DNA from: an uncultured Desulfobacteraceae bacterium
Lineage (GTDB): Bacteria; Desulfobacterota; Desulfobacteria; Desulfobacterales; Desulfatirhabdiaceae
DNA: 64,000 nucleotides
Reading direction: 5' to 3'
NCBI GenBank assembly: GCA_903953895.1
Contig: CAJBLH010000121.1
Location: forward strand, 1 to 64,000
In this document: piece by piece, positions 1 to 64,000 of the stretch
Position numbering within the stretch: position 1 is the stretch's first letter
Layout of the letters: the number at the start of each line of letters is the position of its first letter
The notes under the pieces: model-generated
What the model was told of the DNA's origin: nothing
Database searches by the model: none
The model's input: only the letters and a program-made list of their open reading frames with translations
Program-made: the position numbers and the translations under genes

Positions 1-430
1 CGCAATTTCCACAGCGTCATCTTTCCCGTGAATAATTATTTCGAGGCTCTATCACTTCAGCTTTACAGCTTACGGCCTGCCGGCTCGCTGTTCTACGCTT
101 AACTCAAAAGGTCACCCCCCTCTTGTCCAAGAACTCGCTACCCGGTGGATGGCTATTCCTTCCGGGGCGGGCTTCACACCCGCTAAAACACGCGACCTTG
201 CCCGGCCACACGGAAATTCAATCGCACGGAGCGCAATATCGTCCGGGGATGTAACTCAGGCTTCAGGATAAGGGGTCGCCCAGAATTTCCATAGCCCCGC
301 TCAGGTCGGTGTGCATGGCAATATCATTTCAAGCCCATTTTTTGAAAGTTTCGAGAACGGAATCAGAGGTTCTTGACGGATGAAAGGGTGAAACTTATCT
401 TGAACTAAACCCCAATATAAAGGAGCCGAC

Positions 431-1633
431 ATGATTACCGATTCCAATTCCCTGGCGGATATCGAATTCCGAGTGTCCTGGAAAAGCGATACGGCCATAC
501 ACATCGACAATTATACCGCACAGCGGGTGAATTTCTGGAGAGACTGCTTCCCACAGCATGTTTATCAGAAATTATTGAATAAATCTGTCGGCGAGCAGAT
601 GAATTGCAGTCTGAAGCCCGGAGAAATCGTTCCAGCCTTTCAGCCGTTCCGCGAACATACCATCGATTCATCGCAGTTTGATCGTAAAATGAATCCGTCC
701 CGCATTATCGAACCAAGAGCCGGTCGATTTTATCCCAAAGGAATTGTAACCGGTATGGCAAATATTTTTCGGGCCAACATCGAACCCTTCCGGTGTGTGG
801 CGCCTTCGGAATCAACGATTCGTATCAGCTTCAACCATCCACTGGCAACCTTTCCGATCGATCTAAAGGCAACTATTTTAAAAATTCATTCCAAACCGGT
901 CGATCGGGGAGGAACCTGTTACGACTGGCTGGAAGTGGCGTCTGCTGGTCCGGGAGTGCAAACCCGGGTAGATGGAAAGCCGACGGATTTTTTTTCAGAT
1001 CATCCTTTCGATCGAGAGGATCATCAGCCCGATCCCCTGTTTTATGCCGGCCCCCGGTTTGTGAATCATCTGGACGATCAGGCAATTTCAGTGATAACCG
1101 GACGGTACGCCGATTTGCTCCGGCCTGGCATGCACATCCTCGATTTAATGGGCAGTTGGACATCCCACCTGCCCAAAATTTCCTTTTCTGAAGTCATCGG
1201 CCTGGGGATGAACCATGAAGAGTTACAGGCCAATAAGCGCCTGAACCGGTTTGTGGTTCAGGATCTCAATCAGATTATGACGATTCCCTGCGAAAGCGGT
1301 TCTCTGGATGCCGTGGTCTGTACGGCATCTGTTGAATATCTGGTTCAGCCATTTGCAGTGTTTTCCGAGATTTCCCGGATTCTGAAACCCGGCGGCCTAG
1401 TGGTGATAACGTTTTCCAATCGCTGGTTTCCGCCCAAAGCCATTCGAATATGGAAAGAACTGCATGAATTTGAACGCATGGGGCTGGTGCTGGAATATCT
1501 GATACAGACCGGTTCTTTTGAAAATCTGCACACATTTTCGATGCGCGGTCTTCCGAGGCCGGAAACCGACAAGTATTTCGGGCAGCAACTGCATTCAGAT
1601 CCGGTGTATGCTGTGTGGGGACGCAAGCGATGA
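431..1633 (+). CDS. SAM-dependent methyltransferase (type 11-like) with N-terminal SlyD/FKBP-like region
   Basis: 400-aa ORF; C-terminal half has class I methyltransferase features (HILDLMGSW, DAVVCTASVEYL, ISRILKPGGLVVITFSNRW); N-terminal half has FKBP/SlyD-like NKSVGEQM and FNHPLA motifs. Confidence 0.75.
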   Translation: MITDSNSLADIEFRVSWKSDTAIHIDNYTAQRVNFWRDCFPQHVYQKLLNKSVGEQMNCSLKPGEIVPAFQPFREHTIDSSQFDRKMNPSRIIEPRAGRFYPKGIVTGMANIFRANIEPFRCVAPSESTIRISFNHPLATFPIDLKATILKIHSKPVDRGGTCYDWLEVASAGPGVQTRVDGKPTDFFSDHPFDREDHQPDPLFYAGPRFVNHLDDQAISVITGRYADLLRPGMHILDLMGSWTSHLPKISFSEVIGLGMNHEELQANKRLNRFVVQDLNQIMTIPCESGSLDAVVCTASVEYLVQPFAVFSEISRILKPGGLVVITFSNRWFPPKAIRIWKELHEFERMGLVLEYLIQTGSFENLHTFSMRGLPRPETDKYFGQQLHSDPVYAVWGRKR

Positions 1634-1663
1634 TGCCATCGCGTGATTCGGGGGTTCCAAGCA

Positions 1664-2458
1664 TTAGGAAACCAGGAGTTTACCAGGAGAATGGCATCTA
1701 TTTAAATATGAATAAATTCGAGGACTCAACTGAATGCCACGATCGGAAAGCGCACGGGTGCCGAATCGGGTGTTGAATTCCAGAAAATAAAAATGGCCAT
1801 CCACTTCGGCCACGTCGAATCCCGCATGATCGATTCCGGTTTCTCCGGCAAAGGATTCGACGAGGTGGACTGCACCTTCTGGAATGTTCTCAAAACTGAC
1901 GGCGCCGCCGCGGGACACGTTGTTGTGAAACTGTCCGGGTGCGGCCTGCCGCCAGTAACCTGTCACCACCTGGTTTCCCACTAGAACCAGTCTCAGATCC
2001 CGGCGGATATCCAGATATTCCTGAACATACAGCACGGAATTGTTTCCGGCGTAATCCAGAAAATCCTTGCGGGTTTCGATCAGAAACACCCCCTGCCCCA
2101 TGGAGTTTCTGATTTCCTTGGCCACAAAGGGAAAATAGAACGCATCCAGTATCTGTTCCACCGCAGTGTCTGTGTGGGCAAGTATTTGAGTAACTGGCGT
2201 ATTTTGGGGACAAACAGCCTGAAACGTTCGGGTCATCTCCACCTTGTCGTGACCGATATAAAAGCTGCTGATGCTGGGAAATATCTTTTTTTTCCACCCG
2301 TAAACCAGGGCGTTGATCTGCCAGTATTCCGGAAAGAGAATCCAGTCCGCCGCTTGTATGAGATCTTTTCGGCTGAGCCACTGCTCGGGTTTCAGCGCGA
2401 TGACATGTGGAATATGCAAAGTCCGGAGAGGGTCGAATGAAACAAACCGGCCTGTCAT
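1664..2458 (-). CDS. ATP-grasp domain protein (RimK-like), in the polyamine operon
   Basis: Start trimmed to ATG at 2458, giving an ATGA overlap with the upstream gene; motifs FPFVAKEIRNSMGQGVFLI, YVQEYLDIRRDLRLVLVG and GFDVAEVDGHFYFLEFNTRFG are ATP-grasp-like. Confidence 0.75.
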   Translation of the reverse strand: MTGRFVSFDPLRTLHIPHVIALKPEQWLSRKDLIQAADWILFPEYWQINALVYGWKKKIFPSISSFYIGHDKVEMTRTFQAVCPQNTPVTQILAHTDTAVEQILDAFYFPFVAKEIRNSMGQGVFLIETRKDFLDYAGNNSVLYVQEYLDIRRDLRLVLVGNQVVTGYWRQAAPGQFHNNVSRGGAVSFENIPEGAVHLVESFAGETGIDHAGFDVAEVDGHFYFLEFNTRFGTRALSDRGIQLSPRIYSYLNRCHSPGKLLVS

Positions 2459-3597
2459 GACAACCGGTTCCGGTAATCTGAATAGCCGAAGTTCCGTACC
2501 AGGCAAAAGTCGCCCTGACGGGTCACGATGCCGATGGATGGAAGCCGGACTCCGTTGAAGGTATTGTTTTTCACCATCGTGTAATGCGCCATGTCCTGAA
2601 ACACCAGGCGATCTCCAACTGTAAGGGGCCTGGGAAATGAAAAATCGCCGATGACATCCCCTGCCAGACAAGTCAGGCCGGCCAGCCGGTAGGTAAACGG
2701 GAATTGCCCAGGCATGCCGGCGCCTTCGATAACCGGTCGATACGGCATTTCCAGCACATCGGGCATGTGGGCCGAGGCGGAGGTATCCAGAATGGCGATA
2801 TCCATGCCGTTGTGAAAAACATCCAGAACCGATGCGATCAAGACACCGGTGTTCAGAGCAATGGCTTCCCCTGGCTCCAGATAGACTTCGAGGGGATGTC
2901 TGGTTTTGAATCCGGTGATGAGTTCACACAGCAGATCCACATCATAATCGATTCGGGTGATGTGATGCCCGCCGCCGAAATTCACCCATTCCATGCCGCT
3001 TAGAAAGACACCGAATTTGTCCTCGAAGACTGGCAGGGTTCGGGCCAGCGCATCGGCATTGAGTTCGCAGAGGGTATGAAAGTGAAGTCCGGAAATGCCT
3101 TCAAGATGGTGGGGTTGAAAATTGTTTCGGGTGACACCCAGCCGGGAACACGGGCCGCAGGGGTCGTAGATCGGCACGCGCACTTCCGAGTGTTCGGGGT
3201 TGACCCGGATGCCGCAACTGATGGGATTTCCGGTGTTCTGGATTCTGGATCGATACCGGTTCCAAAATGAAAATGAATTGAACACCAGATGATTGCAGCA
3301 GGAAAGAATTTCAGCAAAATCCGCATCCGGAAACGCCGGTGCGCAGAAGTGGACTTCCCTGCGGAATTCATTCCGGCCCAGCCTGGCTTCGTCTACGGAA
3401 CTGGCGGAAACGCCGAAAAGATACTCGCGGATCACCGGAAAAACACTGAACATGGCAAATCCCTTGAGCGCCAGCAGGATTTTGCAGCCGGTTTTCTCCT
3501 GAACCGAATTCAGAATCTTCAGATTCTTTATCAATGCAGATTCATCGATAATATAACAAGGTGTCGGAATCCGTGGATCCGATAGACGTTCCAGCAT
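2455..3597 (-). CDS. nspC: carboxynorspermidine decarboxylase
   Basis: PLP fold III decarboxylase; starts MLERLSDPRIPTPCYIIDE; motifs LALKGFAMFSVFP, SGLHFHTLCE, VNFGGGHHITR, YLEPGEA; adjacent to the matching dehydrogenase gene. Confidence 0.9.
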   Translation of the reverse strand: MLERLSDPRIPTPCYIIDESALIKNLKILNSVQEKTGCKILLALKGFAMFSVFPVIREYLFGVSASSVDEARLGRNEFRREVHFCAPAFPDADFAEILSCCNHLVFNSFSFWNRYRSRIQNTGNPISCGIRVNPEHSEVRVPIYDPCGPCSRLGVTRNNFQPHHLEGISGLHFHTLCELNADALARTLPVFEDKFGVFLSGMEWVNFGGGHHITRIDYDVDLLCELITGFKTRHPLEVYLEPGEAIALNTGVLIASVLDVFHNGMDIAILDTSASAHMPDVLEMPYRPVIEGAGMPGQFPFTYRLAGLTCLAGDVIGDFSFPRPLTVGDRLVFQDMAHYTMVKNNTFNGVRLPSIGIVTRQGDFCLVRNFGYSDYRNRLS

Positions 3598-3602
3598 GGG
3601 CC

Positions 3603-4781
3603 TTATCCCTTTATTTCCTCGATCCACGGCAAGCCGCAGCGGTTCATATCCGCCATGAACGGATCCGGGTCGAACTCCTCGACATTGAACACCCCGACAC
3701 CTTTCCATCTGCCGGTCAGCATCATCATGGCGCCGATCATGGTTGGAACTCCGGTGGTGTAGGAAATGGCCTGGGCCTGGATTTCCCGGAAGCATTCGGC
3801 ATGATCACAGACGTTATAAATGAAATATTTCTTGTTTTTTCCATTTTTGATGCCTTCGATCATGCAGCCGATACAGGTTTTTCCCGTATAACCCTGGGCC
3901 AGAGAAGACGGTTCGGGAAGCAGGGCCTTTAAAAACTGAAGCGGTATGATGTCGATGCCCTGGTATTTCACCGGATCGATGCGGGTCATGCCGACATTTT
4001 GAAGCACGCGAAGGTGGGTGAGGTATTCCTGGGAAAACGTCATCCAGAAGCGCATCTGTTTGACTCCGGGAATATTTTTGGTCAGGGATTCCATTTCTTC
4101 GTGGTACATCAGATACATTTCGCGTACACCAACCTGGGGGAAATCAAAAGGCTTATGAACGGATAATGGGTCGGTTTCGATCCATTGTCCATTTTCATAG
4201 TATTTGCCACGGGCCGTGACTTCCCGGATGTTGATTTCCGGGTTGAAATTGGTGGCAAAGGGATGGCCATGATCTCCGGCATTACAGTCCATGATATCGA
4301 TGGTGTGAATCTCGTCAAAATGATGTTTTAAGGCATGGGCGCAGAAAATATTGGTGACGCCGGGGTCGAAACCGCATCCCAGTAGCGCCATGATGCCGCG
4401 TTTCTGAAACCGCTCCTGATAATCCCATTGCCATTTATAACAGAATCTGGCTTCGTCCGGGGGTTCGTAATTGGCCGTATCCAGATAATCGACACCAGTT
4501 TCGAGGCATGCATCCATAATGGACAGATCCTGATAGGGCAGAGCAACGTTGACAACCAGATTCGGCGAAATTTTTCGAATCAGGGCCGTGACTTCTGGAA
4601 CATGGTCGGCATCCACCTGGGCGATTTCAATCGGTCCGGCAATTTGTTTCTGGATGGCCGCGCATTTGGCCAGGGTGCGGCTGGCCAGAACGATTTCCGA
4701 AAAAACTTCCGGGTGCTGTGCGCATTTGTGGGTAACAACCGCACCAACCCCACCGGCACCGATGATCAGAACTTTACTCAT
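3603..4781 (-). CDS. carboxynorspermidine synthase/dehydrogenase (saccharopine dehydrogenase family)
   Basis: 392 aa; N-terminal Rossmann motif VLIIGAGGVGAVVTHKCAQ; LLGCGFDPGVTN and MDCNAGDHGHPFATNFNPEINIREVTARG typical of the family. Confidence 0.9.
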   Translation of the reverse strand: MSKVLIIGAGGVGAVVTHKCAQHPEVFSEIVLASRTLAKCAAIQKQIAGPIEIAQVDADHVPEVTALIRKISPNLVVNVALPYQDLSIMDACLETGVDYLDTANYEPPDEARFCYKWQWDYQERFQKRGIMALLGCGFDPGVTNIFCAHALKHHFDEIHTIDIMDCNAGDHGHPFATNFNPEINIREVTARGKYYENGQWIETDPLSVHKPFDFPQVGVREMYLMYHEEMESLTKNIPGVKQMRFWMTFSQEYLTHLRVLQNVGMTRIDPVKYQGIDIIPLQFLKALLPEPSSLAQGYTGKTCIGCMIEGIKNGKNKKYFIYNVCDHAECFREIQAQAISYTTGVPTMIGAMMMLTGRWKGVGVFNVEEFDPDPFMADMNRCGLPWIEEIKG

Positions 4782-5155
4782 GGACGGATTCCTTTAAATG
4801 CTGTTATTGTTTACTTCCATCATCTCCCATTGTAGCAGATGCGCCTTGTTTTTGGCAAATCATTCTGCCAAGTTTGGGTATCCATCGAGAATGTTCACCG
4901 GAGGGGGTCGCCTTTAATGTAAGCGCTCAGACCCCTCTCCCCAGCGGGGGGAGTGTCGGAAGGGGGTGTGAACGGTTACACACTGCCATGGTGCATAGGA
5001 ATCTGCGACTCGATTCGACATTCCCCGCACATGACCTTATTCCGCGTCGAGGAGCGCTAATGATCCATCCGTGCCTTTTAGCTCTTGACACGCTATATCC
5101 TTATAGCTATGTTCACCCATTCATTTTGGCGTGACATCAAACCAAGGAGACTGTT

Positions 5156-5803
5156 ATGCTTAGCTTTGCAGAAGAAATATACCTATTGGCGCTTGACGAG
5201 ACAACGGGCAGACCCATGATCAGCCCCAGAGACATCGAAATGCAGAGCGCGCTGGTCGGTGCGATTCTTGCTGAACTGACGTTTCTTCATCGGATTGACA
5301 CGGATATCGACAAAGTTTATCTGCTGGATGCCGCACCGGTCGGAAATCCGGTGCTGGATCATGCTTTGTTCCTGATCTCCGGATCAACGGAATCTCAATT
5401 GATTTCTTTTTGGATGAACGCGTTGCGTGCAGACAGCCAATTGATTGAAAATCATGTGCTGCAGGAGCTGGTTGATAAAAAGATATTGCAGCAGGTCGAT
5501 AAAAAAATCCTCTGGGTATTTCCCACGCGCCAATATCCGATTATTGATGGCAGAGAGCTACAGAATATTGAAATGCGGCTTCGCAACCTGATACTGAGCG
5601 ATGAGATTCCGGAACCCAGAGAAACCGTTCTCGTCAGCCTTGTCGATGCCTGCGGTTTTTTTCAGGATATCCTGTCTCCACGCGAATATCATCGCTCGCA
5701 GGAAAGGATTGCACGCCTGGCCCGGATGGATGCTATCGGCCGGTCGGTTGCCAATCTGATTGGTGTCATCAACAAAGCCTGTATCATGATGATGCATATA
5801 TAA
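5156..5803 (+). CDS. GOLPH3/VPS74 (GPP34) family protein
   Basis: Starts MLSFAEEIYLLALDETTG and continues ALVGAILAELTFLHRID, the typical GPP34 N-terminus. Confidence 0.8.
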   Translation: MLSFAEEIYLLALDETTGRPMISPRDIEMQSALVGAILAELTFLHRIDTDIDKVYLLDAAPVGNPVLDHALFLISGSTESQLISFWMNALRADSQLIENHVLQELVDKKILQQVDKKILWVFPTRQYPIIDGRELQNIEMRLRNLILSDEIPEPRETVLVSLVDACGFFQDILSPREYHRSQERIARLARMDAIGRSVANLIGVINKACIMMMHI

Positions 5804-5905
5804 TGATGTCATTTTAATTTCCAAGGAATCGAGCGTTCGGATATTATGCCTACTCAACGAAAATAGTCTGGGATTACGACATTTCAATCTAAGGAGAAAG
5901 AGAAT

Positions 5906-6109
5906 ATGACACTTGATAAAATGGTGATGGCGTTTGCCGGAAGCTTTATTTTGATCAGCCTGCTGTTGTATCTGGTTCACAGTCATTACTGGTTGTGGTT
6001 TACAGCTTTTGTGGGCGCCAACTTACTTCAGGCATCTTTTACCGGGTTCTGTCCGATGGTAAAAATGCTGAAATTATTCGGTGTCAAAGAAGGCGTGGCA
6101 TTCAAATAG
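5906..6109 (+). CDS. YgaP-like/DUF2892 small transmembrane protein
   Basis: 67 aa, two hydrophobic segments, GANLLQASFTGFCPMVKMLKLFGV signature; RBS aaggag upstream. Confidence 0.8.
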   Translation: MTLDKMVMAFAGSFILISLLLYLVHSHYWLWFTAFVGANLLQASFTGFCPMVKMLKLFGVKEGVAFK

Positions 6110-6150
6110 GCTGGTGGTTGAGCCCCCAATTCTTTGATTTGCAGGCCTTT

Positions 6151-6399
6151 TCATTGAACATCATGCTGAACGTTCAATGTCCAGGTCTGATCCAGGGGGC
6201 TGAAAATAAGTTCATAGAGGCCCTCGCCATCCGTGACCGTATAATGCAGAAAATGGGTTTCGCCGATCTTGTTCCGCCAATGATAAGTGGTTTCAACAAC
6301 CCGGTACTGTCGGCGGTTCAGCTCGAACCAGACAGGCCGGATGCGCTTTCCCGGCTCGTAGATAACGGCAATTCGGATGGGAACGCCTCGCGTTACCAT
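6151..6399 (-). CDS. conserved hypothetical protein, translationally coupled to lexA
   Basis: 82-aa ORF overlapping the lexA stop by 7 nt on the same strand; no recognised domain. Confidence 0.55.
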   Translation of the reverse strand: MVTRGVPIRIAVIYEPGKRIRPVWFELNRRQYRVVETTYHWRNKIGETHFLHYTVTDGEGLYELIFSPLDQTWTLNVQHDVQ

Positions 6400-7019
6400 C
6401 GTTTGTCATAGCTCCGTACGGTTTTCAGCAATTTTCCGACAATGACGGCTTCCGCATCGCTTTCCCGAATCAGGATGGGTTTCATGGTGCGGTTTTCCGG
6501 CTGAAGACGGATGTGATCGCCTTCGTGGTAGAAGCGTTTCAGGGTTGCGGCATCATCGATCAGCACAACGACGATTTCCCCGTTTTCAGCAGTTGACTGA
6601 GGCCGGATCAGGGCCAGATCCCCGTCCAAAATATGGGCGTCTATCATGCTGTCCCCCCTGACTTTCAGAAAGAAACAGCCATCGCCCTTTACCCAGTCTG
6701 GAGAAACGGCACAATACCCTTCGATGTTTTCGACAGCCGGCTGGGGAAGCCCGGCGCTGACCGTTCCGATGATGGGGATCGCCACCACGGCATCGCATCT
6801 TCCGGCTTTTCCGGTCAGGACAATCCCCCGGGAACTGCCTTCCCTGCGGCGCAGATAGCCTTTTTTCTCGATCGCATCGATATGGTGAAGCGCGGTGACG
6901 GTGCCGCTGGTGCCGATATGCGCGGAAATTTCTCGGAGGGTCGGCGGCGCCCCGTACATGTTGATGCACCGGATGATAAAGTCCAGAACCTGCTGCTGGC
7001 GTTCGGTAAGATTCTCCAT
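6393..7019 (-). CDS. lexA: LexA repressor
   Basis: N-terminal wHTH LTERQQQVLDFI; Ala-Gly cleavage site (VSAGLP); GDSMIDAHILDGDLALI catalytic Ser region; C-terminal Lys in DDAATLKRF. Confidence 0.95.
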   Translation of the reverse strand: MENLTERQQQVLDFIIRCINMYGAPPTLREISAHIGTSGTVTALHHIDAIEKKGYLRRREGSSRGIVLTGKAGRCDAVVAIPIIGTVSAGLPQPAVENIEGYCAVSPDWVKGDGCFFLKVRGDSMIDAHILDGDLALIRPQSTAENGEIVVVLIDDAATLKRFYHEGDHIRLQPENRTMKPILIRESDAEAVIVGKLLKTVRSYDKRW

Positions 7020-7127
7020 ATACCTCCCGGTTTATGCCATTAGATAGATATATCATTTGATATCAGAGCGAAATCCGTCTGTCAACGCTTTTATACCCAT
7101 CACCTTTCAACCAAAGGAGGCTCACTC

Positions 7128-7517
7128 TTGACGATCATACCTGTTCAGACCCCGAATGCTCCGGCAGCCATCGGACCGTATTCCCAAGGCATTGTTTCGA
7201 ATCCCTTTGTTTTTGTCAGCGGCCAGCTCGGATTGATGCCCGCTACCGGAGATTTATCAGGCCCGGATATTACGGCCCAGGCCCCCCAGGCCCTTGAAAA
7301 TCTCAAACAAATTCTTCTGGCGGCCGGTTCTGACCTCAACCATGTTCTATCCGTGGATGTTTATCTGACCAACATGGGAAATTTTGCCATCTTTAACGGC
7401 ATTTACCAGCAGTTTTTTTCAGACCACCGACCGGCCCGGGCCGTTGTGGAGGTCAGCGCGCTTCCCAAGGGCGGATGTGTAGAGATCAAGTGCGTGGCCG
7501 TCGTCAAGCCGGGCTGA
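7128..7517 (+). CDS. RidA family (YjgF/YER057c/UK114) protein
   Basis: 129 aa; PNAPAAIGPYSQGI, FVSGQLG, ARAVVEVSALPKGGCVEIKCVAV; TTG start with RBS ggagg. Confidence 0.93.
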   Translation: MTIIPVQTPNAPAAIGPYSQGIVSNPFVFVSGQLGLMPATGDLSGPDITAQAPQALENLKQILLAAGSDLNHVLSVDVYLTNMGNFAIFNGIYQQFFSDHRPARAVVEVSALPKGGCVEIKCVAVVKPG

Positions 7518-7642
7518 TGTGATGTTGGCGGAGGGGGGGGTAAGTCAGCAGAATCTCGCTGACTGTACAGCGATTGTTGAACCACGAAACACACGAAATA
7601 AATTGGTCTTGGCTGTCTATTTTGGGCGCCTATGTTCATGCA

Positions 7643-7669
7643 TAGGGGCGGGTGTAAAACTCGCCCCTA
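7643..7669. repeat. GC-rich inverted repeat TAGGGGCG...CGCCCCTA between convergent genes
   Basis: Perfect 8-bp arms (7643-7650 and 7662-7669) around an 11-nt loop; lies between ridA (+) and the DUF2333 gene (-). Confidence 0.6.
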
Positions 7670-7710
7670 CCCGTGTGCAATCATGAACGCCATATGAAAT
7701 AAATGCGTGT

Positions 7711-8883
7711 TCAGGTGGATAAAACGGAGATCAGAACTTCGATATAAAAACGGGCGTGGCTGATGGGTGCGGCCATGTTGGCCCGGTGATTGGCCAGAAA
7801 TCCGCTGTAATCGCTGTCTGTTATAAATAACCATGGCTCGATTTCCGTGGCCCTTTTGCAGGAGGCAATCGCATGATGAAGAATTTCCATGCCATGCCGG
7901 GTTTCCAGCGTGGGTTGAAAGTCTTCCATGACTGCTTCCAGAATTGTTTCCAGGGCGCTGGCCACCCCTTTTGCGTAATAGAAATAATCATCGACTCGGG
8001 ACCATCTGACCGGTTCGCCGTTTGATTCCTTGGTTTTAATCAGGTTCTCATCGCAGCTTCCCAGAAGATTGTCATATGAAGTAAGCAGCGGCAGAAGGGT
8101 ATCTGCACGGGAATAAAAAACAGCAGCGCCGTTTTCGAGGTTGTTTCTGTAGGCTGCAATTTCATCCAGTGCATCCTCGTAGCGGGATTCAGGTGAAGGA
8201 AACCAGTAGCGATCCGGTTTGGTCATCAGCCAGTCCATGGCGCGTTCCAGATTCTTGTTCAGGGATTCCACGCTGCCGGTCCGTGAGAGACGTTCCGTTA
8301 GGGTAACGGTGGTCCTGCGGGTGACTTCCAGAACACCAAGCTGAAAACTGTTGACATTATCAGTAAAATTTAAAATGTCATTGGGCCGCCATCCCCAGAA
8401 ACGATCATTCAATTCATAGGAAAGGGGTTGGATGGTGGCCGTAACGAATGCGACACCCGGGATTTTCTTTTTGGATGAATTCAGGGTGTGGGAGATTGCT
8501 GCAGATGAGGGTGCAGCGGATTTTTCACCGCCGGTCGAGTGATCGGAAGGTTTTGCAGAAGTTGCACCATGAACCGATTTACCTGAATCAGCTTGCTGAG
8601 CGTCCGGTTGAGGATTCGATTCTTTTCCGATGGGCGCCGGTTCCGTGGAATCAGCTTTCAGAAGTTTTCCGGGCAGTTCGGCTTCTGAAGGTTGCAACTT
8701 CTGGGCAGAAGGAATATGAACGGCCGGTGATTGTTTCGCAGCGATAGTCGTGGTCGATTCAGACTTGCCGAGAAGCCCCAGCACGGTGCCTATCAGCCAT
8801 AAAACTGCAGCCGCCGACAGCAGGCCGATAATGATCCGCTGAGTGGCAAATTTTTTAAATTCTGTCATAATTTCTCCTTTCAT
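7711..8883 (-). CDS. DUF2333 family protein, membrane anchored
   Basis: N-terminal TM helix (IIIGLLSAAAVLWLIGTVLGLL), low-complexity linker, then a conserved domain containing RYWFPSPESRYEDALDEIAAYR and FYSRADTLLPLL. Confidence 0.65.
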   Translation of the reverse strand: MKGEIMTEFKKFATQRIIIGLLSAAAVLWLIGTVLGLLGKSESTTTIAAKQSPAVHIPSAQKLQPSEAELPGKLLKADSTEPAPIGKESNPQPDAQQADSGKSVHGATSAKPSDHSTGGEKSAAPSSAAISHTLNSSKKKIPGVAFVTATIQPLSYELNDRFWGWRPNDILNFTDNVNSFQLGVLEVTRRTTVTLTERLSRTGSVESLNKNLERAMDWLMTKPDRYWFPSPESRYEDALDEIAAYRNNLENGAAVFYSRADTLLPLLTSYDNLLGSCDENLIKTKESNGEPVRWSRVDDYFYYAKGVASALETILEAVMEDFQPTLETRHGMEILHHAIASCKRATEIEPWLFITDSDYSGFLANHRANMAAPISHARFYIEVLISVLST

Positions 8884-10790
8884 CCATTTCTGAGTTTTCG
8901 AATATCTCCAACACGAATGGTTACATTTCTGGCATCGAAATATTCGATGATCGGTATCACGAATTTGCGGGAAGCGCCGGTCATATCCTTGAACTGGGGT
9001 GTTGTGATTTCACCGTGGACATTCAGAAACTCGACCAGCTTTTTCTTGATCATCGTAATGGCTTCCTGGTGAAAATAAAGATCGTCTTTGATGCGAACGA
9101 TCAAACCTTCGTCAACCAGAACATGAAGGACTTGTTTCGATTGTGTTTCATCCAGACATTGCGTTTTGCAGAACTCCTTGAAATAGGGAGGCGTAAGGCC
9201 GTTCTGCTGATAGGCATCCAGAATTTTTTGGCGGATATCCGTCTGATCCTGACCGAGGGAGACGGTATGGGCAGCCAGGCGGATCATGTTTTCTTCCTGA
9301 ACCACCTGCCCGGTTTTGGCCATCTGTTGAATCATCAGCGTAAACAGCTTGGAACTGATCTGAGGCGGCAATCTGGATTTCAATTCTTCTTTGGGCATAC
9401 CGGGTTTCAGTGGGTTGGTTTTATGAAAAGCTTTCAGGAGACTGCCGGCCTCGGCAAATAATTGTTCGAAACAGATGCGATGAATGTAGACACGCTGTTC
9501 TCTGTCAATTATCAGAAGCACCTTGTCCGAGAGCAGGCGCTGAATGGAAGCATCCAGTTTTTTATCCGACGTATTGGTCATGATGCGAAGATCGGAAAAA
9601 CTGATGCCCTGGTAGCCGGCTTCCTGCGCATGATGGGTGAGTACCTCTTCGGGAGAAAGATCGACCAGTTTCTGGATGCCCGTAAAGACTTCGGGCTTGA
9701 AGCGTTTATGCTTTTGCGGAATGGGGTTGAGGATGCTGCCGCCGCCGATGGTCCGGATCGGCGAGTAGCTCCGGATGACAAATCGGTCGTCTTTTACCAC
9801 GGCAACCGGGGCGTCGAGTCGGAGCTGGGCCGCCGTGGTGCTGCCCGGAGAAAGTTCTTCACTGTCAAGCAGGATCAGATTTCCCAAAACCTCGCTGGTT
9901 CCGGTATGAAATCGGATACGCGTTCTATTCTTGACTGGTTTTTTATTGCTTTTTAAATAATGAAGTCCGATATCCACCATAAAACTGGATGTCAGGGCAT
10001 TTGGGCTGGACAGGACGTCTCCGCGGTTGATGGAGGCTTTTTCGAGTCCCTGAAAATTGATGGCGGTTCGCATTCCCGAGACCGCCTGTTCCACACCGGC
10101 ATTGTGTACCTGAATTCCCCGGACTTTGGATGTGACACCAGAGGGGTAAATCATGACCGAATCGCCCACATGAATCATTCCGGATATCAGCGTGCCGGTA
10201 ATGACGGTTCCAAATCCCTTCATGGTGAAAACCCTGTCTACGGGAAGCCGGAATAAATTGGTGGTCGATCGGTCGGGTATCGAAGCACTCAGCGTTTCAA
10301 GCGCCTGTATCAGACCAGGGATGCCTTGACCGGTTATGGAGGAAACCGGCAAAATGGGGAAGTTCTCCAGAAAGGAGCCCGTGGTGAAGGATCGGACATC
10401 TTCGGTGACCAGTTCCAGCCATTCCTCATCCACCATATCGCTTTTGGTCAAAACCACCAGCCCGTGCCGAATATTCAGGAGCGTGCAGATTTCCATGTGT
10501 TCGCGGGTCTGGGGCATAATGCCTTCATCTGCGGCAATCACCATGACAACCATATCGATGCCGGTGGCCCCGGCTACCATGGTTTTGACAAATTTCTCAT
10601 GTCCGGGAACATCCACGATACCCAGATGCTGTCCATTGGGAAGATCCATGGAAGCAAATCCGAGCTCAATCGTAATGCCCCGGAGTTGTTCTTCTTTCAA
10701 TCTGTCGGTGTTGATGCCGGTCAATGCCTTGATAAGGCTGGTTTTACCGTGATCGATATGCCCTGCTGTTCCAAGAATGATCTGTTTCAA
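8880..10790 (-). CDS. selB: selenocysteine-specific translation elongation factor SelB
   Basis: GTPase starts [67 protein letters not shown]-terminal winged-helix repeats. Confidence 0.96.
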
Positions 10791-10829
10791 TGATGCCTGA
10801 CTCCTTCATCATGATAGTCGGCGAATACG

Positions 10830-11033
10830 TTATTTTTTGGTTCTGAAATAGGCGAGCAGGTAGGCCATGCCAACAAGAAAACCCCACAGGCATACTGTAT
10901 GACTCATCGGGGATCGGGGATAGAACAATCGCATGAGAATAACTGCAAAAGCCGCTCCCAGAATGGTTCTTAAAATAAAAATATAAAAACGCATCACCCT
11001 GTCGCCTTTCATTGTTGACGATTGCATATTCAT
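10830..11033 (-). CDS. small membrane protein
   Basis: 67 aa with two hydrophobic segments; no recognised family. Confidence 0.4.
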   Translation of the reverse strand: MNMQSSTMKGDRVMRFYIFILRTILGAAFAVILMRLFYPRSPMSHTVCLWGFLVGMAYLLAYFRTKK

Positions 11034-11148
11034 CTATCATTATAATCTATAGTAGAAGGCAATTTGGGTCAATAGATGATTGTATGCGTGAAATCATGAG
11101 TCAGCTTTGCTTTCCAAAGGAAATCGCCGTGGCAGAAAGTCATGGTCA

Positions 11149-11604
11149 ATGAGGCGTCTATTTTTCATGATGACATTTCTTTTGACACACTATGGTTATA
11201 GTTCATTGTTTATATTGAGTTTTATGGCATCTACCGTTGTTCCCATCGGTTCGGAATGGCTGCTGATCTCTATGGCCATGAAAGGATTTGACCCGGTGCT
11301 GATCGTATCCACGGCAACGGCGGGCAATACGCTCGGTGCTTGCACCACCTACGGTGTCGGGATTTACGGCAGCACATGGATGATTCAGAAGCTGTTCAGG
11401 ATGGACGAAAGGGCGCAGAAACGCGCAGAAAAGTTTTATGCCCGGTATGGCATCTGGTCGTTGCTGTTTTCATGGCTGCCCATTATCGGGGATCCGATCT
11501 GTTTTGCTGGTGGCTTGCTTCGAATCCATTTCGGATCGTTCGTGCTGCTGGTATTGGCCGGAAAATTGTTCCGTTACGCACTCCTGACGATACTGGTGTT
11601 ATGA
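11149..11604 (+). CDS. YqaA family membrane protein (DedA/SNARE-associated-like)
   Basis: FILSFMASTVVPIGSEWLL, GNTLGACTTYGVG and SWLPIIGDPICFAGGLLR match YqaA style; start codon uncertain (ORF opens at 11107). Confidence 0.8.
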   Translation: MRRLFFMMTFLLTHYGYSSLFILSFMASTVVPIGSEWLLISMAMKGFDPVLIVSTATAGNTLGACTTYGVGIYGSTWMIQKLFRMDERAQKRAEKFYARYGIWSLLFSWLPIIGDPICFAGGLLRIHFGSFVLLVLAGKLFRYALLTILVL

Positions 11605-11767
11605 TGTCCGTTGATTTACCGAGGAAATAAAGTTATCAGTGGGCAGCTATCAGTATGCAGTTCAAATGGATGAGGGAATTATGCTGTCGGAGGACAGCGG
11701 CGGTCTGCCGGTAAGCATGACGTGTCATATCGAAAGAAGTACGACAATTGTAGAAATGAGATAACCC

Positions 11768-13120
11768 ATGAAAAAGGTATTGATCGTTGACGATGAAAAA
11801 TCCCTGCTGCTCAGTATCAGGGCCGGTTTTGAGGCATACAAGGATCGTTTTCAACTGGTTACGGCCGAAGATGGGAAAAAAGCTGTAAAAGTTCTCGAGT
11901 CGACTACGATCGATCTGGTGGTTACGGATATTCGAATGCCGGAAATGGACGGGTTTGAGCTTCTGGTTTACATGAATACCCGTTTCCCACTGGTTCCCGT
12001 TCTTGTCATGAGCGCATATGGCACCCGGGAAATCCAGGGGAGATTTGAATCCATCGGGATTATCGGCTTTTTGGATAAACCGGTTGATTTCGATGATCTG
12101 GTCAAAGGCATCGAGGAAGGTTTAAAACAGACATCCCAGGTAGGAACCATGACCGGTTTTTCCGTGGGAAGTTTTCTTCAGCTCATCGAAATGGAAGAAA
12201 AAACATGTCTTCTTGAAGTGAGCGCCAGAGGAAAAAAAGGTCTTTTCTACTTTGATCGCGGTGTGTTGTTCGATGCGGTCAGCGGCAGACTGATCGGAGA
12301 AGAAGCAGCCATCGAGATGATCATGTGGAATCAGGTTTCGCTTTCATTCAAAAGCCTTCCGGATAAAAAAATCATGAGACGGATCAATTCCGAGTTGATG
12401 CCCATCATGATGGAAGCGTCGAGACGAAAAGATGAAAAACTTCACGAAAATGAATTGGGCGCTTTTGATGAAGCTTTAGGGGAAGAACTCAATTTTCTGG
12501 AGGGTGAACTCGTTTCGCTGAAAACAGATGATAACCTATTGGCCATGTCTGAACCCCAGAAGATCAATGAACCGGAATGGTTGACACCCGAATGTCCGGG
12601 CCCGAGCCTGTTGCTGTCCACTCACTCCGAAGATATCTTTGGGTCACTGCTGCCGGAGATGGATCAACACAGCATCGGAAAACAACCTGCGAAACGGATT
12701 CAAGTCATTGAATCATTGCTGCCGGATACGCCATATCGCATCTCCGGCAATCCGTCTGCAAAGCAGTTCACCGACCTGTTCAAAAAAATGGCTGCAGAAA
12801 TGCATGGCGGGATGATGATCAGCCTGATGGATATCGATGGCATTCCGATTGCCGAACACAATCCGGCGCAAATCCCATCGGATGTTTTTGCTGCCAAATT
12901 TGCCATGATTATCGGAACCATCGAAAAAACCCTGAAGGAATTCGAAGGGGTGGGAGATCTGAAAGAAACAATTTTCCAGGCCAGCGATGCCTGGATAGTC
13001 TGCCGTCTTGTGACGCCCGGATTTTACCTTGGGCTGATGGTCAATCAAGAGTCAACGCTGGGAAATATCCGGCTGGTATTAGGCAAATACGTTGATAAAA
13101 TCCGCCAGATGCTGCCATAA
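11768..13120 (+). CDS. response regulator with REC, DUF4388/PATAN-like and roadblock/LC7-like domains
   Basis: REC: VLIVDDEKSLL, VVTDIRMPEMDG, VMSAYG; middle: SVGSFLQLIEMEEKTCLLEVSARGKKGLFYFDRGVLFDAVSGRLIGEEA; C-terminal: GGMMISLMDIDGIPIAEHNP...FYLGLMVNQESTLGNIRLVLGKYVDKI. Confidence 0.85.
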   Translation: MKKVLIVDDEKSLLLSIRAGFEAYKDRFQLVTAEDGKKAVKVLESTTIDLVVTDIRMPEMDGFELLVYMNTRFPLVPVLVMSAYGTREIQGRFESIGIIGFLDKPVDFDDLVKGIEEGLKQTSQVGTMTGFSVGSFLQLIEMEEKTCLLEVSARGKKGLFYFDRGVLFDAVSGRLIGEEAAIEMIMWNQVSLSFKSLPDKKIMRRINSELMPIMMEASRRKDEKLHENELGAFDEALGEELNFLEGELVSLKTDDNLLAMSEPQKINEPEWLTPECPGPSLLLSTHSEDIFGSLLPEMDQHSIGKQPAKRIQVIESLLPDTPYRISGNPSAKQFTDLFKKMAAEMHGGMMISLMDIDGIPIAEHNPAQIPSDVFAAKFAMIIGTIEKTLKEFEGVGDLKETIFQASDAWIVCRLVTPGFYLGLMVNQESTLGNIRLVLGKYVDKIRQMLP

Positions 13121-13179
13121 ACTTTCATGAAATTTTACCCTAAGAATAGTTTAAACCACTGAAATGAATCAAGACCGTT

Positions 13180-13908
13180 TTGAATATCAACCATTCGATG
13201 GAAAAGATAATGGAATTGCCTGTCAGGACGAATACAGTACAACTGATTGAGGATTTGGAACAAATCTTTTCCATCCTGCGTCATGAATTTGGAAATACGG
13301 TCAATTCGCTGAAAATGACGCTGGATGTTCTGGTCAGAAACTATGATACGTTCGATGATCCAGCCAAATTGGAATTTTTACACCGCGCAATGGTACTGGT
13401 TGCCCGTCAGCATAAATTTCTGGACGCCATGCGTTCTTACGCACGGGCAGCGGTTGGTGAAATTGAAGAAATTCCCCTTATTTTTTTTTGGAGTGACTGC
13501 GTTTCCCTTGCCAGAGCGAAAATTGCAGGCAAGCAGATTGGCCTCAAACAGCAGATACATGCCGAGCCATATAATATTTTGGCCAATTCATCCGCCATTC
13601 ATCAAGTCATCGGCCACCTGATGGACAATGCGATCGATGCGGTGTCGGATGTTGAATCTCCGGAAATTGAATTACTGGCATTTACCCGTATCGGCTATTG
13701 TGTGGTACAGATACTGGATAACGGACCGGGGATATCCGAAGAAATCCGGTCCAAATTGTTTACGCCGTTTTTTACCACCCGGGAAGGGCATTCCGGATTG
13801 GGGCTGGCGATATCTCGAAAAATGCTCAGTCAGATGGATGGTCGTGTGGAACTGAACAACCGAAGCCCAAGGGGAACAGCGGCCAACATGTGGCTGAAGA
13901 TCGGCTGA
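13180..13908 (+). CDS. sensor histidine kinase, no predicted transmembrane segment
   Basis: H-box ILRHEFGNTVNSLKM; N-box HLMDNAIDAV; DNGPGIS; FFTTREGHSGLGLAISRKM. Confidence 0.9.
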   Translation: MNINHSMEKIMELPVRTNTVQLIEDLEQIFSILRHEFGNTVNSLKMTLDVLVRNYDTFDDPAKLEFLHRAMVLVARQHKFLDAMRSYARAAVGEIEEIPLIFFWSDCVSLARAKIAGKQIGLKQQIHAEPYNILANSSAIHQVIGHLMDNAIDAVSDVESPEIELLAFTRIGYCVVQILDNGPGISEEIRSKLFTPFFTTREGHSGLGLAISRKMLSQMDGRVELNNRSPRGTAANMWLKIG

Positions 13909-13918
13909 ACAGCGGGTG

Positions 13919-14824
13919 TTACCCGCCATCCGGCAGTTCCGTGTTTTGTAACAAGGCATCCAATATCTGCGGGATATATCGGTCTGCCTTGCCGATATGA
14001 AACCTGCAGGCGCCGGCGGCTCTGTGACCACCGCCTTCGAATTCTGAAAGCAACTGCCCCACATTGACCTTGCAGGTCCGATTGAAAATGCTGTGACCCA
14101 CGCTGATCATGACCATGTCGGGCTGGATGGTATCGAGACGTATCTTTACCTGAACCGAACACTCCGGAAACAGGGAATAAACCAGGAACCGGTTGCCAGC
14201 AGGCGGTGGTGTTATGGAACGAAAATCTGTTACCACCACATGGCCCTGACAGTGGGTGTAGTCTATCAGGTGGGTTCGATAGGCGATATTTTCCCGGACA
14301 ACCGCCAGGCAGCGTATTTTTACCGTGTCATCTTCCATGACAGCATCAATCGGCAGATATCTGAGCAGCGCAACCAGATGGTTCCAGTAAGGTTCATCGG
14401 CTTTGTTCTGACTGCTGATGGTCATGGAAAGCAGGATATAGGGGTCGTGTTCCGGATTCAGGACTTCCTCCTGCGTTAGGTCTGCGGAATCGATTTTGTC
14501 TGCGGCCTGAACCAGTTCTGTATAATCCCGGTGAAACTTGCCGCGATAATAGTCGAAAATGACTCCGGCTGCCGATGGGGCCATTCGGAACGCGCCTGCG
14601 AAAGCCTGATCGCCCTGATTGGTGAAATGATGATCAAACCACAGGGCGCAATTTTGAGCGTAGGGGAGGTTGGCGATGATATCGCCTTCACGAATATCCA
14701 CCAGCCCTTTTTGTATTTCGCTTGGCTCTGCCCACATAACCGGCGCCTGGATGTCCAGGGCGTCATAAAGCAGTACGGCGCAGACCACACTGTCGAAATC
14801 GGATCGGGTTACGATTCGCATCAT
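13919..14824 (-). CDS. DHH family phosphoesterase
   Basis: RSDFDSVVCAVLLYDAL, ALWFDHHFTNQ, C-terminal GGHRAAGACRF. Confidence 0.88.
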   Translation of the reverse strand: MMRIVTRSDFDSVVCAVLLYDALDIQAPVMWAEPSEIQKGLVDIREGDIIANLPYAQNCALWFDHHFTNQGDQAFAGAFRMAPSAAGVIFDYYRGKFHRDYTELVQAADKIDSADLTQEEVLNPEHDPYILLSMTISSQNKADEPYWNHLVALLRYLPIDAVMEDDTVKIRCLAVVRENIAYRTHLIDYTHCQGHVVVTDFRSITPPPAGNRFLVYSLFPECSVQVKIRLDTIQPDMVMISVGHSIFNRTCKVNVGQLLSEFEGGGHRAAGACRFHIGKADRYIPQILDALLQNTELPDGG

Positions 14825-15252
14825 GTCTTTCCGGTTTTTTCGGGTTGAGGCATATGCACGATCAGCCGGAGAACATTCTTTTCGTTATCGCGGTGATAGT
14901 GGACGTCATCCATCAGCTTCCGGATCAGAAAAACGCCCAGCCCGCCGATCTCTCTATCGGAAATGCTCGCAGAAATATCCGGATCTTTCAACGACAGCAT
15001 GTTGAAAGCGATCCCGGTGTCTTCGATATCAATTACAAATTGATTGGACGGGTGCTGCATGCAACTCACCACAATATCCCCTTGAAGGTCCGGGTAGGCA
15101 TAATGGATGATATTGACCAGTGCTTCTTCCGCAGCCAGTTCAATCTCTTTGACACGTTTACCCGAAAAACCGAGCTTTCCGGCTTTGTCTGAAATAAATT
15201 GAATCAGCAATTCCATGTTTTCCATTTTGGCTGGTAGTTTCATGCTTGACAT
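14821..15252 (-). CDS. RsbW-like anti-sigma factor/serine kinase (ATP-binding)
   Basis: ELAAEEALVNIIHYAYP, IEDTGIAFNML and GGLGVFLIRKLMDDVHYHR motifs of the RsbW/SpoIIAB HATPase. Confidence 0.88.
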   Translation of the reverse strand: MSSMKLPAKMENMELLIQFISDKAGKLGFSGKRVKEIELAAEEALVNIIHYAYPDLQGDIVVSCMQHPSNQFVIDIEDTGIAFNMLSLKDPDISASISDREIGGLGVFLIRKLMDDVHYHRDNEKNVLRLIVHMPQPEKTGKT

Positions 15253-15324
15253 GGAATACCTCGATATTTCTGTTGAATATTGCAGTTTCCGGCTGTGCCT
15301 GTTATCGGAATGGATGGTGGTGAA

Positions 15325-15660
15325 TCATGCCTTGAGAATTGCCGCATTAACCGTATCATGAATAGGAATGATGGAATTAAAGCCGGAAATCTCAAAAACC
15401 TCGTTTACAGACTCTTCCATGGCTGCAAGGAGGATCTTTCCGTTAATGGCTTTCAGCTTTTTTGCGATAACCAGAATACTTCTAAGGCCGGCGCTGCTGA
15501 TGTATTCCAGGGAGCTTAGATCAACGACAAAGCATTTTTCGCCTTCATCGATCCACGAGTTTACTGTTTTTTCGAATTCGGGAGCGGTTACGGCATCCAT
15601 TCTTCCGCTGACCTTGACAACAAGTGCATTGTTTTCTTTTCCGGATTTGATAATTTCCAT
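15325..15660 (-). CDS. STAS domain anti-sigma factor antagonist (RsbV-like)
   Basis: 111 aa; GRMDAVTAPEFEKTVN and VDLSSLEYISSAGLRSIL with the conserved Ser in the SSAGL motif. Confidence 0.9.
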   Translation of the reverse strand: MEIIKSGKENNALVVKVSGRMDAVTAPEFEKTVNSWIDEGEKCFVVDLSSLEYISSAGLRSILVIAKKLKAINGKILLAAMEESVNEVFEISGFNSIIPIHDTVNAAILKA

Positions 15661-15799
15661 TTGAATCTCCTGATTATTTGCAATAAGTTGTATTGCATGA
15701 AAAATATGATAATTTTATTGTTACCTATAATAATCTGGATACGAAAATCAATAAGATAATGATAAAATCGTTCTGAACGATTTGAGAGGCAGTGATTTA

Positions 15800-17458
15800 A
15801 TGACGAATTACGTTCCAACGACACCACCTGTTTCTGTTCGTAAACGCACCCACCTGGTTGCAGACAGAGAAGCCCTGATGCGGATTTTCATTCGTCCGGA
15901 AAGCGATGCCGCACGGATGACGCTTTTAAAATACATGGATCAGATTCTTTTCGGCCTTCATGATTTTTTGACCCGTCATGTCGGTGTCACTCAGGAAATC
16001 AGTTTAAAGGAGTTGTCGGAACGTTTTGTCGGTTCAACAATCGGTAGGCACCCTGAAAAAAAACTGGCAGATGTGATCACCGATCTGATCGAGGATATCG
16101 CCCCCCATGCCGTGAATGTCGCATCCCCCTATTTTGTGGGTCACATGACATCCGCTCTTCCTTTTTTTATGGTTCACCTCAAAACGATTGTTGCGGCGCT
16201 GAATCAGAATGTCATCAAGCTGGAAACATCAAAAGTAGTCTCTGTTATCGAAAAACAAGTGCTGGCCAAGATTCACCGACTGATATTCCAGGAAAGCGAA
16301 GCATTTTACCAGGAACATGTGCAGAATCCGCAAACGTCGTTGGGGTGTTTTATCGAGGATGGAACCCTGGCCAATATCACGGCGCTGTGGGTTGCCCGCA
16401 ATGCTTTACTGACTGCTAAAGATCATTTTGCGGGAATCGAGACCGAAGGGGTTTCGGCGGCTTACCAGGCGCATGGGATTGAACGGCTGGTCGTGCTGGT
16501 ATCCAGATTGGGGCATTATTCTCTTAAAAAAGCCTGTGGCGTTCTGGGGATCGGGAATCGGAACGTAATTCCGATTGAAGTGGATGCGCAAAACCGGATG
16601 GATATGCATTGTCTCAGACAAAACATTGATGAACTGCATGACAGCAGCAAAAAAAACCGAATTCTGGCGATTGTTGGAATTGCCGGCGCCACCGAGACCG
16701 GCTCCGTTGACCCCCTGGGCCGCCTGGCGGCAATATGTGCCGAACACCGCATTCACTTCCATGTGGATGCAGCCTGGGGAGGCCCGACGCTGATGTCTGA
16801 AAAATACCGGCATTTACTTGCCGGCATCGAGCAGGCGGACAGCGTGACCATCGATGGCCATAAGCAGTTCTACATGCCCATGACGTGCGGTATGGTATAT
16901 TTTAAAAATCCAAGCTTACTCGATGCCATTGAATATCATGCCGGATATGTCAATCGGCCGGGGTCCGTGGATTTGGGAAGAAAATCCTTGTCCGGCTCGC
17001 GTGAAGCCAGTTCGCTGATTCTAGACAGCACCCTGAAGATCATGGGAACTCAAGGCTATGCTTTGTTGATCGAGCATGGAATTGAAATCGCCAGGCAGTT
17101 TGCCGTAGAAATCGAAAGCAGGCCGCTGTTTGAGCTTATCACACGGCCTGAACTCAATATCCTTACCTATCGGCTTTTCCCGCCGGAAATCAGATCCCGG
17201 CTTCAACTGGCAGCGACCGAAGAAACGGTTGCCATTTACGATCAGATTAACGCCATCAATCGAAAAGTTCAGCAACTGCAACGCGAAGCTGGCAAGAGTT
17301 TTGTATCCCGAACCACCCTGAGAGTCCATCAATATCCTGGACAGGATACCGTCGTTTTTCGCTGTGTGATCATGAATCCCATGACAACCCTCGATGTGCT
17401 TTGCGAGATTCTGGATGAACAGGAGGCGATCTGGCATCGGATTGCCAATGAAGAATAG
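15800..17458 (+). CDS. pyridoxal-dependent decarboxylase, PanP-like (putative aspartate 1-decarboxylase/glutamate decarboxylase family)
   Basis: FIEDGTLANITALWVARN, HVDAAWGGPTLMS, SVTIDGHKQFYMPMTCGMVYFK (PLP Lys); long N-terminal region typical of the PanP-type family; ATG at 15800. Confidence 0.75.
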   Translation: MTNYVPTTPPVSVRKRTHLVADREALMRIFIRPESDAARMTLLKYMDQILFGLHDFLTRHVGVTQEISLKELSERFVGSTIGRHPEKKLADVITDLIEDIAPHAVNVASPYFVGHMTSALPFFMVHLKTIVAALNQNVIKLETSKVVSVIEKQVLAKIHRLIFQESEAFYQEHVQNPQTSLGCFIEDGTLANITALWVARNALLTAKDHFAGIETEGVSAAYQAHGIERLVVLVSRLGHYSLKKACGVLGIGNRNVIPIEVDAQNRMDMHCLRQNIDELHDSSKKNRILAIVGIAGATETGSVDPLGRLAAICAEHRIHFHVDAAWGGPTLMSEKYRHLLAGIEQADSVTIDGHKQFYMPMTCGMVYFKNPSLLDAIEYHAGYVNRPGSVDLGRKSLSGSREASSLILDSTLKIMGTQGYALLIEHGIEIARQFAVEIESRPLFELITRPELNILTYRLFPPEIRSRLQLAATEETVAIYDQINAINRKVQQLQREAGKSFVSRTTLRVHQYPGQDTVVFRCVIMNPMTTLDVLCEILDEQEAIWHRIANEE

Positions 17459-17615
17459 ATCGATTCAGTGTTTGCAAAGCCACCAAATTATATTGTGACA
17501 TCTAAGGGATATATGCTAATGATCCGGCACTGGATGGAAAAAGTTTGATTGAAATGTATGATTTATGAATATTGTTCAGTTGGTTAATTTTATTTTCATC
17601 ATCAAAGGAGGAAAC

Positions 17616-19262
17616 ATGCCCATTAGAAAAATTGAACGAACGCCGTCTGCTTATGCCTACCCCCTGTTGATCAAAAACATTCTCCGCATGCCCCTGGTGT
17701 ATGCGCCCAAGCAGGAAATTATTTATCGCGACAAGATGCGCTATGATTATCAAACGCTGAACAGCAGGGTGGCGAAGTTGGCGAACATGCTCGAAAAGCT
17801 GGGGGTTGCGCAGGGCAATACCGTTGCTGTCATGGACTGGGATAGTCATCGGTATCTGGAGTGCTTCTTTGCCGTTCCCATGATGGGGGCGGTGCTTCAT
17901 ACCATCAATATCCGGTTGTCGCCGGAACAACTGATTTACACCATCAATCATGCAGAAGATGACATTATTCTGGTCAATTCCGATTTTCTTCCCATACTGG
18001 AAGCCATCAAAGATCAGATCAAAACCGTCAAAAAATTTGTCCTTCTTACAGACGGTGATCCGGCTCAGCCGACGTCCCTCGATCTTTCCGGCGAATATGA
18101 AACACTGCTTTCCGCATGCAGCGATGATTATGATTTTCCGGATTTTGATGAAGACGCCATGGCCACCACCTTTTACACCACGGGAACGACAGGAATGCCA
18201 AAAGGGGTGTATTACAGCCACCGCCAGATCGTTCTTCACACCTTTGGTCTCATGTCTGGTCTATGCGTTTACAAATCCCAGGTCAATCTCAATTCCGGCG
18301 ATGTGTACATGCCCATGACCCCGATGTTTCATGTTCATGCGTGGGGCATTCCTTATCTGTGTACACTGCTAGGTACCAAGCAGGTTTATCCTGGCAAATA
18401 TGAACCAGCGGTGCTGCTCAAGCTGATTGCAACGGAAAACGTCACATTTTCACACTGTGTTCCAACCATTATGCACATGTTGGTCAGCAGTCCGGCTGTT
18501 AAGCAGTTTGATCTGACCCGGTGGAAGGTCATCATCGGCGGATCGGCGCTTCCCAGGGGTCTTTGCAAGACAGCGTTGTCTCTTGGCATCAGCCTGACGA
18601 CAGCCTACGGCATGTCCGAAACCTGTCCGCTTCTGACTGCCGCAAACATGAAACCCTTCATGCTCGACTGGGATGTCGACAAGCAGGTTGAGATGCGGTG
18701 CAAAACCGGGTTACCGATTTCGATGGTTCACCTTGAAATCGTGGCCCCGGATGGAAAACCTGTTCCTCACGACGGAAAAGCCACGGGTGAAGTTGTGGTG
18801 CGTTCACCCTGGCTGACCCAGGGATATCTGAAGGATCCGGAACGCAGCGAGCAGCTCTGGGAAAACGGTTGGCTTCACACCGGCGATATCGGCAATATCG
18901 ATACCGAAGGATATCTGCAGATTACAGATCGCGTCAAGGACGTAATAAAAACCGGCGGAGAGTGGATTTCATCTCTTGAACTAGAAGACATCATCAGCCA
19001 GCATCCAGCGGTCAGCGAAGCTGCAGTGATCGGTGTGGCCGATGAAAAATGGGGAGAAAGGCCCCTGGCCCTGGTGGTGCTGAAAACCGAACATAAGGGC
19101 AAGGTTACGGAAGATGAACTGAAAGCTTTTTACATGCAATACGTTGATAACGGAACCATCCCGAAATACGGCGTTCCCGGTAAGGTGATGCTGGTTGACA
19201 CCATCGCCAAAACCAGCGTTGGAAAGATCAGCAAAAAAGATCTGAGGGTTCAGTATAAATAG
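17616..19262 (+). CDS. long/medium-chain fatty-acid--CoA ligase (AMP-dependent synthetase)
   Basis: ATTFYTTGTTGMPKGVYYSHRQ, TAYGMSETCPLL, GWLHTGDIGNID, DRVKDVIKTGGEWISS; RBS aaaggagg before ATG at 17616. Confidence 0.93.
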   Translation: MPIRKIERTPSAYAYPLLIKNILRMPLVYAPKQEIIYRDKMRYDYQTLNSRVAKLANMLEKLGVAQGNTVAVMDWDSHRYLECFFAVPMMGAVLHTINIRLSPEQLIYTINHAEDDIILVNSDFLPILEAIKDQIKTVKKFVLLTDGDPAQPTSLDLSGEYETLLSACSDDYDFPDFDEDAMATTFYTTGTTGMPKGVYYSHRQIVLHTFGLMSGLCVYKSQVNLNSGDVYMPMTPMFHVHAWGIPYLCTLLGTKQVYPGKYEPAVLLKLIATENVTFSHCVPTIMHMLVSSPAVKQFDLTRWKVIIGGSALPRGLCKTALSLGISLTTAYGMSETCPLLTAANMKPFMLDWDVDKQVEMRCKTGLPISMVHLEIVAPDGKPVPHDGKATGEVVVRSPWLTQGYLKDPERSEQLWENGWLHTGDIGNIDTEGYLQITDRVKDVIKTGGEWISSLELEDIISQHPAVSEAAVIGVADEKWGERPLALVVLKTEHKGKVTEDELKAFYMQYVDNGTIPKYGVPGKVMLVDTIAKTSVGKISKKDLRVQYK

Positions 19263-19320
19263 TCAGCCATCAGCCGTCAGTAGTCAGTACGCTTTTAACT
19301 GATTACTGATTGCTGATTAC

Positions 19321-20274
19321 TCAATTGAGGGAGACCGGCCGATTGCCCCTGTTCGACCATTTTTTCAAGGTATCAAATAGATAGACCGCAATTATGGCGG
19401 TGAGCAACCGGGGAATCCAGAGCCAGAATATGCTGATGCCAAGGGATGCAAAAAGTGTGGGGTCCTCGACCATCGAATGGTTGATGCCGATGGAGATATG
19501 AAGTCTTTCCAACTCTTCGGCGCTGAAATTTCCGTCTTTGGCTTCTTCCACGATGACTGCGGCGCCATAGGCGATTCCAAACACCACGGCCGTCAGCCAG
19601 AGCAGTCCCACCCGCTCATCCAGTCCCATTATTTTCAGAAATGGCTTCAATATCTTGACCAGAAACGGAATAATATCGAATGCTTTCATCAGGCATAAGG
19701 CGATCATCAGCGCCATGACGATCAGAAAGATTTTGATGCTCAGGAAAAAAGTGGAAATACCCCATTTCTGAATGACATCCCACAGGGTTTTCTGTAACTG
19801 AGGGTCCGGCACGATTGCAATGGATGTGCTGGATTGTAAATCCAAAAACTGAGCCACTGCAATCACGGTGACGATGGAGGCTGCAAGCCGGATCACTGTA
19901 GCTTTCAGCGGGTTCAATCCGGACTTGCCTTGCACCATTCCTTCCTGAACCAGATTGTGGGAGATGAGCAGAAAAACGGCGATCAGGGTCATCTGGTTCA
20001 CTGAAAAAGGCAACACGATCATGGCGGCGATTCCCCCGTAGATTCCGGTCAACATGCCGACCACCAGCGGAATGGCCGCCGCCGCCGGCATGCTGATCAG
20101 TTTCATGATGGGTGCAAGCAAAAAATCCATCTGCCGAATCAGTCCGCTGTAATCCAGCAGAACAGTAAGAAACGATATGGGAATCAGAATCCTGAGCAGC
20201 CAGACATAACCGCTCCATCCTTTTTCGATGCCGGCCACAACGCCGGCTTTGACCGTATCACGAAAATCAGTCAT
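19321..20274 (-). CDS. nucleoside recognition (gate) domain membrane protein, SpmA/YjiH-like
   Basis: Multiple TM segments; MLTGIYGGIAAMIVLPF and VVFGIAYGAAVIVEEAKDG resemble the nucleoside_recog domain. Confidence 0.7.
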   Translation of the reverse strand: MTDFRDTVKAGVVAGIEKGWSGYVWLLRILIPISFLTVLLDYSGLIRQMDFLLAPIMKLISMPAAAAIPLVVGMLTGIYGGIAAMIVLPFSVNQMTLIAVFLLISHNLVQEGMVQGKSGLNPLKATVIRLAASIVTVIAVAQFLDLQSSTSIAIVPDPQLQKTLWDVIQKWGISTFFLSIKIFLIVMALMIALCLMKAFDIIPFLVKILKPFLKIMGLDERVGLLWLTAVVFGIAYGAAVIVEEAKDGNFSAEELERLHISIGINHSMVEDPTLFASLGISIFWLWIPRLLTAIIAVYLFDTLKKWSNRGNRPVSLN

Positions 20275-20335
20275 TCAGTGTCTACTTCCATCATAATTCA
20301 TAATTCGTCTCCCCGGAGAAATCGCCACCTATCCT

Positions 20336-20809
20336 TTATCGCAGTCCATTACTCGGATCGCCTTCTTCAACCATCTGCTTCAGCACCTGTATTTCGGCTT
20401 TTCCGGGCACACGGCCGGTCAGGTGAGCGCTCAGAACTACATCTCCATCTTGGTTGACGAGAACTGCATCCGCTTTGGCGCGGTCTTTTTCATCAATTTC
20501 CGTGATTGTCAGGGTACAGGTGATGGTGTCACCAAAATAGACGGGACGTTTGAAACGAAAACTGATGCCGGAAGCCAGCCATCCAATTTGCCCCCCCACT
20601 TCCGTGATCATGCCGCCGACCAGCAGGCCATGGCAGATTCTGTGCTTTAACCCCTTTACTGCAACAAACCGGGGATCAAAATGAATCGGGTTGTAATCGC
20701 GGGTTAGCTCGGCGAATTGATCGACCTTAGACTCTGAAAATGTCCGGGTAACCGTAAAGGTTGTGCCAGGCGTCAATCCCGCAATCGTCCGATCTCGAAT
20801 GATGGACAT
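20336..20809 (-). CDS. MaoC family dehydratase
   Basis: FAELTRDYNPIHFDPRFVAVKGLKHRICHGLLVGGMI hot-dog hydratase motif; start trimmed to ATG at 20809 with RBS aggaaa. Confidence 0.88.
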   Translation of the reverse strand: MSIIRDRTIAGLTPGTTFTVTRTFSESKVDQFAELTRDYNPIHFDPRFVAVKGLKHRICHGLLVGGMITEVGGQIGWLASGISFRFKRPVYFGDTITCTLTITEIDEKDRAKADAVLVNQDGDVVLSAHLTGRVPGKAEIQVLKQMVEEGDPSNGLR

Positions 20810-21148
20810 CAAATTTTCCTTTCTGTTTATTATTTTATTACCATCGTCTAAAATCGCAGGTTCATCGCAATTTAGTGGGAAAACCATACCCTGCAAACAG
20901 TTGTTGCTTGAAGTCTTAACGCTTCTGCGGCACGAGCTCCGAAAGTAGTTTCGGCAAAACACTCAACTCTAAGAAAAGACAACCTCGTGAATGGTTATTT
21001 GTGAAACAATTCGATTAAAAGATCAAGTTTAATTATTCCTGCTTCGACCGGAACATCCTGCGCGGCTGCATCACTCTTCCCCAACTGGAATGCCCGACTG
21101 CCGCCAAAAAGAAAAAATTCGAAGATCGCCGATTGATTTGAGCAGTAT

Positions 21149-22321
21149 TTGATGTTACGAAAGCAAGCGATTGACGAGACATATACCTCAAGGATGACTT
21201 TTATGAACGTATCAGTGATGATCGACTCGCTTAAACAGGAACCGGCTACCTATGCCGCGGAATGGAAACAATCACATGCAGGAAAAGTCGTCGGCTATAT
21301 GTGTTCGTATGCTCCGGAAGAAATTCTCTGGGCTGCCGGTTTCCTGCCGTTCAGGCTACTGGGAACCCGCTACGCCATCGAACAGGCCGATGCCCATCTT
21401 CAATCCTATTGCTGCAGTCTGGTGCGGGGGTCACTGGAAGAGGCACTGGCCGGACGGCTCGATTTTCTGGACGGCATGATTTTTCCGCATACCTGCGATT
21501 CCATCCAGCGGCTGTCCGACATCTGGCGCATGCGCATCCAAAACCATTTTCATGCCGATGTGCTGCTTCCCGCCAAGCTGGATACAGACAGTACACGGGA
21601 GTATCTGGTCGCCACATTCCGGAAGCTGCTAACGGATATCGAAAACTGGCAGGAACGACGGATCACCAAGGAGTTACTGCGGAAGGCGGCGGATCGCTAC
21701 AACGATATCCGATTCCACATGAATACCCTTTACACGCTGAGACAGACCCATCCGGAACGGATTGCCGGAAGCGATTTTCACGCCATCATACAGGCATCCA
21801 TGTGGATGGACCGGGATGAATTCTGCCGGATTTTGTCCGGAATCGTCGAAGAATTGAAAGCCATGCCCACCGCTGCTCCGTTTTCAGGCAAGCGCATCGT
21901 GCTGTCAGGTAGCGTCTGCAACATGCCGGACATCTACGGCATGATCGAATCCGCCGGAGCTGCCGTAGTCGCAGAAGACGTCTGTACAGGCGACCGATTT
22001 TTTCAGGGGAATATCGCGGTCAAGGGAGATATGGTCGAAAACATCGCCAAACGCTATATCCATCGCATCGTCTGCCCGGCCAAGCATCACGGGCTGTTCA
22101 GCCGGGGAAATCATCTGATTCAAACAGTCCGAGAAACCCGGGGGGACGGGGTGATTTTTCTGTTTCTCAAATTCTGTGACCCTCACGGATTCGACTACCC
22201 CTACCTGAAAGACATGCTGGATCAAGAAGGGATTCCAAGCATGCTTTCTGAAATCGAAGACCGGAATTTATCCGAAGGGCAGTTCAAAACCCGCTGCGAG
22301 GCGTTTATCGAAATGCTGTAA
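21149..22321 (+). CDS. 2-hydroxyacyl-CoA dehydratase family protein (HgdB/BcrC-like)
   Basis: MCSYAPEEILWAAGFLPFRLLG, SYCCSLVRGSLEEAL, MIFPHTCDSIQRL, FLKFCDPHGFDYPYLKDMLDQEGIPSMLSEIE; start may be 21194 or 21203. Confidence 0.88.
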   Translation: MMLRKQAIDETYTSRMTFMNVSVMIDSLKQEPATYAAEWKQSHAGKVVGYMCSYAPEEILWAAGFLPFRLLGTRYAIEQADAHLQSYCCSLVRGSLEEALAGRLDFLDGMIFPHTCDSIQRLSDIWRMRIQNHFHADVLLPAKLDTDSTREYLVATFRKLLTDIENWQERRITKELLRKAADRYNDIRFHMNTLYTLRQTHPERIAGSDFHAIIQASMWMDRDEFCRILSGIVEELKAMPTAAPFSGKRIVLSGSVCNMPDIYGMIESAGAAVVAEDVCTGDRFFQGNIAVKGDMVENIAKRYIHRIVCPAKHHGLFSRGNHLIQTVRETRGDGVIFLFLKFCDPHGFDYPYLKDMLDQEGIPSMLSEIEDRNLSEGQFKTRCEAFIEML

Positions 22322-22337
22322 AGATCGGACAACCAGC

Positions 22338-25300
22338 CTATCCTCCCAGCCGGTGAAGATGAAAATCATCTTCCGCCAGGGTATGGCGACAGAGTTCTAC
22401 CAAGTGGTCGTGATGGGTGAAGAGAAATATCTGGGTGCGCCGGGCCAGCTCGGCCAATTGCGGCAGAATGGCGGTGGCCCGGTCATCATCGAAGGTAATC
22501 AGCAGATCATCCAGAATCAGCGGCATCGGCTCATGCGTTTCGAGATAGCGATCGAGGGCCGCCAGACGCAGAGACAGGTAAAGCTGATCCCGGGAGCCGT
22601 CACTCATCCCGGCAATCGGCACCTTCGATTGATCCGGCCGTAACCCCATCAGCACCGGCACATCGTCTGCGTTGAATTCCGCTCCGAGACCAGCGAATGC
22701 GCCTCGCGTAATGCTTTCAAAGACACGGCCCGATTTTTCCAGCAAAGGCCCCTGGTTTTCCTTTCGGAACCGCTCGATCTGGGTTTGCAGGAAATGCACG
22801 GCCAAACGCAGACGCACAAAGCGGGCTGCGTCCTGTTTCAATCGCGCTGCAACCGATTCAGCCTGCTGACGATAGTCGGCTGCGGTGTCTCCGGCAGATT
22901 CAAGGGCCTGCTTCCGGCCCCTGAGTTCTGCCATGGTATCACGGATTGCCTGAAGTTTCGTTTCGGTTTCATTTTTCCGACCAACGAGTACGCCTTTTCT
23001 CTGGGCGAGCGTTTCGGTATCTTCGGCCCGGATGCGAGCCAGAAATTCGTCTACGGTCTGTCCGCGGGCCAGGCCGCTCAATGTGTTCCGATAGCCGGCA
23101 ATCTGACACTGGGTCCGGTCACGGAGTTCCAGATTCGCCAGGAGCGGCTCCATTGCTTCGGGCGTTTCCAGTTTAGCCAGACGGGTCAAAGATTCCACTG
23201 TCTGAACTGCCTGCATATAAGATTCCTGAACACCCGTCAGATCATTTTTGGCCTCGCTGATCTGCCCCGCCAACTGGTTAAAGCGGGTCCGAGCTTCCCG
23301 GGCGCTGGTCAGTGCATCCCAGAGTCTGGAAATCTGGGCCTCGGTCGTATCGCCCTGGATGTCGAGCGCTTTGCAATAATCGTTTACAACCTGTTCGTAT
23401 TGCCGGATTGCCGCTGTCGTTTTCTGCAACTCGGTGGACAGTTTTTTCCAGTCATCGAATTCGTTCAGAATATGTGTTCGTTCCTGAAGCAATGAAAGCC
23501 CTGCGCCGGGAGAGATTTCTGGCGGCAGCCCGATCGCCTGACACTGCATCTTCCATTTCTCCGATGCCGCCCGGCATGCTTTATCGGCACGCATGCAGTT
23601 CTGGTGAAACGTCTCCGACTGGGCTTTGAGCTTCTGAAGCTGTTCGGCGATTTCGATCCGCCGACCCGACGACTGCTCTTGCTGCTGAACTTGTCGGACG
23701 GCCTTGCTGTAAAGCAGCGTAAAGCCTTTATCCACCGGCTCGGAAAGTACCGCGGCAAGCTGGTTTTCGGCCTGCTGCACCAAAACTTTTTTTCGCTCGA
23801 AAGATTCCTCGGCAGCCCGCAACTGACGGAGAAGTCCTTTGAACTCACTCCATATTTCGCGCCATTCCTCCATTTCGAGCGGCGTGCGCGGATTGATGCC
23901 GCAGGGCTGCCAGAGCGATTCCCATTGGGCTTGAGCTGCCTTGAGTTTATCCTGAAAACCCCATATCGCCGCCTCCGCCTCCTGATTCTGTTGTTCAGAC
24001 TTGATAATCTGAAAGCGTTTTTCCTCTGCCTGAGCCACAGCCTCCGCCTGTTCACGGAGTTGATCTGAAATATGGTCGACTCGGGCAATCGCCAGCGGAA
24101 ACGCTTCCTCCAGTACCTTGCCCGGAACGAATTCCTCCAGTGCCCCCTGGCCCTTCCAGTCCGCCAGCACCAGTTGCCAGCCGCGATCTCGGTGATCTCT
24201 GGCCCTTTGCAGCGCCTGTTCAGATGGCAATTCACCGCGTCGCTCCATCCGGCCCAGCTCGGCCTGAATGGATTCGATTCGTTTTTTACCTTCCTGTATT
24301 CTGGATGCCTCGCTCTGGATTTCCCGCTTGATCCTTTCCATTTCTTCGCCAAAGCGACGAATGGTGGATTTGGCCGGAACCGAGAGTCCGGCGGTTTTGT
24401 CCGGATCCTCCGGAGTGCACATCAACTGTTGCTGCAGATCCCTGGTTTCCCGGATCAGTCGTTTAACATCGGAGGCTCCGGCCGAAAGCGTTTTGCAGGC
24501 ATCGGTGGCTCCGGCTGCAGCAGCCAGGGCATCCCGCAGACAGGCCAGATCGGTTTCCGGCAGAGCGATGAGCTGCGTTTCCCGTGTTTCGATCTGTTTT
24601 CGGATATCCTCAGTCTTTTCCGTGACTTTTTCACGCGCGTCCAGTGCCTTTTGCAGAGCGCCGGCAGCTTCCTCACAAACCAACCGCACGGCACTGCCCA
24701 ACCGCAGTGTTTCAAGTTCAAAAAAACCGCCGGAAAGTGTGAGATTCTGCATCCCGGCTCTCAGGTCGGTTTCAAGCCCTGCCAGTTCGGTTTCCAGTTG
24801 GGTCTGGGAATTTTTGCGATCCCCGTAAACGCTTAAGTCCTGGTGCAGGCGATCCAATGCATCGGACTCAGCCAGCAAGGCCGGCGATATCCGACAATCC
24901 GCCGATTGGGTTTCGAGTTTGGCAATATGCGTGGTCAGGCGAAGGACTTCCGCATGGGCGTCTCCGGCCGCTTTCCGCGCGGCGCGAGCCCGCTCGACAA
25001 AATCGCCGGACAGCTCCGGCAACCCGGGAAGTTCCTCCAGTTTTCGCATCTCCTCTGTCAATCGGCCCACCGTGGGCAGCGCATCTTCGCAGCGGGTCAT
25101 CCACTCCATATCTCGGGTGAAGGCCAGAATCGCTTCTTCCTGCTCTGCCTTGCGGGCCTCGGCTGACGCCAGTTCCCGTTCGATCTTCTCCCAGACTTCC
25201 GGGCTTACAGCAGCGTCCCGGCTCTGGCGCAGCAAATCCTTATGTTTGCCTGCCCCTGGTCGAATCGAAACATTGGCTGAGGCGCGACCCTTGAAGATAC

Positions 25301-25814
25301 GTTCTGATTCTTCAGTGAGCGCAGCCAGAACCAGTTGAACGGGTGTTCCGCCCATGCTGGCCGAAAACAGGGCCTCGCCGATATCCCCCTGCCCCCGAAG
25401 CAATTGCTCCGCGCCTTCGCGAAGCTCCCGCGCCCCAAGTCCAAACATCGTTGAAAAATAAGCCTGATCCACGCTTCCCAGAAAAGGACCCAGCACCGTA
25501 TCCGGCAGTGCATTCGCCCCGCCGGTGTCCAGCAGGGTGTTTTTGTTTCCCTTGCGGCGCTGAAAGGAAAGTTTTTCTCCGGCCCGGTTGCATACTTCGC
25601 CCAGGATTCGCATCTCTTTATAATCATGCAGGAAATTGTCGGGGGACTGGCTGTGGATGCCAAAAAGCAGATCACGAAAGGCACGCAGCAGAGAACTTTT
25701 TCCCGCCTCGTTGGGCCCGTAGATAACATGCAGATCACGGCCCCTTTCCACAAAACCGATGTCGAGATTGGTAAACGGCCCAAAGGCCGGTATGCACAGT
25801 CGATCAAATCGCAT
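22338..25814 (-). CDS. YhaN-like AAA/SMC-type ATPase (SbcC/Rad50-like)
   Basis: FGPFTNLDIGF...VIYGPNEAGKSSLLRAFRDLLFGI; long coiled coil; C-terminal MSDGSRDQLYLSLRLAALDRYLETHEPMPLILDDLLITFDDDRA. Confidence 0.9.
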   Translation of the reverse strand: MRFDRLCIPAFGPFTNLDIGFVERGRDLHVIYGPNEAGKSSLLRAFRDLLFGIHSQSPDNFLHDYKEMRILGEVCNRAGEKLSFQRRKGNKNTLLDTGGANALPDTVLGPFLGSVDQAYFSTMFGLGARELREGAEQLLRGQGDIGEALFSASMGGTPVQLVLAALTEESERIFKGRASANVSIRPGAGKHKDLLRQSRDAAVSPEVWEKIERELASAEARKAEQEEAILAFTRDMEWMTRCEDALPTVGRLTEEMRKLEELPGLPELSGDFVERARAARKAAGDAHAEVLRLTTHIAKLETQSADCRISPALLAESDALDRLHQDLSVYGDRKNSQTQLETELAGLETDLRAGMQNLTLSGGFFELETLRLGSAVRLVCEEAAGALQKALDAREKVTEKTEDIRKQIETRETQLIALPETDLACLRDALAAAAGATDACKTLSAGASDVKRLIRETRDLQQQLMCTPEDPDKTAGLSVPAKSTIRRFGEEMERIKREIQSEASRIQEGKKRIESIQAELGRMERRGELPSEQALQRARDHRDRGWQLVLADWKGQGALEEFVPGKVLEEAFPLAIARVDHISDQLREQAEAVAQAEEKRFQIIKSEQQNQEAEAAIWGFQDKLKAAQAQWESLWQPCGINPRTPLEMEEWREIWSEFKGLLRQLRAAEESFERKKVLVQQAENQLAAVLSEPVDKGFTLLYSKAVRQVQQQEQSSGRRIEIAEQLQKLKAQSETFHQNCMRADKACRAASEKWKMQCQAIGLPPEISPGAGLSLLQERTHILNEFDDWKKLSTELQKTTAAIRQYEQVVNDYCKALDIQGDTTEAQISRLWDALTSAREARTRFNQLAGQISEAKNDLTGVQESYMQAVQTVESLTRLAKLETPEAMEPLLANLELRDRTQCQIAGYRNTLSGLARGQTVDEFLARIRAEDTETLAQRKGVLVGRKNETETKLQAIRDTMAELRGRKQALESAGDTAADYRQQAESVAARLKQDAARFVRLRLAVHFLQTQIERFRKENQGPLLEKSGRVFESITRGAFAGLGAEFNADDVPVLMGLRPDQSKVPIAGMSDGSRDQLYLSLRLAALDRYLETHEPMPLILDDLLITFDDDRATAILPQLAELARRTQIFLFTHHDHLVELCRHTLAEDDFHLHRLGG

Positions 25815-27063
25815 GCGTTCCTCCCTTGGTTCCCAGGGCATCCAGAATGATGGCCCTTACCTCTTCCAAAACCGCAGATCCGCCTGCTGCCGACCAGTCG
25901 GATTCGATATCGCTGCGCACCTCACCCGGAAGTACGGCGAGCATATCCTTTATTTCAGCAGGGAAATTTTCAGGATCAATTCTGGTCTGATTCAAGGTCT
26001 CCAGCACGATTCGGGTCAGAGCATCCCGCTCGGCCAGTTGGGCCAGATCATACACGGGAGAAGTAGACACCTGAATGCGTTCGATCCAGACAGCATCCTG
26101 GCCCTGATCCTGCGCGCGGGCCAGGAGTTCGGCCCACCAGCGGTGGGAATCCCGATGAAGCGACCCATGCAAGGACGTCGGACCGGAAAAAATAATCCGG
26201 ACTGCAACCATCCGCCCCGCCGCTTCCCGCACCGCGCGGCTCATCGTCAGCGTGACACGGTCGAGGGCGTCGGATTCCGCCTCCACTGCCGTCAGATCAA
26301 CCTCAAGCACCTGCCATCTGACCACATCCAGATCGTGCCACGTCACATCTTCCACCTCCAGGAAATCATTCACCGTGATCAGCCAGCAGCCGTGGGGCCC
26401 CGTTTCCCGAATATCGCGTCCCTGACTGTTCCCGGCAAACACAATCCAGGGTTCCCGGCGGATCACCTCCGGCTGATGAATGTGGCCCAGGGCCCAGTAG
26501 TCATAGCTTTTTAGACATAGATCCGCTTCCGAGCATGGGGCATAGGTATCGTGACCGGATCGGCCGGTCAAGCTGGTGTGCAGCAGCCCGATGTTGAATC
26601 TGCCCGTGACAGCGGCGGGATAATCCGGCACCAGATTCTCCGGAACAGCCCGGTTCGGAAAACCGCGGCCGTGGATCACCACGGGGTGTCCGGGGACTTC
26701 TTTGGACTCAGCGGTTCGGGTAGAAAAAACGTGTACATTCTCGGGAAGGCTCAGTTTTTTAGAAATCACCGAGGCCGCATCGTGGTTGCCCGCAATCAGA
26801 TAAACAGGAATGGCCTTATCGAACAGGCGGACCATCTGGCGGCGGAAAAAGAGCCCTGCGCCGTAGTCCTTCCAGTCTCCATCATAAAGATCACCGGATA
26901 GAACCAGAAAATCGATATTCTCATCGACGGATAATTGGATCAGGTTCTCGAAAGCCTGTCGGGTGGCGCCACGAAGAATATCGACGGGCGCCCCGTCATG
27001 CGCATCGAGGCCTTTGAGCGGGCTGTCGATGTGAGCGTCTGCGGCATGGATGAATCGTATCAT
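25804..27063 (-). CDS. YhaO-like DNA repair exonuclease (SbcD/Mre11-like metallophosphoesterase)
   Basis: MIRFIHAADAHIDSPLKGL, LVLSGDLYDGDW, LIAGNHDA, YWALGHIHQPEV; overlaps the yhaN-like start by 11 nt. Confidence 0.92.
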   Translation of the reverse strand: MIRFIHAADAHIDSPLKGLDAHDGAPVDILRGATRQAFENLIQLSVDENIDFLVLSGDLYDGDWKDYGAGLFFRRQMVRLFDKAIPVYLIAGNHDAASVISKKLSLPENVHVFSTRTAESKEVPGHPVVIHGRGFPNRAVPENLVPDYPAAVTGRFNIGLLHTSLTGRSGHDTYAPCSEADLCLKSYDYWALGHIHQPEVIRREPWIVFAGNSQGRDIRETGPHGCWLITVNDFLEVEDVTWHDLDVVRWQVLEVDLTAVEAESDALDRVTLTMSRAVREAAGRMVAVRIIFSGPTSLHGSLHRDSHRWWAELLARAQDQGQDAVWIERIQVSTSPVYDLAQLAERDALTRIVLETLNQTRIDPENFPAEIKDMLAVLPGEVRSDIESDWSAAGGSAVLEEVRAIILDALGTKGGTHAI

Positions 27064-27320
27064 GGGGGATTCCCTTCGGCACCAATGCGTTGAAATGGCT
27101 GATTACCCGCTTATGATTATCCTGAAGAGATGCTCACGTCAACGGATATTTCTGCCTGAAGATATCCGTGGATGGCCGGATGCTGATTGAAATACAAGGT
27201 GAGTATAAACTATTTGATTGACATCAGCGGGTTACAGTAATATGAGAAAAAAATCGCAATCAGGGGAAAGCAGGGGGATGCCTCCGGCAATACAATAAAC
27301 GAACGTCTAGGAGCATGTTC

Positions 27321-27677
27321 ATGAAAGCCAACAGAAGAAAGCGAACCCGGGTACCGGTCCATTTTGAAGTCACCATCACCATGGATGGCCGACAGATCGA
27401 GGTCACGACAACCAACATCAGCTTGACAGGTATTCTGTGTTCGTCCGATCCGCTTTTTCAGAAAGATGCCTCCTGCGAAGTCACCATTTTTTTGAACGAA
27501 GCAAATCGGATACATATTCCATCGGCAAAAGTGATCCGAACAAGTTCCACAAAAACCGCTATCGCTTTTTCCGTGCTGACGGAAGAGGGGTTTTTCCATC
27601 TGCACAGACTGCTGCAATTCAACGCGGCGGATGCAGATATCATCGATCAAGAGCTGCATCAACCGGCATTTCAGTAA
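27321..27677 (+). CDS. PilZ domain protein
   Basis: RRKRTRVPVHFEVTITMDGRQIEVTTTNISLTGILCSS resembles the PilZ RxxxR...(D/N)xSxxG motif; start set to the second ATG on RBS spacing. Confidence 0.8.
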   Translation: MKANRRKRTRVPVHFEVTITMDGRQIEVTTTNISLTGILCSSDPLFQKDASCEVTIFLNEANRIHIPSAKVIRTSSTKTAIAFSVLTEEGFFHLHRLLQFNAADADIIDQELHQPAFQ

Positions 27678-27686
27678 TTGAAATAA

Positions 27687-28175
27687 TTACGGCGACTGCC
27701 AGCCCATGATCGGCACCGTGCTGATGCTGTTCTTGGGGCTGCCAGCAATCACCCGATCACTGTATGCCACATAAACCAGCACATTACGGTCCCGGTCGAA
27801 AAAACGCACGACCTGAAGCTTCTTGAACACGAGACTGCGGCGCTCGTCAAAGACTCGCTCGCCATCCTTGAACTCACCAATAATTTTAATCGGACCAATC
27901 TGGCGACAGGCAATGCTGGCGTCACTGGTATCCTCAGCCACGCCCAATTGGCCTTTAATCCCCCCGGTTTCCGCACGGGCGATATGACAGGCGACTCCCT
28001 GGACTTTGGGATCGTCGAAAGCATCGATCACGATCTTGTCGTTTGGCCCGAGCCAGCGAAATTGTGTGCTGACCGACCCGGTCATCCCGCGTTCGGATCG
28101 GCCAAAGAGCCACCATCCGGAGAACACAACAACCAATAGGATTCCACCACCTATTATCATTCCGATTTTTTTCAT
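27687..28175 (-). CDS. CreA family protein
   Basis: [35 protein letters not shown] and [30 protein letters not shown] are CreA signatures. Confidence 0.92.
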
Positions 28176-28388
28176 ATTGATTTGCCTTTCCCGAGAGTTG
28201 TACCCGGCTTTTCAACGGAGCATCATTTCAGCCGTTGCCGCCGCCGACCTCATCTGACTTGTTGTGGTATGTGAACCACAAACGGTTGTCCGCACATTAT
28301 ATTTTAAAGTATAACACGCACATTGCCTGTGCGTAAACGCCTTTGACAGCCTCCGTAATTTATGGGGTTTGTCAGTTGTGTGCAAGAT

Positions 28389-31300
28389 TTACACAACCAC
28401 TTCCACCGCATGTTTCTGACCGTCATCAACAAGCGCTATGGCCGTCCCCTGTTGCAGGACGCCATCCACTGTAACCGTTGCCGCCTTTTTGTCACCTGCC
28501 TGTTTTTGCATGACCCGGATATGATAAATGGTTTCCCGAAAGCGGTAGTGCATGGTGAATGCATCCCAATGGGCGGGCAGGCAGGGCGCAAAAGACAGCT
28601 TGTCTGTTTCCAGTTTCAGACCCAGAAGTGACTCCACGATCAGGCGGTACATCCATGCGGCCGATCCAGTGTACCATGTCCATCCGCCCCGGCCCGTGTG
28701 CGGTGGAACGGCGTAGACGTCCGCGGCGACCACATATGGCTCGACTTTGTACCTTTCAATCCCTTCCGCGGATTTCCCGTGGTTGACAGGATTGATCATC
28801 GAAAGAAGCTCCCATGTGCGGCGGCGGTCGCCCAGTGCAGCGAAAGCCATAGCCGCCCAAATCGCGCCATGAGTGTACTGACCGCCGTTTTCCCTCACAC
28901 CGGGAACATAGCCCTTGATGTAGCCGGGATTCAGACTGGATTGGTCGAACGGCGGATCCAAAAGCTGAATCAGGGCGTCATCCCGGTGCACCAGATATTT
29001 GTCCACCGCATCCATTGCCATCCGCGAATGCTCGGCATCCCCCGCACCTGAAAGAACAGACCAGCTTTGCGCGATGGAGTCGATCTGGCATTCCGGACTC
29101 TCCGCCGACCCCAGAGAAGTACCGTCATCAAAAAAAGCCCGCAGGTACCATTCGCCGTCCCAGCCGTGTTCTTCGATACTCCGGCGGCGTTTTTCGCCCT
29201 CTCTGCAGCATTGTTCACTGAAGTCCATATCACCGCGAAGCCGTGCAATTCCGGAAAACCGGGTGAGTACGTCACATTGAAAGAACGCCAACCACACGCT
29301 TTCGCCCTTGCCTTCCTGTCCGACCAGATTCATGCCGTCGTTCCAGTCGCCGGAGCCGATCAGGGGAAGTCCATGTTCGCCAAACGTCAACCCACAGCGG
29401 ATCGCACGCACACAATGATCATACAGACTGGCCGTTTCTCCGGACCGAAGCGGAAGATCATAGTAGGAGTCTTCCTCGGGTTTGACCAGGCGGCCCTTGA
29501 TGAATGGAATCGATTCGTCCAGTACTCCCGTATCGCCGGTACTCTGGATGTAGCGGCATGTTGCCAGCGGAAGCCAGAGAAAATCATCGGAACAGTGGGT
29601 GCGCACCCCCCTGCCCATGGGCGGATGCCACCAATGCTGAACATCTCCTTCAGAAAACTGACGGCCTGCGCAGCGGAGCAGATGTTCGCGCACAAGGTTC
29701 GGCGCGGCATGGACAAGACTCATCGTGTCCTGCAACTGGTCACGGAATCCAAAGGCGCCCCCGGACTGGTAGTAACCGCTGCGGCCCCAGAGACGGCAGG
29801 CGATCGTTTGATACAACAGCCAGCCATTGGCAAGAAAATTAACGGACGGGTCGGGTGTTTCCACCTGAACGGCGCCGAGCGTGCGACCCCAGTAGCGCCA
29901 CACCGCTTCAATCGCTTTTCGCGCTACGGCGGAATCGCGAAACCGGCGAGCAAGACCTGCCGCATCCTCACTGTCTTGCCCGGCGCCAAGAGTAAATACA
30001 ATCTCCCGATCTTCCCCGTCATCGAGATCAAAGATCACATGAATGGCTGCGCAGGGATCCAACCCAGCCCCTACCCTGCCGGAAAGGCGCGTCCGGGTCA
30101 TGGCGGCGGGGCGGGCAAGCGTGCCGTTGCGACCTATAAACTCGGTCCGGTCCGCACTGACTGTCCGGGTGGCGTGATCCACGTTAAAGAAGCCAACCCG
30201 ATTGCCGAATTCAGCATTGTAGGGATTGTGAGCTAAGAGCGCACCGCTTTGTGGGTCTACCTTGGTGACAACGTGCATCACTGTCTTGGGCCGCAGATCC
30301 CCCAGCACCCACTCGACATATCCGCTCACGGAAAGCCATCGGCTCCGGCCGGATTGGTTACGTACCTTGAGAATCGTGAACTTGACAGGCGCATCTGTGG
30401 CCACGTACACCCACGCCTCGGAGCGGATGCCACGCTCCATGTGCTCGAACACGGTGTAGCCGAATCCGTGCCGGGTGACATATGGCGTGCCGCCTCTGGC
30501 AGGATGCGGCATGGGAGACCAGAAATGGCCACGCTCTTCATCCCGAAGGTAAAAGGCCTCTCCGCCGGAATCACTGACCGGATCATTGTGCCAGGGAGTC
30601 AGGCGGAATTCGTGGGCGTTCTCACTCCACGTATAAGCGGAACCGTTTTCCGAAACAACCGTGCCAAAGGAGGGGTTGGCCAGCACATTCACCCACGGCG
30701 CCGGCGTCACTTGTCCGCCGCCGGTTGTAATGACGTACTCACGGCCATCAGGGGTAAATCCGCCGGTTCCGTTATAGAACATCAAATCCTCCCGGGGCAT
30801 AGCCGCGACTGTCGGCTGGATCGCACGGTGGGTGCGGGTCGGTTCGAGGGCCGGAATGACCGGATACACAGAGCCGCGGCGATTCATCTGATCTTCAAGC
30901 GTTCCCCGGCTATCGCTGATGATAACCCGTGCCGTGGCCTGGAAGAGAATACGGTCTTCATCCGATATCTGCTCGGCGTGTCTCACGAAAATACCGCCAG
31001 TTCGATCCGTAAGATTGACTTCAACGCCGGCGGCAATGAGTCCCATGATCTGGTCGTGCAGGACTTGGCGATATCCGGCATGGTCTTCGTTCCAGATCAC
31101 CAGGTCAACAGCCAGCCCCTTGAGGCGCCAGTATGCGTGTGCCTGGATGAGCTGATGCACCAAGGCGATATTGGCCTGATCTTCAATCCGAAGCAGCACG
31201 ATCGGCAGATCGCCGGATATGGAGTAGCCCCAGAGGCCGGATTGACCCCGGAGATTCTTCAGAAGAAGGCTGGAACTGGCGCGAAGCGTTGCGTTGGCGT

Positions 31301-34300
31301 AGAGAACAGAGGCTGCAAGCTGCCCGTAGAGTTGTGCATCGGCTTCCGCCGCGTTGATTTGCCGCAAAAGCACCTGGCTATGGGTCCACGCCAGCTCAAA
31401 AACGCGGTCGGCCAGATACCGGTCCTGGTATTTCCCCACCAGACCTACGCAAACATCACGGGTTTCGCCGACGCCGGTGACGACATTGACAATTGCCGAC
31501 ATTCCCGGATCAAGGGTGATTTGACACCGGATAGCGACGATCGGGTCCAGAACCGGTCCGTCACTGCCTGAGAGAGGTGATAAACTCCGCATTGCTTCGG
31601 GAGCGGATAGCATGTTCCCACGACCGATAAACCGCATTCGATCCGTCTCATAAGACATCTCACTCCTGTCGGCGCCGTGTACCGCCACGGCCTGAAACAT
31701 CCACGGCACCTGTTCATCTCCGGAACGGGGCCTGCGGGTGGCCAGGATCGCCCCCTGCCGCCCGAGAATCTCGGTTTGAACGAAGAGATTGCTGAACGCC
31801 GGATGGAGCGCGTCAGCAATCGGCAGCGCCAGAACGACTTCCGCATAACTGGTAATCTCGATGGTTCTTCGCATCTTTGAGCGGTTGGTAAGGGTAATCC
31901 GGCGCAGCTCGATATCGTCCTCAGGTGAAACAGCCATCTCCGTATAGGTGTCAAGGTCTTCGTCCTGGCGGCGGAATTCAGCCCGGCCTTCGGAGAAGAT
32001 GGCTTCGTATTGTTTGGATGACTTCAGCGCCGGCTGATACGTCGTTGACCAGAAGCTGCCGCTCGATATGTCACGGATATAGCAGAAAGCGCCCCATTTG
32101 TCGCAGGTGCCGTCTTCATGCCAGCGCGTCACGGCCATATCCTTCCAGCGACTGTATCCACCGCCCGCATTGGTGATCATGACATGATATCTTCCGTTGG
32201 ACAAAAGCTGCACCTCCGGTATGGGTGTATCGGGAGTCGTGTAGACACGCGCCGGCTTTTCCACCGGGAGATGCAAAGCCATGTGCGCATCGGAAAGCTG
32301 CGCAGTCGGCGAGTAAATGGCTGTGGCCTTCGGCAGACGCTCCTGAAGCAGCAGCACGGTCGCCTGAAACATGGGGTCCGACACAAATCTTTTCTGCATG
32401 GGGCGATCAAGCAGCAGACAGGCGAGGGAGAGAAGGCTCATCCCCTGGTGGTGAGCCATGAAGGATCGCACCACAGCAAACGACTGGCCGCGAGGCAGAT
32501 GCGTCGGAGTGTAGTCGATGGCTTCATAAAAACCGTACTTGCCTTGGAACCCATGAGCAGCCAAGTCCTCAAGATTCCGGCAGGCATTTTCTGGCGCCAC
32601 CATGAGCGCCAGCACCGAGGCATAAGGTGCAACAACCAGATCCCCGGATAAACCACGTTTAAGGCCCAGACCGGGCACGCCAAAGGCTTTGTACTGGTAG
32701 TTAAGGTGGCTGTCGATTAAGTTGTAGCCAGATTCTGAAATCCCCCATGGGGTGCCGCGCTCTCTGCCATAATCTATTTGCCTGGCCACCGCCGCTTTGC
32801 AGGTCTGGTCAAGAAGCGTCTGTTCGTAAGTCGGCATCACCAAAAGAGGCATCAGGTATTCAAACATAGAGCCGCTCCAGGAAAGAAGAATCGGTTCTCC
32901 GCCTGCAGTGGTCAGGAGCCGCCCCAGCGCGAACCAGCTTTCCTGCGGGAGCTGCCCCAGCGCAATGGCGATGAAACTGCTGAGCCGGGCTTCCGAAGCC
33001 AGCAGATCATAGAAACTCTCATCCCGCCGGGCTTCGCTGACGTTGTAACCGATGGACAGAAGATGTCGCGACCCGTCGTATAGGAACGCAAATTCCATGT
33101 TGTGTGCAAGTTCTCCGGCACGCCTTGCAAGCTCTTCGAGAAGGGCGATTCTTTCCTGCGCACGCAAGCTAGACGCGATGATGATATCTCTCAGCTTATC
33201 GAGTTGTTGTTTCCCCTTGGGCGTTCCGCACAGCCTTCGTTTTTCGCCAAGGAGAGGCAGGACATCGCCATCGAGACAAGCCAACTGCCGCAGGGTTCGA
33301 ATATTTCCGAGACTGGGGAGCTCAAGTGCCTCCTCCATGGACCGTGGCGGAGGTGATCCAGACCAGGGGGTCAGCAATGTCAGCTCATCGATAGCAGATC
33401 TGCTCTGTTTGTCAAGGGATATGGCCCACCATGCAGCCTCATGCTCAGGGGCAAATCCACGGACCACGCACTTTGCGGATTCCGCCAGCCGATCGAGGCC
33501 AAGTCTCACAGACCAGAGTGTCGTATCCGGCGGGGAAGAACGCATTACTTCCAGGTCTTTTGCCAATTGCACAAGCTCTGCGGGAATGGGTTCTCCCGCA
33601 ACATCCACAAGAACCATCACAGTGTCAAACAGACCGTCAACCAGCCGTTTCCCCAGCAGGTCTTCGTCAGCGAGCGCAAGCAATCCCGCCCGCAAGGTCA
33701 AAAGGCTTGCGGCCAGGTTTCCGCTGTCTACCGACGAAACATACATGGGCAGCAGCGGCTTGAGTGTTTGCGTGTCGTACCAGTTGTAGAAGTGGCCGCG
33801 GTGCCGCTCCATCGCCTCCATTGTTTGAAGGGTTTTTGCCGTCCGATCCATAAGAGAGCCAACGGTAATATAGCCGAAGTCACAGGCCGCCAGATCCGCA
33901 AGGAGCGAGAACCCCATGTTGGTTGGGGATGTGCGATGCGCCACCACCGAAAGCGGTGCTTCCTGATAATTATCGGGGGGCAGCCAATGATCGTCGGGGC
34001 CAACGAAAGTCTCGAAAAATGCCCAGGTCCTTCGGGAAAGTTTTCTCAAAAAATGTATCTGATCTTCGGCCAACTGCACCCGCCGGGGACTGAGGGGCGT
34101 GCTGATCCACCAGGCAACGAAAGGAGAGACAAACCAGAGAACCAGTATCGGCAGCGCTGCGATCAGGCCCATAGGCCGTGCATAGGCGAGGTAGCCGGCA
34201 ACAGTCAGCGCAATGACCGGCGCCACCCACATGCGCCTGCAAAACCCTGCCAGATCAGTCTGATGGGTGCGATCAACTTCACCCGGCGGGTTCCATTCAA

Positions 34301-37172
34301 GAAGTCCCTTGCCTGAAATCAGCATGAGCCACACGGTGTGCAGAACGGCCGTGCTGCTGAAATATGCCTCATGTGGCAGACAAATGAGGACAAAAAGCGC
34401 CTGACCAAGGCTGTTGCCGGTAGAGCGTGCTGCACCGGCGATATGCTGTCTCAGCAGTGCATCACCGGATTTTTTGAAAAAACCCATCAAGGAGCTTATC
34501 AACGAAGGAAGCAGTACGATACCGGCGACCGAGAGGGTCCAAAACCAGGGAGATGGCAGCACAGTCCAGCCGAGCAGCAAAAGGATGCTTAATGCCAGCG
34601 GTGCCAGGCTGCGCCGGAGGTTGTCCAATATCTTCCAGCGGGATAAGGCGGAGATCGGATTCTTCCTGAAGAGTGCATTGGGGCCGGGAACTCCAGGCAG
34701 GAGCCACCGCAGGATCTGCCAGTCCCCACGAATCCAACGACGGCGGCGGCTGACGTCTGCGCTATAGCTCGATGGGTATGCTTCGTACAACTGCACATCG
34801 CTGATGAGGCCAGACCGCGCATAACAGCCTTCAATCAGATCGTGGCTGAGGATCAGGTTGTTAGGAAAACGATCCTTGAGAACTTGCTCGAAGGCGTCAA
34901 TATCATAGATGCCCTTGCCGATGTATGATCCTTCACCGAAGAGATCTTGATACACGTCGGAAACAACGCGTGTATAGGGATCAATCCCGGCGTCACTGCC
35001 CCACATACGGGCATACCGCGACCGGTTCGCACCTGGCAGGCTCACGGCCACCCGCGGCTGCAGAATGCCGTATCCGGAAACAATTCGCCCCCTATCCGGG
35101 TCGTACCGAGGACGGTTCAAAGGATGCGCCATCGCCCCCACGAGCTGCCATGCAGAATCTCGCGGCAGTTCGGTATCCGTATCCAGGGTAATGACATATT
35201 TCACCTTGGATAATACATCGATATTCCCGACAACAAGCGAAAACCCGCTCCCGGAGCCGCCACGGAGGAGAAGATTCAGTTCCGCAAGCTTTCCCCGCTT
35301 TCTCTCGTAACCCATCCAGAGTTGTTCCTGAGGATTCCATTGCCGGGGACGATGAAAAAGAAAGAAAACATCGCCATTGCTCCCGTATTTCTCGTTCAGC
35401 GATTCGATGTTTTGCCTGGCCAGCCATACCATCGGTTCATCTTCGGGGCATTTTTCATCGGAGGCGTCCGGAAGGTCCGTCAGCAGGCCAAACCGCAGGT
35501 TTTCATCCTGATTTGCCAGAAATCGGACTTCCAGAGTATCCATGAGATGCCCCACGTTCTCCGCATTGGATAGCAGAGTCGGAACAACGACCAGCGTGGC
35601 GGATTCGGGGGGTATCCCTTTGGAGAAATCCATTCGCGGCAGTGGATGAGGTGTGGCCAGACGTGTTGCGAAAAGATCGACCAAAGCGATGGCAAGCTGA
35701 CTTACAGACAAGAGGGAGAGAAGCCCGACCAGCCAAAGCAACGATCTGTTGAGACCTTCGGAATGGGTTTCTGCAAGCAAACCGGCGGAAAAGATCACCG
35801 AAAAGAAAAGAATCGCACCCAGATACAGTGGCAACGTAAATCGGCGACCGGTTCTCCGAAACCTGTCCAGGATGATTGGCCGGACCTTCGCACGCCCCTG
35901 GAGCAGAGAAAACCCCTTATCGATAAGATAGAAGCCCACATGGGCCAACCGACCATCGTCATGAACTGGCCTCAGCGGACAGGTATCAGAGGGCAGGTTA
36001 GATACCTGTTCCCTGATACTTTTATTTTTTGTTCCGCAAACACCTTGCATAGCCAGCTCGATCGCTTCACGGGCCACCTCTCTTTCGGAAAGTTGACTCG
36101 TCTTTGCGACTTCCTCCACAATATGACGGTATTGATCACGGGTGGTAAAATCCATCCTGTCATAGATTCCGGCAGGGTCCTCCCGCAGGGTTTGTTCAAC
36201 AGCGCTCAGGGTATCGACAAATTTTCGCCAATCCATGGCGCTCAGAAAGCGCAGGCTGCCAATGCTGTTACTGATGGAAAGTTGATCTGCGGCTTGCTGC
36301 TGATTCTCCGATTGAACCAGTTGATCGATGGTCTGAAATGACTCCGAGATTTGCTGCTCGATCCAGGTAAGCGGCAGCGCCAGCGCAGCGCCCTGTCCCT
36401 GGAGGCGACGGACAAGCTCCGCAACAAAGGAGCTGACCATGGGCGGGTTTGATCTCGCCATATCGGCAACCGTAAGAATCAGGCGCTTCGGGTCTTTTTC
36501 AGCAGTTTCTGTAATCTTGTCGGCCCAGTAATCGGCCCGGTTCCTATCGATTCGGTCAATGGCAATCCGTGCGGCAACCCGCCTGAGGTTCTCGATCAGC
36601 GCCAGACGCAGCATGATGGGAATCGCCCACAATTCACCCAGTCGCAATGTCACAACTGTCTGATAGGCAGTGACAAAACTGCTGAGACCATCCGGATCCA
36701 CCCGGCCGTCACCATGGGAAATTGTCTCCAGGGCAATGTCGTACACACGGGGAAGTCCCTTGGAAGGCCCATCTTTCAAACGCGGAAGCCCCTTGGCGTA
36801 GCCTTTCGGCAAAAGCCGCTTGGCAACGCGAATCTGTTCCTCGATAAGATAAAAATTATCGAGCAACCATTCACCTGCCGGCGTAATCCTGCGGTTTGTC
36901 GTCACGGCATCGATCAAGAGATCTCGGACCTCAAGCAGGATTGCGTCGTTTTCAGCAAGTCTCGACAACAAAAGTTCCGGAACATGATTCTCGCTTAAGG
37001 CGTGTAGGCCCGCCAGAATTTTGCCGTGTTCCTCCATCTGAGAGGAGCTGAACAACTCCGAGCGCAGCGGCGTTTCATCACATACACTCGTATTCGCAAG
37101 GGTATTCCTGCTGCTGAGATGCCCCCATATATGAAAAACTTTTGTGAGAATCGTTGGGTTGTAGCGAGTCAT
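28389..37172 (-). CDS. ndvB: cyclic beta-1,2-glucan synthase (NdvB/Cgs-type: glycosyltransferase, glucoamylase-like and GH94 regions)
   Basis: ~2,927 aa; YVITLDTDTELPRDSAWQLVGAMAHPLNRP, RRRRWIRGDWQILRWLLP, YSPTHLPRG-like segment, GH94-like FRDQLQDTMSL, GSGDWNDGMNLVG and TGSAAWMYRL; start trimmed to ATG at 37172 with RBS aaagga. Confidence 0.92.
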   Translation of the reverse strand: MTRYNPTILTKVFHIWGHLSSRNTLANTSVCDETPLRSELFSSSQMEEHGKILAGLHALSENHVPELLLSRLAENDAILLEVRDLLIDAVTTNRRITPAGEWLLDNFYLIEEQIRVAKRLLPKGYAKGLPRLKDGPSKGLPRVYDIALETISHGDGRVDPDGLSSFVTAYQTVVTLRLGELWAIPIMLRLALIENLRRVAARIAIDRIDRNRADYWADKITETAEKDPKRLILTVADMARSNPPMVSSFVAELVRRLQGQGAALALPLTWIEQQISESFQTIDQLVQSENQQQAADQLSISNSIGSLRFLSAMDWRKFVDTLSAVEQTLREDPAGIYDRMDFTTRDQYRHIVEEVAKTSQLSEREVAREAIELAMQGVCGTKNKSIREQVSNLPSDTCPLRPVHDDGRLAHVGFYLIDKGFSLLQGRAKVRPIILDRFRRTGRRFTLPLYLGAILFFSVIFSAGLLAETHSEGLNRSLLWLVGLLSLLSVSQLAIALVDLFATRLATPHPLPRMDFSKGIPPESATLVVVPTLLSNAENVGHLMDTLEVRFLANQDENLRFGLLTDLPDASDEKCPEDEPMVWLARQNIESLNEKYGSNGDVFFLFHRPRQWNPQEQLWMGYERKRGKLAELNLLLRGGSGSGFSLVVGNIDVLSKVKYVITLDTDTELPRDSAWQLVGAMAHPLNRPRYDPDRGRIVSGYGILQPRVAVSLPGANRSRYARMWGSDAGIDPYTRVVSDVYQDLFGEGSYIGKGIYDIDAFEQVLKDRFPNNLILSHDLIEGCYARSGLISDVQLYEAYPSSYSADVSRRRRWIRGDWQILRWLLPGVPGPNALFRKNPISALSRWKILDNLRRSLAPLALSILLLLGWTVLPSPWFWTLSVAGIVLLPSLISSLMGFFKKSGDALLRQHIAGAARSTGNSLGQALFVLICLPHEAYFSSTAVLHTVWLMLISGKGLLEWNPPGEVDRTHQTDLAGFCRRMWVAPVIALTVAGYLAYARPMGLIAALPILVLWFVSPFVAWWISTPLSPRRVQLAEDQIHFLRKLSRRTWAFFETFVGPDDHWLPPDNYQEAPLSVVAHRTSPTNMGFSLLADLAACDFGYITVGSLMDRTAKTLQTMEAMERHRGHFYNWYDTQTLKPLLPMYVSSVDSGNLAASLLTLRAGLLALADEDLLGKRLVDGLFDTVMVLVDVAGEPIPAELVQLAKDLEVMRSSPPDTTLWSVRLGLDRLAESAKCVVRGFAPEHEAAWWAISLDKQSRSAIDELTLLTPWSGSPPPRSMEEALELPSLGNIRTLRQLACLDGDVLPLLGEKRRLCGTPKGKQQLDKLRDIIIASSLRAQERIALLEELARRAGELAHNMEFAFLYDGSRHLLSIGYNVSEARRDESFYDLLASEARLSSFIAIALGQLPQESWFALGRLLTTAGGEPILLSWSGSMFEYLMPLLVMPTYEQTLLDQTCKAAVARQIDYGRERGTPWGISESGYNLIDSHLNYQYKAFGVPGLGLKRGLSGDLVVAPYASVLALMVAPENACRNLEDLAAHGFQGKYGFYEAIDYTPTHLPRGQSFAVVRSFMAHHQGMSLLSLACLLLDRPMQKRFVSDPMFQATVLLLQERLPKATAIYSPTAQLSDAHMALHLPVEKPARVYTTPDTPIPEVQLLSNGRYHVMITNAGGGYSRWKDMAVTRWHEDGTCDKWGAFCYIRDISSGSFWSTTYQPALKSSKQYEAIFSEGRAEFRRQDEDLDTYTEMAVSPEDDIELRRITLTNRSKMRRTIEITSYAEVVLALPIADALHPAFSNLFVQTEILGRQGAILATRRPRSGDEQVPWMFQAVAVHGADRSEMSYETDRMRFIGRGNMLSAPEAMRSLSPLSGSDGPVLDPIVAIRCQITLDPGMSAIVNVVTGVGETRDVCVGLVGKYQDRYLADRVFELAWTHSQVLLRQINAAEADAQLYGQLAASVLYANATLRASSSLLLKNLRGQSGLWGYSISGDLPIVLLRIEDQANIALVHQLIQAHAYWRLKGLAVDLVIWNEDHAGYRQVLHDQIMGLIAAGVEVNLTDRTGGIFVRHAEQISDEDRILFQATARVIISDSRGTLEDQMNRRGSVYPVIPALEPTRTHRAIQPTVAAMPREDLMFYNGTGGFTPDGREYVITTGGGQVTPAPWVNVLANPSFGTVVSENGSAYTWSENAHEFRLTPWHNDPVSDSGGEAFYLRDEERGHFWSPMPHPARGGTPYVTRHGFGYTVFEHMERGIRSEAWVYVATDAPVKFTILKVRNQSGRSRWLSVSGYVEWVLGDLRPKTVMHVVTKVDPQSGALLAHNPYNAEFGNRVGFFNVDHATRTVSADRTEFIGRNGTLARPAAMTRTRLSGRVGAGLDPCAAIHVIFDLDDGEDREIVFTLGAGQDSEDAAGLARRFRDSAVARKAIEAVWRYWGRTLGAVQVETPDPSVNFLANGWLLYQTIACRLWGRSGYYQSGGAFGFRDQLQDTMSLVHAAPNLVREHLLRCAGRQFSEGDVQHWWHPPMGRGVRTHCSDDFLWLPLATCRYIQSTGDTGVLDESIPFIKGRLVKPEEDSYYDLPLRSGETASLYDHCVRAIRCGLTFGEHGLPLIGSGDWNDGMNLVGQEGKGESVWLAFFQCDVLTRFSGIARLRGDMDFSEQCCREGEKRRRSIEEHGWDGEWYLRAFFDDGTSLGSAESPECQIDSIAQSWSVLSGAGDAEHSRMAMDAVDKYLVHRDDALIQLLDPPFDQSSLNPGYIKGYVPGVRENGGQYTHGAIWAAMAFAALGDRRRTWELLSMINPVNHGKSAEGIERYKVEPYVVAADVYAVPPHTGRGGWTWYTGSAAWMYRLIVESLLGLKLETDKLSFAPCLPAHWDAFTMHYRFRETIYHIRVMQKQAGDKKAATVTVDGVLQQGTAIALVDDGQKHAVEVVV

Positions 37173-37682
37173 GATGCACATTTCCTTTGAAAGAAGACAC
37201 AGGCCGAACGGGCAGGCAGCAGGGAGAAGATCGTACTTTCCTCGTACATCCAGCACCCAAATTTTTACCGTGAAAATACCCTGGGAGCGCGGGCGTCGCG
37301 CCCGCATTTGACAGGCAGGATGCCCGCATTCTCAGAGTATTTTCATATCTGGGGGCGGCCAGAGTATTATGGGCATGAGCGTTTATCTTGAAAGCGATAT
37401 TGAATAGAAATGTAGAGCGTTTCAACAGCGATGGGACGCATCAGGGCAATCGCTGCAAGCGGATATCCCCCGATGGTGTTATACGGAATGAATGTGAACA
37501 GGTCAGAAGAAAATCTGGTCGAAAAATCCTTTTATATAGCCGTTCAGAAAATTCATTTCGCAAGGCAGCGGGGAGAGGAGATAATACTGTCGCATATCTC
37601 CGACCGATAGCGCCGCGAAATTATTTTTCTGAATGTCTATAGCTCCAGCCGCCTGATGATAGGTACTGTTGAAAAGATGAAA

Positions 37683-38513
37683 TCAGACACCCTGCAGCAC
37701 ATCGATCATGGAAAAAACCCGGCCCTGAATGCCCTGACTGATTTTGCTGTGCAGGTAGACGACAGCATCCAGCGTTCCGAGGGCATAGACATCCCGGCCA
37801 TTGACATTGTGGGTGAACTCAAAAGTAACGGTCTTGTCCGCCGAAGTCAGGGTATAGGTATGCCACCCATGTCCGCCGATGTAAGCGTCGGGGATGCTCC
37901 AGTCTTTTCGCTGAACATCCGGATTCCGCTCCTTGTAAATGTCATTTTCCGCAAAAGGGATTCCCATCCGGTTAAAATAACCCACAATGGCCTTTGCCGT
38001 ACCACTGGTGTCCGCCTTGCCGTTTTGATGGCTTTCTCGAACCTTCAGGCAGTATCCTTTATATAGATCCGGAAAATGGGCAGCCCCATATTCGAGCATG
38101 GCCTGAAGTCCGACAATTTGTTTGGCCATGTTGGGTGCGATGACCGCGGCGGTTTTGGAATCCGCAACTGCTTTCTCAAGGGATTTTCGGTCTCCACCGG
38201 TCGTTCCCATGACAAACGGCAGTTGGTGCCGGGTATAGAACACCGCATTGTCATTGACTGCCGAGGGATGGGTATAATCCACAGAGATGATACCTGGACT
38301 GATTTTGACAATATCTCCGATGGCCGTATCCCGATTGTCCGGATGAATCAGCCGGATCGCATCGTTTCCCAATTTATATTCTGAAAAAGGAATCTCCGAG
38401 CCGGTCAATGAAAATGGAATCAAATCGAACCGGCTGTCGCTGACAACATGACCGGCCACCGTGGCCGCCATATTTCCAGGCAGACCGTTTACCATCACAC
38501 GAATAGGATTCAT
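37683..38513 (-). CDS. dapB: 4-hydroxy-tetrahydrodipicolinate reductase, resembling the plant-type DapB clade
   Basis: VMVNGLPGNMAATVA, SVDYTHPSAVNDNAVFY, LPFVMGTTGGDR, IAPNMAKQIVGLQ, VRESHQNGKADTSGTAKA; RBS aggag before ATG at 38513. Confidence 0.88.
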   Translation of the reverse strand: MNPIRVMVNGLPGNMAATVAGHVVSDSRFDLIPFSLTGSEIPFSEYKLGNDAIRLIHPDNRDTAIGDIVKISPGIISVDYTHPSAVNDNAVFYTRHQLPFVMGTTGGDRKSLEKAVADSKTAAVIAPNMAKQIVGLQAMLEYGAAHFPDLYKGYCLKVRESHQNGKADTSGTAKAIVGYFNRMGIPFAENDIYKERNPDVQRKDWSIPDAYIGGHGWHTYTLTSADKTVTFEFTHNVNGRDVYALGTLDAVVYLHSKISQGIQGRVFSMIDVLQGV

Positions 38514-38533
38514 TGAATCTCCTTTAAAAATGA

Positions 38534-39487
38534 TCATTGCTCTTGATTTGTTCTTAGCCCGTTCAGCACTACTTGCATATCCTCCGGAACCGGCGCCTCT
38601 AAATGCATCATTTCTCTGGTTCCCGGATGGGTAAAAACCATCCGCCAGGCGTGCAGCATCTGACGGGTGACTGTTTTCAAAATATCTGGAAGATGCGTGC
38701 CGGAATGCCGATATCCATAAACCGTATCGCCGATAATCGGATGCTGCATCGATGCACAATGCACCCGAATCTGGTGAGTTCTGCCAGTCTTGATTTGGAT
38801 TTCAAGAAAGGAAGCCGCGTCAAACCGCTCTTTCACCCGCCACAGGGTTGTGGCATCCCGGTTTCTTTTGCTGACAACAGACATTTTTTTGCGGTCTACC
38901 GGATGCCGCCCGATCGGCAATTCGATTACACCACTGGCGGTTCTCATCATGCCCAGAACCAGAGCCAGATAGGTTTTCTGCAGAGTTCTTTCCTTGAACT
39001 GTGCGGCAAGATGCACCTGAGCCGCCGAAGTTTTGGCAACCACGAGAATGCCGGAGGTGTCCTTGTCCAGACGGTGGACAATACCGGGGCGGATCTTGCC
39101 ACCGATACCATCCAGGGTCGGACAATGATACAGGATGGCATTCACAAGGGTTCCGGAAAAGTGGCCGGGCGCCGGGTGAACCACCATTCCGGCCGGCTTG
39201 TCGACGACCAGAATGTCGTCATCTTCATGAAGGATGCAAAGGGATATAGCTTCGGGAACACAAGCAATGGGCTCTGGGGCGGGAATACAGCCAGAAATGA
39301 TTTCCCCTGCCTTCACCCGGTAGCCAGGTTTTTTGATTTCGTTCCGGACCCGAATCTGCCCTTCTCGAATGAAATGAGTGGCCAGGGAGCGGGAAAAGTC
39401 GGGCACCTGAAGAACAATGACATTATCCAGACGTTCTCCAGCATGTTCATGCAGGACGGAAAAAGAAAACGGGCCATGGAAAGACAT
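38534..39487 (-). CDS. RluA/RluD family 23S rRNA pseudouridine synthase
   Basis: GERLDNVIV...S4-like segment; PGIVHRLDKDTSGILVVAKT; TGRTHQIRVHCASMQHPIIGDTVYG. Confidence 0.94.
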   Translation of the reverse strand: MSFHGPFSFSVLHEHAGERLDNVIVLQVPDFSRSLATHFIREGQIRVRNEIKKPGYRVKAGEIISGCIPAPEPIACVPEAISLCILHEDDDILVVDKPAGMVVHPAPGHFSGTLVNAILYHCPTLDGIGGKIRPGIVHRLDKDTSGILVVAKTSAAQVHLAAQFKERTLQKTYLALVLGMMRTASGVIELPIGRHPVDRKKMSVVSKRNRDATTLWRVKERFDAASFLEIQIKTGRTHQIRVHCASMQHPIIGDTVYGYRHSGTHLPDILKTVTRQMLHAWRMVFTHPGTREMMHLEAPVPEDMQVVLNGLRTNQEQ

Positions 39488-39497
39488 CACGGAAGGT

Positions 39498-40061
39498 TCA
39501 TTGCACTGCGACAGTCTCCGAAATGAACAGGGATTCAATTTCCATAAGAATCGAATCCTCGGTTGTCTGCTTGGATGTGGAAATCTCTTTGATCAGAAGT
39601 GTCTGGGCCGTATCATACAGTTTTCGCTCGCCAAAGGACAGATCCTTTGTGAGCTTCAGCAGGTAAAGATCCCGGAACACTTCCGCGACATCAAACAGTG
39701 AACCGGTTTTGATTTTTTCCATATAGTCCCGATATCTGCGATTCCAGGTCTGAGACTCCGCCGCAATATCTTTTGGATTTCTCATCAGATCATATATCTT
39801 AGGTATTTCATGTTCCTGAATGAGATCCCGAAGGCCGACGGATTGCACATTCCATGTGGGAATCATGATGACCATACCATTCTCGAGAATTTTCATGATA
39901 TAAAAATCGTGTTTTTCACCATTCACCACTTTGCATTCGATAGCATCGATACGGCCGACACCGTGAGCTGGATATACAGCCAAGTCGCCAACCCGGAATT
40001 TCTTGACACAGGTTGTGGAAGGTTGAACCTTATCTTTACTCTTCTTGTCATAAAGTTTCAT
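39498..40061 (-). CDS. CarD family transcriptional regulator
   Basis: FRVGDLAVYPAHGVGRIDAIE and NPKDIAAESQTWNRRYRDYMEKIKTGSLFDVAEVFRDLYLL; start trimmed to MKLYDKKS. Confidence 0.93.
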   Translation of the reverse strand: MKLYDKKSKDKVQPSTTCVKKFRVGDLAVYPAHGVGRIDAIECKVVNGEKHDFYIMKILENGMVIMIPTWNVQSVGLRDLIQEHEIPKIYDLMRNPKDIAAESQTWNRRYRDYMEKIKTGSLFDVAEVFRDLYLLKLTKDLSFGERKLYDTAQTLLIKEISTSKQTTEDSILMEIESLFISETVAVQ

Positions 40062-40191
40062 AGTATACCATGTATAACCAGTATCGGGGCGTGGAATTCG
40101 GAGCAACTGATGAGGAAACAGCGCATAAAACAGGACAACTGAAATCTTCTACTGATATTGGTTAATTATCACACATCACCGGAACAAGCAA

Positions 40192-40226
40192 TAAAAAAGG
40201 ATTGACGCCTTGCGGCGCCAATCCTT
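40192..40226 (-). terminator. Rho-independent terminator downstream of hppA
   Basis: On the minus strand AGGATTGGCGCC-GCAA-GGCGTCAATCCT followed by TTTTTT. Confidence 0.85.
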
Positions 40227-40261
40227 CATAAAACAACATCACAAGATTTAAGGCGTGTAGA

Positions 40262-42277
40262 CTACATCAGGTACGGAACCATCAGAAGCGCCACAACGTT
40301 CAGAATCTTGATCATCGGGTTAATGGCAGGACCTGCGGTGTCTTTGTAAGGATCGCCGACAGTGTCGCCGGTAACAGCAGCTTTATGCGCATCGCTGCCC
40401 TTTCCGCCAAGATGACCGTCTTCAATGTATTTCTTGGCATTGTCCCATGCTGCGCCACCGGTGGTCATGGAGATGGCCACAAACAGACCCGTGACGATGC
40501 TGCCGATCAGAAGACCACCCAGAGCGACTTTGCCCAGGAGAAAGCCGACAATGAGCGGTGCAACTACTGGCAGGAGCGCCGGAATAATCATTTCTTTCAA
40601 TGCAAACTTGGTAACGATATCCACACATGCACCGTAATCGGGTTTTGCGGTTCCTTCCATGATCCCGGGAATGGTGCGGAATTGTCTGCGGACTTCTTCA
40701 ACAACCGCGCCGCCGGCATTACCGACTGCCTTCATGGCAATGGATGCAAACAGGTACGGCAGCAAACCACCAATAAAAAGACCGATGATGACCCTGACGT
40801 CGGAAAGGTCGAACCTGATGGGTTCGGCGCCTTTTGCGCCCAGGAATGAGAATTCCTGAACATAGGCGGCAAAAAGAACCAGAGCGGCCAGACCGGCGGA
40901 GCCAATGGCATAACCTTTGGTGACGGCCTTGGTGGTGTTCCCAACAGCATCCAGCGGATCAGTGACAGCACGAACGCTTTCATCCATTCCGGCCATTTCA
41001 GCGATACCGCCGGCATTATCCGTGATGGGGCCGTAGGCATCGATAGCGATAACCATACCAGTCATGGAAAGCATGGACATGGCGGCCATGGCAATGCCAT
41101 AAAGCCCTGCAAAACTATAAGCGGCGTAAATAGCGATACAGATGGTGATAACCGGTGCGGCAGTGGACTGCATGCTGACGGCAAGACCGGCAATGATGTT
41201 GGTGCCGTGACCAGTGGCTGAAGCTTCGGCAATGCCCTTGACCGGTGCATATTTTCCGGTGTAGAACTCAGTGACGATAACGATGACAACCGTCAGGATC
41301 AAACCGATCAGGGTTGAGAAATAAATGGCCTGAGCGGAAATGGTGCCCAAACCACCCATGAACTTCATGCAGACAAAATAAAAGGCAACAGCGGCAATAA
41401 TGGCTGCACCGAACATGCCTTTGTAAAGAGCGCCCATGATGTATTCACCTTTGCCGAGTCTGACAAAGAAAATCGCGATCATGGAGGCCACGATGGAAAT
41501 GGCGCCAAGTATCAGCGGGAACTCGGTTGCAATCTGAATTTTGGGGAAAAGCAGGTGGCCGATCAGCATGGCGGCGACTGCAGTAACCGCATAAGTTTCA
41601 AACAAATCGGCAGCCATACCTGCACAGTCGCCGACATTGTCGCCCACGTTATCCGCGATAACAGCAGGATTTCTGGGATCATCTTCCGGAATTCCTGCTT
41701 CGACCTTACCCACCAGATCAGCACCGACATCCGCACCCTTGGTGAAGATACCGCCGCCGAGCCGAGCAAAAATGGAGATCAAGCTACCACCAAAACCCAA
41801 GGCAACCAGCGCCATGATGTCGTGCGTTACATAATAATAGCCGGCAACGGAAGTTAGCGCCAGGCCGGCAACCATCATACCGGTAACCGCTCCCCCTTTG
41901 AAGGCAAGCGCCAGTCCCGCCGCCAAACCTTTTCTGGCAGCTTCAGCAGTTCTGACATTGGCAATAACCGATACTCTCATGCCGACATATCCGGCGATGA
42001 AAGAAGCCACTGCACCGATCAGAAAGCCGATCGCAGATTTCTGGCCCAAGGTTGCAAAAATGGCAACAAAAATGATAGCGCCGACAATAGACATGCTTTT
42101 AAGCTGACGATTCAGGTATGCAATGGCGCCTTCTTTAATTGCGGCAGCAATTTCCTGCATTTTTTCGTTACCTGCCGGTGCGACTTTAACTACTTCGGCC
42201 AGCCCAATTGCAAAAATAACACCTACTAAACCCACCAGCGTACACGTCAATGGAATATTTGCCATTACGTAGTCCAT
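40262..42277 (-). CDS. hppA: membrane-bound ion-translocating pyrophosphatase (H+-PPase)
   Basis: [57 protein letters not shown]; multiple TM segments; start ATG at 42277. Confidence 0.96.
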
Positions 42278-42930
42278 TAGTTTCCTCCATCTGTTGTTTG
42301 ACTTGAATTTGTGATTATCGACCGATTGAAACGATTCATCCCATCCTTTACACCATTGCAAAGGACAGTAACTGTCGCATCCCGGGCCCGGGAAATGAAG
42401 TGTGCCAGCATTTTGCCTTCTTCCTGATTAAAGGATGACAAGACATGGTCCACAGCACTCATTCCTGTTTCGGGACGCCCGATGCCCATGCGTAGGCGGG
42501 CAAAATTTCCTCCGCCAAAAGCATCTACCAACGACTGAATACCATTATGTCCCCCGCTCCCTCCTTTCTCTTTAATTTTAATTCTTCCAAATGCAAGGTC
42601 CATATCATCATGGACAATTAACATATCTTCACAGGATAGACCAAAACTTTGAGCAAGTTGGTAAACTGGATTTCCACTGAGATTCATAAATGTCATCGGC
42701 TGCACCAGGACGACTTCCCTGCCCAGTATCCTTCCCCAGCCAACGCGTGCATTCGCCGGGTGCATGTCAAGGGAAATGTCAAATTCATGGGATATGGCCT
42801 CGATGACTTCAAAACCTACATTGTGACGGGTTTTTGCATAACTGGGTCCGGGGTTTCCGAGCCCGACGATCATAAAGCATTTCTGGTATCCACACTGTGC
42901 TTCGGTTACTTCGGATTTGATTTCAGCCAT
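42277..42930 (-). CDS. pth: peptidyl-tRNA hydrolase
   Basis: [59 protein letters not shown]; start could instead be the internal ATG at 42873. Confidence 0.95.
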
Positions 42931-42965
42931 CCCAAAGATCGGCGTTTACAGTGCTGTGACACAGA

Positions 42966-43580
42966 TCACTTGCCTGAAGCCGGAGCGCCTGACTCTTCAC
43001 CTGGACCTTTTTCATCGGACTTGGTGCTGAGGATGGTTAAAATCGTATAATTTATATCTGCCGGAATTTCTACGTTTTCAGCGACTTTCAGGTCTTTGAC
43101 ATGGATGGAATCGCCGATTCCCAGATCCGAAATATCGACCTGGATGGATTCCGGAACATCGAAAGGCAGGCAAAGTACTTCAATCTCCCGCTCGATGATT
43201 TGAAGCATGCCGCCGTCTTCAATTCCCTTGGCCCTGCCCTTGACAACAACAGGAACATTGACCGTAATTTTGCGATCTTTGGAAATTTCGTAGAAATCGA
43301 CATGCAGAAATTTTCTTGACATCGGATGAATCTGAAGTTCTTTGATCATGGCGGTGCGGGTTCCAGCTTGTGTATTTTGGACCGCCATGTTGAAAATGAT
43401 CTGATTGGAAGAAGCCTTTTTCAAAGCGTGTTCCAGGTCTAGAGAAGAAATTGAGAGGAGAACGGATTCGGACCCCGGTCCATAAAGCACGGCCGGGATG
43501 TTTCCCTCACGTCTGAGCGCCCGGGAAGGACTATTCCCGGTTGATGTTCTCATATTGGCTGTAATTTCAAGTAGCTCCAA
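42966..43580 (-). CDS. rplY: 50S ribosomal protein L25/general stress protein Ctc
   Basis: GNSPSRALRREGNIPAVLYGPG, HVDFYEI, CTC C-terminal domain; next to pth and prs. Confidence 0.93.
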   Translation of the reverse strand: MELLEITANMRTSTGNSPSRALRREGNIPAVLYGPGSESVLLSISSLDLEHALKKASSNQIIFNMAVQNTQAGTRTAMIKELQIHPMSRKFLHVDFYEISKDRKITVNVPVVVKGRAKGIEDGGMLQIIEREIEVLCLPFDVPESIQVDISDLGIGDSIHVKDLKVAENVEIPADINYTILTILSTKSDEKGPGEESGAPASGK

Positions 43581-43633
43581 AAAAAACCTCCTTTGATCTA
43601 TTCTTCAATCCGCAAGAGCTGATGCGGATGCGT

Positions 43634-44587
43634 TTATACGAACAATGATGTGACGGAATCCCCTCGATGGCTGCGAATGATGGCTTCTCCCACCAAACGG
43701 GAAATACTGAGAATTTTGAATTTTTCACAGACGGACGCATCGCTTTTGAGAGGGATGGTATCGGTGACGATAAAGCTTTTTAATTCAGATGAATTGATCC
43801 GCTCCACAGCAGGGCCGGAAAGAACCGCATGCGAGCAGCAGGCGTGAACTTCTTTGGCGCCCTTATCCATTATCACGGCAGCCGCCTGCGTGACAGTTCC
43901 GGCAGTATCGACCATATCATCTAAAATAATGGCGATTTTTCCGGTGACATCTCCGATAAGCGCCATTGCCTTGGCTTTGTTGGGGGCTTCCCTGCGTTTA
44001 TCCACAATGGCAAGACCTGCATTCAGGCGTTTGGCAAACGCTCTGGCCCGCTCGACCCCGCCGGCATCCGGGGAAACTACCACAATATCTCCCTCGAATT
44101 TATTTTTGATGTATTCCAATATTACCGGGGCTGCAAACAGGTTATCCACAGGAATATTGAAAAAACCTTGAATCTGGCCTGCATGAAGATCCATGGTGAT
44201 CACACGGTTGGCTCCGGATACGGTGATGATATCGGCAACAAGCTTGGCGCTGATCGGCACCCTTGGGGCAACTTTTTTATCTTGACGGGCATAGCCGAAA
44301 TAAGGAATGACGGCGGTGATTCTTCGGGCAGATGACCGCTTAAAAGCATCGATCATCAACAAAAGTTCCACCAGATGATCATTCACCGGATAACTCGTCG
44401 ATTGAATCACGAAAATATCTTTTGACCGGACATTTTCATCGATTTCAATTTGAAGTTCGCCATCGCTGAATGTTTTGACCTTGGCGCCACCCAGGGGCAA
44501 ATCCAAATATTTGCATATCTTTTGAGCCAGATCAGGATTTGAATTTCCTGAAAAAATCGACAGCCCGGTTGTCGCAAATCCGCTCAT
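43634..44587 (-). CDS. prs: ribose-phosphate pyrophosphokinase
   Basis: [59 protein letters not shown]. Confidence 0.97.
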
Positions 44588-44676
44588 TTAACTATCCTGT
44601 GTTATCCGATCTCTGCGTAGTCGGTCATGTATCGCATTGATATTCCGCAACGATTGACGATACTTCTGAAAATTGT

Positions 44677-44751
44677 TGGCTGGGGCGGGAGGATTCGAAC
44701 CTCCGAGTGCAGGAACCAAAATCCTGTGTCTTACCGCTTGACGACGCCCCA
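44677..44751 (-). tRNA. tRNA-Gln (anticodon TTG), CCA encoded
   Basis: Minus strand TGGGGCG...CAGGA-TTTTGGT-TCCTG...GGTTCGAATCC...CGCCCCA-G-CCA; complementary acceptor stem, T-loop and anticodon TTG read by eye. Confidence 0.93.
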
Positions 44752-44771
44752 GTGTATAAGTACCGAACTGA

Positions 44772-45608
44772 CTAAACCAGCAGTTGCGTAAAAAAACACG
44801 ACCAACTCTGGTTTACGATTAGGGCTTCATACGCTTTCTTTGCCTGATCCGAATCTGAGAAAATCCCAAACACCGATGGCCCGCTTCCTGACATCAGTGA
44901 TCCGATAGCTCCTTGATCCAGCAGGGCTTTTTTAATATCTGCTATCTCCGGAAACCAGGAAATGGTAACGGTTTCCAAGTCGTTACACAGATGATGAGTC
45001 GGACTAAACCCCTCGCTCAAAGGAAAGCTTTTAAGCTTTTGTTCACAATTTGTCAATCCCAAATTCAGGTTATTATAGACATCAGCTGTGCTGACCTGAA
45101 TTTCAGGATAAATCAATACAATGGGGTAAGAATGAATCCCCTTGAAAAAATCGAGGCTCTCCCCTACCCCGGTTGCCAAAGCAGGCTTCTGATATATAAA
45201 AAAAGGCACATCCGCCCCGAGGGTCAAGGCCAGAGACGCCAGTTCCTGATTTGAGAAAGGAAGACCATAATGACTGTTCAGCGCTGAAAGTACGCCTGCG
45301 GCATTGCTGCTGCCACCACCCAGACCGGCCGCTACGGGAATATGTTTTTCGATATTGATACCGACACCTCCCGGACGATTCAGGACATCCAAAAAGCACT
45401 TGGCTGCACGATAGGCAATGTTGGTTTCATCCTCTGGAACCGCCGGATGCAAGCAAGTAACGGTAATCCCGTTAAACTGAAAATCAAGCGTCAGGATGTC
45501 ATACAGGGCTATCCCGCACATCAGTGAATGAATATCATGGTAGCCATTCGGCCGTTTTCCGGTAACGTGAAGGCACAGATTGATTTTGGCAGGCGATTTG
45601 ATTTTCAT
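44772..45608 (-). CDS. ispE: 4-diphosphocytidyl-2-C-methyl-D-erythritol kinase
   Basis: SPAKINLCLHVTGKRPNGYHDIHSLM, KHIPVAAGLGGGSSNAAGVL, LMSGSGPSVFGIF. Confidence 0.96.
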   Translation of the reverse strand: MKIKSPAKINLCLHVTGKRPNGYHDIHSLMCGIALYDILTLDFQFNGITVTCLHPAVPEDETNIAYRAAKCFLDVLNRPGGVGINIEKHIPVAAGLGGGSSNAAGVLSALNSHYGLPFSNQELASLALTLGADVPFFIYQKPALATGVGESLDFFKGIHSYPIVLIYPEIQVSTADVYNNLNLGLTNCEQKLKSFPLSEGFSPTHHLCNDLETVTISWFPEIADIKKALLDQGAIGSLMSGSGPSVFGIFSDSDQAKKAYEALIVNQSWSCFFTQLLV

Positions 45609-45630
45609 GACAAAGGCACCCAGATAACTG

Positions 45631-45659
45631 TTGACAAAACGTACGAATTATAGATAAAG
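45631..45659 (+). promoter_or_regulatory. candidate sigma70 promoter for the trp leader
   Basis: TTGACA at 45631-45636, then a weak -10 (GATAAA) 16 nt downstream; lies in the divergent ispE/trp gap. Confidence 0.45.
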
Positions 45660-45694
45660 TTTTAGAAAAAATAAAGGATGAAATCGAAAAACAA

Positions 45695-45763
45695 ATGATT
45701 CTATATATATCTTCAATTTTTCTTTCTGGTTATAAAGGATGGTGGCGCTGGCAAGCCAAATAA
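45695..45763 (+). CDS. trpL: trp operon leader peptide (MILYISSIFLSGYKGWWRWQAK*)
   Basis: 22 codons ending in TAA with TGG at three of the last seven sense codons (KGWWRWQAK); sits between a TTGACA promoter candidate and terminator-like hairpins upstream of trpE. Confidence 0.75.
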   Translation: MILYISSIFLSGYKGWWRWQAK

Positions 45764-45805
45764 CGGGCGCCAACGAACGCAGAACAATAAAGTGAATTTT
45801 CTTGC

Positions 45806-45843
45806 AAAAGATCGTGGGCAGCCCAAAGCCCATGATCTTTTTT
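45806..45843 (+). promoter_or_regulatory. first trp leader hairpin (terminator-like)
   Basis: AAAAGATCGTGGGC-AGCCCAAA-GCCCATGATCTTTT with a T-rich 3' side. Confidence 0.65.
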
Positions 45844-45852
45844 GTTTTCAAG

Positions 45853-45886
45853 GGGGGTCGTGGAAAACAACACGGCCCCCTTTTTT
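45853..45886 (+). terminator. second trp leader hairpin, probable attenuator terminator
   Basis: GGGGGTCGTG-GAAAACAA-CACGGCCCCC followed by TTTTTT, directly upstream of the trpE RBS. Confidence 0.8.
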
Positions 45887-45906
45887 ATTTTCAAAAAGGA
45901 GTTGTT

Positions 45907-47379
45907 ATGATTCTTCAGCAGTTCCCATCGGAAGATGATTTCAATCGAATGGCAAAAGATTTCAATGTCATTCCCCTGTGTGTTGAAATTCTGGCAGATA
46001 CCGAAACCCCGGTTTCATTGCTGCAAAAATGTCTCGATCAACAGGGCCCGGTATTTCTCTTCGAAAGCGTTGAAGGCGGTGAAAGATGGGGGCGATACAG
46101 CTTTCTGGGGTTTTCCACCCAAGCTCACATCTCGGTTTTTACCGATCGCGTGGAAATTCAGGATGATCAAGGCTCTCAGTCCTTTGCACACAACGGAAAC
46201 CCGCTCAACATCCTGAAACAGATCATGAATGGTTACCGGCCGGCAAATTATTCCGGACTTCCCAGATTCTGGGGGGGATTGGTGGGATATTTTTCCTATG
46301 AGATGGTATCGTTTTTTGAAAAGATCCCCAACCGGCTGCCCGAGAATACCCCGATTGCACAGTTTATGATTCCAGATCAACTGATGGTGTTCGACAACAT
46401 CCGACATACCCTGCTGGCGATTGCGATATCCTTTTTAAACCCCGATTCCACCCCCTCAGACCACTATCGAAAAGCGGTTGAAACTCTTCAGTCCATTGTT
46501 CAACTGGTCAAGTCCCGAATGCCGGGTGTTCCGCAGCCAATTTCACGGCCCGCATCCCCATTGCAACCATCCTGCCCGGATGAGACGTATCGCCGGCAGG
46601 TTCAACAGGTTAAATCCCATATTCAGGCCGGAGATATCATTCAGGCCGTGCTGTCCCAGAAATTCGTCTGCAACTCGCCTCCGGATATTTGGATGCTGTA
46701 TCGGGCTCAGCGATTCATCAATCCGTCACCCTATCTGTTTTTTCTCCGCATGGATGGTCAAGCCCTGATCGGCTCTTCTCCGGAAACCATGGTGCGCCTT
46801 GAAAACGGTATCGCCACCCTTCGGCCCATTGCCGGAACCCGGCCCCGCGGAAACACTGAACAGCAGGACAGGGCGCTGGCAAACGAGCTTCTTCAAGATG
46901 AAAAAGAACGGGCCGAACATCTCATGCTGGTGGATCTGGGCCGCAACGACCTGGGCCGGGTTGCAGAAACCGGCTCGGTTCAGGTGACGGATCTGATGGT
47001 GGTGGAACGCTATTCCCATGTCATGCATCTGGTATCCAACATCACCTGCGACCTGAAACCCGAACTGGATGCATGGGACTTGCTGAGAGCCACATTTCCG
47101 GCCGGAACCCTCAGCGGCGCTCCCAAAGTCCGGGCTATGGAAATTATCGACGAACTCGAGCAGGAGCCCCGCGGACCTTACGGCGGGGCTGTCGGGTATA
47201 TTTCGTTCAGCGGAAACATGGACCTGGCCATTACCATTCGAACCGCCTGCATCGCGAACGGCAAGCTGACGGTTCGCGCCGGCGCCGGTATCGTGGCGGA
47301 CTCGGATCCTGAACGCGAACGCATTGAGACCGTCAACAAAGCCAAGGCTATTGAAAAAGCCTTGCTGCTTATTGGCTGA
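45907..47379 (+). CDS. trpE: anthranilate synthase component I
   Basis: SPSPYLFFLRMDGQALIGSSPETMVRLENG-like block, RPIAGTRPRG, ATFPAGTLSGAPKVRAMEIIDELE; RBS aaggag before ATG at 45907. Confidence 0.96.
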   Translation: MILQQFPSEDDFNRMAKDFNVIPLCVEILADTETPVSLLQKCLDQQGPVFLFESVEGGERWGRYSFLGFSTQAHISVFTDRVEIQDDQGSQSFAHNGNPLNILKQIMNGYRPANYSGLPRFWGGLVGYFSYEMVSFFEKIPNRLPENTPIAQFMIPDQLMVFDNIRHTLLAIAISFLNPDSTPSDHYRKAVETLQSIVQLVKSRMPGVPQPISRPASPLQPSCPDETYRRQVQQVKSHIQAGDIIQAVLSQKFVCNSPPDIWMLYRAQRFINPSPYLFFLRMDGQALIGSSPETMVRLENGIATLRPIAGTRPRGNTEQQDRALANELLQDEKERAEHLMLVDLGRNDLGRVAETGSVQVTDLMVVERYSHVMHLVSNITCDLKPELDAWDLLRATFPAGTLSGAPKVRAMEIIDELEQEPRGPYGGAVGYISFSGNMDLAITIRTACIANGKLTVRAGAGIVADSDPERERIETVNKAKAIEKALLLIG

Positions 47380-47450
47380 TGTTATTTTTTCGGCAGTCGC
47401 CGTTTCTTGTGTGTTTTGCCGACTAATGTGATTTTTTATGGAGATACGCC

Positions 47451-48029
47451 ATGATCGTGATAATAGACAATTATGACTCTTTTACCTATAATCTTGTGCA
47501 ATATATTGAACAAATCGGCGCTTCCGTCCGGGTCGTTCGAAACGATGCCGCTACCACCGAAGACATTGCTTCCTGGAACCCGGCCGGTATCGTGATTTCC
47601 CCAGGACCCGGCCGGCCGGATTCCGCAGGCATCTCACTTGATGTCATCCGCCAATTTTCCGGGAAAGTTCCGATTTTAGGGGTTTGTCTCGGCCACCAGG
47701 CCATCGGCATGGCTTTCGGCGGCAAGGTCGTCTCCGCTAAAAAGCTGATGCACGGAAAGACATCGGCCATTCATGCAGACGGCAACACCCTGTACAAAGG
47801 CATCAAACAGCCCTTTCAGGCCATGCGCTACCATTCACTGGCTGTTTCCAGAGAGGAACTCCCGGACTGTCTGGAAATCAGCTCAGAATCCGAAGACGGC
47901 GAAATCATGGGTCTCCGGCACAAAGAACACCCGACGGAAGGCATTCAGTTTCACCCGGAATCCATCATGACCCCAGCCGGAAAACGACTGCTCAAGAATT
48001 TTTTAAAAATCACCGGATCAATCCAGTAA
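47451..48029 (+). CDS. trpG: anthranilate synthase component II (glutamine amidotransferase; possibly shared PabA)
   Basis: IIDNYDSFTYNLVQY, VISPGPGRP, LGVCLGHQAIG, GIQFHPES. Confidence 0.95.
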   Translation: MIVIIDNYDSFTYNLVQYIEQIGASVRVVRNDAATTEDIASWNPAGIVISPGPGRPDSAGISLDVIRQFSGKVPILGVCLGHQAIGMAFGGKVVSAKKLMHGKTSAIHADGNTLYKGIKQPFQAMRYHSLAVSREELPDCLEISSESEDGEIMGLRHKEHPTEGIQFHPESIMTPAGKRLLKNFLKITGSIQ

Positions 48030-48058
48030 CTCTCAACCCCAATAAAGGATAACCCCTT

Positions 48059-49069
48059 ATGTTTAAAGAATCTTTGAACAAGATATTCCATCGCATCAAT
48101 CTGAGTGAATCCGAGATGGCGGAAATGATGACCGAAATTTTTTCCGGCGAAATAACCGATGCACAAATTGGCGCCTTCATGGCAGCCCTTGCCACCAAAG
48201 GCGAAACTTTTGAAGAGCTGGCCGGCGCTGCCAGAATAATGCGCCGAAAAGCCTTACGTGTTCAAACATCGGCCGAAACCGTCGTGGATGTCGTCGGTAC
48301 AGGCGGAGACAGCGCACACACGTTTAACATCTCCACCACAACCGCCTTTGTCGTAGCCGGCTGCGGCGTCACCGTCGCCAAACACGGAAATCGTTCAGTA
48401 TCAAGCAAATGCGGCAGCGCGGATCTGCTGGAAGCCGTAGGCGTCAACCTGAACTGTGAACCGGAACTCGTTGAAGAAGCCATTCGGGAAATCGGCATCG
48501 GGTTCTTGTTTGCCCCCCTGTATCACAGCGCCATGCGCCACGCTGCCAAAGCCAGAAAAGAAGTCGGACTTCGCAGCATTTTCAATATGCTGGGGCCGCT
48601 TACCAACCCGGCAGGCGCCAATTGCCAACTGCTGGGCGTCTATGCGTCGGAGCTGACCGAAATGTTCGCCCAGGCGCTTCGGCTTCTTGGCGCCAAATGC
48701 GCATATGTGGTGCATGGTCATGACGGCCTGGATGAAATATCCATCTGTGCGCCGACCCGTATTTCCGAGCTTCGGGATGGGTTGATCCGCACCTACGACA
48801 TCAACCCTGAGCAGTTTTTCAGCCAGTGCGCCTCACCCGAAGCACTTACCGGCGGCGATCCGACAGTCAATGCAGCCATCACCCGAAACATTCTACGAGG
48901 CGAAAAAGGCCCCTGCCGCGATGTGGTTTTAATCAATGCTGCAGCCGCACTGGTGGTAGCAGGAAAAGCAGGGCAGCTAAATGAAGGCATTCAGTTGGCC
49001 GCCCAGGCTATAGACAGCGGCGCAGCCGCAGCCAAACTGGACAGCCTGATCCGTTTTACCGCAGCATAA
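48059..49069 (+). CDS. trpD: anthranilate phosphoribosyltransferase
   Basis: VDVVGTGGDSAHTFNISTTTAFVVAGCGVTVAKHGNRSVSSKCGSADLLEAVG; RSIFNMLGPLTNPA. Confidence 0.97.
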   Translation: MFKESLNKIFHRINLSESEMAEMMTEIFSGEITDAQIGAFMAALATKGETFEELAGAARIMRRKALRVQTSAETVVDVVGTGGDSAHTFNISTTTAFVVAGCGVTVAKHGNRSVSSKCGSADLLEAVGVNLNCEPELVEEAIREIGIGFLFAPLYHSAMRHAAKARKEVGLRSIFNMLGPLTNPAGANCQLLGVYASELTEMFAQALRLLGAKCAYVVHGHDGLDEISICAPTRISELRDGLIRTYDINPEQFFSQCASPEALTGGDPTVNAAITRNILRGEKGPCRDVVLINAAAALVVAGKAGQLNEGIQLAAQAIDSGAAAAKLDSLIRFTAA

Positions 49070-49090
49070 CGACCCGGGGAAAATGAATCC

Positions 49091-49891
49091 ATGACAAGCC
49101 ATATATTAGATGCCATTGTGGCGCAGAAACACCGCGAAATTGCAGATCTGCTGAAAAAAACATCTGAAAAAACGCTGCGGGAGCTGGCGCTCCGACCCAG
49201 AGAGCGCCGTCCGTTTCTGGAAAGACTGAGCCAACCGGGACACTCAGGCGTCAACATTATTGCTGAAATTAAGCGGGCATCCCCTTCCAAGGGGGTGCTT
49301 TGCTCCGATCTTGACCCGGCCGCCCTGGCCAAAAGCTATGCATCCGGAGGCGCGGCCTGCCTGTCGGTGTTGACCGACCGGCAGTTCTTCCAGGGCAGTT
49401 CCGATGATTTAACAGCAGCCCGTGCCGCCACACAGCTTCCCGTCCTTCGAAAGGACTTTCTCATTTCCGCTGGCCAGATCTATGAATCCTGCATCCTTGG
49501 GGCCGATGCCGTGCTGCTGATCGCCCGGATTCTGTCCGCCGATCAACTCAGCGAGCTGCTGGATATCTGCAATACGCTTGGCATGGATGCTCTGGTTGAA
49601 GTGCATTCGGAGCCGGATGTGACATCAGCCATCAGCGCCGGAGCCAAACTCGTCGGGATCAACAACCGGAATTTACAGACTTTTCATACAGATATCGCTA
49701 CTTCCATGCAACTGGTCTCGCTGCTTGCACCCGAGCAGATTCCCGTTGCCGCCAGCGGTATTCAAGACCGCCAGGACATCGAGCGGCTGTTAAACGCCGG
49801 TATTTTTAATTTTCTGATCGGCGAAAGCCTGGTGCGATCCAAAGACCCGGCTGCTGCTCTGGAATTTCTGATGAGACCGAAATCGGGCTGA
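49091..49891 (+). CDS. trpC: indole-3-glycerol phosphate synthase
   Basis: NIIAEIKRASPSKGVL, SVLTDRQFFQGS, LRKDFLI, LVGINNRNLQTF, ASGIQ. Confidence 0.96.
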   Translation: MTSHILDAIVAQKHREIADLLKKTSEKTLRELALRPRERRPFLERLSQPGHSGVNIIAEIKRASPSKGVLCSDLDPAALAKSYASGGAACLSVLTDRQFFQGSSDDLTAARAATQLPVLRKDFLISAGQIYESCILGADAVLLIARILSADQLSELLDICNTLGMDALVEVHSEPDVTSAISAGAKLVGINNRNLQTFHTDIATSMQLVSLLAPEQIPVAASGIQDRQDIERLLNAGIFNFLIGESLVRSKDPAAALEFLMRPKSG

Positions 49892-50021
49892 AGATTATAA
49901 ACTTGTTGATGGATGCCTTGATGTAAATCAGAGCTACAGTTTATGAGTTCAAAAAGACTTCCTCATCTCCACCTGTCAGATATATGAATCCAATTCATAA
50001 GATTGAATATATCTTTTTTTC

Positions 50022-50050
50022 TTGACTTATGGTTATATCCTGCCTATTAC
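50022..50050 (+). promoter_or_regulatory. candidate sigma70 promoter upstream of the ACT gene cluster
   Basis: TTGACT - 17 nt - TATTAC; consensus read by eye, weak -10. Confidence 0.35.
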
Positions 50051-50154
50051 TCATTTTATAGTTACAATGTGATTAAATTGTGATTGTTAACTGTTTTTAA
50101 TTTGATGATTTGTGATCTCCGAGAATGCCAATATTACAGAAAGGAGTCAATTGG

Positions 50155-50598
50155 ATGAAACTAAAACAAATATCCATTTCTATAGAAAACTCTCCCGGCC
50201 GCCTGTATGAGGTTACCCGCGCCCTGGGTGAGGCGGGAATCAACCTGCGGGCCTTGAATCTAGTGGACAGCGGCGATTTCGGCATGCTCCGGCTTCTGGT
50301 GTCTGACCTGGGCAAAACCCGACGGGTCATGATGGAAAATCACATGCCTGCCCGCGTGGATGATGTGGTGGCTGTGGAGATCGAAGATAAACCCGGAAGG
50401 CTGTCTGAGGTACTCAAACCCCTCATGGAGGCCAGAATCAATGTCATGTACATGTATGCATTTATCGGCATGTCCGCAAACAATGCCGTCATGATTTTCC
50501 GTTTCAGCGATAACGACCGGGCCATCGACATTTTACTGTCTAAAGGGATCAAACTGCTGGATGCCAAAGCCTTCGGCATCCTCGAAACCGAGAGCTGA
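50155..50598 (+). CDS. tandem ACT domain protein
   Basis: ISIENSPGRLYEVTRALGEAGINLRALNLVDSGDFGMLRLLVSD followed by a second ACT (VEIEDKPGRLSEVLKPLMEARINVMYMYAF); RBS aaaggag. Confidence 0.9.
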   Translation: MKLKQISISIENSPGRLYEVTRALGEAGINLRALNLVDSGDFGMLRLLVSDLGKTRRVMMENHMPARVDDVVAVEIEDKPGRLSEVLKPLMEARINVMYMYAFIGMSANNAVMIFRFSDNDRAIDILLSKGIKLLDAKAFGILETES

Positions 50599-50627
50599 TG
50601 TTCTGATATCAAAGGGGAGGATTATTC

Positions 50628-51575
50628 ATGGACGAGAAACCGGCCTTTAGCCCAAGATCTTTTGCAGTCATCGGGGCAGGTCCTGTAGGATGTATCGTGG
50701 CGGCTTTTCTTGCCAGAGGCGGACATGACGTAACGCTGTGCGACGTCATTCCCTCACTGATCGAACCCGCAATGAGCCCTGGAATTCTGATCGAGGGGGC
50801 TGAAAATCTCCAGCAGTCCATACCCCGGGTCTGCACCCAGATCGATGAACTGGCGGACAATCCACCGGATGTAATCTTCATCACGGTGAAAGCCAATGTG
50901 CTGCCGCTGATATCTTCCGCTATTGAGGGATTTTATCGGGATGGCATGTACATCATCAGTTGGCAGAACGGGATTGATACGGAACTGGAAATCGCAAAAG
51001 TTCTTGGTCGCAAAGCGGTCATGCGGGCCGTCGTCAATTACGGGTGCGGCCTGGTCAAGCCTGGCCATGTCAGAATGCCCTTTCACCATCCGCCGCATTA
51101 CATACAGGAAATGGACCCGGACTCAAAGCCCGCGACCGTTGCCATTGCCGAAGCACTGAGCAAGACCGGACTGCTGACCCATCATACCGACAGTATTATT
51201 TCGATGGTCTGGCGAAAAGGAATCCTGAATGCCTGCATGAATCCGGTCTGTGCGGTAACCGGCCTGACTATGGCCCAGGCCATGGGAGACCCAATTGTGT
51301 TCCAGATTGTCGATGCCTTGATCAAGGAATGCGTCAAGGTGGCAAGAGCCAATGAAATCAATCTGGGCTGGGATTTTTATCCAGGTGCGATCGAGTATAT
51401 GCGAAAGGCAGGTGATCACAAGCCATCAATGCTGATGGATATCGAAAACAAACGTCGTACCGAGATCGATTTCATGAACGGAAAATTTATCGAATACGGG
51501 GCACAGGCCGGCGTCGAAACACCCTATAATATTATGATCCGCTCCTTGGTGAAGGCCATCGAATCTAAAAAGTAG
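50628..51575 (+). CDS. 2-dehydropantoate 2-reductase family protein (PanE/ApbA-like)
   Basis: FAVIGAGPVGCIVAAFLARGGHDVTLCD; KANVLPLISSAI; C-terminal KPSMLMDIENKRRTEIDFMNGKFIEYGAQAGVETPYN. Confidence 0.9.
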   Translation: MDEKPAFSPRSFAVIGAGPVGCIVAAFLARGGHDVTLCDVIPSLIEPAMSPGILIEGAENLQQSIPRVCTQIDELADNPPDVIFITVKANVLPLISSAIEGFYRDGMYIISWQNGIDTELEIAKVLGRKAVMRAVVNYGCGLVKPGHVRMPFHHPPHYIQEMDPDSKPATVAIAEALSKTGLLTHHTDSIISMVWRKGILNACMNPVCAVTGLTMAQAMGDPIVFQIVDALIKECVKVARANEINLGWDFYPGAIEYMRKAGDHKPSMLMDIENKRRTEIDFMNGKFIEYGAQAGVETPYNIMIRSLVKAIESKK

Positions 51576-51693
51576 ACTCTTTTTTATTTTTTTTCTCCCT
51601 TTTAACTTTGCGCCCTTTGCGGTGAATATTTAAAAAATGATCTAACCGAAGCCAAGATTAATGCCACTATGTTATAATGACGGATTCAATCAT

Positions 51694-52482
51694 ATGAACG
51701 CTTCTCAATCGGTCTATGCCGGAATAGATGTTGGTGCGTCGCGTACCAAAGCGATCATTATAGACGCCGATCGGCAGATCATCGGCAGAGCCGTAATCAA
51801 ATCAGGGACGGATTTTGAGGAGGCATCCTGCCGGTGCCTGGATCAGGCCCTGGATATGGCGGGCCTTACCGTTGCTTATATTACCAATGCCATGTCAACG
51901 GGTTATGGCAGAAATAATGTGGCCATTGCCCGGGACTCCAAAACCGAGATCAGTTGTCATGCCAGAGGCTGCTTCCATTATTTTTCCCACGCCATCTCGA
52001 TTATCGATATCGGGGGCCAGGACAACAAAATCATCAAACTGGATGCATCCGGCAAACGCCTCAGTTTCAAGATGAATCGTAAATGTGCCGCTGGAACTGG
52101 GGCGTTTCTTGAGGAAATGTCTCTCCGACTGGATATTCCTCTCGAAAAACTCGACGGCTTAGCCAGGCAATCCCAGTCCATGGTGGAACTGGGGAGTTTC
52201 TGCACGGTTTTTTCCGCAACCGAGGTACTCGAAAAGATCCGACAGGGGAAAAATGTCTCGGACATCGTCAAGGGCTTGTTTCACTCGGTCATCAAGCGGG
52301 TTATGGAAATGGACTCTTTGACCGAGCAAGTGGTGATGACAGGAGGGGTTGTTGCGCACAACGACTATCTGGTTCAGATGACATCGGAAATGATCGAAAG
52401 GCCCGTGCTGGTTCCAGAATATCCGCAATTGACCGGCGCTCTGGGAGCCGCCTTGTTCGCCATGGAGTACAGTGATAAGTGA
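51694..52482 (+). CDS. BcrA/BadF/HgdC-type ATPase, activator of 2-hydroxyacyl-CoA dehydratase
   Basis: YAGIDVGASRTKAIIID, IIDIGGQDNKIIKLDASGK, NRKCAAGTGAFLEEMS (4Fe-4S Cys context), VVMTGGVVAHNDYLV. Confidence 0.93.
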   Translation: MNASQSVYAGIDVGASRTKAIIIDADRQIIGRAVIKSGTDFEEASCRCLDQALDMAGLTVAYITNAMSTGYGRNNVAIARDSKTEISCHARGCFHYFSHAISIIDIGGQDNKIIKLDASGKRLSFKMNRKCAAGTGAFLEEMSLRLDIPLEKLDGLARQSQSMVELGSFCTVFSATEVLEKIRQGKNVSDIVKGLFHSVIKRVMEMDSLTEQVVMTGGVVAHNDYLVQMTSEMIERPVLVPEYPQLTGALGAALFAMEYSDK

Positions 52483-52539
52483 CAGCGGCTTTGACAAACA
52501 TAATTTCGCAAAAACTCGATAACTGTGAAAGGTATAAAT

Positions 52540-53784
52540 ATGGCTGAAGAAAAAAAAGTGGCTCGAAAAAAAATTGAGGCGACGGTTCAGATGAACCGCT
52601 ATATGTCGGATTATTTTTATGAACTGAACGAGGCGGATAAATCTCGCAGCCGCAAGATCGCCTGGTGTACGAGTGTCGGGCCTGCTGAAATTCTGAGAGC
52701 CATGGGGTTTCTGATTCATTTTCCGGAGAATCACGGCGCCATGCTGGGTGCTACCCGAATGGCCACCGACATGATACCCGTGGCCAATGCCAGCGGATAT
52801 TCGCCGGAAATCTGCTCTTATCTTACGGCCGATGTCGGCGCCTATATGAAAGGGATAACGCCGCTGTCACGGGCCTATCCGGGAATCGATCGGGTACCCA
52901 GGCCTGATGTGCTGGTGTATAACACCAATCAATGCCGGGATGTTCAGGACTGGTTTGCCTGGTATGCTGCGGAATTCAAGGTGCCGCTTTTGGGAATACA
53001 CACGCACCGGGGCGTAAAAGATGTCGGCGATGATCACGTCGCTTCGATTGCCAGCCAGATGAAGGCGTTGATTCCTCCGCTTGAGGCCATTTCCGGAAAT
53101 AAATTCGATATTGATAAACTCAATCATGTGCTGGCACTTTCCAAGGAATGTTCCGGCCTGTGGAAAAAAGTGCTGGATACGGCTTCGGCCAAACCCTCGC
53201 CCCTCACCTTTTTTGACGGCACCATTCACATGGGTCCGGCGGTCGTGCTTCGGGGCACGCAGACAGCCGTGGATTACTACAAACAGCTACTGGCCGAGCT
53301 GGAAACCCGTATTCACGACAGAGTGGCGGCGGTTGAACCCGAACGATTTCGGTTATATTGGGACGGCATGCCCATGTGGGGACGGCTACGGGATCATTCC
53401 GAGTTGTTTTCCCGGGCCGGCGTAAACGTGCTGGCATCCACCTATTGCAACAGTTGGATATTCTCCGCCTTTGATCCGGAGGATCCTTTCAACAGCATGG
53501 CCAGGGCCTATACCGAGCTTTTCATCGTGCGGGCCGATGACGCTAAGGAGGACTACATCCGGCGTATGATCGAATTTTTCAAAGTGGATGGTATCATTTA
53601 CCACGACGCCAAAACCTGTCCCAACAACTCCAATTGCCGGTACGGCATGCCTCAGCGGCTGGAGGCGCTGACCGGCATTCCCAGCCTGACCATCAACGGG
53701 GATTTGAACGATCTGAGGCTGGTTTCCGATGAGCAGACCAAAACCAATGTCGAAGCCTTTATCGAACAACTCGAGGAGAGATAA
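52540..53784 (+). CDS. 2-hydroxyacyl-CoA dehydratase / benzoyl-CoA reductase HgdB-like subunit
   Basis: WCTSVGPAEILRAMGFLIHFPENHGAML, NTNQCRDVQDW, DGMPMWGRLRDHSELF, YHDAKTCPNNSNCRYGMPQRL; directly follows the activator gene. Confidence 0.9.
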   Translation: MAEEKKVARKKIEATVQMNRYMSDYFYELNEADKSRSRKIAWCTSVGPAEILRAMGFLIHFPENHGAMLGATRMATDMIPVANASGYSPEICSYLTADVGAYMKGITPLSRAYPGIDRVPRPDVLVYNTNQCRDVQDWFAWYAAEFKVPLLGIHTHRGVKDVGDDHVASIASQMKALIPPLEAISGNKFDIDKLNHVLALSKECSGLWKKVLDTASAKPSPLTFFDGTIHMGPAVVLRGTQTAVDYYKQLLAELETRIHDRVAAVEPERFRLYWDGMPMWGRLRDHSELFSRAGVNVLASTYCNSWIFSAFDPEDPFNSMARAYTELFIVRADDAKEDYIRRMIEFFKVDGIIYHDAKTCPNNSNCRYGMPQRLEALTGIPSLTINGDLNDLRLVSDEQTKTNVEAFIEQLEER

Positions 53785-53785
53785 C

Positions 53786-55864
53786 ATGCTTGAAGCTTTA
53801 TTCAGACCCAGATCGGTTGCCGTAATCGGGGCATCCGCCAAAGAACTGTCGATCGGCAACCGGATTATCAAAAATCTGATCGATTTCGGATATACCGGCG
53901 CCATTTATCCCATCAATCCCAAGGCTGATGTCATCCGGGGCGTCAAGGCTTACCCCTCCATCTTTGACGTTCCGGGAGATATCGATCTGGCTCATATGGT
54001 TATTGCTGGCAAATTTGTACCGAATGCCGTGGAGGATTGCGGAAAAAAAGGTATCAAGGCCATTATCATCAATTCTGCCGGATTTACGGAAATCGGCCCG
54101 GAAGGCGCAGCCCTTCAGAAAGATTTTCTGGAACGCGCAAAGAGATACGGCATCCGCATTCTCGGTCCGAATTGCCAGGGCATCATCAATACGGACCCGA
54201 CGCTGAAAGCCTATTGCAATTTTACCTTTACCAAGCCTGAACCGGGATTCATTTCAATTGTGGCCCAGAGCGGCGGGGTCGGCGAATTGATTCACCAGGG
54301 ATTTTCGCAGATGGGCATCGGAACCCGGATTTATGCCTCCAACGGCAATGCCAGCGACGTATCCATTACTGAAATTCTGGAGTATTTCGGCAGTGATGAG
54401 GGAACCCGGGTCATTGCCCTGTATGTGGAGAGCCTCTCCAATCCCAAGGCATTTATGGATGTGGCCCGGAAAGTGGCGGCCAAAAAAACCATCCTGGCCA
54501 TGAAGGCCGGAAGAACCGCCGAAGGTGCGAAAGCATCCTCATCTCATACAGGCGGTCTGGCCAAAACTGACATCGCCATCGAGCTTATTTTTGAAAAACT
54601 GGGCATATTGACGTTCCAGGATGAGGGAGAGCTGTGCCAGGCGGCAGCAGCCTTTGCCGTACAGCCCATTCCTGCGGGAAACCGTGTGGGAATCATTACC
54701 AATACCGGTGGGCCGGCCGTAATCGCCACTGATGTGCTGGTGGATGCGGGAATGCAGATTCCGACCCTATCTGAAAAAGCCGTGTGCGAGCTGAAAGGAA
54801 AACTCTTTGCCGAGGCTGCCTTCAGCAATCCGGTGGATGTGCTTGCCACCGCCGATGCCGGCCATTTCAAGGCGGCCATGGATGTCATGATGGCGGAAGA
54901 TCAGATCGACAGCCTCTATATCAATTTTGTCACCCCGTTTTTTGTGGACACGGAAAAAGTCGCCCATCAAATCGCCGAAGCCAGCAAACTGCGGAAAAAG
55001 CCCATTGTCTGCAACCTCATGACCGATCCCCGCCAGTGGATGGAAACGGTGAATATTTTGAAATCCGGCGGCGTTCCTTGCTACGGTTTCCCCGGTACCG
55101 CAGCGCGAGCCCTGGCGGCGCTAAGCCGGTTCAGTGCTCTGAAATCGCGAAACATCGGCGAAGTCAAACGATTTACGGATGTCGATTCCGCATGCGTTTC
55201 GGCAATTCTGAAAAAAGCCAGTGATGCGGGTTGCGGCCTGTTGTCGGCCGGTGAGGTCTATCCGATACTCAACGCCTACCGAATTCCCTGCGCGACATGG
55301 AAAATAGCGGATACGGTTGCCGAAGCTGCGGCAGCGGCGGATGCCGTCGGGTATCCTGTCGTCATCAAGGCCGATGCGGCATCAGTCATTCACAAAAGCG
55401 ACGTCGGCGGTGTCGCCATTAATATACAAACGCGGGAAGCGGTACAGGAGGCGGCATCAGCCATGTCTGCCAAAATCGCTGCATCCGATCTGAAATTTTT
55501 GGTGCAACAATATCGACCGTACGGAAGAGAAGTGATTGTCGGCGCAAAAGCTGAATCCGGACTCGGCCACCTGATCATGTTCGGGTTGGGGGGAATTTAT
55601 GTGGAAGTACTGAAGGATGTATCATTTAAAATTTCGCCGATTACCGAAGTCGAAGCCTGTGAGATGATTACATCTCTTAAAACCGCCGCACTGCTGCAGG
55701 GGGTTCGGGGGGAAGCGGGCATCGACAAACCGGCGATGATCGAAGTGATCCTGCGTCTGTCGCAACTGGTCACGGATTTTCCGCAGATTCAGGAAATGGA
55801 TCTCAACCCGGTCATGGCCTTTTCGGACAGTATCATTGCGGTTGATGCCCGGATTGCCCTGTAA
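53786..55864 (+). CDS. acyl-CoA synthetase, NDP-forming (fused acetate-CoA ligase type)
   Basis: LFRPRSVAVIGASAKELSIGNRI, GPNCQGIINT, SQSGGVGELI-like block, SSHTGGLAKTD; C-terminal ATP-grasp GYPVVIKADAASVIHKSDVGGVAINI. Confidence 0.93.
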   Translation: MLEALFRPRSVAVIGASAKELSIGNRIIKNLIDFGYTGAIYPINPKADVIRGVKAYPSIFDVPGDIDLAHMVIAGKFVPNAVEDCGKKGIKAIIINSAGFTEIGPEGAALQKDFLERAKRYGIRILGPNCQGIINTDPTLKAYCNFTFTKPEPGFISIVAQSGGVGELIHQGFSQMGIGTRIYASNGNASDVSITEILEYFGSDEGTRVIALYVESLSNPKAFMDVARKVAAKKTILAMKAGRTAEGAKASSSHTGGLAKTDIAIELIFEKLGILTFQDEGELCQAAAAFAVQPIPAGNRVGIITNTGGPAVIATDVLVDAGMQIPTLSEKAVCELKGKLFAEAAFSNPVDVLATADAGHFKAAMDVMMAEDQIDSLYINFVTPFFVDTEKVAHQIAEASKLRKKPIVCNLMTDPRQWMETVNILKSGGVPCYGFPGTAARALAALSRFSALKSRNIGEVKRFTDVDSACVSAILKKASDAGCGLLSAGEVYPILNAYRIPCATWKIADTVAEAAAAADAVGYPVVIKADAASVIHKSDVGGVAINIQTREAVQEAASAMSAKIAASDLKFLVQQYRPYGREVIVGAKAESGLGHLIMFGLGGIYVEVLKDVSFKISPITEVEACEMITSLKTAALLQGVRGEAGIDKPAMIEVILRLSQLVTDFPQIQEMDLNPVMAFSDSIIAVDARIAL

Positions 55865-56166
55865 TCCAATAGTTTGAATTCAGAATAACTCCGTGTCATG
55901 ATGGGCGACACCGCCTCCCGCGGATGCTCATAAAACAATCATTTTGTAATGATGGCGAATTGGAATATAGAGTATCCATTCTGCCGGTATCATGTTATAG
56001 TCAACTCACTATAATTCCAATTTTGACGATGGTTCCGGCCGAAACGATTATTGACTGATTTTAAATTCACCGCAAAGACACAACATTCGCAAAGAAAAAC
56101 AAATAGGCATTTGCAGTGAAATAATCATGGACTGCCCCAATTTTAATCTTGAAGGAGACTGCACCA

Positions 56167-56724
56167 ATGGGAGATTCCGCGTCTTATATCAAAGGCAAGC
56201 ACATTCTGGCGGTTGATGATGAAGAAGATGTTCTGGAAACCATCCAGGATATTCTTGATGGGGCGGATGTGGATCGCGCCAAGGATTATGAAACTGCATC
56301 CCAAAAAATTCGAGACCATGTCTATGATCTGGCCATCCTGGATATCATGGGGGTCAATGGGCTGCAGCTTCTCGATGAAACCGTCGCCAAGGGAATTCCC
56401 ACGGTTATGCTGACCGCCCATGCGATCAATCCTGAAACCCTGATGACTTCCATCCGCAAAGGGGCGATTTCCTATCTTCCCAAAGAAATGCTGTCGGAAC
56501 TGGACACCCTGCTGAACGAACTTCTAGATGCCGGTACTCAGGGACAGCCGCCGTGGCGCCTTTTGTTCGACAAGCTGGGAAAATACTTCGACGAACGGTT
56601 TGGCAAAGACTGGAAAGAAAAGGACAAGGCTTTCTGGTCTGATTTCAGCCGAACTTACCAGGTTGGAAAAGGCATTCAGGAACGGCTGCAGCATGACCCC
56701 TCAATTCGGGGAAAAGGAATCTGA
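56167..56724 (+). CDS. response regulator, REC plus C-terminal helical region
   Basis: ILAVDDEEDVLETIQDIL, LAILDIMGVNGLQLL, TVMLTAHA, YLPKEM; no DNA-binding domain recognised. Confidence 0.85.
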   Translation: MGDSASYIKGKHILAVDDEEDVLETIQDILDGADVDRAKDYETASQKIRDHVYDLAILDIMGVNGLQLLDETVAKGIPTVMLTAHAINPETLMTSIRKGAISYLPKEMLSELDTLLNELLDAGTQGQPPWRLLFDKLGKYFDERFGKDWKEKDKAFWSDFSRTYQVGKGIQERLQHDPSIRGKGI

Positions 56725-57285
56725 TTGAACTTTGAGTTGCTGCAATCTGCTATTTCCATTTCACACCCTCTCTATAGGAGGAACGGGGTACGAAAGCTGA
56801 TTGCACCGATTCAGCGTATAGACGGCGCCAAGCAAACTGCTGACAAAAAGAGCTATTTTTATGTAGCCAGACACCCATGTTACAATTATCGATTCTGGCG
56901 CTGGGGGTTTAACAGTTTGCACTTACGCATTCCGTTGATGGCACCCTTTTCAGCATATTTCAACAGTGCAAGTGTTTCACAATGCAAAGTTCATGGCGTG
57001 TGACACATAGGGTGGTGATTTTACCCTATTCCCACAGCTGGCCACCATCAGCCGGGATTCTTTCTCTGACAGTTGCATGATAAATCTTTTCACGGGTTCT
57101 CTGTTCAGGATCGTCAACTGGGTCTTGCAGAGTTGTGACCAGCATTTTTCTGCCAATCTACGGATCACCTTGGTGTGGATTTTATCGCGGGAGCGTGGTG
57201 ACTAACGATCCGGAGACCACGCTCATAATAGTCCGACCAGAAGCAGCTACACCATCTCACGACTTCGCTGACTTCATGCAAATAT

Positions 57286-57321
57286 AAAAAAGGGTTCTGA
57301 ACACAAACTGCCCAAAACCCT
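57286..57321 (-). terminator. Rho-independent terminator downstream of rplQ
   Basis: Minus strand AGGGTTTTG-GGCAGTTTGTGTT-CAGAACCCT followed by TTTTTTAT. Confidence 0.75.
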
Positions 57322-57432
57322 CTAACGAACAACCGATCAAGACGATGTCAAAAAAACAAGCGCCATGAATGAAACACCGCTCATCGAAAAACATGAAAGA
57401 CGATTAGTTTCTTCAAGGTACACACATGATGA

Positions 57433-57927
57433 TCACGTATTTTCAGATGGAGTTGAAATGGTTGAAGTTGCCTGATCTTCTGCGACAGCGTCTTGTGATT
57501 TGTCGGTTTTCTTTTTGATATGAGCTTTATTGGCGGCCTTGCGTGAGCGCACCTGAAAAGGAGTACTCTTTTCCTTACGTATCAGCTCGACAATCGACAT
57601 AGGCGCCGCATCGCCGGGACGATTCCCAATTTTTGCAATCATAGCATATCCACCATGTACATCACCATAGCGGTCGGCAGCCTCACTGAAAAGCTTGTAC
57701 GCAACTTCTTTTTCGGTAATAGTGGCCAGCGCCTGACGCTGTGCGTGAAGATCGCCGCGTTTTGCCAACGTAATCAAATCATCGGCCCATCGCTTAAGCT
57801 CTTTAGCCTTAACATCCGTGGTCGTAATCCGGTCATATTTGAACAGGGAAGTGACCATATTTCTGAACATCGCCTTGCGATGGCTGCTTGAGCGTCCTAA
57901 TTTTAATCCGGCTTTTCCGTGTCTCAT
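57433..57927 (-). CDS. rplQ: 50S ribosomal protein L17
   Basis: MRHGKAGLKLGRSSSHRKAMFRNMVTSLFKYDRI; Thr/Ser/Lys-rich C-terminal tail. Confidence 0.96.
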   Translation of the reverse strand: MRHGKAGLKLGRSSSHRKAMFRNMVTSLFKYDRITTTDVKAKELKRWADDLITLAKRGDLHAQRQALATITEKEVAYKLFSEAADRYGDVHGGYAMIAKIGNRPGDAAPMSIVELIRKEKSTPFQVRSRKAANKAHIKKKTDKSQDAVAEDQATSTISTPSENT

Positions 57928-57935
57928 AGCCCTGT

Positions 57936-58958
57936 TTACTCTCCTTGCTGTATATCATCTTCTGGAGGATGGAAACCATCCAGTTTCATCCCCAGAGAAA
58001 GTTTCATTTCACTCAGAACCGCTTTGATTTCATTTAAAGACTTCCTGCCAAAGTTTTTGGTCTTCAGCATTTCCCCTTCAGTTTTACTGACTAGCTGATA
58101 AATTTTGAATATATCGGCATTTTTCAGACAGTTAGCGCTACGAACGGAAAGTTCAAGTTCTTCTACGCTTCTGTTCAAGTTCTCATTGGGGATCGGCTGA
58201 TGATCAGAGCCGACGACTCCAGTCTCTGGTTTTGGAATCGACTCGACATCAAAATTGATAAAATTGGTCAACTGCTGTTTCATGATCTGTGCGGCGTAAG
58301 CTACGGCGTCTTCAGGAGTCACACTTCCATCTGTCCAGACCTCCAGGGTCAATTTATCGTAGTCGGTACGCTGACCAACCCTGGCGTTTCCCACAACATA
58401 GACCACTTTATTGATCGGGGAGAATACGGAATCGATCGGAATAGTACCAACCGGCTCATTAGCATCCTTGTTGAACTCGGACAGTGAATACCCCTTGCCG
58501 AGCTTCACGGTCATCGTCATATTCAGCGTCGATTTGACGGACAAGGTCGCAATGTGCAATTCGGGATTCAGAATCTCACAGCGGCCGTCCTCACTGACAA
58601 TGTCACCGGCTTTCACCGTGCATTCACCCGAACACCGAATGTGAACAAGATGCGGACCGGCATCCCTAACCTTGATCCGCACGGACTTCAGATTCAGAAT
58701 AATTTCGGATACGTCTTCAAGAACACCAGGAATTACACTGAATTCATGCATCACCTCGTCAAATTTGACAGAGACGATTGCTGCTCCGTGTAAAGACGAA
58801 AGAAGAATCCGTCTGAGGGTGTTCCCGATGGTAATTCCAAATCCTCTTTCGAGCGGCTCGCAAACAAACTTGCCGTAAACCGGCGAGCTCGTAAATTGAA
58901 CCTTTTCCGGCATAACCAAATTCTGCCAGTTGATTGTCATAAGTTCATTGCTTGGCAT
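57936..58958 (-). CDS. rpoA: DNA-directed RNA polymerase subunit alpha
   Basis: FVCEPLERGFGITIGNTLRRILLSSLHGAAI; C-terminal ELSVRSANCLKNADI. Confidence 0.98.
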   Translation of the reverse strand: MPSNELMTINWQNLVMPEKVQFTSSPVYGKFVCEPLERGFGITIGNTLRRILLSSLHGAAIVSVKFDEVMHEFSVIPGVLEDVSEIILNLKSVRIKVRDAGPHLVHIRCSGECTVKAGDIVSEDGRCEILNPELHIATLSVKSTLNMTMTVKLGKGYSLSEFNKDANEPVGTIPIDSVFSPINKVVYVVGNARVGQRTDYDKLTLEVWTDGSVTPEDAVAYAAQIMKQQLTNFINFDVESIPKPETGVVGSDHQPIPNENLNRSVEELELSVRSANCLKNADIFKIYQLVSKTEGEMLKTKNFGRKSLNEIKAVLSEMKLSLGMKLDGFHPPEDDIQQGE

Positions 58959-59043
58959 TATGATTTCTCCAGACTGTTAACAGAGGATTTTCGAATATGG
59001 CATATTGATGAGCATAGCAGACGAATATCAGACTCCGGAACAA

Positions 59044-59673
59044 TTATTTTGAATAAAGCTCGACGATGAGCTGTTCCTGAATCGGCATGGTCAAATCCTC
59101 TCGAACCGGAAGACTTTTTACATTACCAGCAAAAACATCCTTTTTCAATTCAAGCCATTGTGGTACGCCCCTTCTGACGACGGCATCAAGAGAGTCAGTG
59201 ATTGCCTGCATTTGCCTACTGGATTCCCGAAGCTCGATGACATCACCTGGTTTAATCAGAAATGAAGGAATATCAACTCGTCTACCATTGACGAGAAAAT
59301 GGGCATGTCGCACAAAATGTCTTCCTTGCGTTCTAGAATTCGTAAAACCCAAGCGATAGATGACATTATCGAGACGTCTTTCAAGCATTATCAAGAGATT
59401 AGAGCCTGTAATGCCCTTCTGTCGTTCAGCTCTCTCAAAAAACAGATGAAACTGTTTTTCAGAAAGTCCATACATACGCTTGACTTTCTGTTTTTCACGA
59501 AGCTGGATACCGTAGTCAGAGACTTTTCTGCCTCTTCGTTGCCCATGCTGCCCGGGGGGGAAACTGCGGCGATCGAAAGCACACTTATCTGAATAACACC
59601 GATCCCCTTTCAAAAAGAGTTTTAAATTTTCACGTCGGCATATCCGGCATACCGAACCAATATATCTAGCCAA
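59044..59673 (-). CDS. rpsD: 30S ribosomal protein S4
   Basis: [57 protein letters not shown]; four-Cys N-terminal zinc motif. Confidence 0.97.
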
Positions 59674-59722
59674 GTCATCCTCCTTTATATCCAGTTACTC
59701 AAAAACATATGATATTGACCAA

Positions 59723-60109
59723 CTACACGCGTCGCCTTTTAGGTGGTCGGCAGCCATTATGAGGTATCGGCGTAACATCCTTAATGGAAACAATATTAAA
59801 TCCTGCAGCCTGTAAAGATCGCAGTGCCGACTCACGCCCAGCGCCAGGTCCTTTCACAAATACCTCGACAGTTTTCATACCAAATTCCAGCGCTTTTCGG
59901 ACAGCGTCCTCTGCAGCCAGTTGCGCGGCAAAAGGCGTACTCTTTCGAGACCCTTTGAAGCCCTGTACGCCGGAACTGGACCACGAGAGGACATTGCCGA
60001 CCGGATCGGTAATCGTTACGATCGTATTGTTGAAAGTGGACTGTATATGAACCACTCCACTGGATATATTCTTTTTTTCTTTTTTCTTGATGCGGGTTCT
60101 CTTTGCCAT
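59723..60109 (-). CDS. rpsK: 30S ribosomal protein S11
   Basis: [42 protein letters not shown]. Confidence 0.98.
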
Positions 60110-60138
60110 TGATTGAAGCCCCTGTCTCCTATAATTCC

Positions 60139-60519
60139 CTATTTTTTAGCTGCAACTTTCTTCTTGACAGCAGCCCGTTTAGGTCCCTTACGGGTACGTG
60201 CATTGGTCTTGGTGCGTTGACCCCGTACCGGAAGCGATTTTCGATGGCGAAGCCCGCGATAACATCCTAAATCCATCAATCTTTTAATGCTCATGGATAT
60301 CTGGGTCCGGAGTTCACCCTCAACTTTAAAATCGCTGTCAATTACTTTACGGATATTGTTGACATCTACATCTGAAAGCTGATCGACTTTTGTGTCCGGG
60401 TTAATGTTCAGTCTGTTCAGGATACTTCTTGATGTGGTCGGCCCGACTCCATAAATATAAGTAAGTCCAACTTCAATCCGTTTACGCTTCGGTAAATCTA
60501 CACCAGCAATTCTAGCCAA
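60139..60519 (-). CDS. rpsM: 30S ribosomal protein S13
   Basis: [50 protein letters not shown]. Confidence 0.98.
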
Positions 60520-60533
60520 AGCTAAATCCTCCT

Positions 60534-60647
60534 CTATCCCTGCCTTTGTTTGTGTCGCTTATTTTCACAAATGACGCGCAATACCTGTTTACGCCGGATT
60601 ATCTTACACTTGCTGCATATTTTTTTAATTGACGCCCTAACTTTCAT
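60534..60647 (-). CDS. rpmJ: 50S ribosomal protein L36 (missing from the supplied ORF track)
   Basis: Minus-strand translation [37 protein letters not shown], with Cys/His zinc ribbon. Confidence 0.95.
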
Positions 60648-60731
60648 ACAGTTACGCTCCTGTTCCCTGCGGCTTATCCCAAACAATATAGCACGAAATT
60701 GTGGTGATTTCCAGTGCCACTTGGATAATAA

Positions 60732-60956
60732 TTATTTGGATCGGTAAGTGATTCTGCCACGGGTAAGGTCGTAAGGAGAGAGCTCGACCGTCACTTTATC
60801 TCCGGGCAATATTTTAATAAAATGCATTCGCATTTTACCGGATATATGAGCGAGTATCTGGTGCTTGTTTTCCAACTCGACCTTGAACATGGCATTCGGA
60901 AGGGTTTCAAGCACCTTTCCTTCAACTTTAATGGCTTCTTCCTTAGGCATACCCAT
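60732..60956 (-). CDS. infA: translation initiation factor IF-1
   Basis: [68 protein letters not shown]. Confidence 0.97.
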
Positions 60957-60977
60957 TTGCTCCGCTTACGCTTATTA

Positions 60978-62294
60978 TTAAGTTCTTCCCTTTAATCGTC
61001 CACCGCCTTTTTTCAAAAAACCTTCGTAATGGCGCGTTAGCATGTGGGACTCCATCTGCGACATGGTATCGATGGCCACACCAACCACGATCATCAATGC
61101 CGTGCCACCGAAATAAAACGGAACATTGAAATTCGAAATCAAAATTGATGGCAGAACGCATACGGCAGATACATAAGTCGCTCCGCCTAAAGTCAGGCGA
61201 GTAAGAACTCTATCTATATAATCGGCTGTCCGTTTACCGGGCCGGATACCAGGTATAAATCCACCATGCTTTTTCATGTTCTCTGCGACATCGACCGGAT
61301 TGAATGTTACAGCCGTGTAGAAGTAACAAAAGAAAAATATGAAACCGACAAACAGTAATTCATAGGCTAAATTACCGGGTTTAATTGCAGCTGCAACATT
61401 CTGAATCCAATCAATTTTGATGAAACTAGCCAAAGTAGCCGGAAACATGATGATGGAGGATGCAAATATCGGCGGTATCACACCGGATGTGTTGATCTTG
61501 AGCGGCAGGTGAGTACTCTGCCCCCCGTATAGTTTTCTGCCGATTACTCTTTTAGCGTATTGAACCGGTATACGTCGCTGACCCTGCTCGAAAAATACAA
61601 TAAAACCAACCACGGCAACCATCAATACGATTAGAAGCAACACAGGAAATATGCTCAGTTCACCGGTTGATATCAATCTAAATGTATTGGAGATGGCATT
61701 GGGAACACGAACCACGATGCCGGAGAAAATAATCAGCGAAATGCCATTGCCAATTCCTCTTTCCGTGATCTGTTCACCCAGCCACATAATGAACGCAGTA
61801 CCAGACGTCAGGGTGATCATGGTCAACAACCGAAAACCCCATCCAGGAGCAATAACGACTGCCGCTCCACCGGGAGCCATCATGCTCTCCAGCCCGACGC
61901 TGATTCCAAAGCCCTGGATAATACTAAGTACTACCGTGCCATACCGAGTGTACTGTGTGATTTTTTTCCGTCCCTGCTCGCCTTCCTTGGACAAACGCTC
62001 AAGATGCGGCACAACAACGGTCAGCAATTGGAGAATAATGGATGCGCTGATATAAGGCATAATTCCCAAAGCAAATACAGATAGCCTCTCCAGTGCGCCA
62101 CCAGAAAACATGTCGAACAGTCCAAGAATCGTACCTTTGGCCTTGGCAAAAAAGCTGGCCAATGCCACGGCGTCAATTCCAGGTACCGGCACATGCACGC
62201 CTATACGATAAACAATCAGAAGCCCAAGTGTAAATAGAACACGCTTTTTCAGTTCTGGAATTTTAAAAAGATTCTGAAAGCCGCTGCCAATCAT
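60978..62294 (-). CDS. secY: preprotein translocase subunit SecY
   Basis: [54 protein letters not shown]; multiple TM segments. Confidence 0.97.
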
Positions 62295-62734
62295 ACTGTT
62301 ACCTCGACGGTTCCGCCCGCAGCTTCAATTTTAGTCTTAGCGCTATGACTGATATGCGCAATCTTGACAGTAATTGCCGCAGATATCTCGCCGTTTGCCA
62401 GAACCTTTATAGCATCAAATTTCCCCTTGACAATCCCCTGCAGGATCAGGCTCTGTTCATCCACGACCGCACCGGCCTCAAACCCGGCAAGATCCGTCAG
62501 ATTAACAATTGCAAACACTTTTTTAAATATATTAGTGAACCCACGCTTTGGCAGTCTTCGATGAATCGGCATTTGACCGCCTTCAAAGCCGGGTCTCACA
62601 CCACCACCGGAGCGGGCTTTCTGCCCCTTTGCCCCTTTCCCGGAGGTTTTGCCTGTGCCCGTACCCGTGCCCCTTCCCAGTCTTTTTCGATTTTTTTTGG
62701 CACCAATCGCCGGCGACAATTCATTTAAGCTCAT
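62291..62734 (-). CDS. rplO: 50S ribosomal protein L15
   Basis: [54 protein letters not shown]. Confidence 0.97.
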
Positions 62735-62917
62735 TTACTTCTCCTCGGCTATTACCAGATGCGACACGGTGTTAATCATCCCCCTAATGGACGGTGTATC
62801 CGAGTGCTCTTTTACCTGGTGCAGTTTTTTCAGCCCCAGGCTTTTTACCACTCTTCTATGCTTTTCTGGCTTGCCAATCACACTTTTAATCTGTTTAACC
62901 AAAAGAATACCGGTCAT
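62735..62917 (-). CDS. rpmD: 50S ribosomal protein L30
   Basis: 60 aa; VKQIKSVIGKPEKHRRVVKSLGLKKLHQVKEHSDTPSIRGMINTVSHLV; spc operon position. Confidence 0.95.
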   Translation of the reverse strand: MTGILLVKQIKSVIGKPEKHRRVVKSLGLKKLHQVKEHSDTPSIRGMINTVSHLVIAEEK

Positions 62918-62929
62918 CGCATTTTCCCT

Positions 62930-63427
62930 TCAATAAAGTTCTTCGACCCGCTTGCCGCGCCGGGCAGCCACCTGCTCACGGCTCTGAAGTTTTCTCAGTC
63001 CATCAACCGTTGCCTTGACAACATTATGTGGATTGTTGGATCCCATGCATTTAGTCAAGATATTCTGAACTCCAACCGCTTCCAGTACCGCCCGTACTGC
63101 GCCTCCGGCAATCAAGCCGGTTCCTTCAGCGGCAGGCTTCAAAAATACTTTTCCAGCACCGAATTTTCCCAATATTTCACACGGAATGGTTCCATCGATC
63201 AACGGAACGCTCGACATATTTTTCTTAGCCTGCTCAACACCTTTTCGAATTGCTTCTGGCACTTCGCCAGCTTTTCCAAGGCCGTACCCAACGCTGCCAT
63301 TCCCATCACCCACAACGACAATAGCACTGAAGCTGAACCTGCGTCCACCTTTTACAACTTTTGCCACGCGATTAATATGGACAACCTTGTCAATCAGTTG
63401 ACTTTCGACATTATCTTGTTTGAACAA
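62930..63427 (-). CDS. rpsE: 30S ribosomal protein S5
   Basis: [49 protein letters not shown]. Confidence 0.97.
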
Positions 63428-63444
63428 GTGTATTCCTCCTTCGA

Positions 63445-63813
63445 TCAGAAATCCAGACCGGCTTCACGTGCGCCGTCGCTGACAGCCTTGACCCGTCCAT
63501 GATACAGAAACCCGTTGCGATCAAATACGACTTTTTTAATTCCCATACCGACGGCCTTGTCGCCAATAAGTTTTCCAATGAACACCGCTTTTGCGACTTT
63601 ATTGACAAACTTGCCCTGGTCTTTGACTGTTTGATCCTGCGTAGATATGGCAACCATCGTCTGACCTTTCGTGTCATCGATAATCTGGGCATAAATATGT
63701 TTCGCACTGCGAAAAATGCAGAGCCTGGGGCGCTCCGGAGTGCCTGACAGTTTTTTTCGTATTCGCTGTTTTCGTTTCAATCGGGCTTGTTTTTTTTCAT
63801 CAACTGAACTCAT
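63445..63813 (-). CDS. rplR: 50S ribosomal protein L18
   Basis: [63 protein letters not shown]. Confidence 0.97.
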
Positions 63814-63882
63814 CCTGTTAATTCCTTTATTCGATTTTCAATTTGTTCAGCAGGTCGTTCAAGAAAATGCATACTTTATTTC

Positions 63883-64000
63883 TTACTTCGTTCCTGTCTT
63901 TCCGGCCTTCCGCTGAATATGCTCTTCTGCGTATTTGATTCCCTTGCCTTTGTACGGTTCCGGAGATCTGAGTTTACGAATCTTTGCCGCGGTCTGACCA
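63883..64000 (-). CDS. rplF: 50S ribosomal protein L6, C-terminal part, truncated by the window edge
   Basis: Minus-strand translation ...[38 protein letters not shown]. Confidence 0.92.

Follow-up and report, generated by a model that had tools for sequence, protein, structure and literature searches.

The leader of the trp operon in an uncultured Desulfobacteraceae bacterium is best read, with a probability of about 0.8, as a ribosome-mediated transcription attenuator in which a relay of alternative helices would link one tryptophan sensor to two successive intrinsic terminators. The trp attenuator is a textbook RNA switch, built from four strands and one terminator. Judged by sequence comparison, the version used by a whole bacterial lineage appears to have six strands, and in it the first decision would be relayed to terminator 2 by a selected helix between strands 4 and 5 (4:5). 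The element lies in the window, by which we mean the entire 64,000-nucleotide stretch of DNA analysed, ahead of genes in the order trpE-trpG-trpD-trpC. Its parts, in window coordinates, are as follows.

45631-45660, plus strand: promoter-like site TTGACA-18-TAAAGT, matching 10 of 12 consensus positions; putative function.
45695-45763, plus strand: trp leader peptide ORF, predicted translation MILYISSIFLSGYKGWWRWQAK (stop).
45740-45751, plus strand: control codons Trp-Trp-Arg-Trp, conserved, overlapping strand 1.
45743-45748, plus strand: strand 1 (TGGCGC), partner of strand 2 in pause hairpin 1:2 of the ribosome-free fold; weak comparative support.
45764-45776, plus strand: strand 2 (CGGGCGCCAACGA), predicted to pair with strand 3 when the Trp codons lie under a ribosome; across 69 leaders, 2:3 is conserved.
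45806-45824, plus strand: strand 3, the 5' arm and loop of terminator 1; TCGTGGGCAGCCC (45812-45824) pairs with strand 2 by folding and comparison.
45806-45843, plus strand: terminator 1 (3:4), a 14-bp stem (45806-45841) with a T-rich tail; covarying.
45828-45844, plus strand: strand 4, the 3' arm of terminator 1 with its U tract; partner of strand 3 (terminator 1) or of strand 5 (antiterminator 2), with covariation in 3:4 and 4:5.
45849-45863, plus strand: strand 5, the 5' arm of terminator 2; in masked folding it pairs over 15 bp with 45830-45844, and 98.0% of cells are paired in 49 leaders.
45850-45886, plus strand: terminator 2 (5:6), a 13-bp stem (45850-45883) with a T-rich tail.
45871-45886, plus strand: strand 6, the 3' arm of terminator 2 and its T6 tract; 5:6 stem 98.2% paired in 49 leaders.
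45896-45901, plus strand: trpE ribosome-binding site AAGGAG, from the sequence.
45907-47379, plus strand: trpE, encoding anthranilate synthase component I and opening the operon (NCBIfam trpE_most, E 8.8e-154, just under its cut-off), with trpG, trpD and trpC downstream.

The original prediction for this region placed a leader ORF with three Trp codons at 45695-45763, followed by tandem terminator-like hairpins and the trpE ribosome-binding site. The ORF is there, with TGG codons at 45740, 45743 and 45749 that spell W-W-R-W, and it is kept in relatives; AAGGAG likewise lies behind the hairpins. Both hairpins were recovered, the second starting at 45850 rather than at 45853. They are the two strong sites, and the only plus-strand ones, among five terminator-like sites found on both strands of the region, against 0.4 expected in shuffled sequence, and the whole leader folds better than 200 of 200 shuffles (z -3.5). 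A single Trp-rich ORF is present in the window leader, and none lies between the hairpins. The leader start codon has no well-placed ribosome site, AAAGGA ending about 16 nt upstream, a long spacing seen equally in several congeners. A tiny ORF, ATGAAATCGAAAAACAAATGA (window 45678-45698), overlaps this start codon (ATGA) and is missing in some congeners; translational coupling from it could compensate for the badly spaced site.

Could such an arrangement have arisen by chance? It did not, for six genomes of the same genus, and one from a second genus within the family, retain a WW(R/C)W leader along with the two hairpins. Loss of the Trp codons among relatives had been named as grounds for rejecting an attenuator; the six congeners preserve GWWRWQ and the further genus WWCW. 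TTGACA and ATTATAGATAA of the promoter-like site are also preserved among the congeners. In a wider set of 112 trpE upstream regions, drawn from the host's order plus a few loci outside it, 93 carry a leader ORF with WW or WxW, and two tandem terminators were scored in 74 of these 93; of the regions not scored as tandem, several show two terminators by eye and others one. A pair of stems, thought unusual at the outset, is so against the textbook attenuator, whereas within this lineage it is normal. The second terminator is nevertheless not indispensable, since some members are without one (for example G012, G080, G025 and G089).

Two groups of loci deserve separate mention. Hairpin 1 is intact in genomes G012, G080 and G120 (loci L159, L157 and L199), and hairpin 2 has apparently decayed, strand 5 being left while a proper strand 6 and its U tract are gone. 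Upstream of trpE at L191 (genome G043), repeated copies of AACGGCCATGGCA...TGCCACAACGAAGCATGAAA stand in place of a recognised leader.

How would one leader peptide govern two terminators? We folded nascent RNA of increasing length at equilibrium, masking bases up to 45755 for a ribosome on the Trp codons or up to 45775 for a ribosome at the stop codon. These calculations supplied the antiterminator that had earlier been left unresolved, namely strand 2 (45764-45776) paired with strand 3 (45812-45824). With the mask to 45755, 2:3 is the lowest-energy nascent fold up to the emergence of strand 4; with the mask to 45775, 2:3 is impossible and 3:4 forms, followed by 5:6. In the stalled state, once 45849-45863 has emerged, the best fold combines 2:3 with a 15-bp helix between 45830-45844 and 45849-45863. 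This 4:5 helix lasts until most of strand 6 has emerged (to 45874), after which 5:6 is thermodynamically favoured. The duplex energy of -6.4 kcal/mol obtained for window 4:5 from trimmed arms is an understatement, because the U tract and a loop-side base had been removed; masked folding gives 15 bp. The full-length RNA at equilibrium prefers 3:4 plus 5:6 under every ribosome position, so the switch would have to be kinetic. Across the population, nascent folding makes 4:5 the dominant helix in 46 of 69 leaders when the ribosome is stalled versus 18 of 69 when it is at the stop codon, a supportive result that is not uniform.

Comparison between species bears on the upstream pairings as well. 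The 2:3 helix is stronger between strands of the same leader than between strands swapped among the 69 leaders (-20.4 versus -17.2 kcal/mol, sd 0.33). A 1:2 pause hairpin had also been proposed, from the complementarity of TGGCGC (45743-45748) to GCGCCA (45767-45772). The pairing does form in the window fold without a ribosome, but its comparative signal is weak, at about 2.5 sd (-15.6 own versus -14.9 swapped kcal/mol, sd 0.29). Covariation across related trpE leaders, suggested earlier as a check, was found for 4:5 and for both terminators, 3:4 and 5:6, in an alignment of 49 leaders. The claim of a ribosome-mediated trp attenuator is thus upheld by Trp leader ORFs in 93 of 112 regions, a conserved 2:3 and covarying terminators.

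Our proposal runs as follows; termination at each site, leader translation, stalling and the order of co-transcriptional events are inferred from sequence. When Trp is plentiful, the ribosome would reach the leader stop codon and cover strand 2, allowing 3:4 to form as terminator 1. Polymerases that escape it would encounter 5:6 as terminator 2, which could form because strand 4 would be locked in 3:4 and strand 5 free. When Trp is scarce, a ribosome stalled on W-W-R-W would permit 2:3 pairing and leave strand 4 free to capture strand 5 on its emergence. The 5:6 stem would then be blocked while RNA polymerase moves past the second U tract into trpEGDC. That 4:5 prevents termination at 5:6 we infer from its position and by analogy with 2:3.

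Is the 4:5 helix selected, or is it a by-product of two similar hairpins? Both hairpins share a CCGTGG core. Copying of one from the other would preserve 4:5 and its mirror pairing, 3:6, equally well, and 3:6 can serve as an internal control. We exchanged hairpin 2 between species in 69 genomes from 41 families, aligning the hairpin cores on their 5' arms so that 4:5 complementarity played no part in the register. In this swap test, 97.1% of 4:5 cells are paired in a species' own combination versus 92.9% after swapping (z 8.7; 6.7 to 7.7 in samples of one per family), while 3:6 gives 78.4% versus 77.4%. A MAFFT alignment of 49 leaders, compared with 500 shuffles, agrees: 4:5 is paired in 98.0% of cells with 18 double-change cells and no shuffle as good, whereas 3:6 is paired in 79.3% of cells and 67 of 500 shuffles do as well. 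By family, 4:5 is the better pairing in 38 and 3:6 in one (p 1.5e-10). A recurrent signature sets an A-U pair in hairpin 1 against a G-C pair in hairpin 2, so that 4:5 becomes U-G, which pairs, and 3:6 becomes A-C, which does not; the asymmetry remains after this column is dropped. By these sequence comparisons, the 4:5 helix is under selection in three data sets and the mirror pairing 3:6 is not. The early suspicion of two-step control is supported by the 4:5 pairing, a mechanism that goes beyond what was first envisaged.

The same data weigh on a simpler account, in which a classical single attenuator (1:2, 2:3, 3:4) is followed by an independent back-up terminator that resembles the first through duplication or gene conversion. 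The shared CCGTGG core fits such an origin, as do the nearly identical cores of genomes G001 and G003, and the absence of hairpin 2 from some species would suit a mere back-up. However, duplication predicts equal retention of 4:5 and 3:6, and of the 162 cells that differ between the hairpins, 153 keep 4:5 and 74 keep 3:6; the 38-to-1 count of families points the same way. As a source of the 4:5 complementarity, copying was rejected on the 3:6 control. Moreover, an unswitched terminator 2 would block the response to starvation too, and the ilvB leaders of the order manage without a second terminator. We consider the back-up account unlikely.

A different role for hairpin 2, hiding or exposing the trpE ribosome-binding site and so acting on translation, is very improbable. 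In the window, CCUUUUU on the 3' side of the hairpin could indeed pair with AAAAAGG of the ribosome site, but the distance from hairpin 2 to trpE varies from 24 to 195 nt, with 23 of the 69 leaders above 60 nt, on which ground sequestration was rejected. The hairpin also retains its U tract, and the same hairpin precedes other genes.

Barely credible, finally, is control by another sensor (T-box, TRAP or riboswitch) with the small ORF incidental. The sole point for it is that leader translation is a prediction. Against it, the leader region matches no Rfam family at the gathering score and comes near none even at E 10; in particular, no Trp_leader match was obtained at gathering or permissive thresholds, and no T-box match. 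The residues of the leader, furthermore, suit the gene behind it, with Trp before trpE, Phe/Tyr/Trp before ADTH synthase and Phe/Tyr before pheA.

Returning to the two-terminator attenuator, what might a second, coupled terminator achieve? We tentatively suggest, at somewhat less than even odds, a proofreading step, in which 4:5 would carry over the outcome of the first decision and tRNA charging would be read twice. A ribosome that resumed before polymerase reached terminator 2 would release strand 3 to reclaim strand 4, and 5:6 would terminate. If so, a large bacterial lineage would be using a sharper, less leaky switch for its aromatic biosynthesis genes.

With the E. coli trpL-type attenuator (Rfam Trp_leader) the element shares a Trp-rich leader peptide, the alternatives 1:2, 2:3 and 3:4, and a U-tailed terminator before trpE; it differs in its two terminators linked by a conserved 4:5 and goes unrecognised by Rfam models. 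The tandem attenuators of Salmonella mgtCBR likewise place short ORFs and two regulatory steps in one leader, but there two ORFs answer two signals through hairpins unlike intrinsic terminators (PMC3641672), whereas here one ORF would drive two intrinsic terminators. The mefA/msrD double lock, proposed to curb basal expression, also has two attenuators in one operon, each with its own leader peptide and positioned before a different gene (PMC10314930). Tandem terminators, one with a potential antiterminator, occur in the gammaproteobacterial rimP-leader, for which a leader peptide is unreported and a helix joining the terminators undescribed (PMC2965389). Serial terminators are known from a deltaproteobacterial lineage too, in the tandem thiamine riboswitches (THI-elements) of Desulfovibrio, where each of the two has a separate sensor (PMC545781). 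In the mostly open-access literature searched, we found no attenuator in which one sensor drives a coupled pair of terminators; a survey of attenuators in proteobacteria from 2004 (Vitreschak et al., cited in PMC1262725) may mention one.

How far does the device extend? We built a covariance model, R1, from the paired hairpins; it describes a regulatory RNA lacking an Rfam match in the window. Of 291 genomes of the class, 258 have a match to it, frequently at several sites per genome. The host genome has a second match on contig C267 (L235, 344-510), where a Phe/Tyr/Trp-rich leader ORF, MYSSGRNYYWYFYYVNTGLPVVC, and tandem hairpins precede an ADTH synthase gene (NCBIfam TIGR01949, above cut-off). 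Masked folding of this element repeats the window pattern. The frames behind the ADTH synthase resemble, by eye from the sequence, aroB', aroE, aroA, aroK and aroC. The locus has the look of an operon for the common aromatic pathway and is a second regulon member in the genome.

Genes behind 80 strong R1 matches were classed by sequence signature: 33 elements precede ADTH synthase, six DAHP synthase and a few pheA or trpD, the remainder lying mostly before trpE. An aromatic leader ORF accompanies 77 of the 80, versus 1.8% in shuffled upstream DNA, and its residues track the gene, DAHP synthase sharing Trp with trpE. Selection on 4:5 recurs in the 33 ADTH-synthase elements (97.7% own versus 96.0% swapped, z 4.5; 3:6 82.6%); the six DAHP-synthase elements alone, too few for the test, show no 4:5 excess. 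Outside the order, 31 elements (thirty phylum matches plus DBMO01000072.1) give 95.6% own versus 92.4% swapped for 4:5, and aromatic leader ORFs accompany nearly all of them. DBMO01000072.1, from Desulfarculales bacterium UBA696 (L002), carries leader ORF MHLVSARNFWFWWLFWRGGARLTG before a DAHP synthase; in a scan of 80 named trpE loci from many phyla, it alone matched R1 strongly, any other matches being weak. Because the device appears on several aromatic pathway genes and leader residues match the gene, how leaky and how sharp attenuation is, and how it is controlled kinetically, can be tested helix by helix.

Are tandem terminators simply a habit of the clade? This was not supported, because only one terminator is present in some nine clear ilvB leaders, and in one hisG leader, of the order. 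At L359, L363, L364, L367, L375, L377 and L378, I/L/V-rich leader ORFs and one terminator (CCGTTATCAG...CTGATAACGG) lie before ilvB, and L381 has HHHHHH before hisG. Outside the order, L331 (genome G339) carries a tandem element before acetolactate synthase (ilvB), with an ORF containing ALIVI, and the device may there have spread to branched-chain control. Far from the trp operon, at positions 1-175 on the minus strand, the end of a group II intron lies at the window edge (Rfam RF02005, 76.6 bits).
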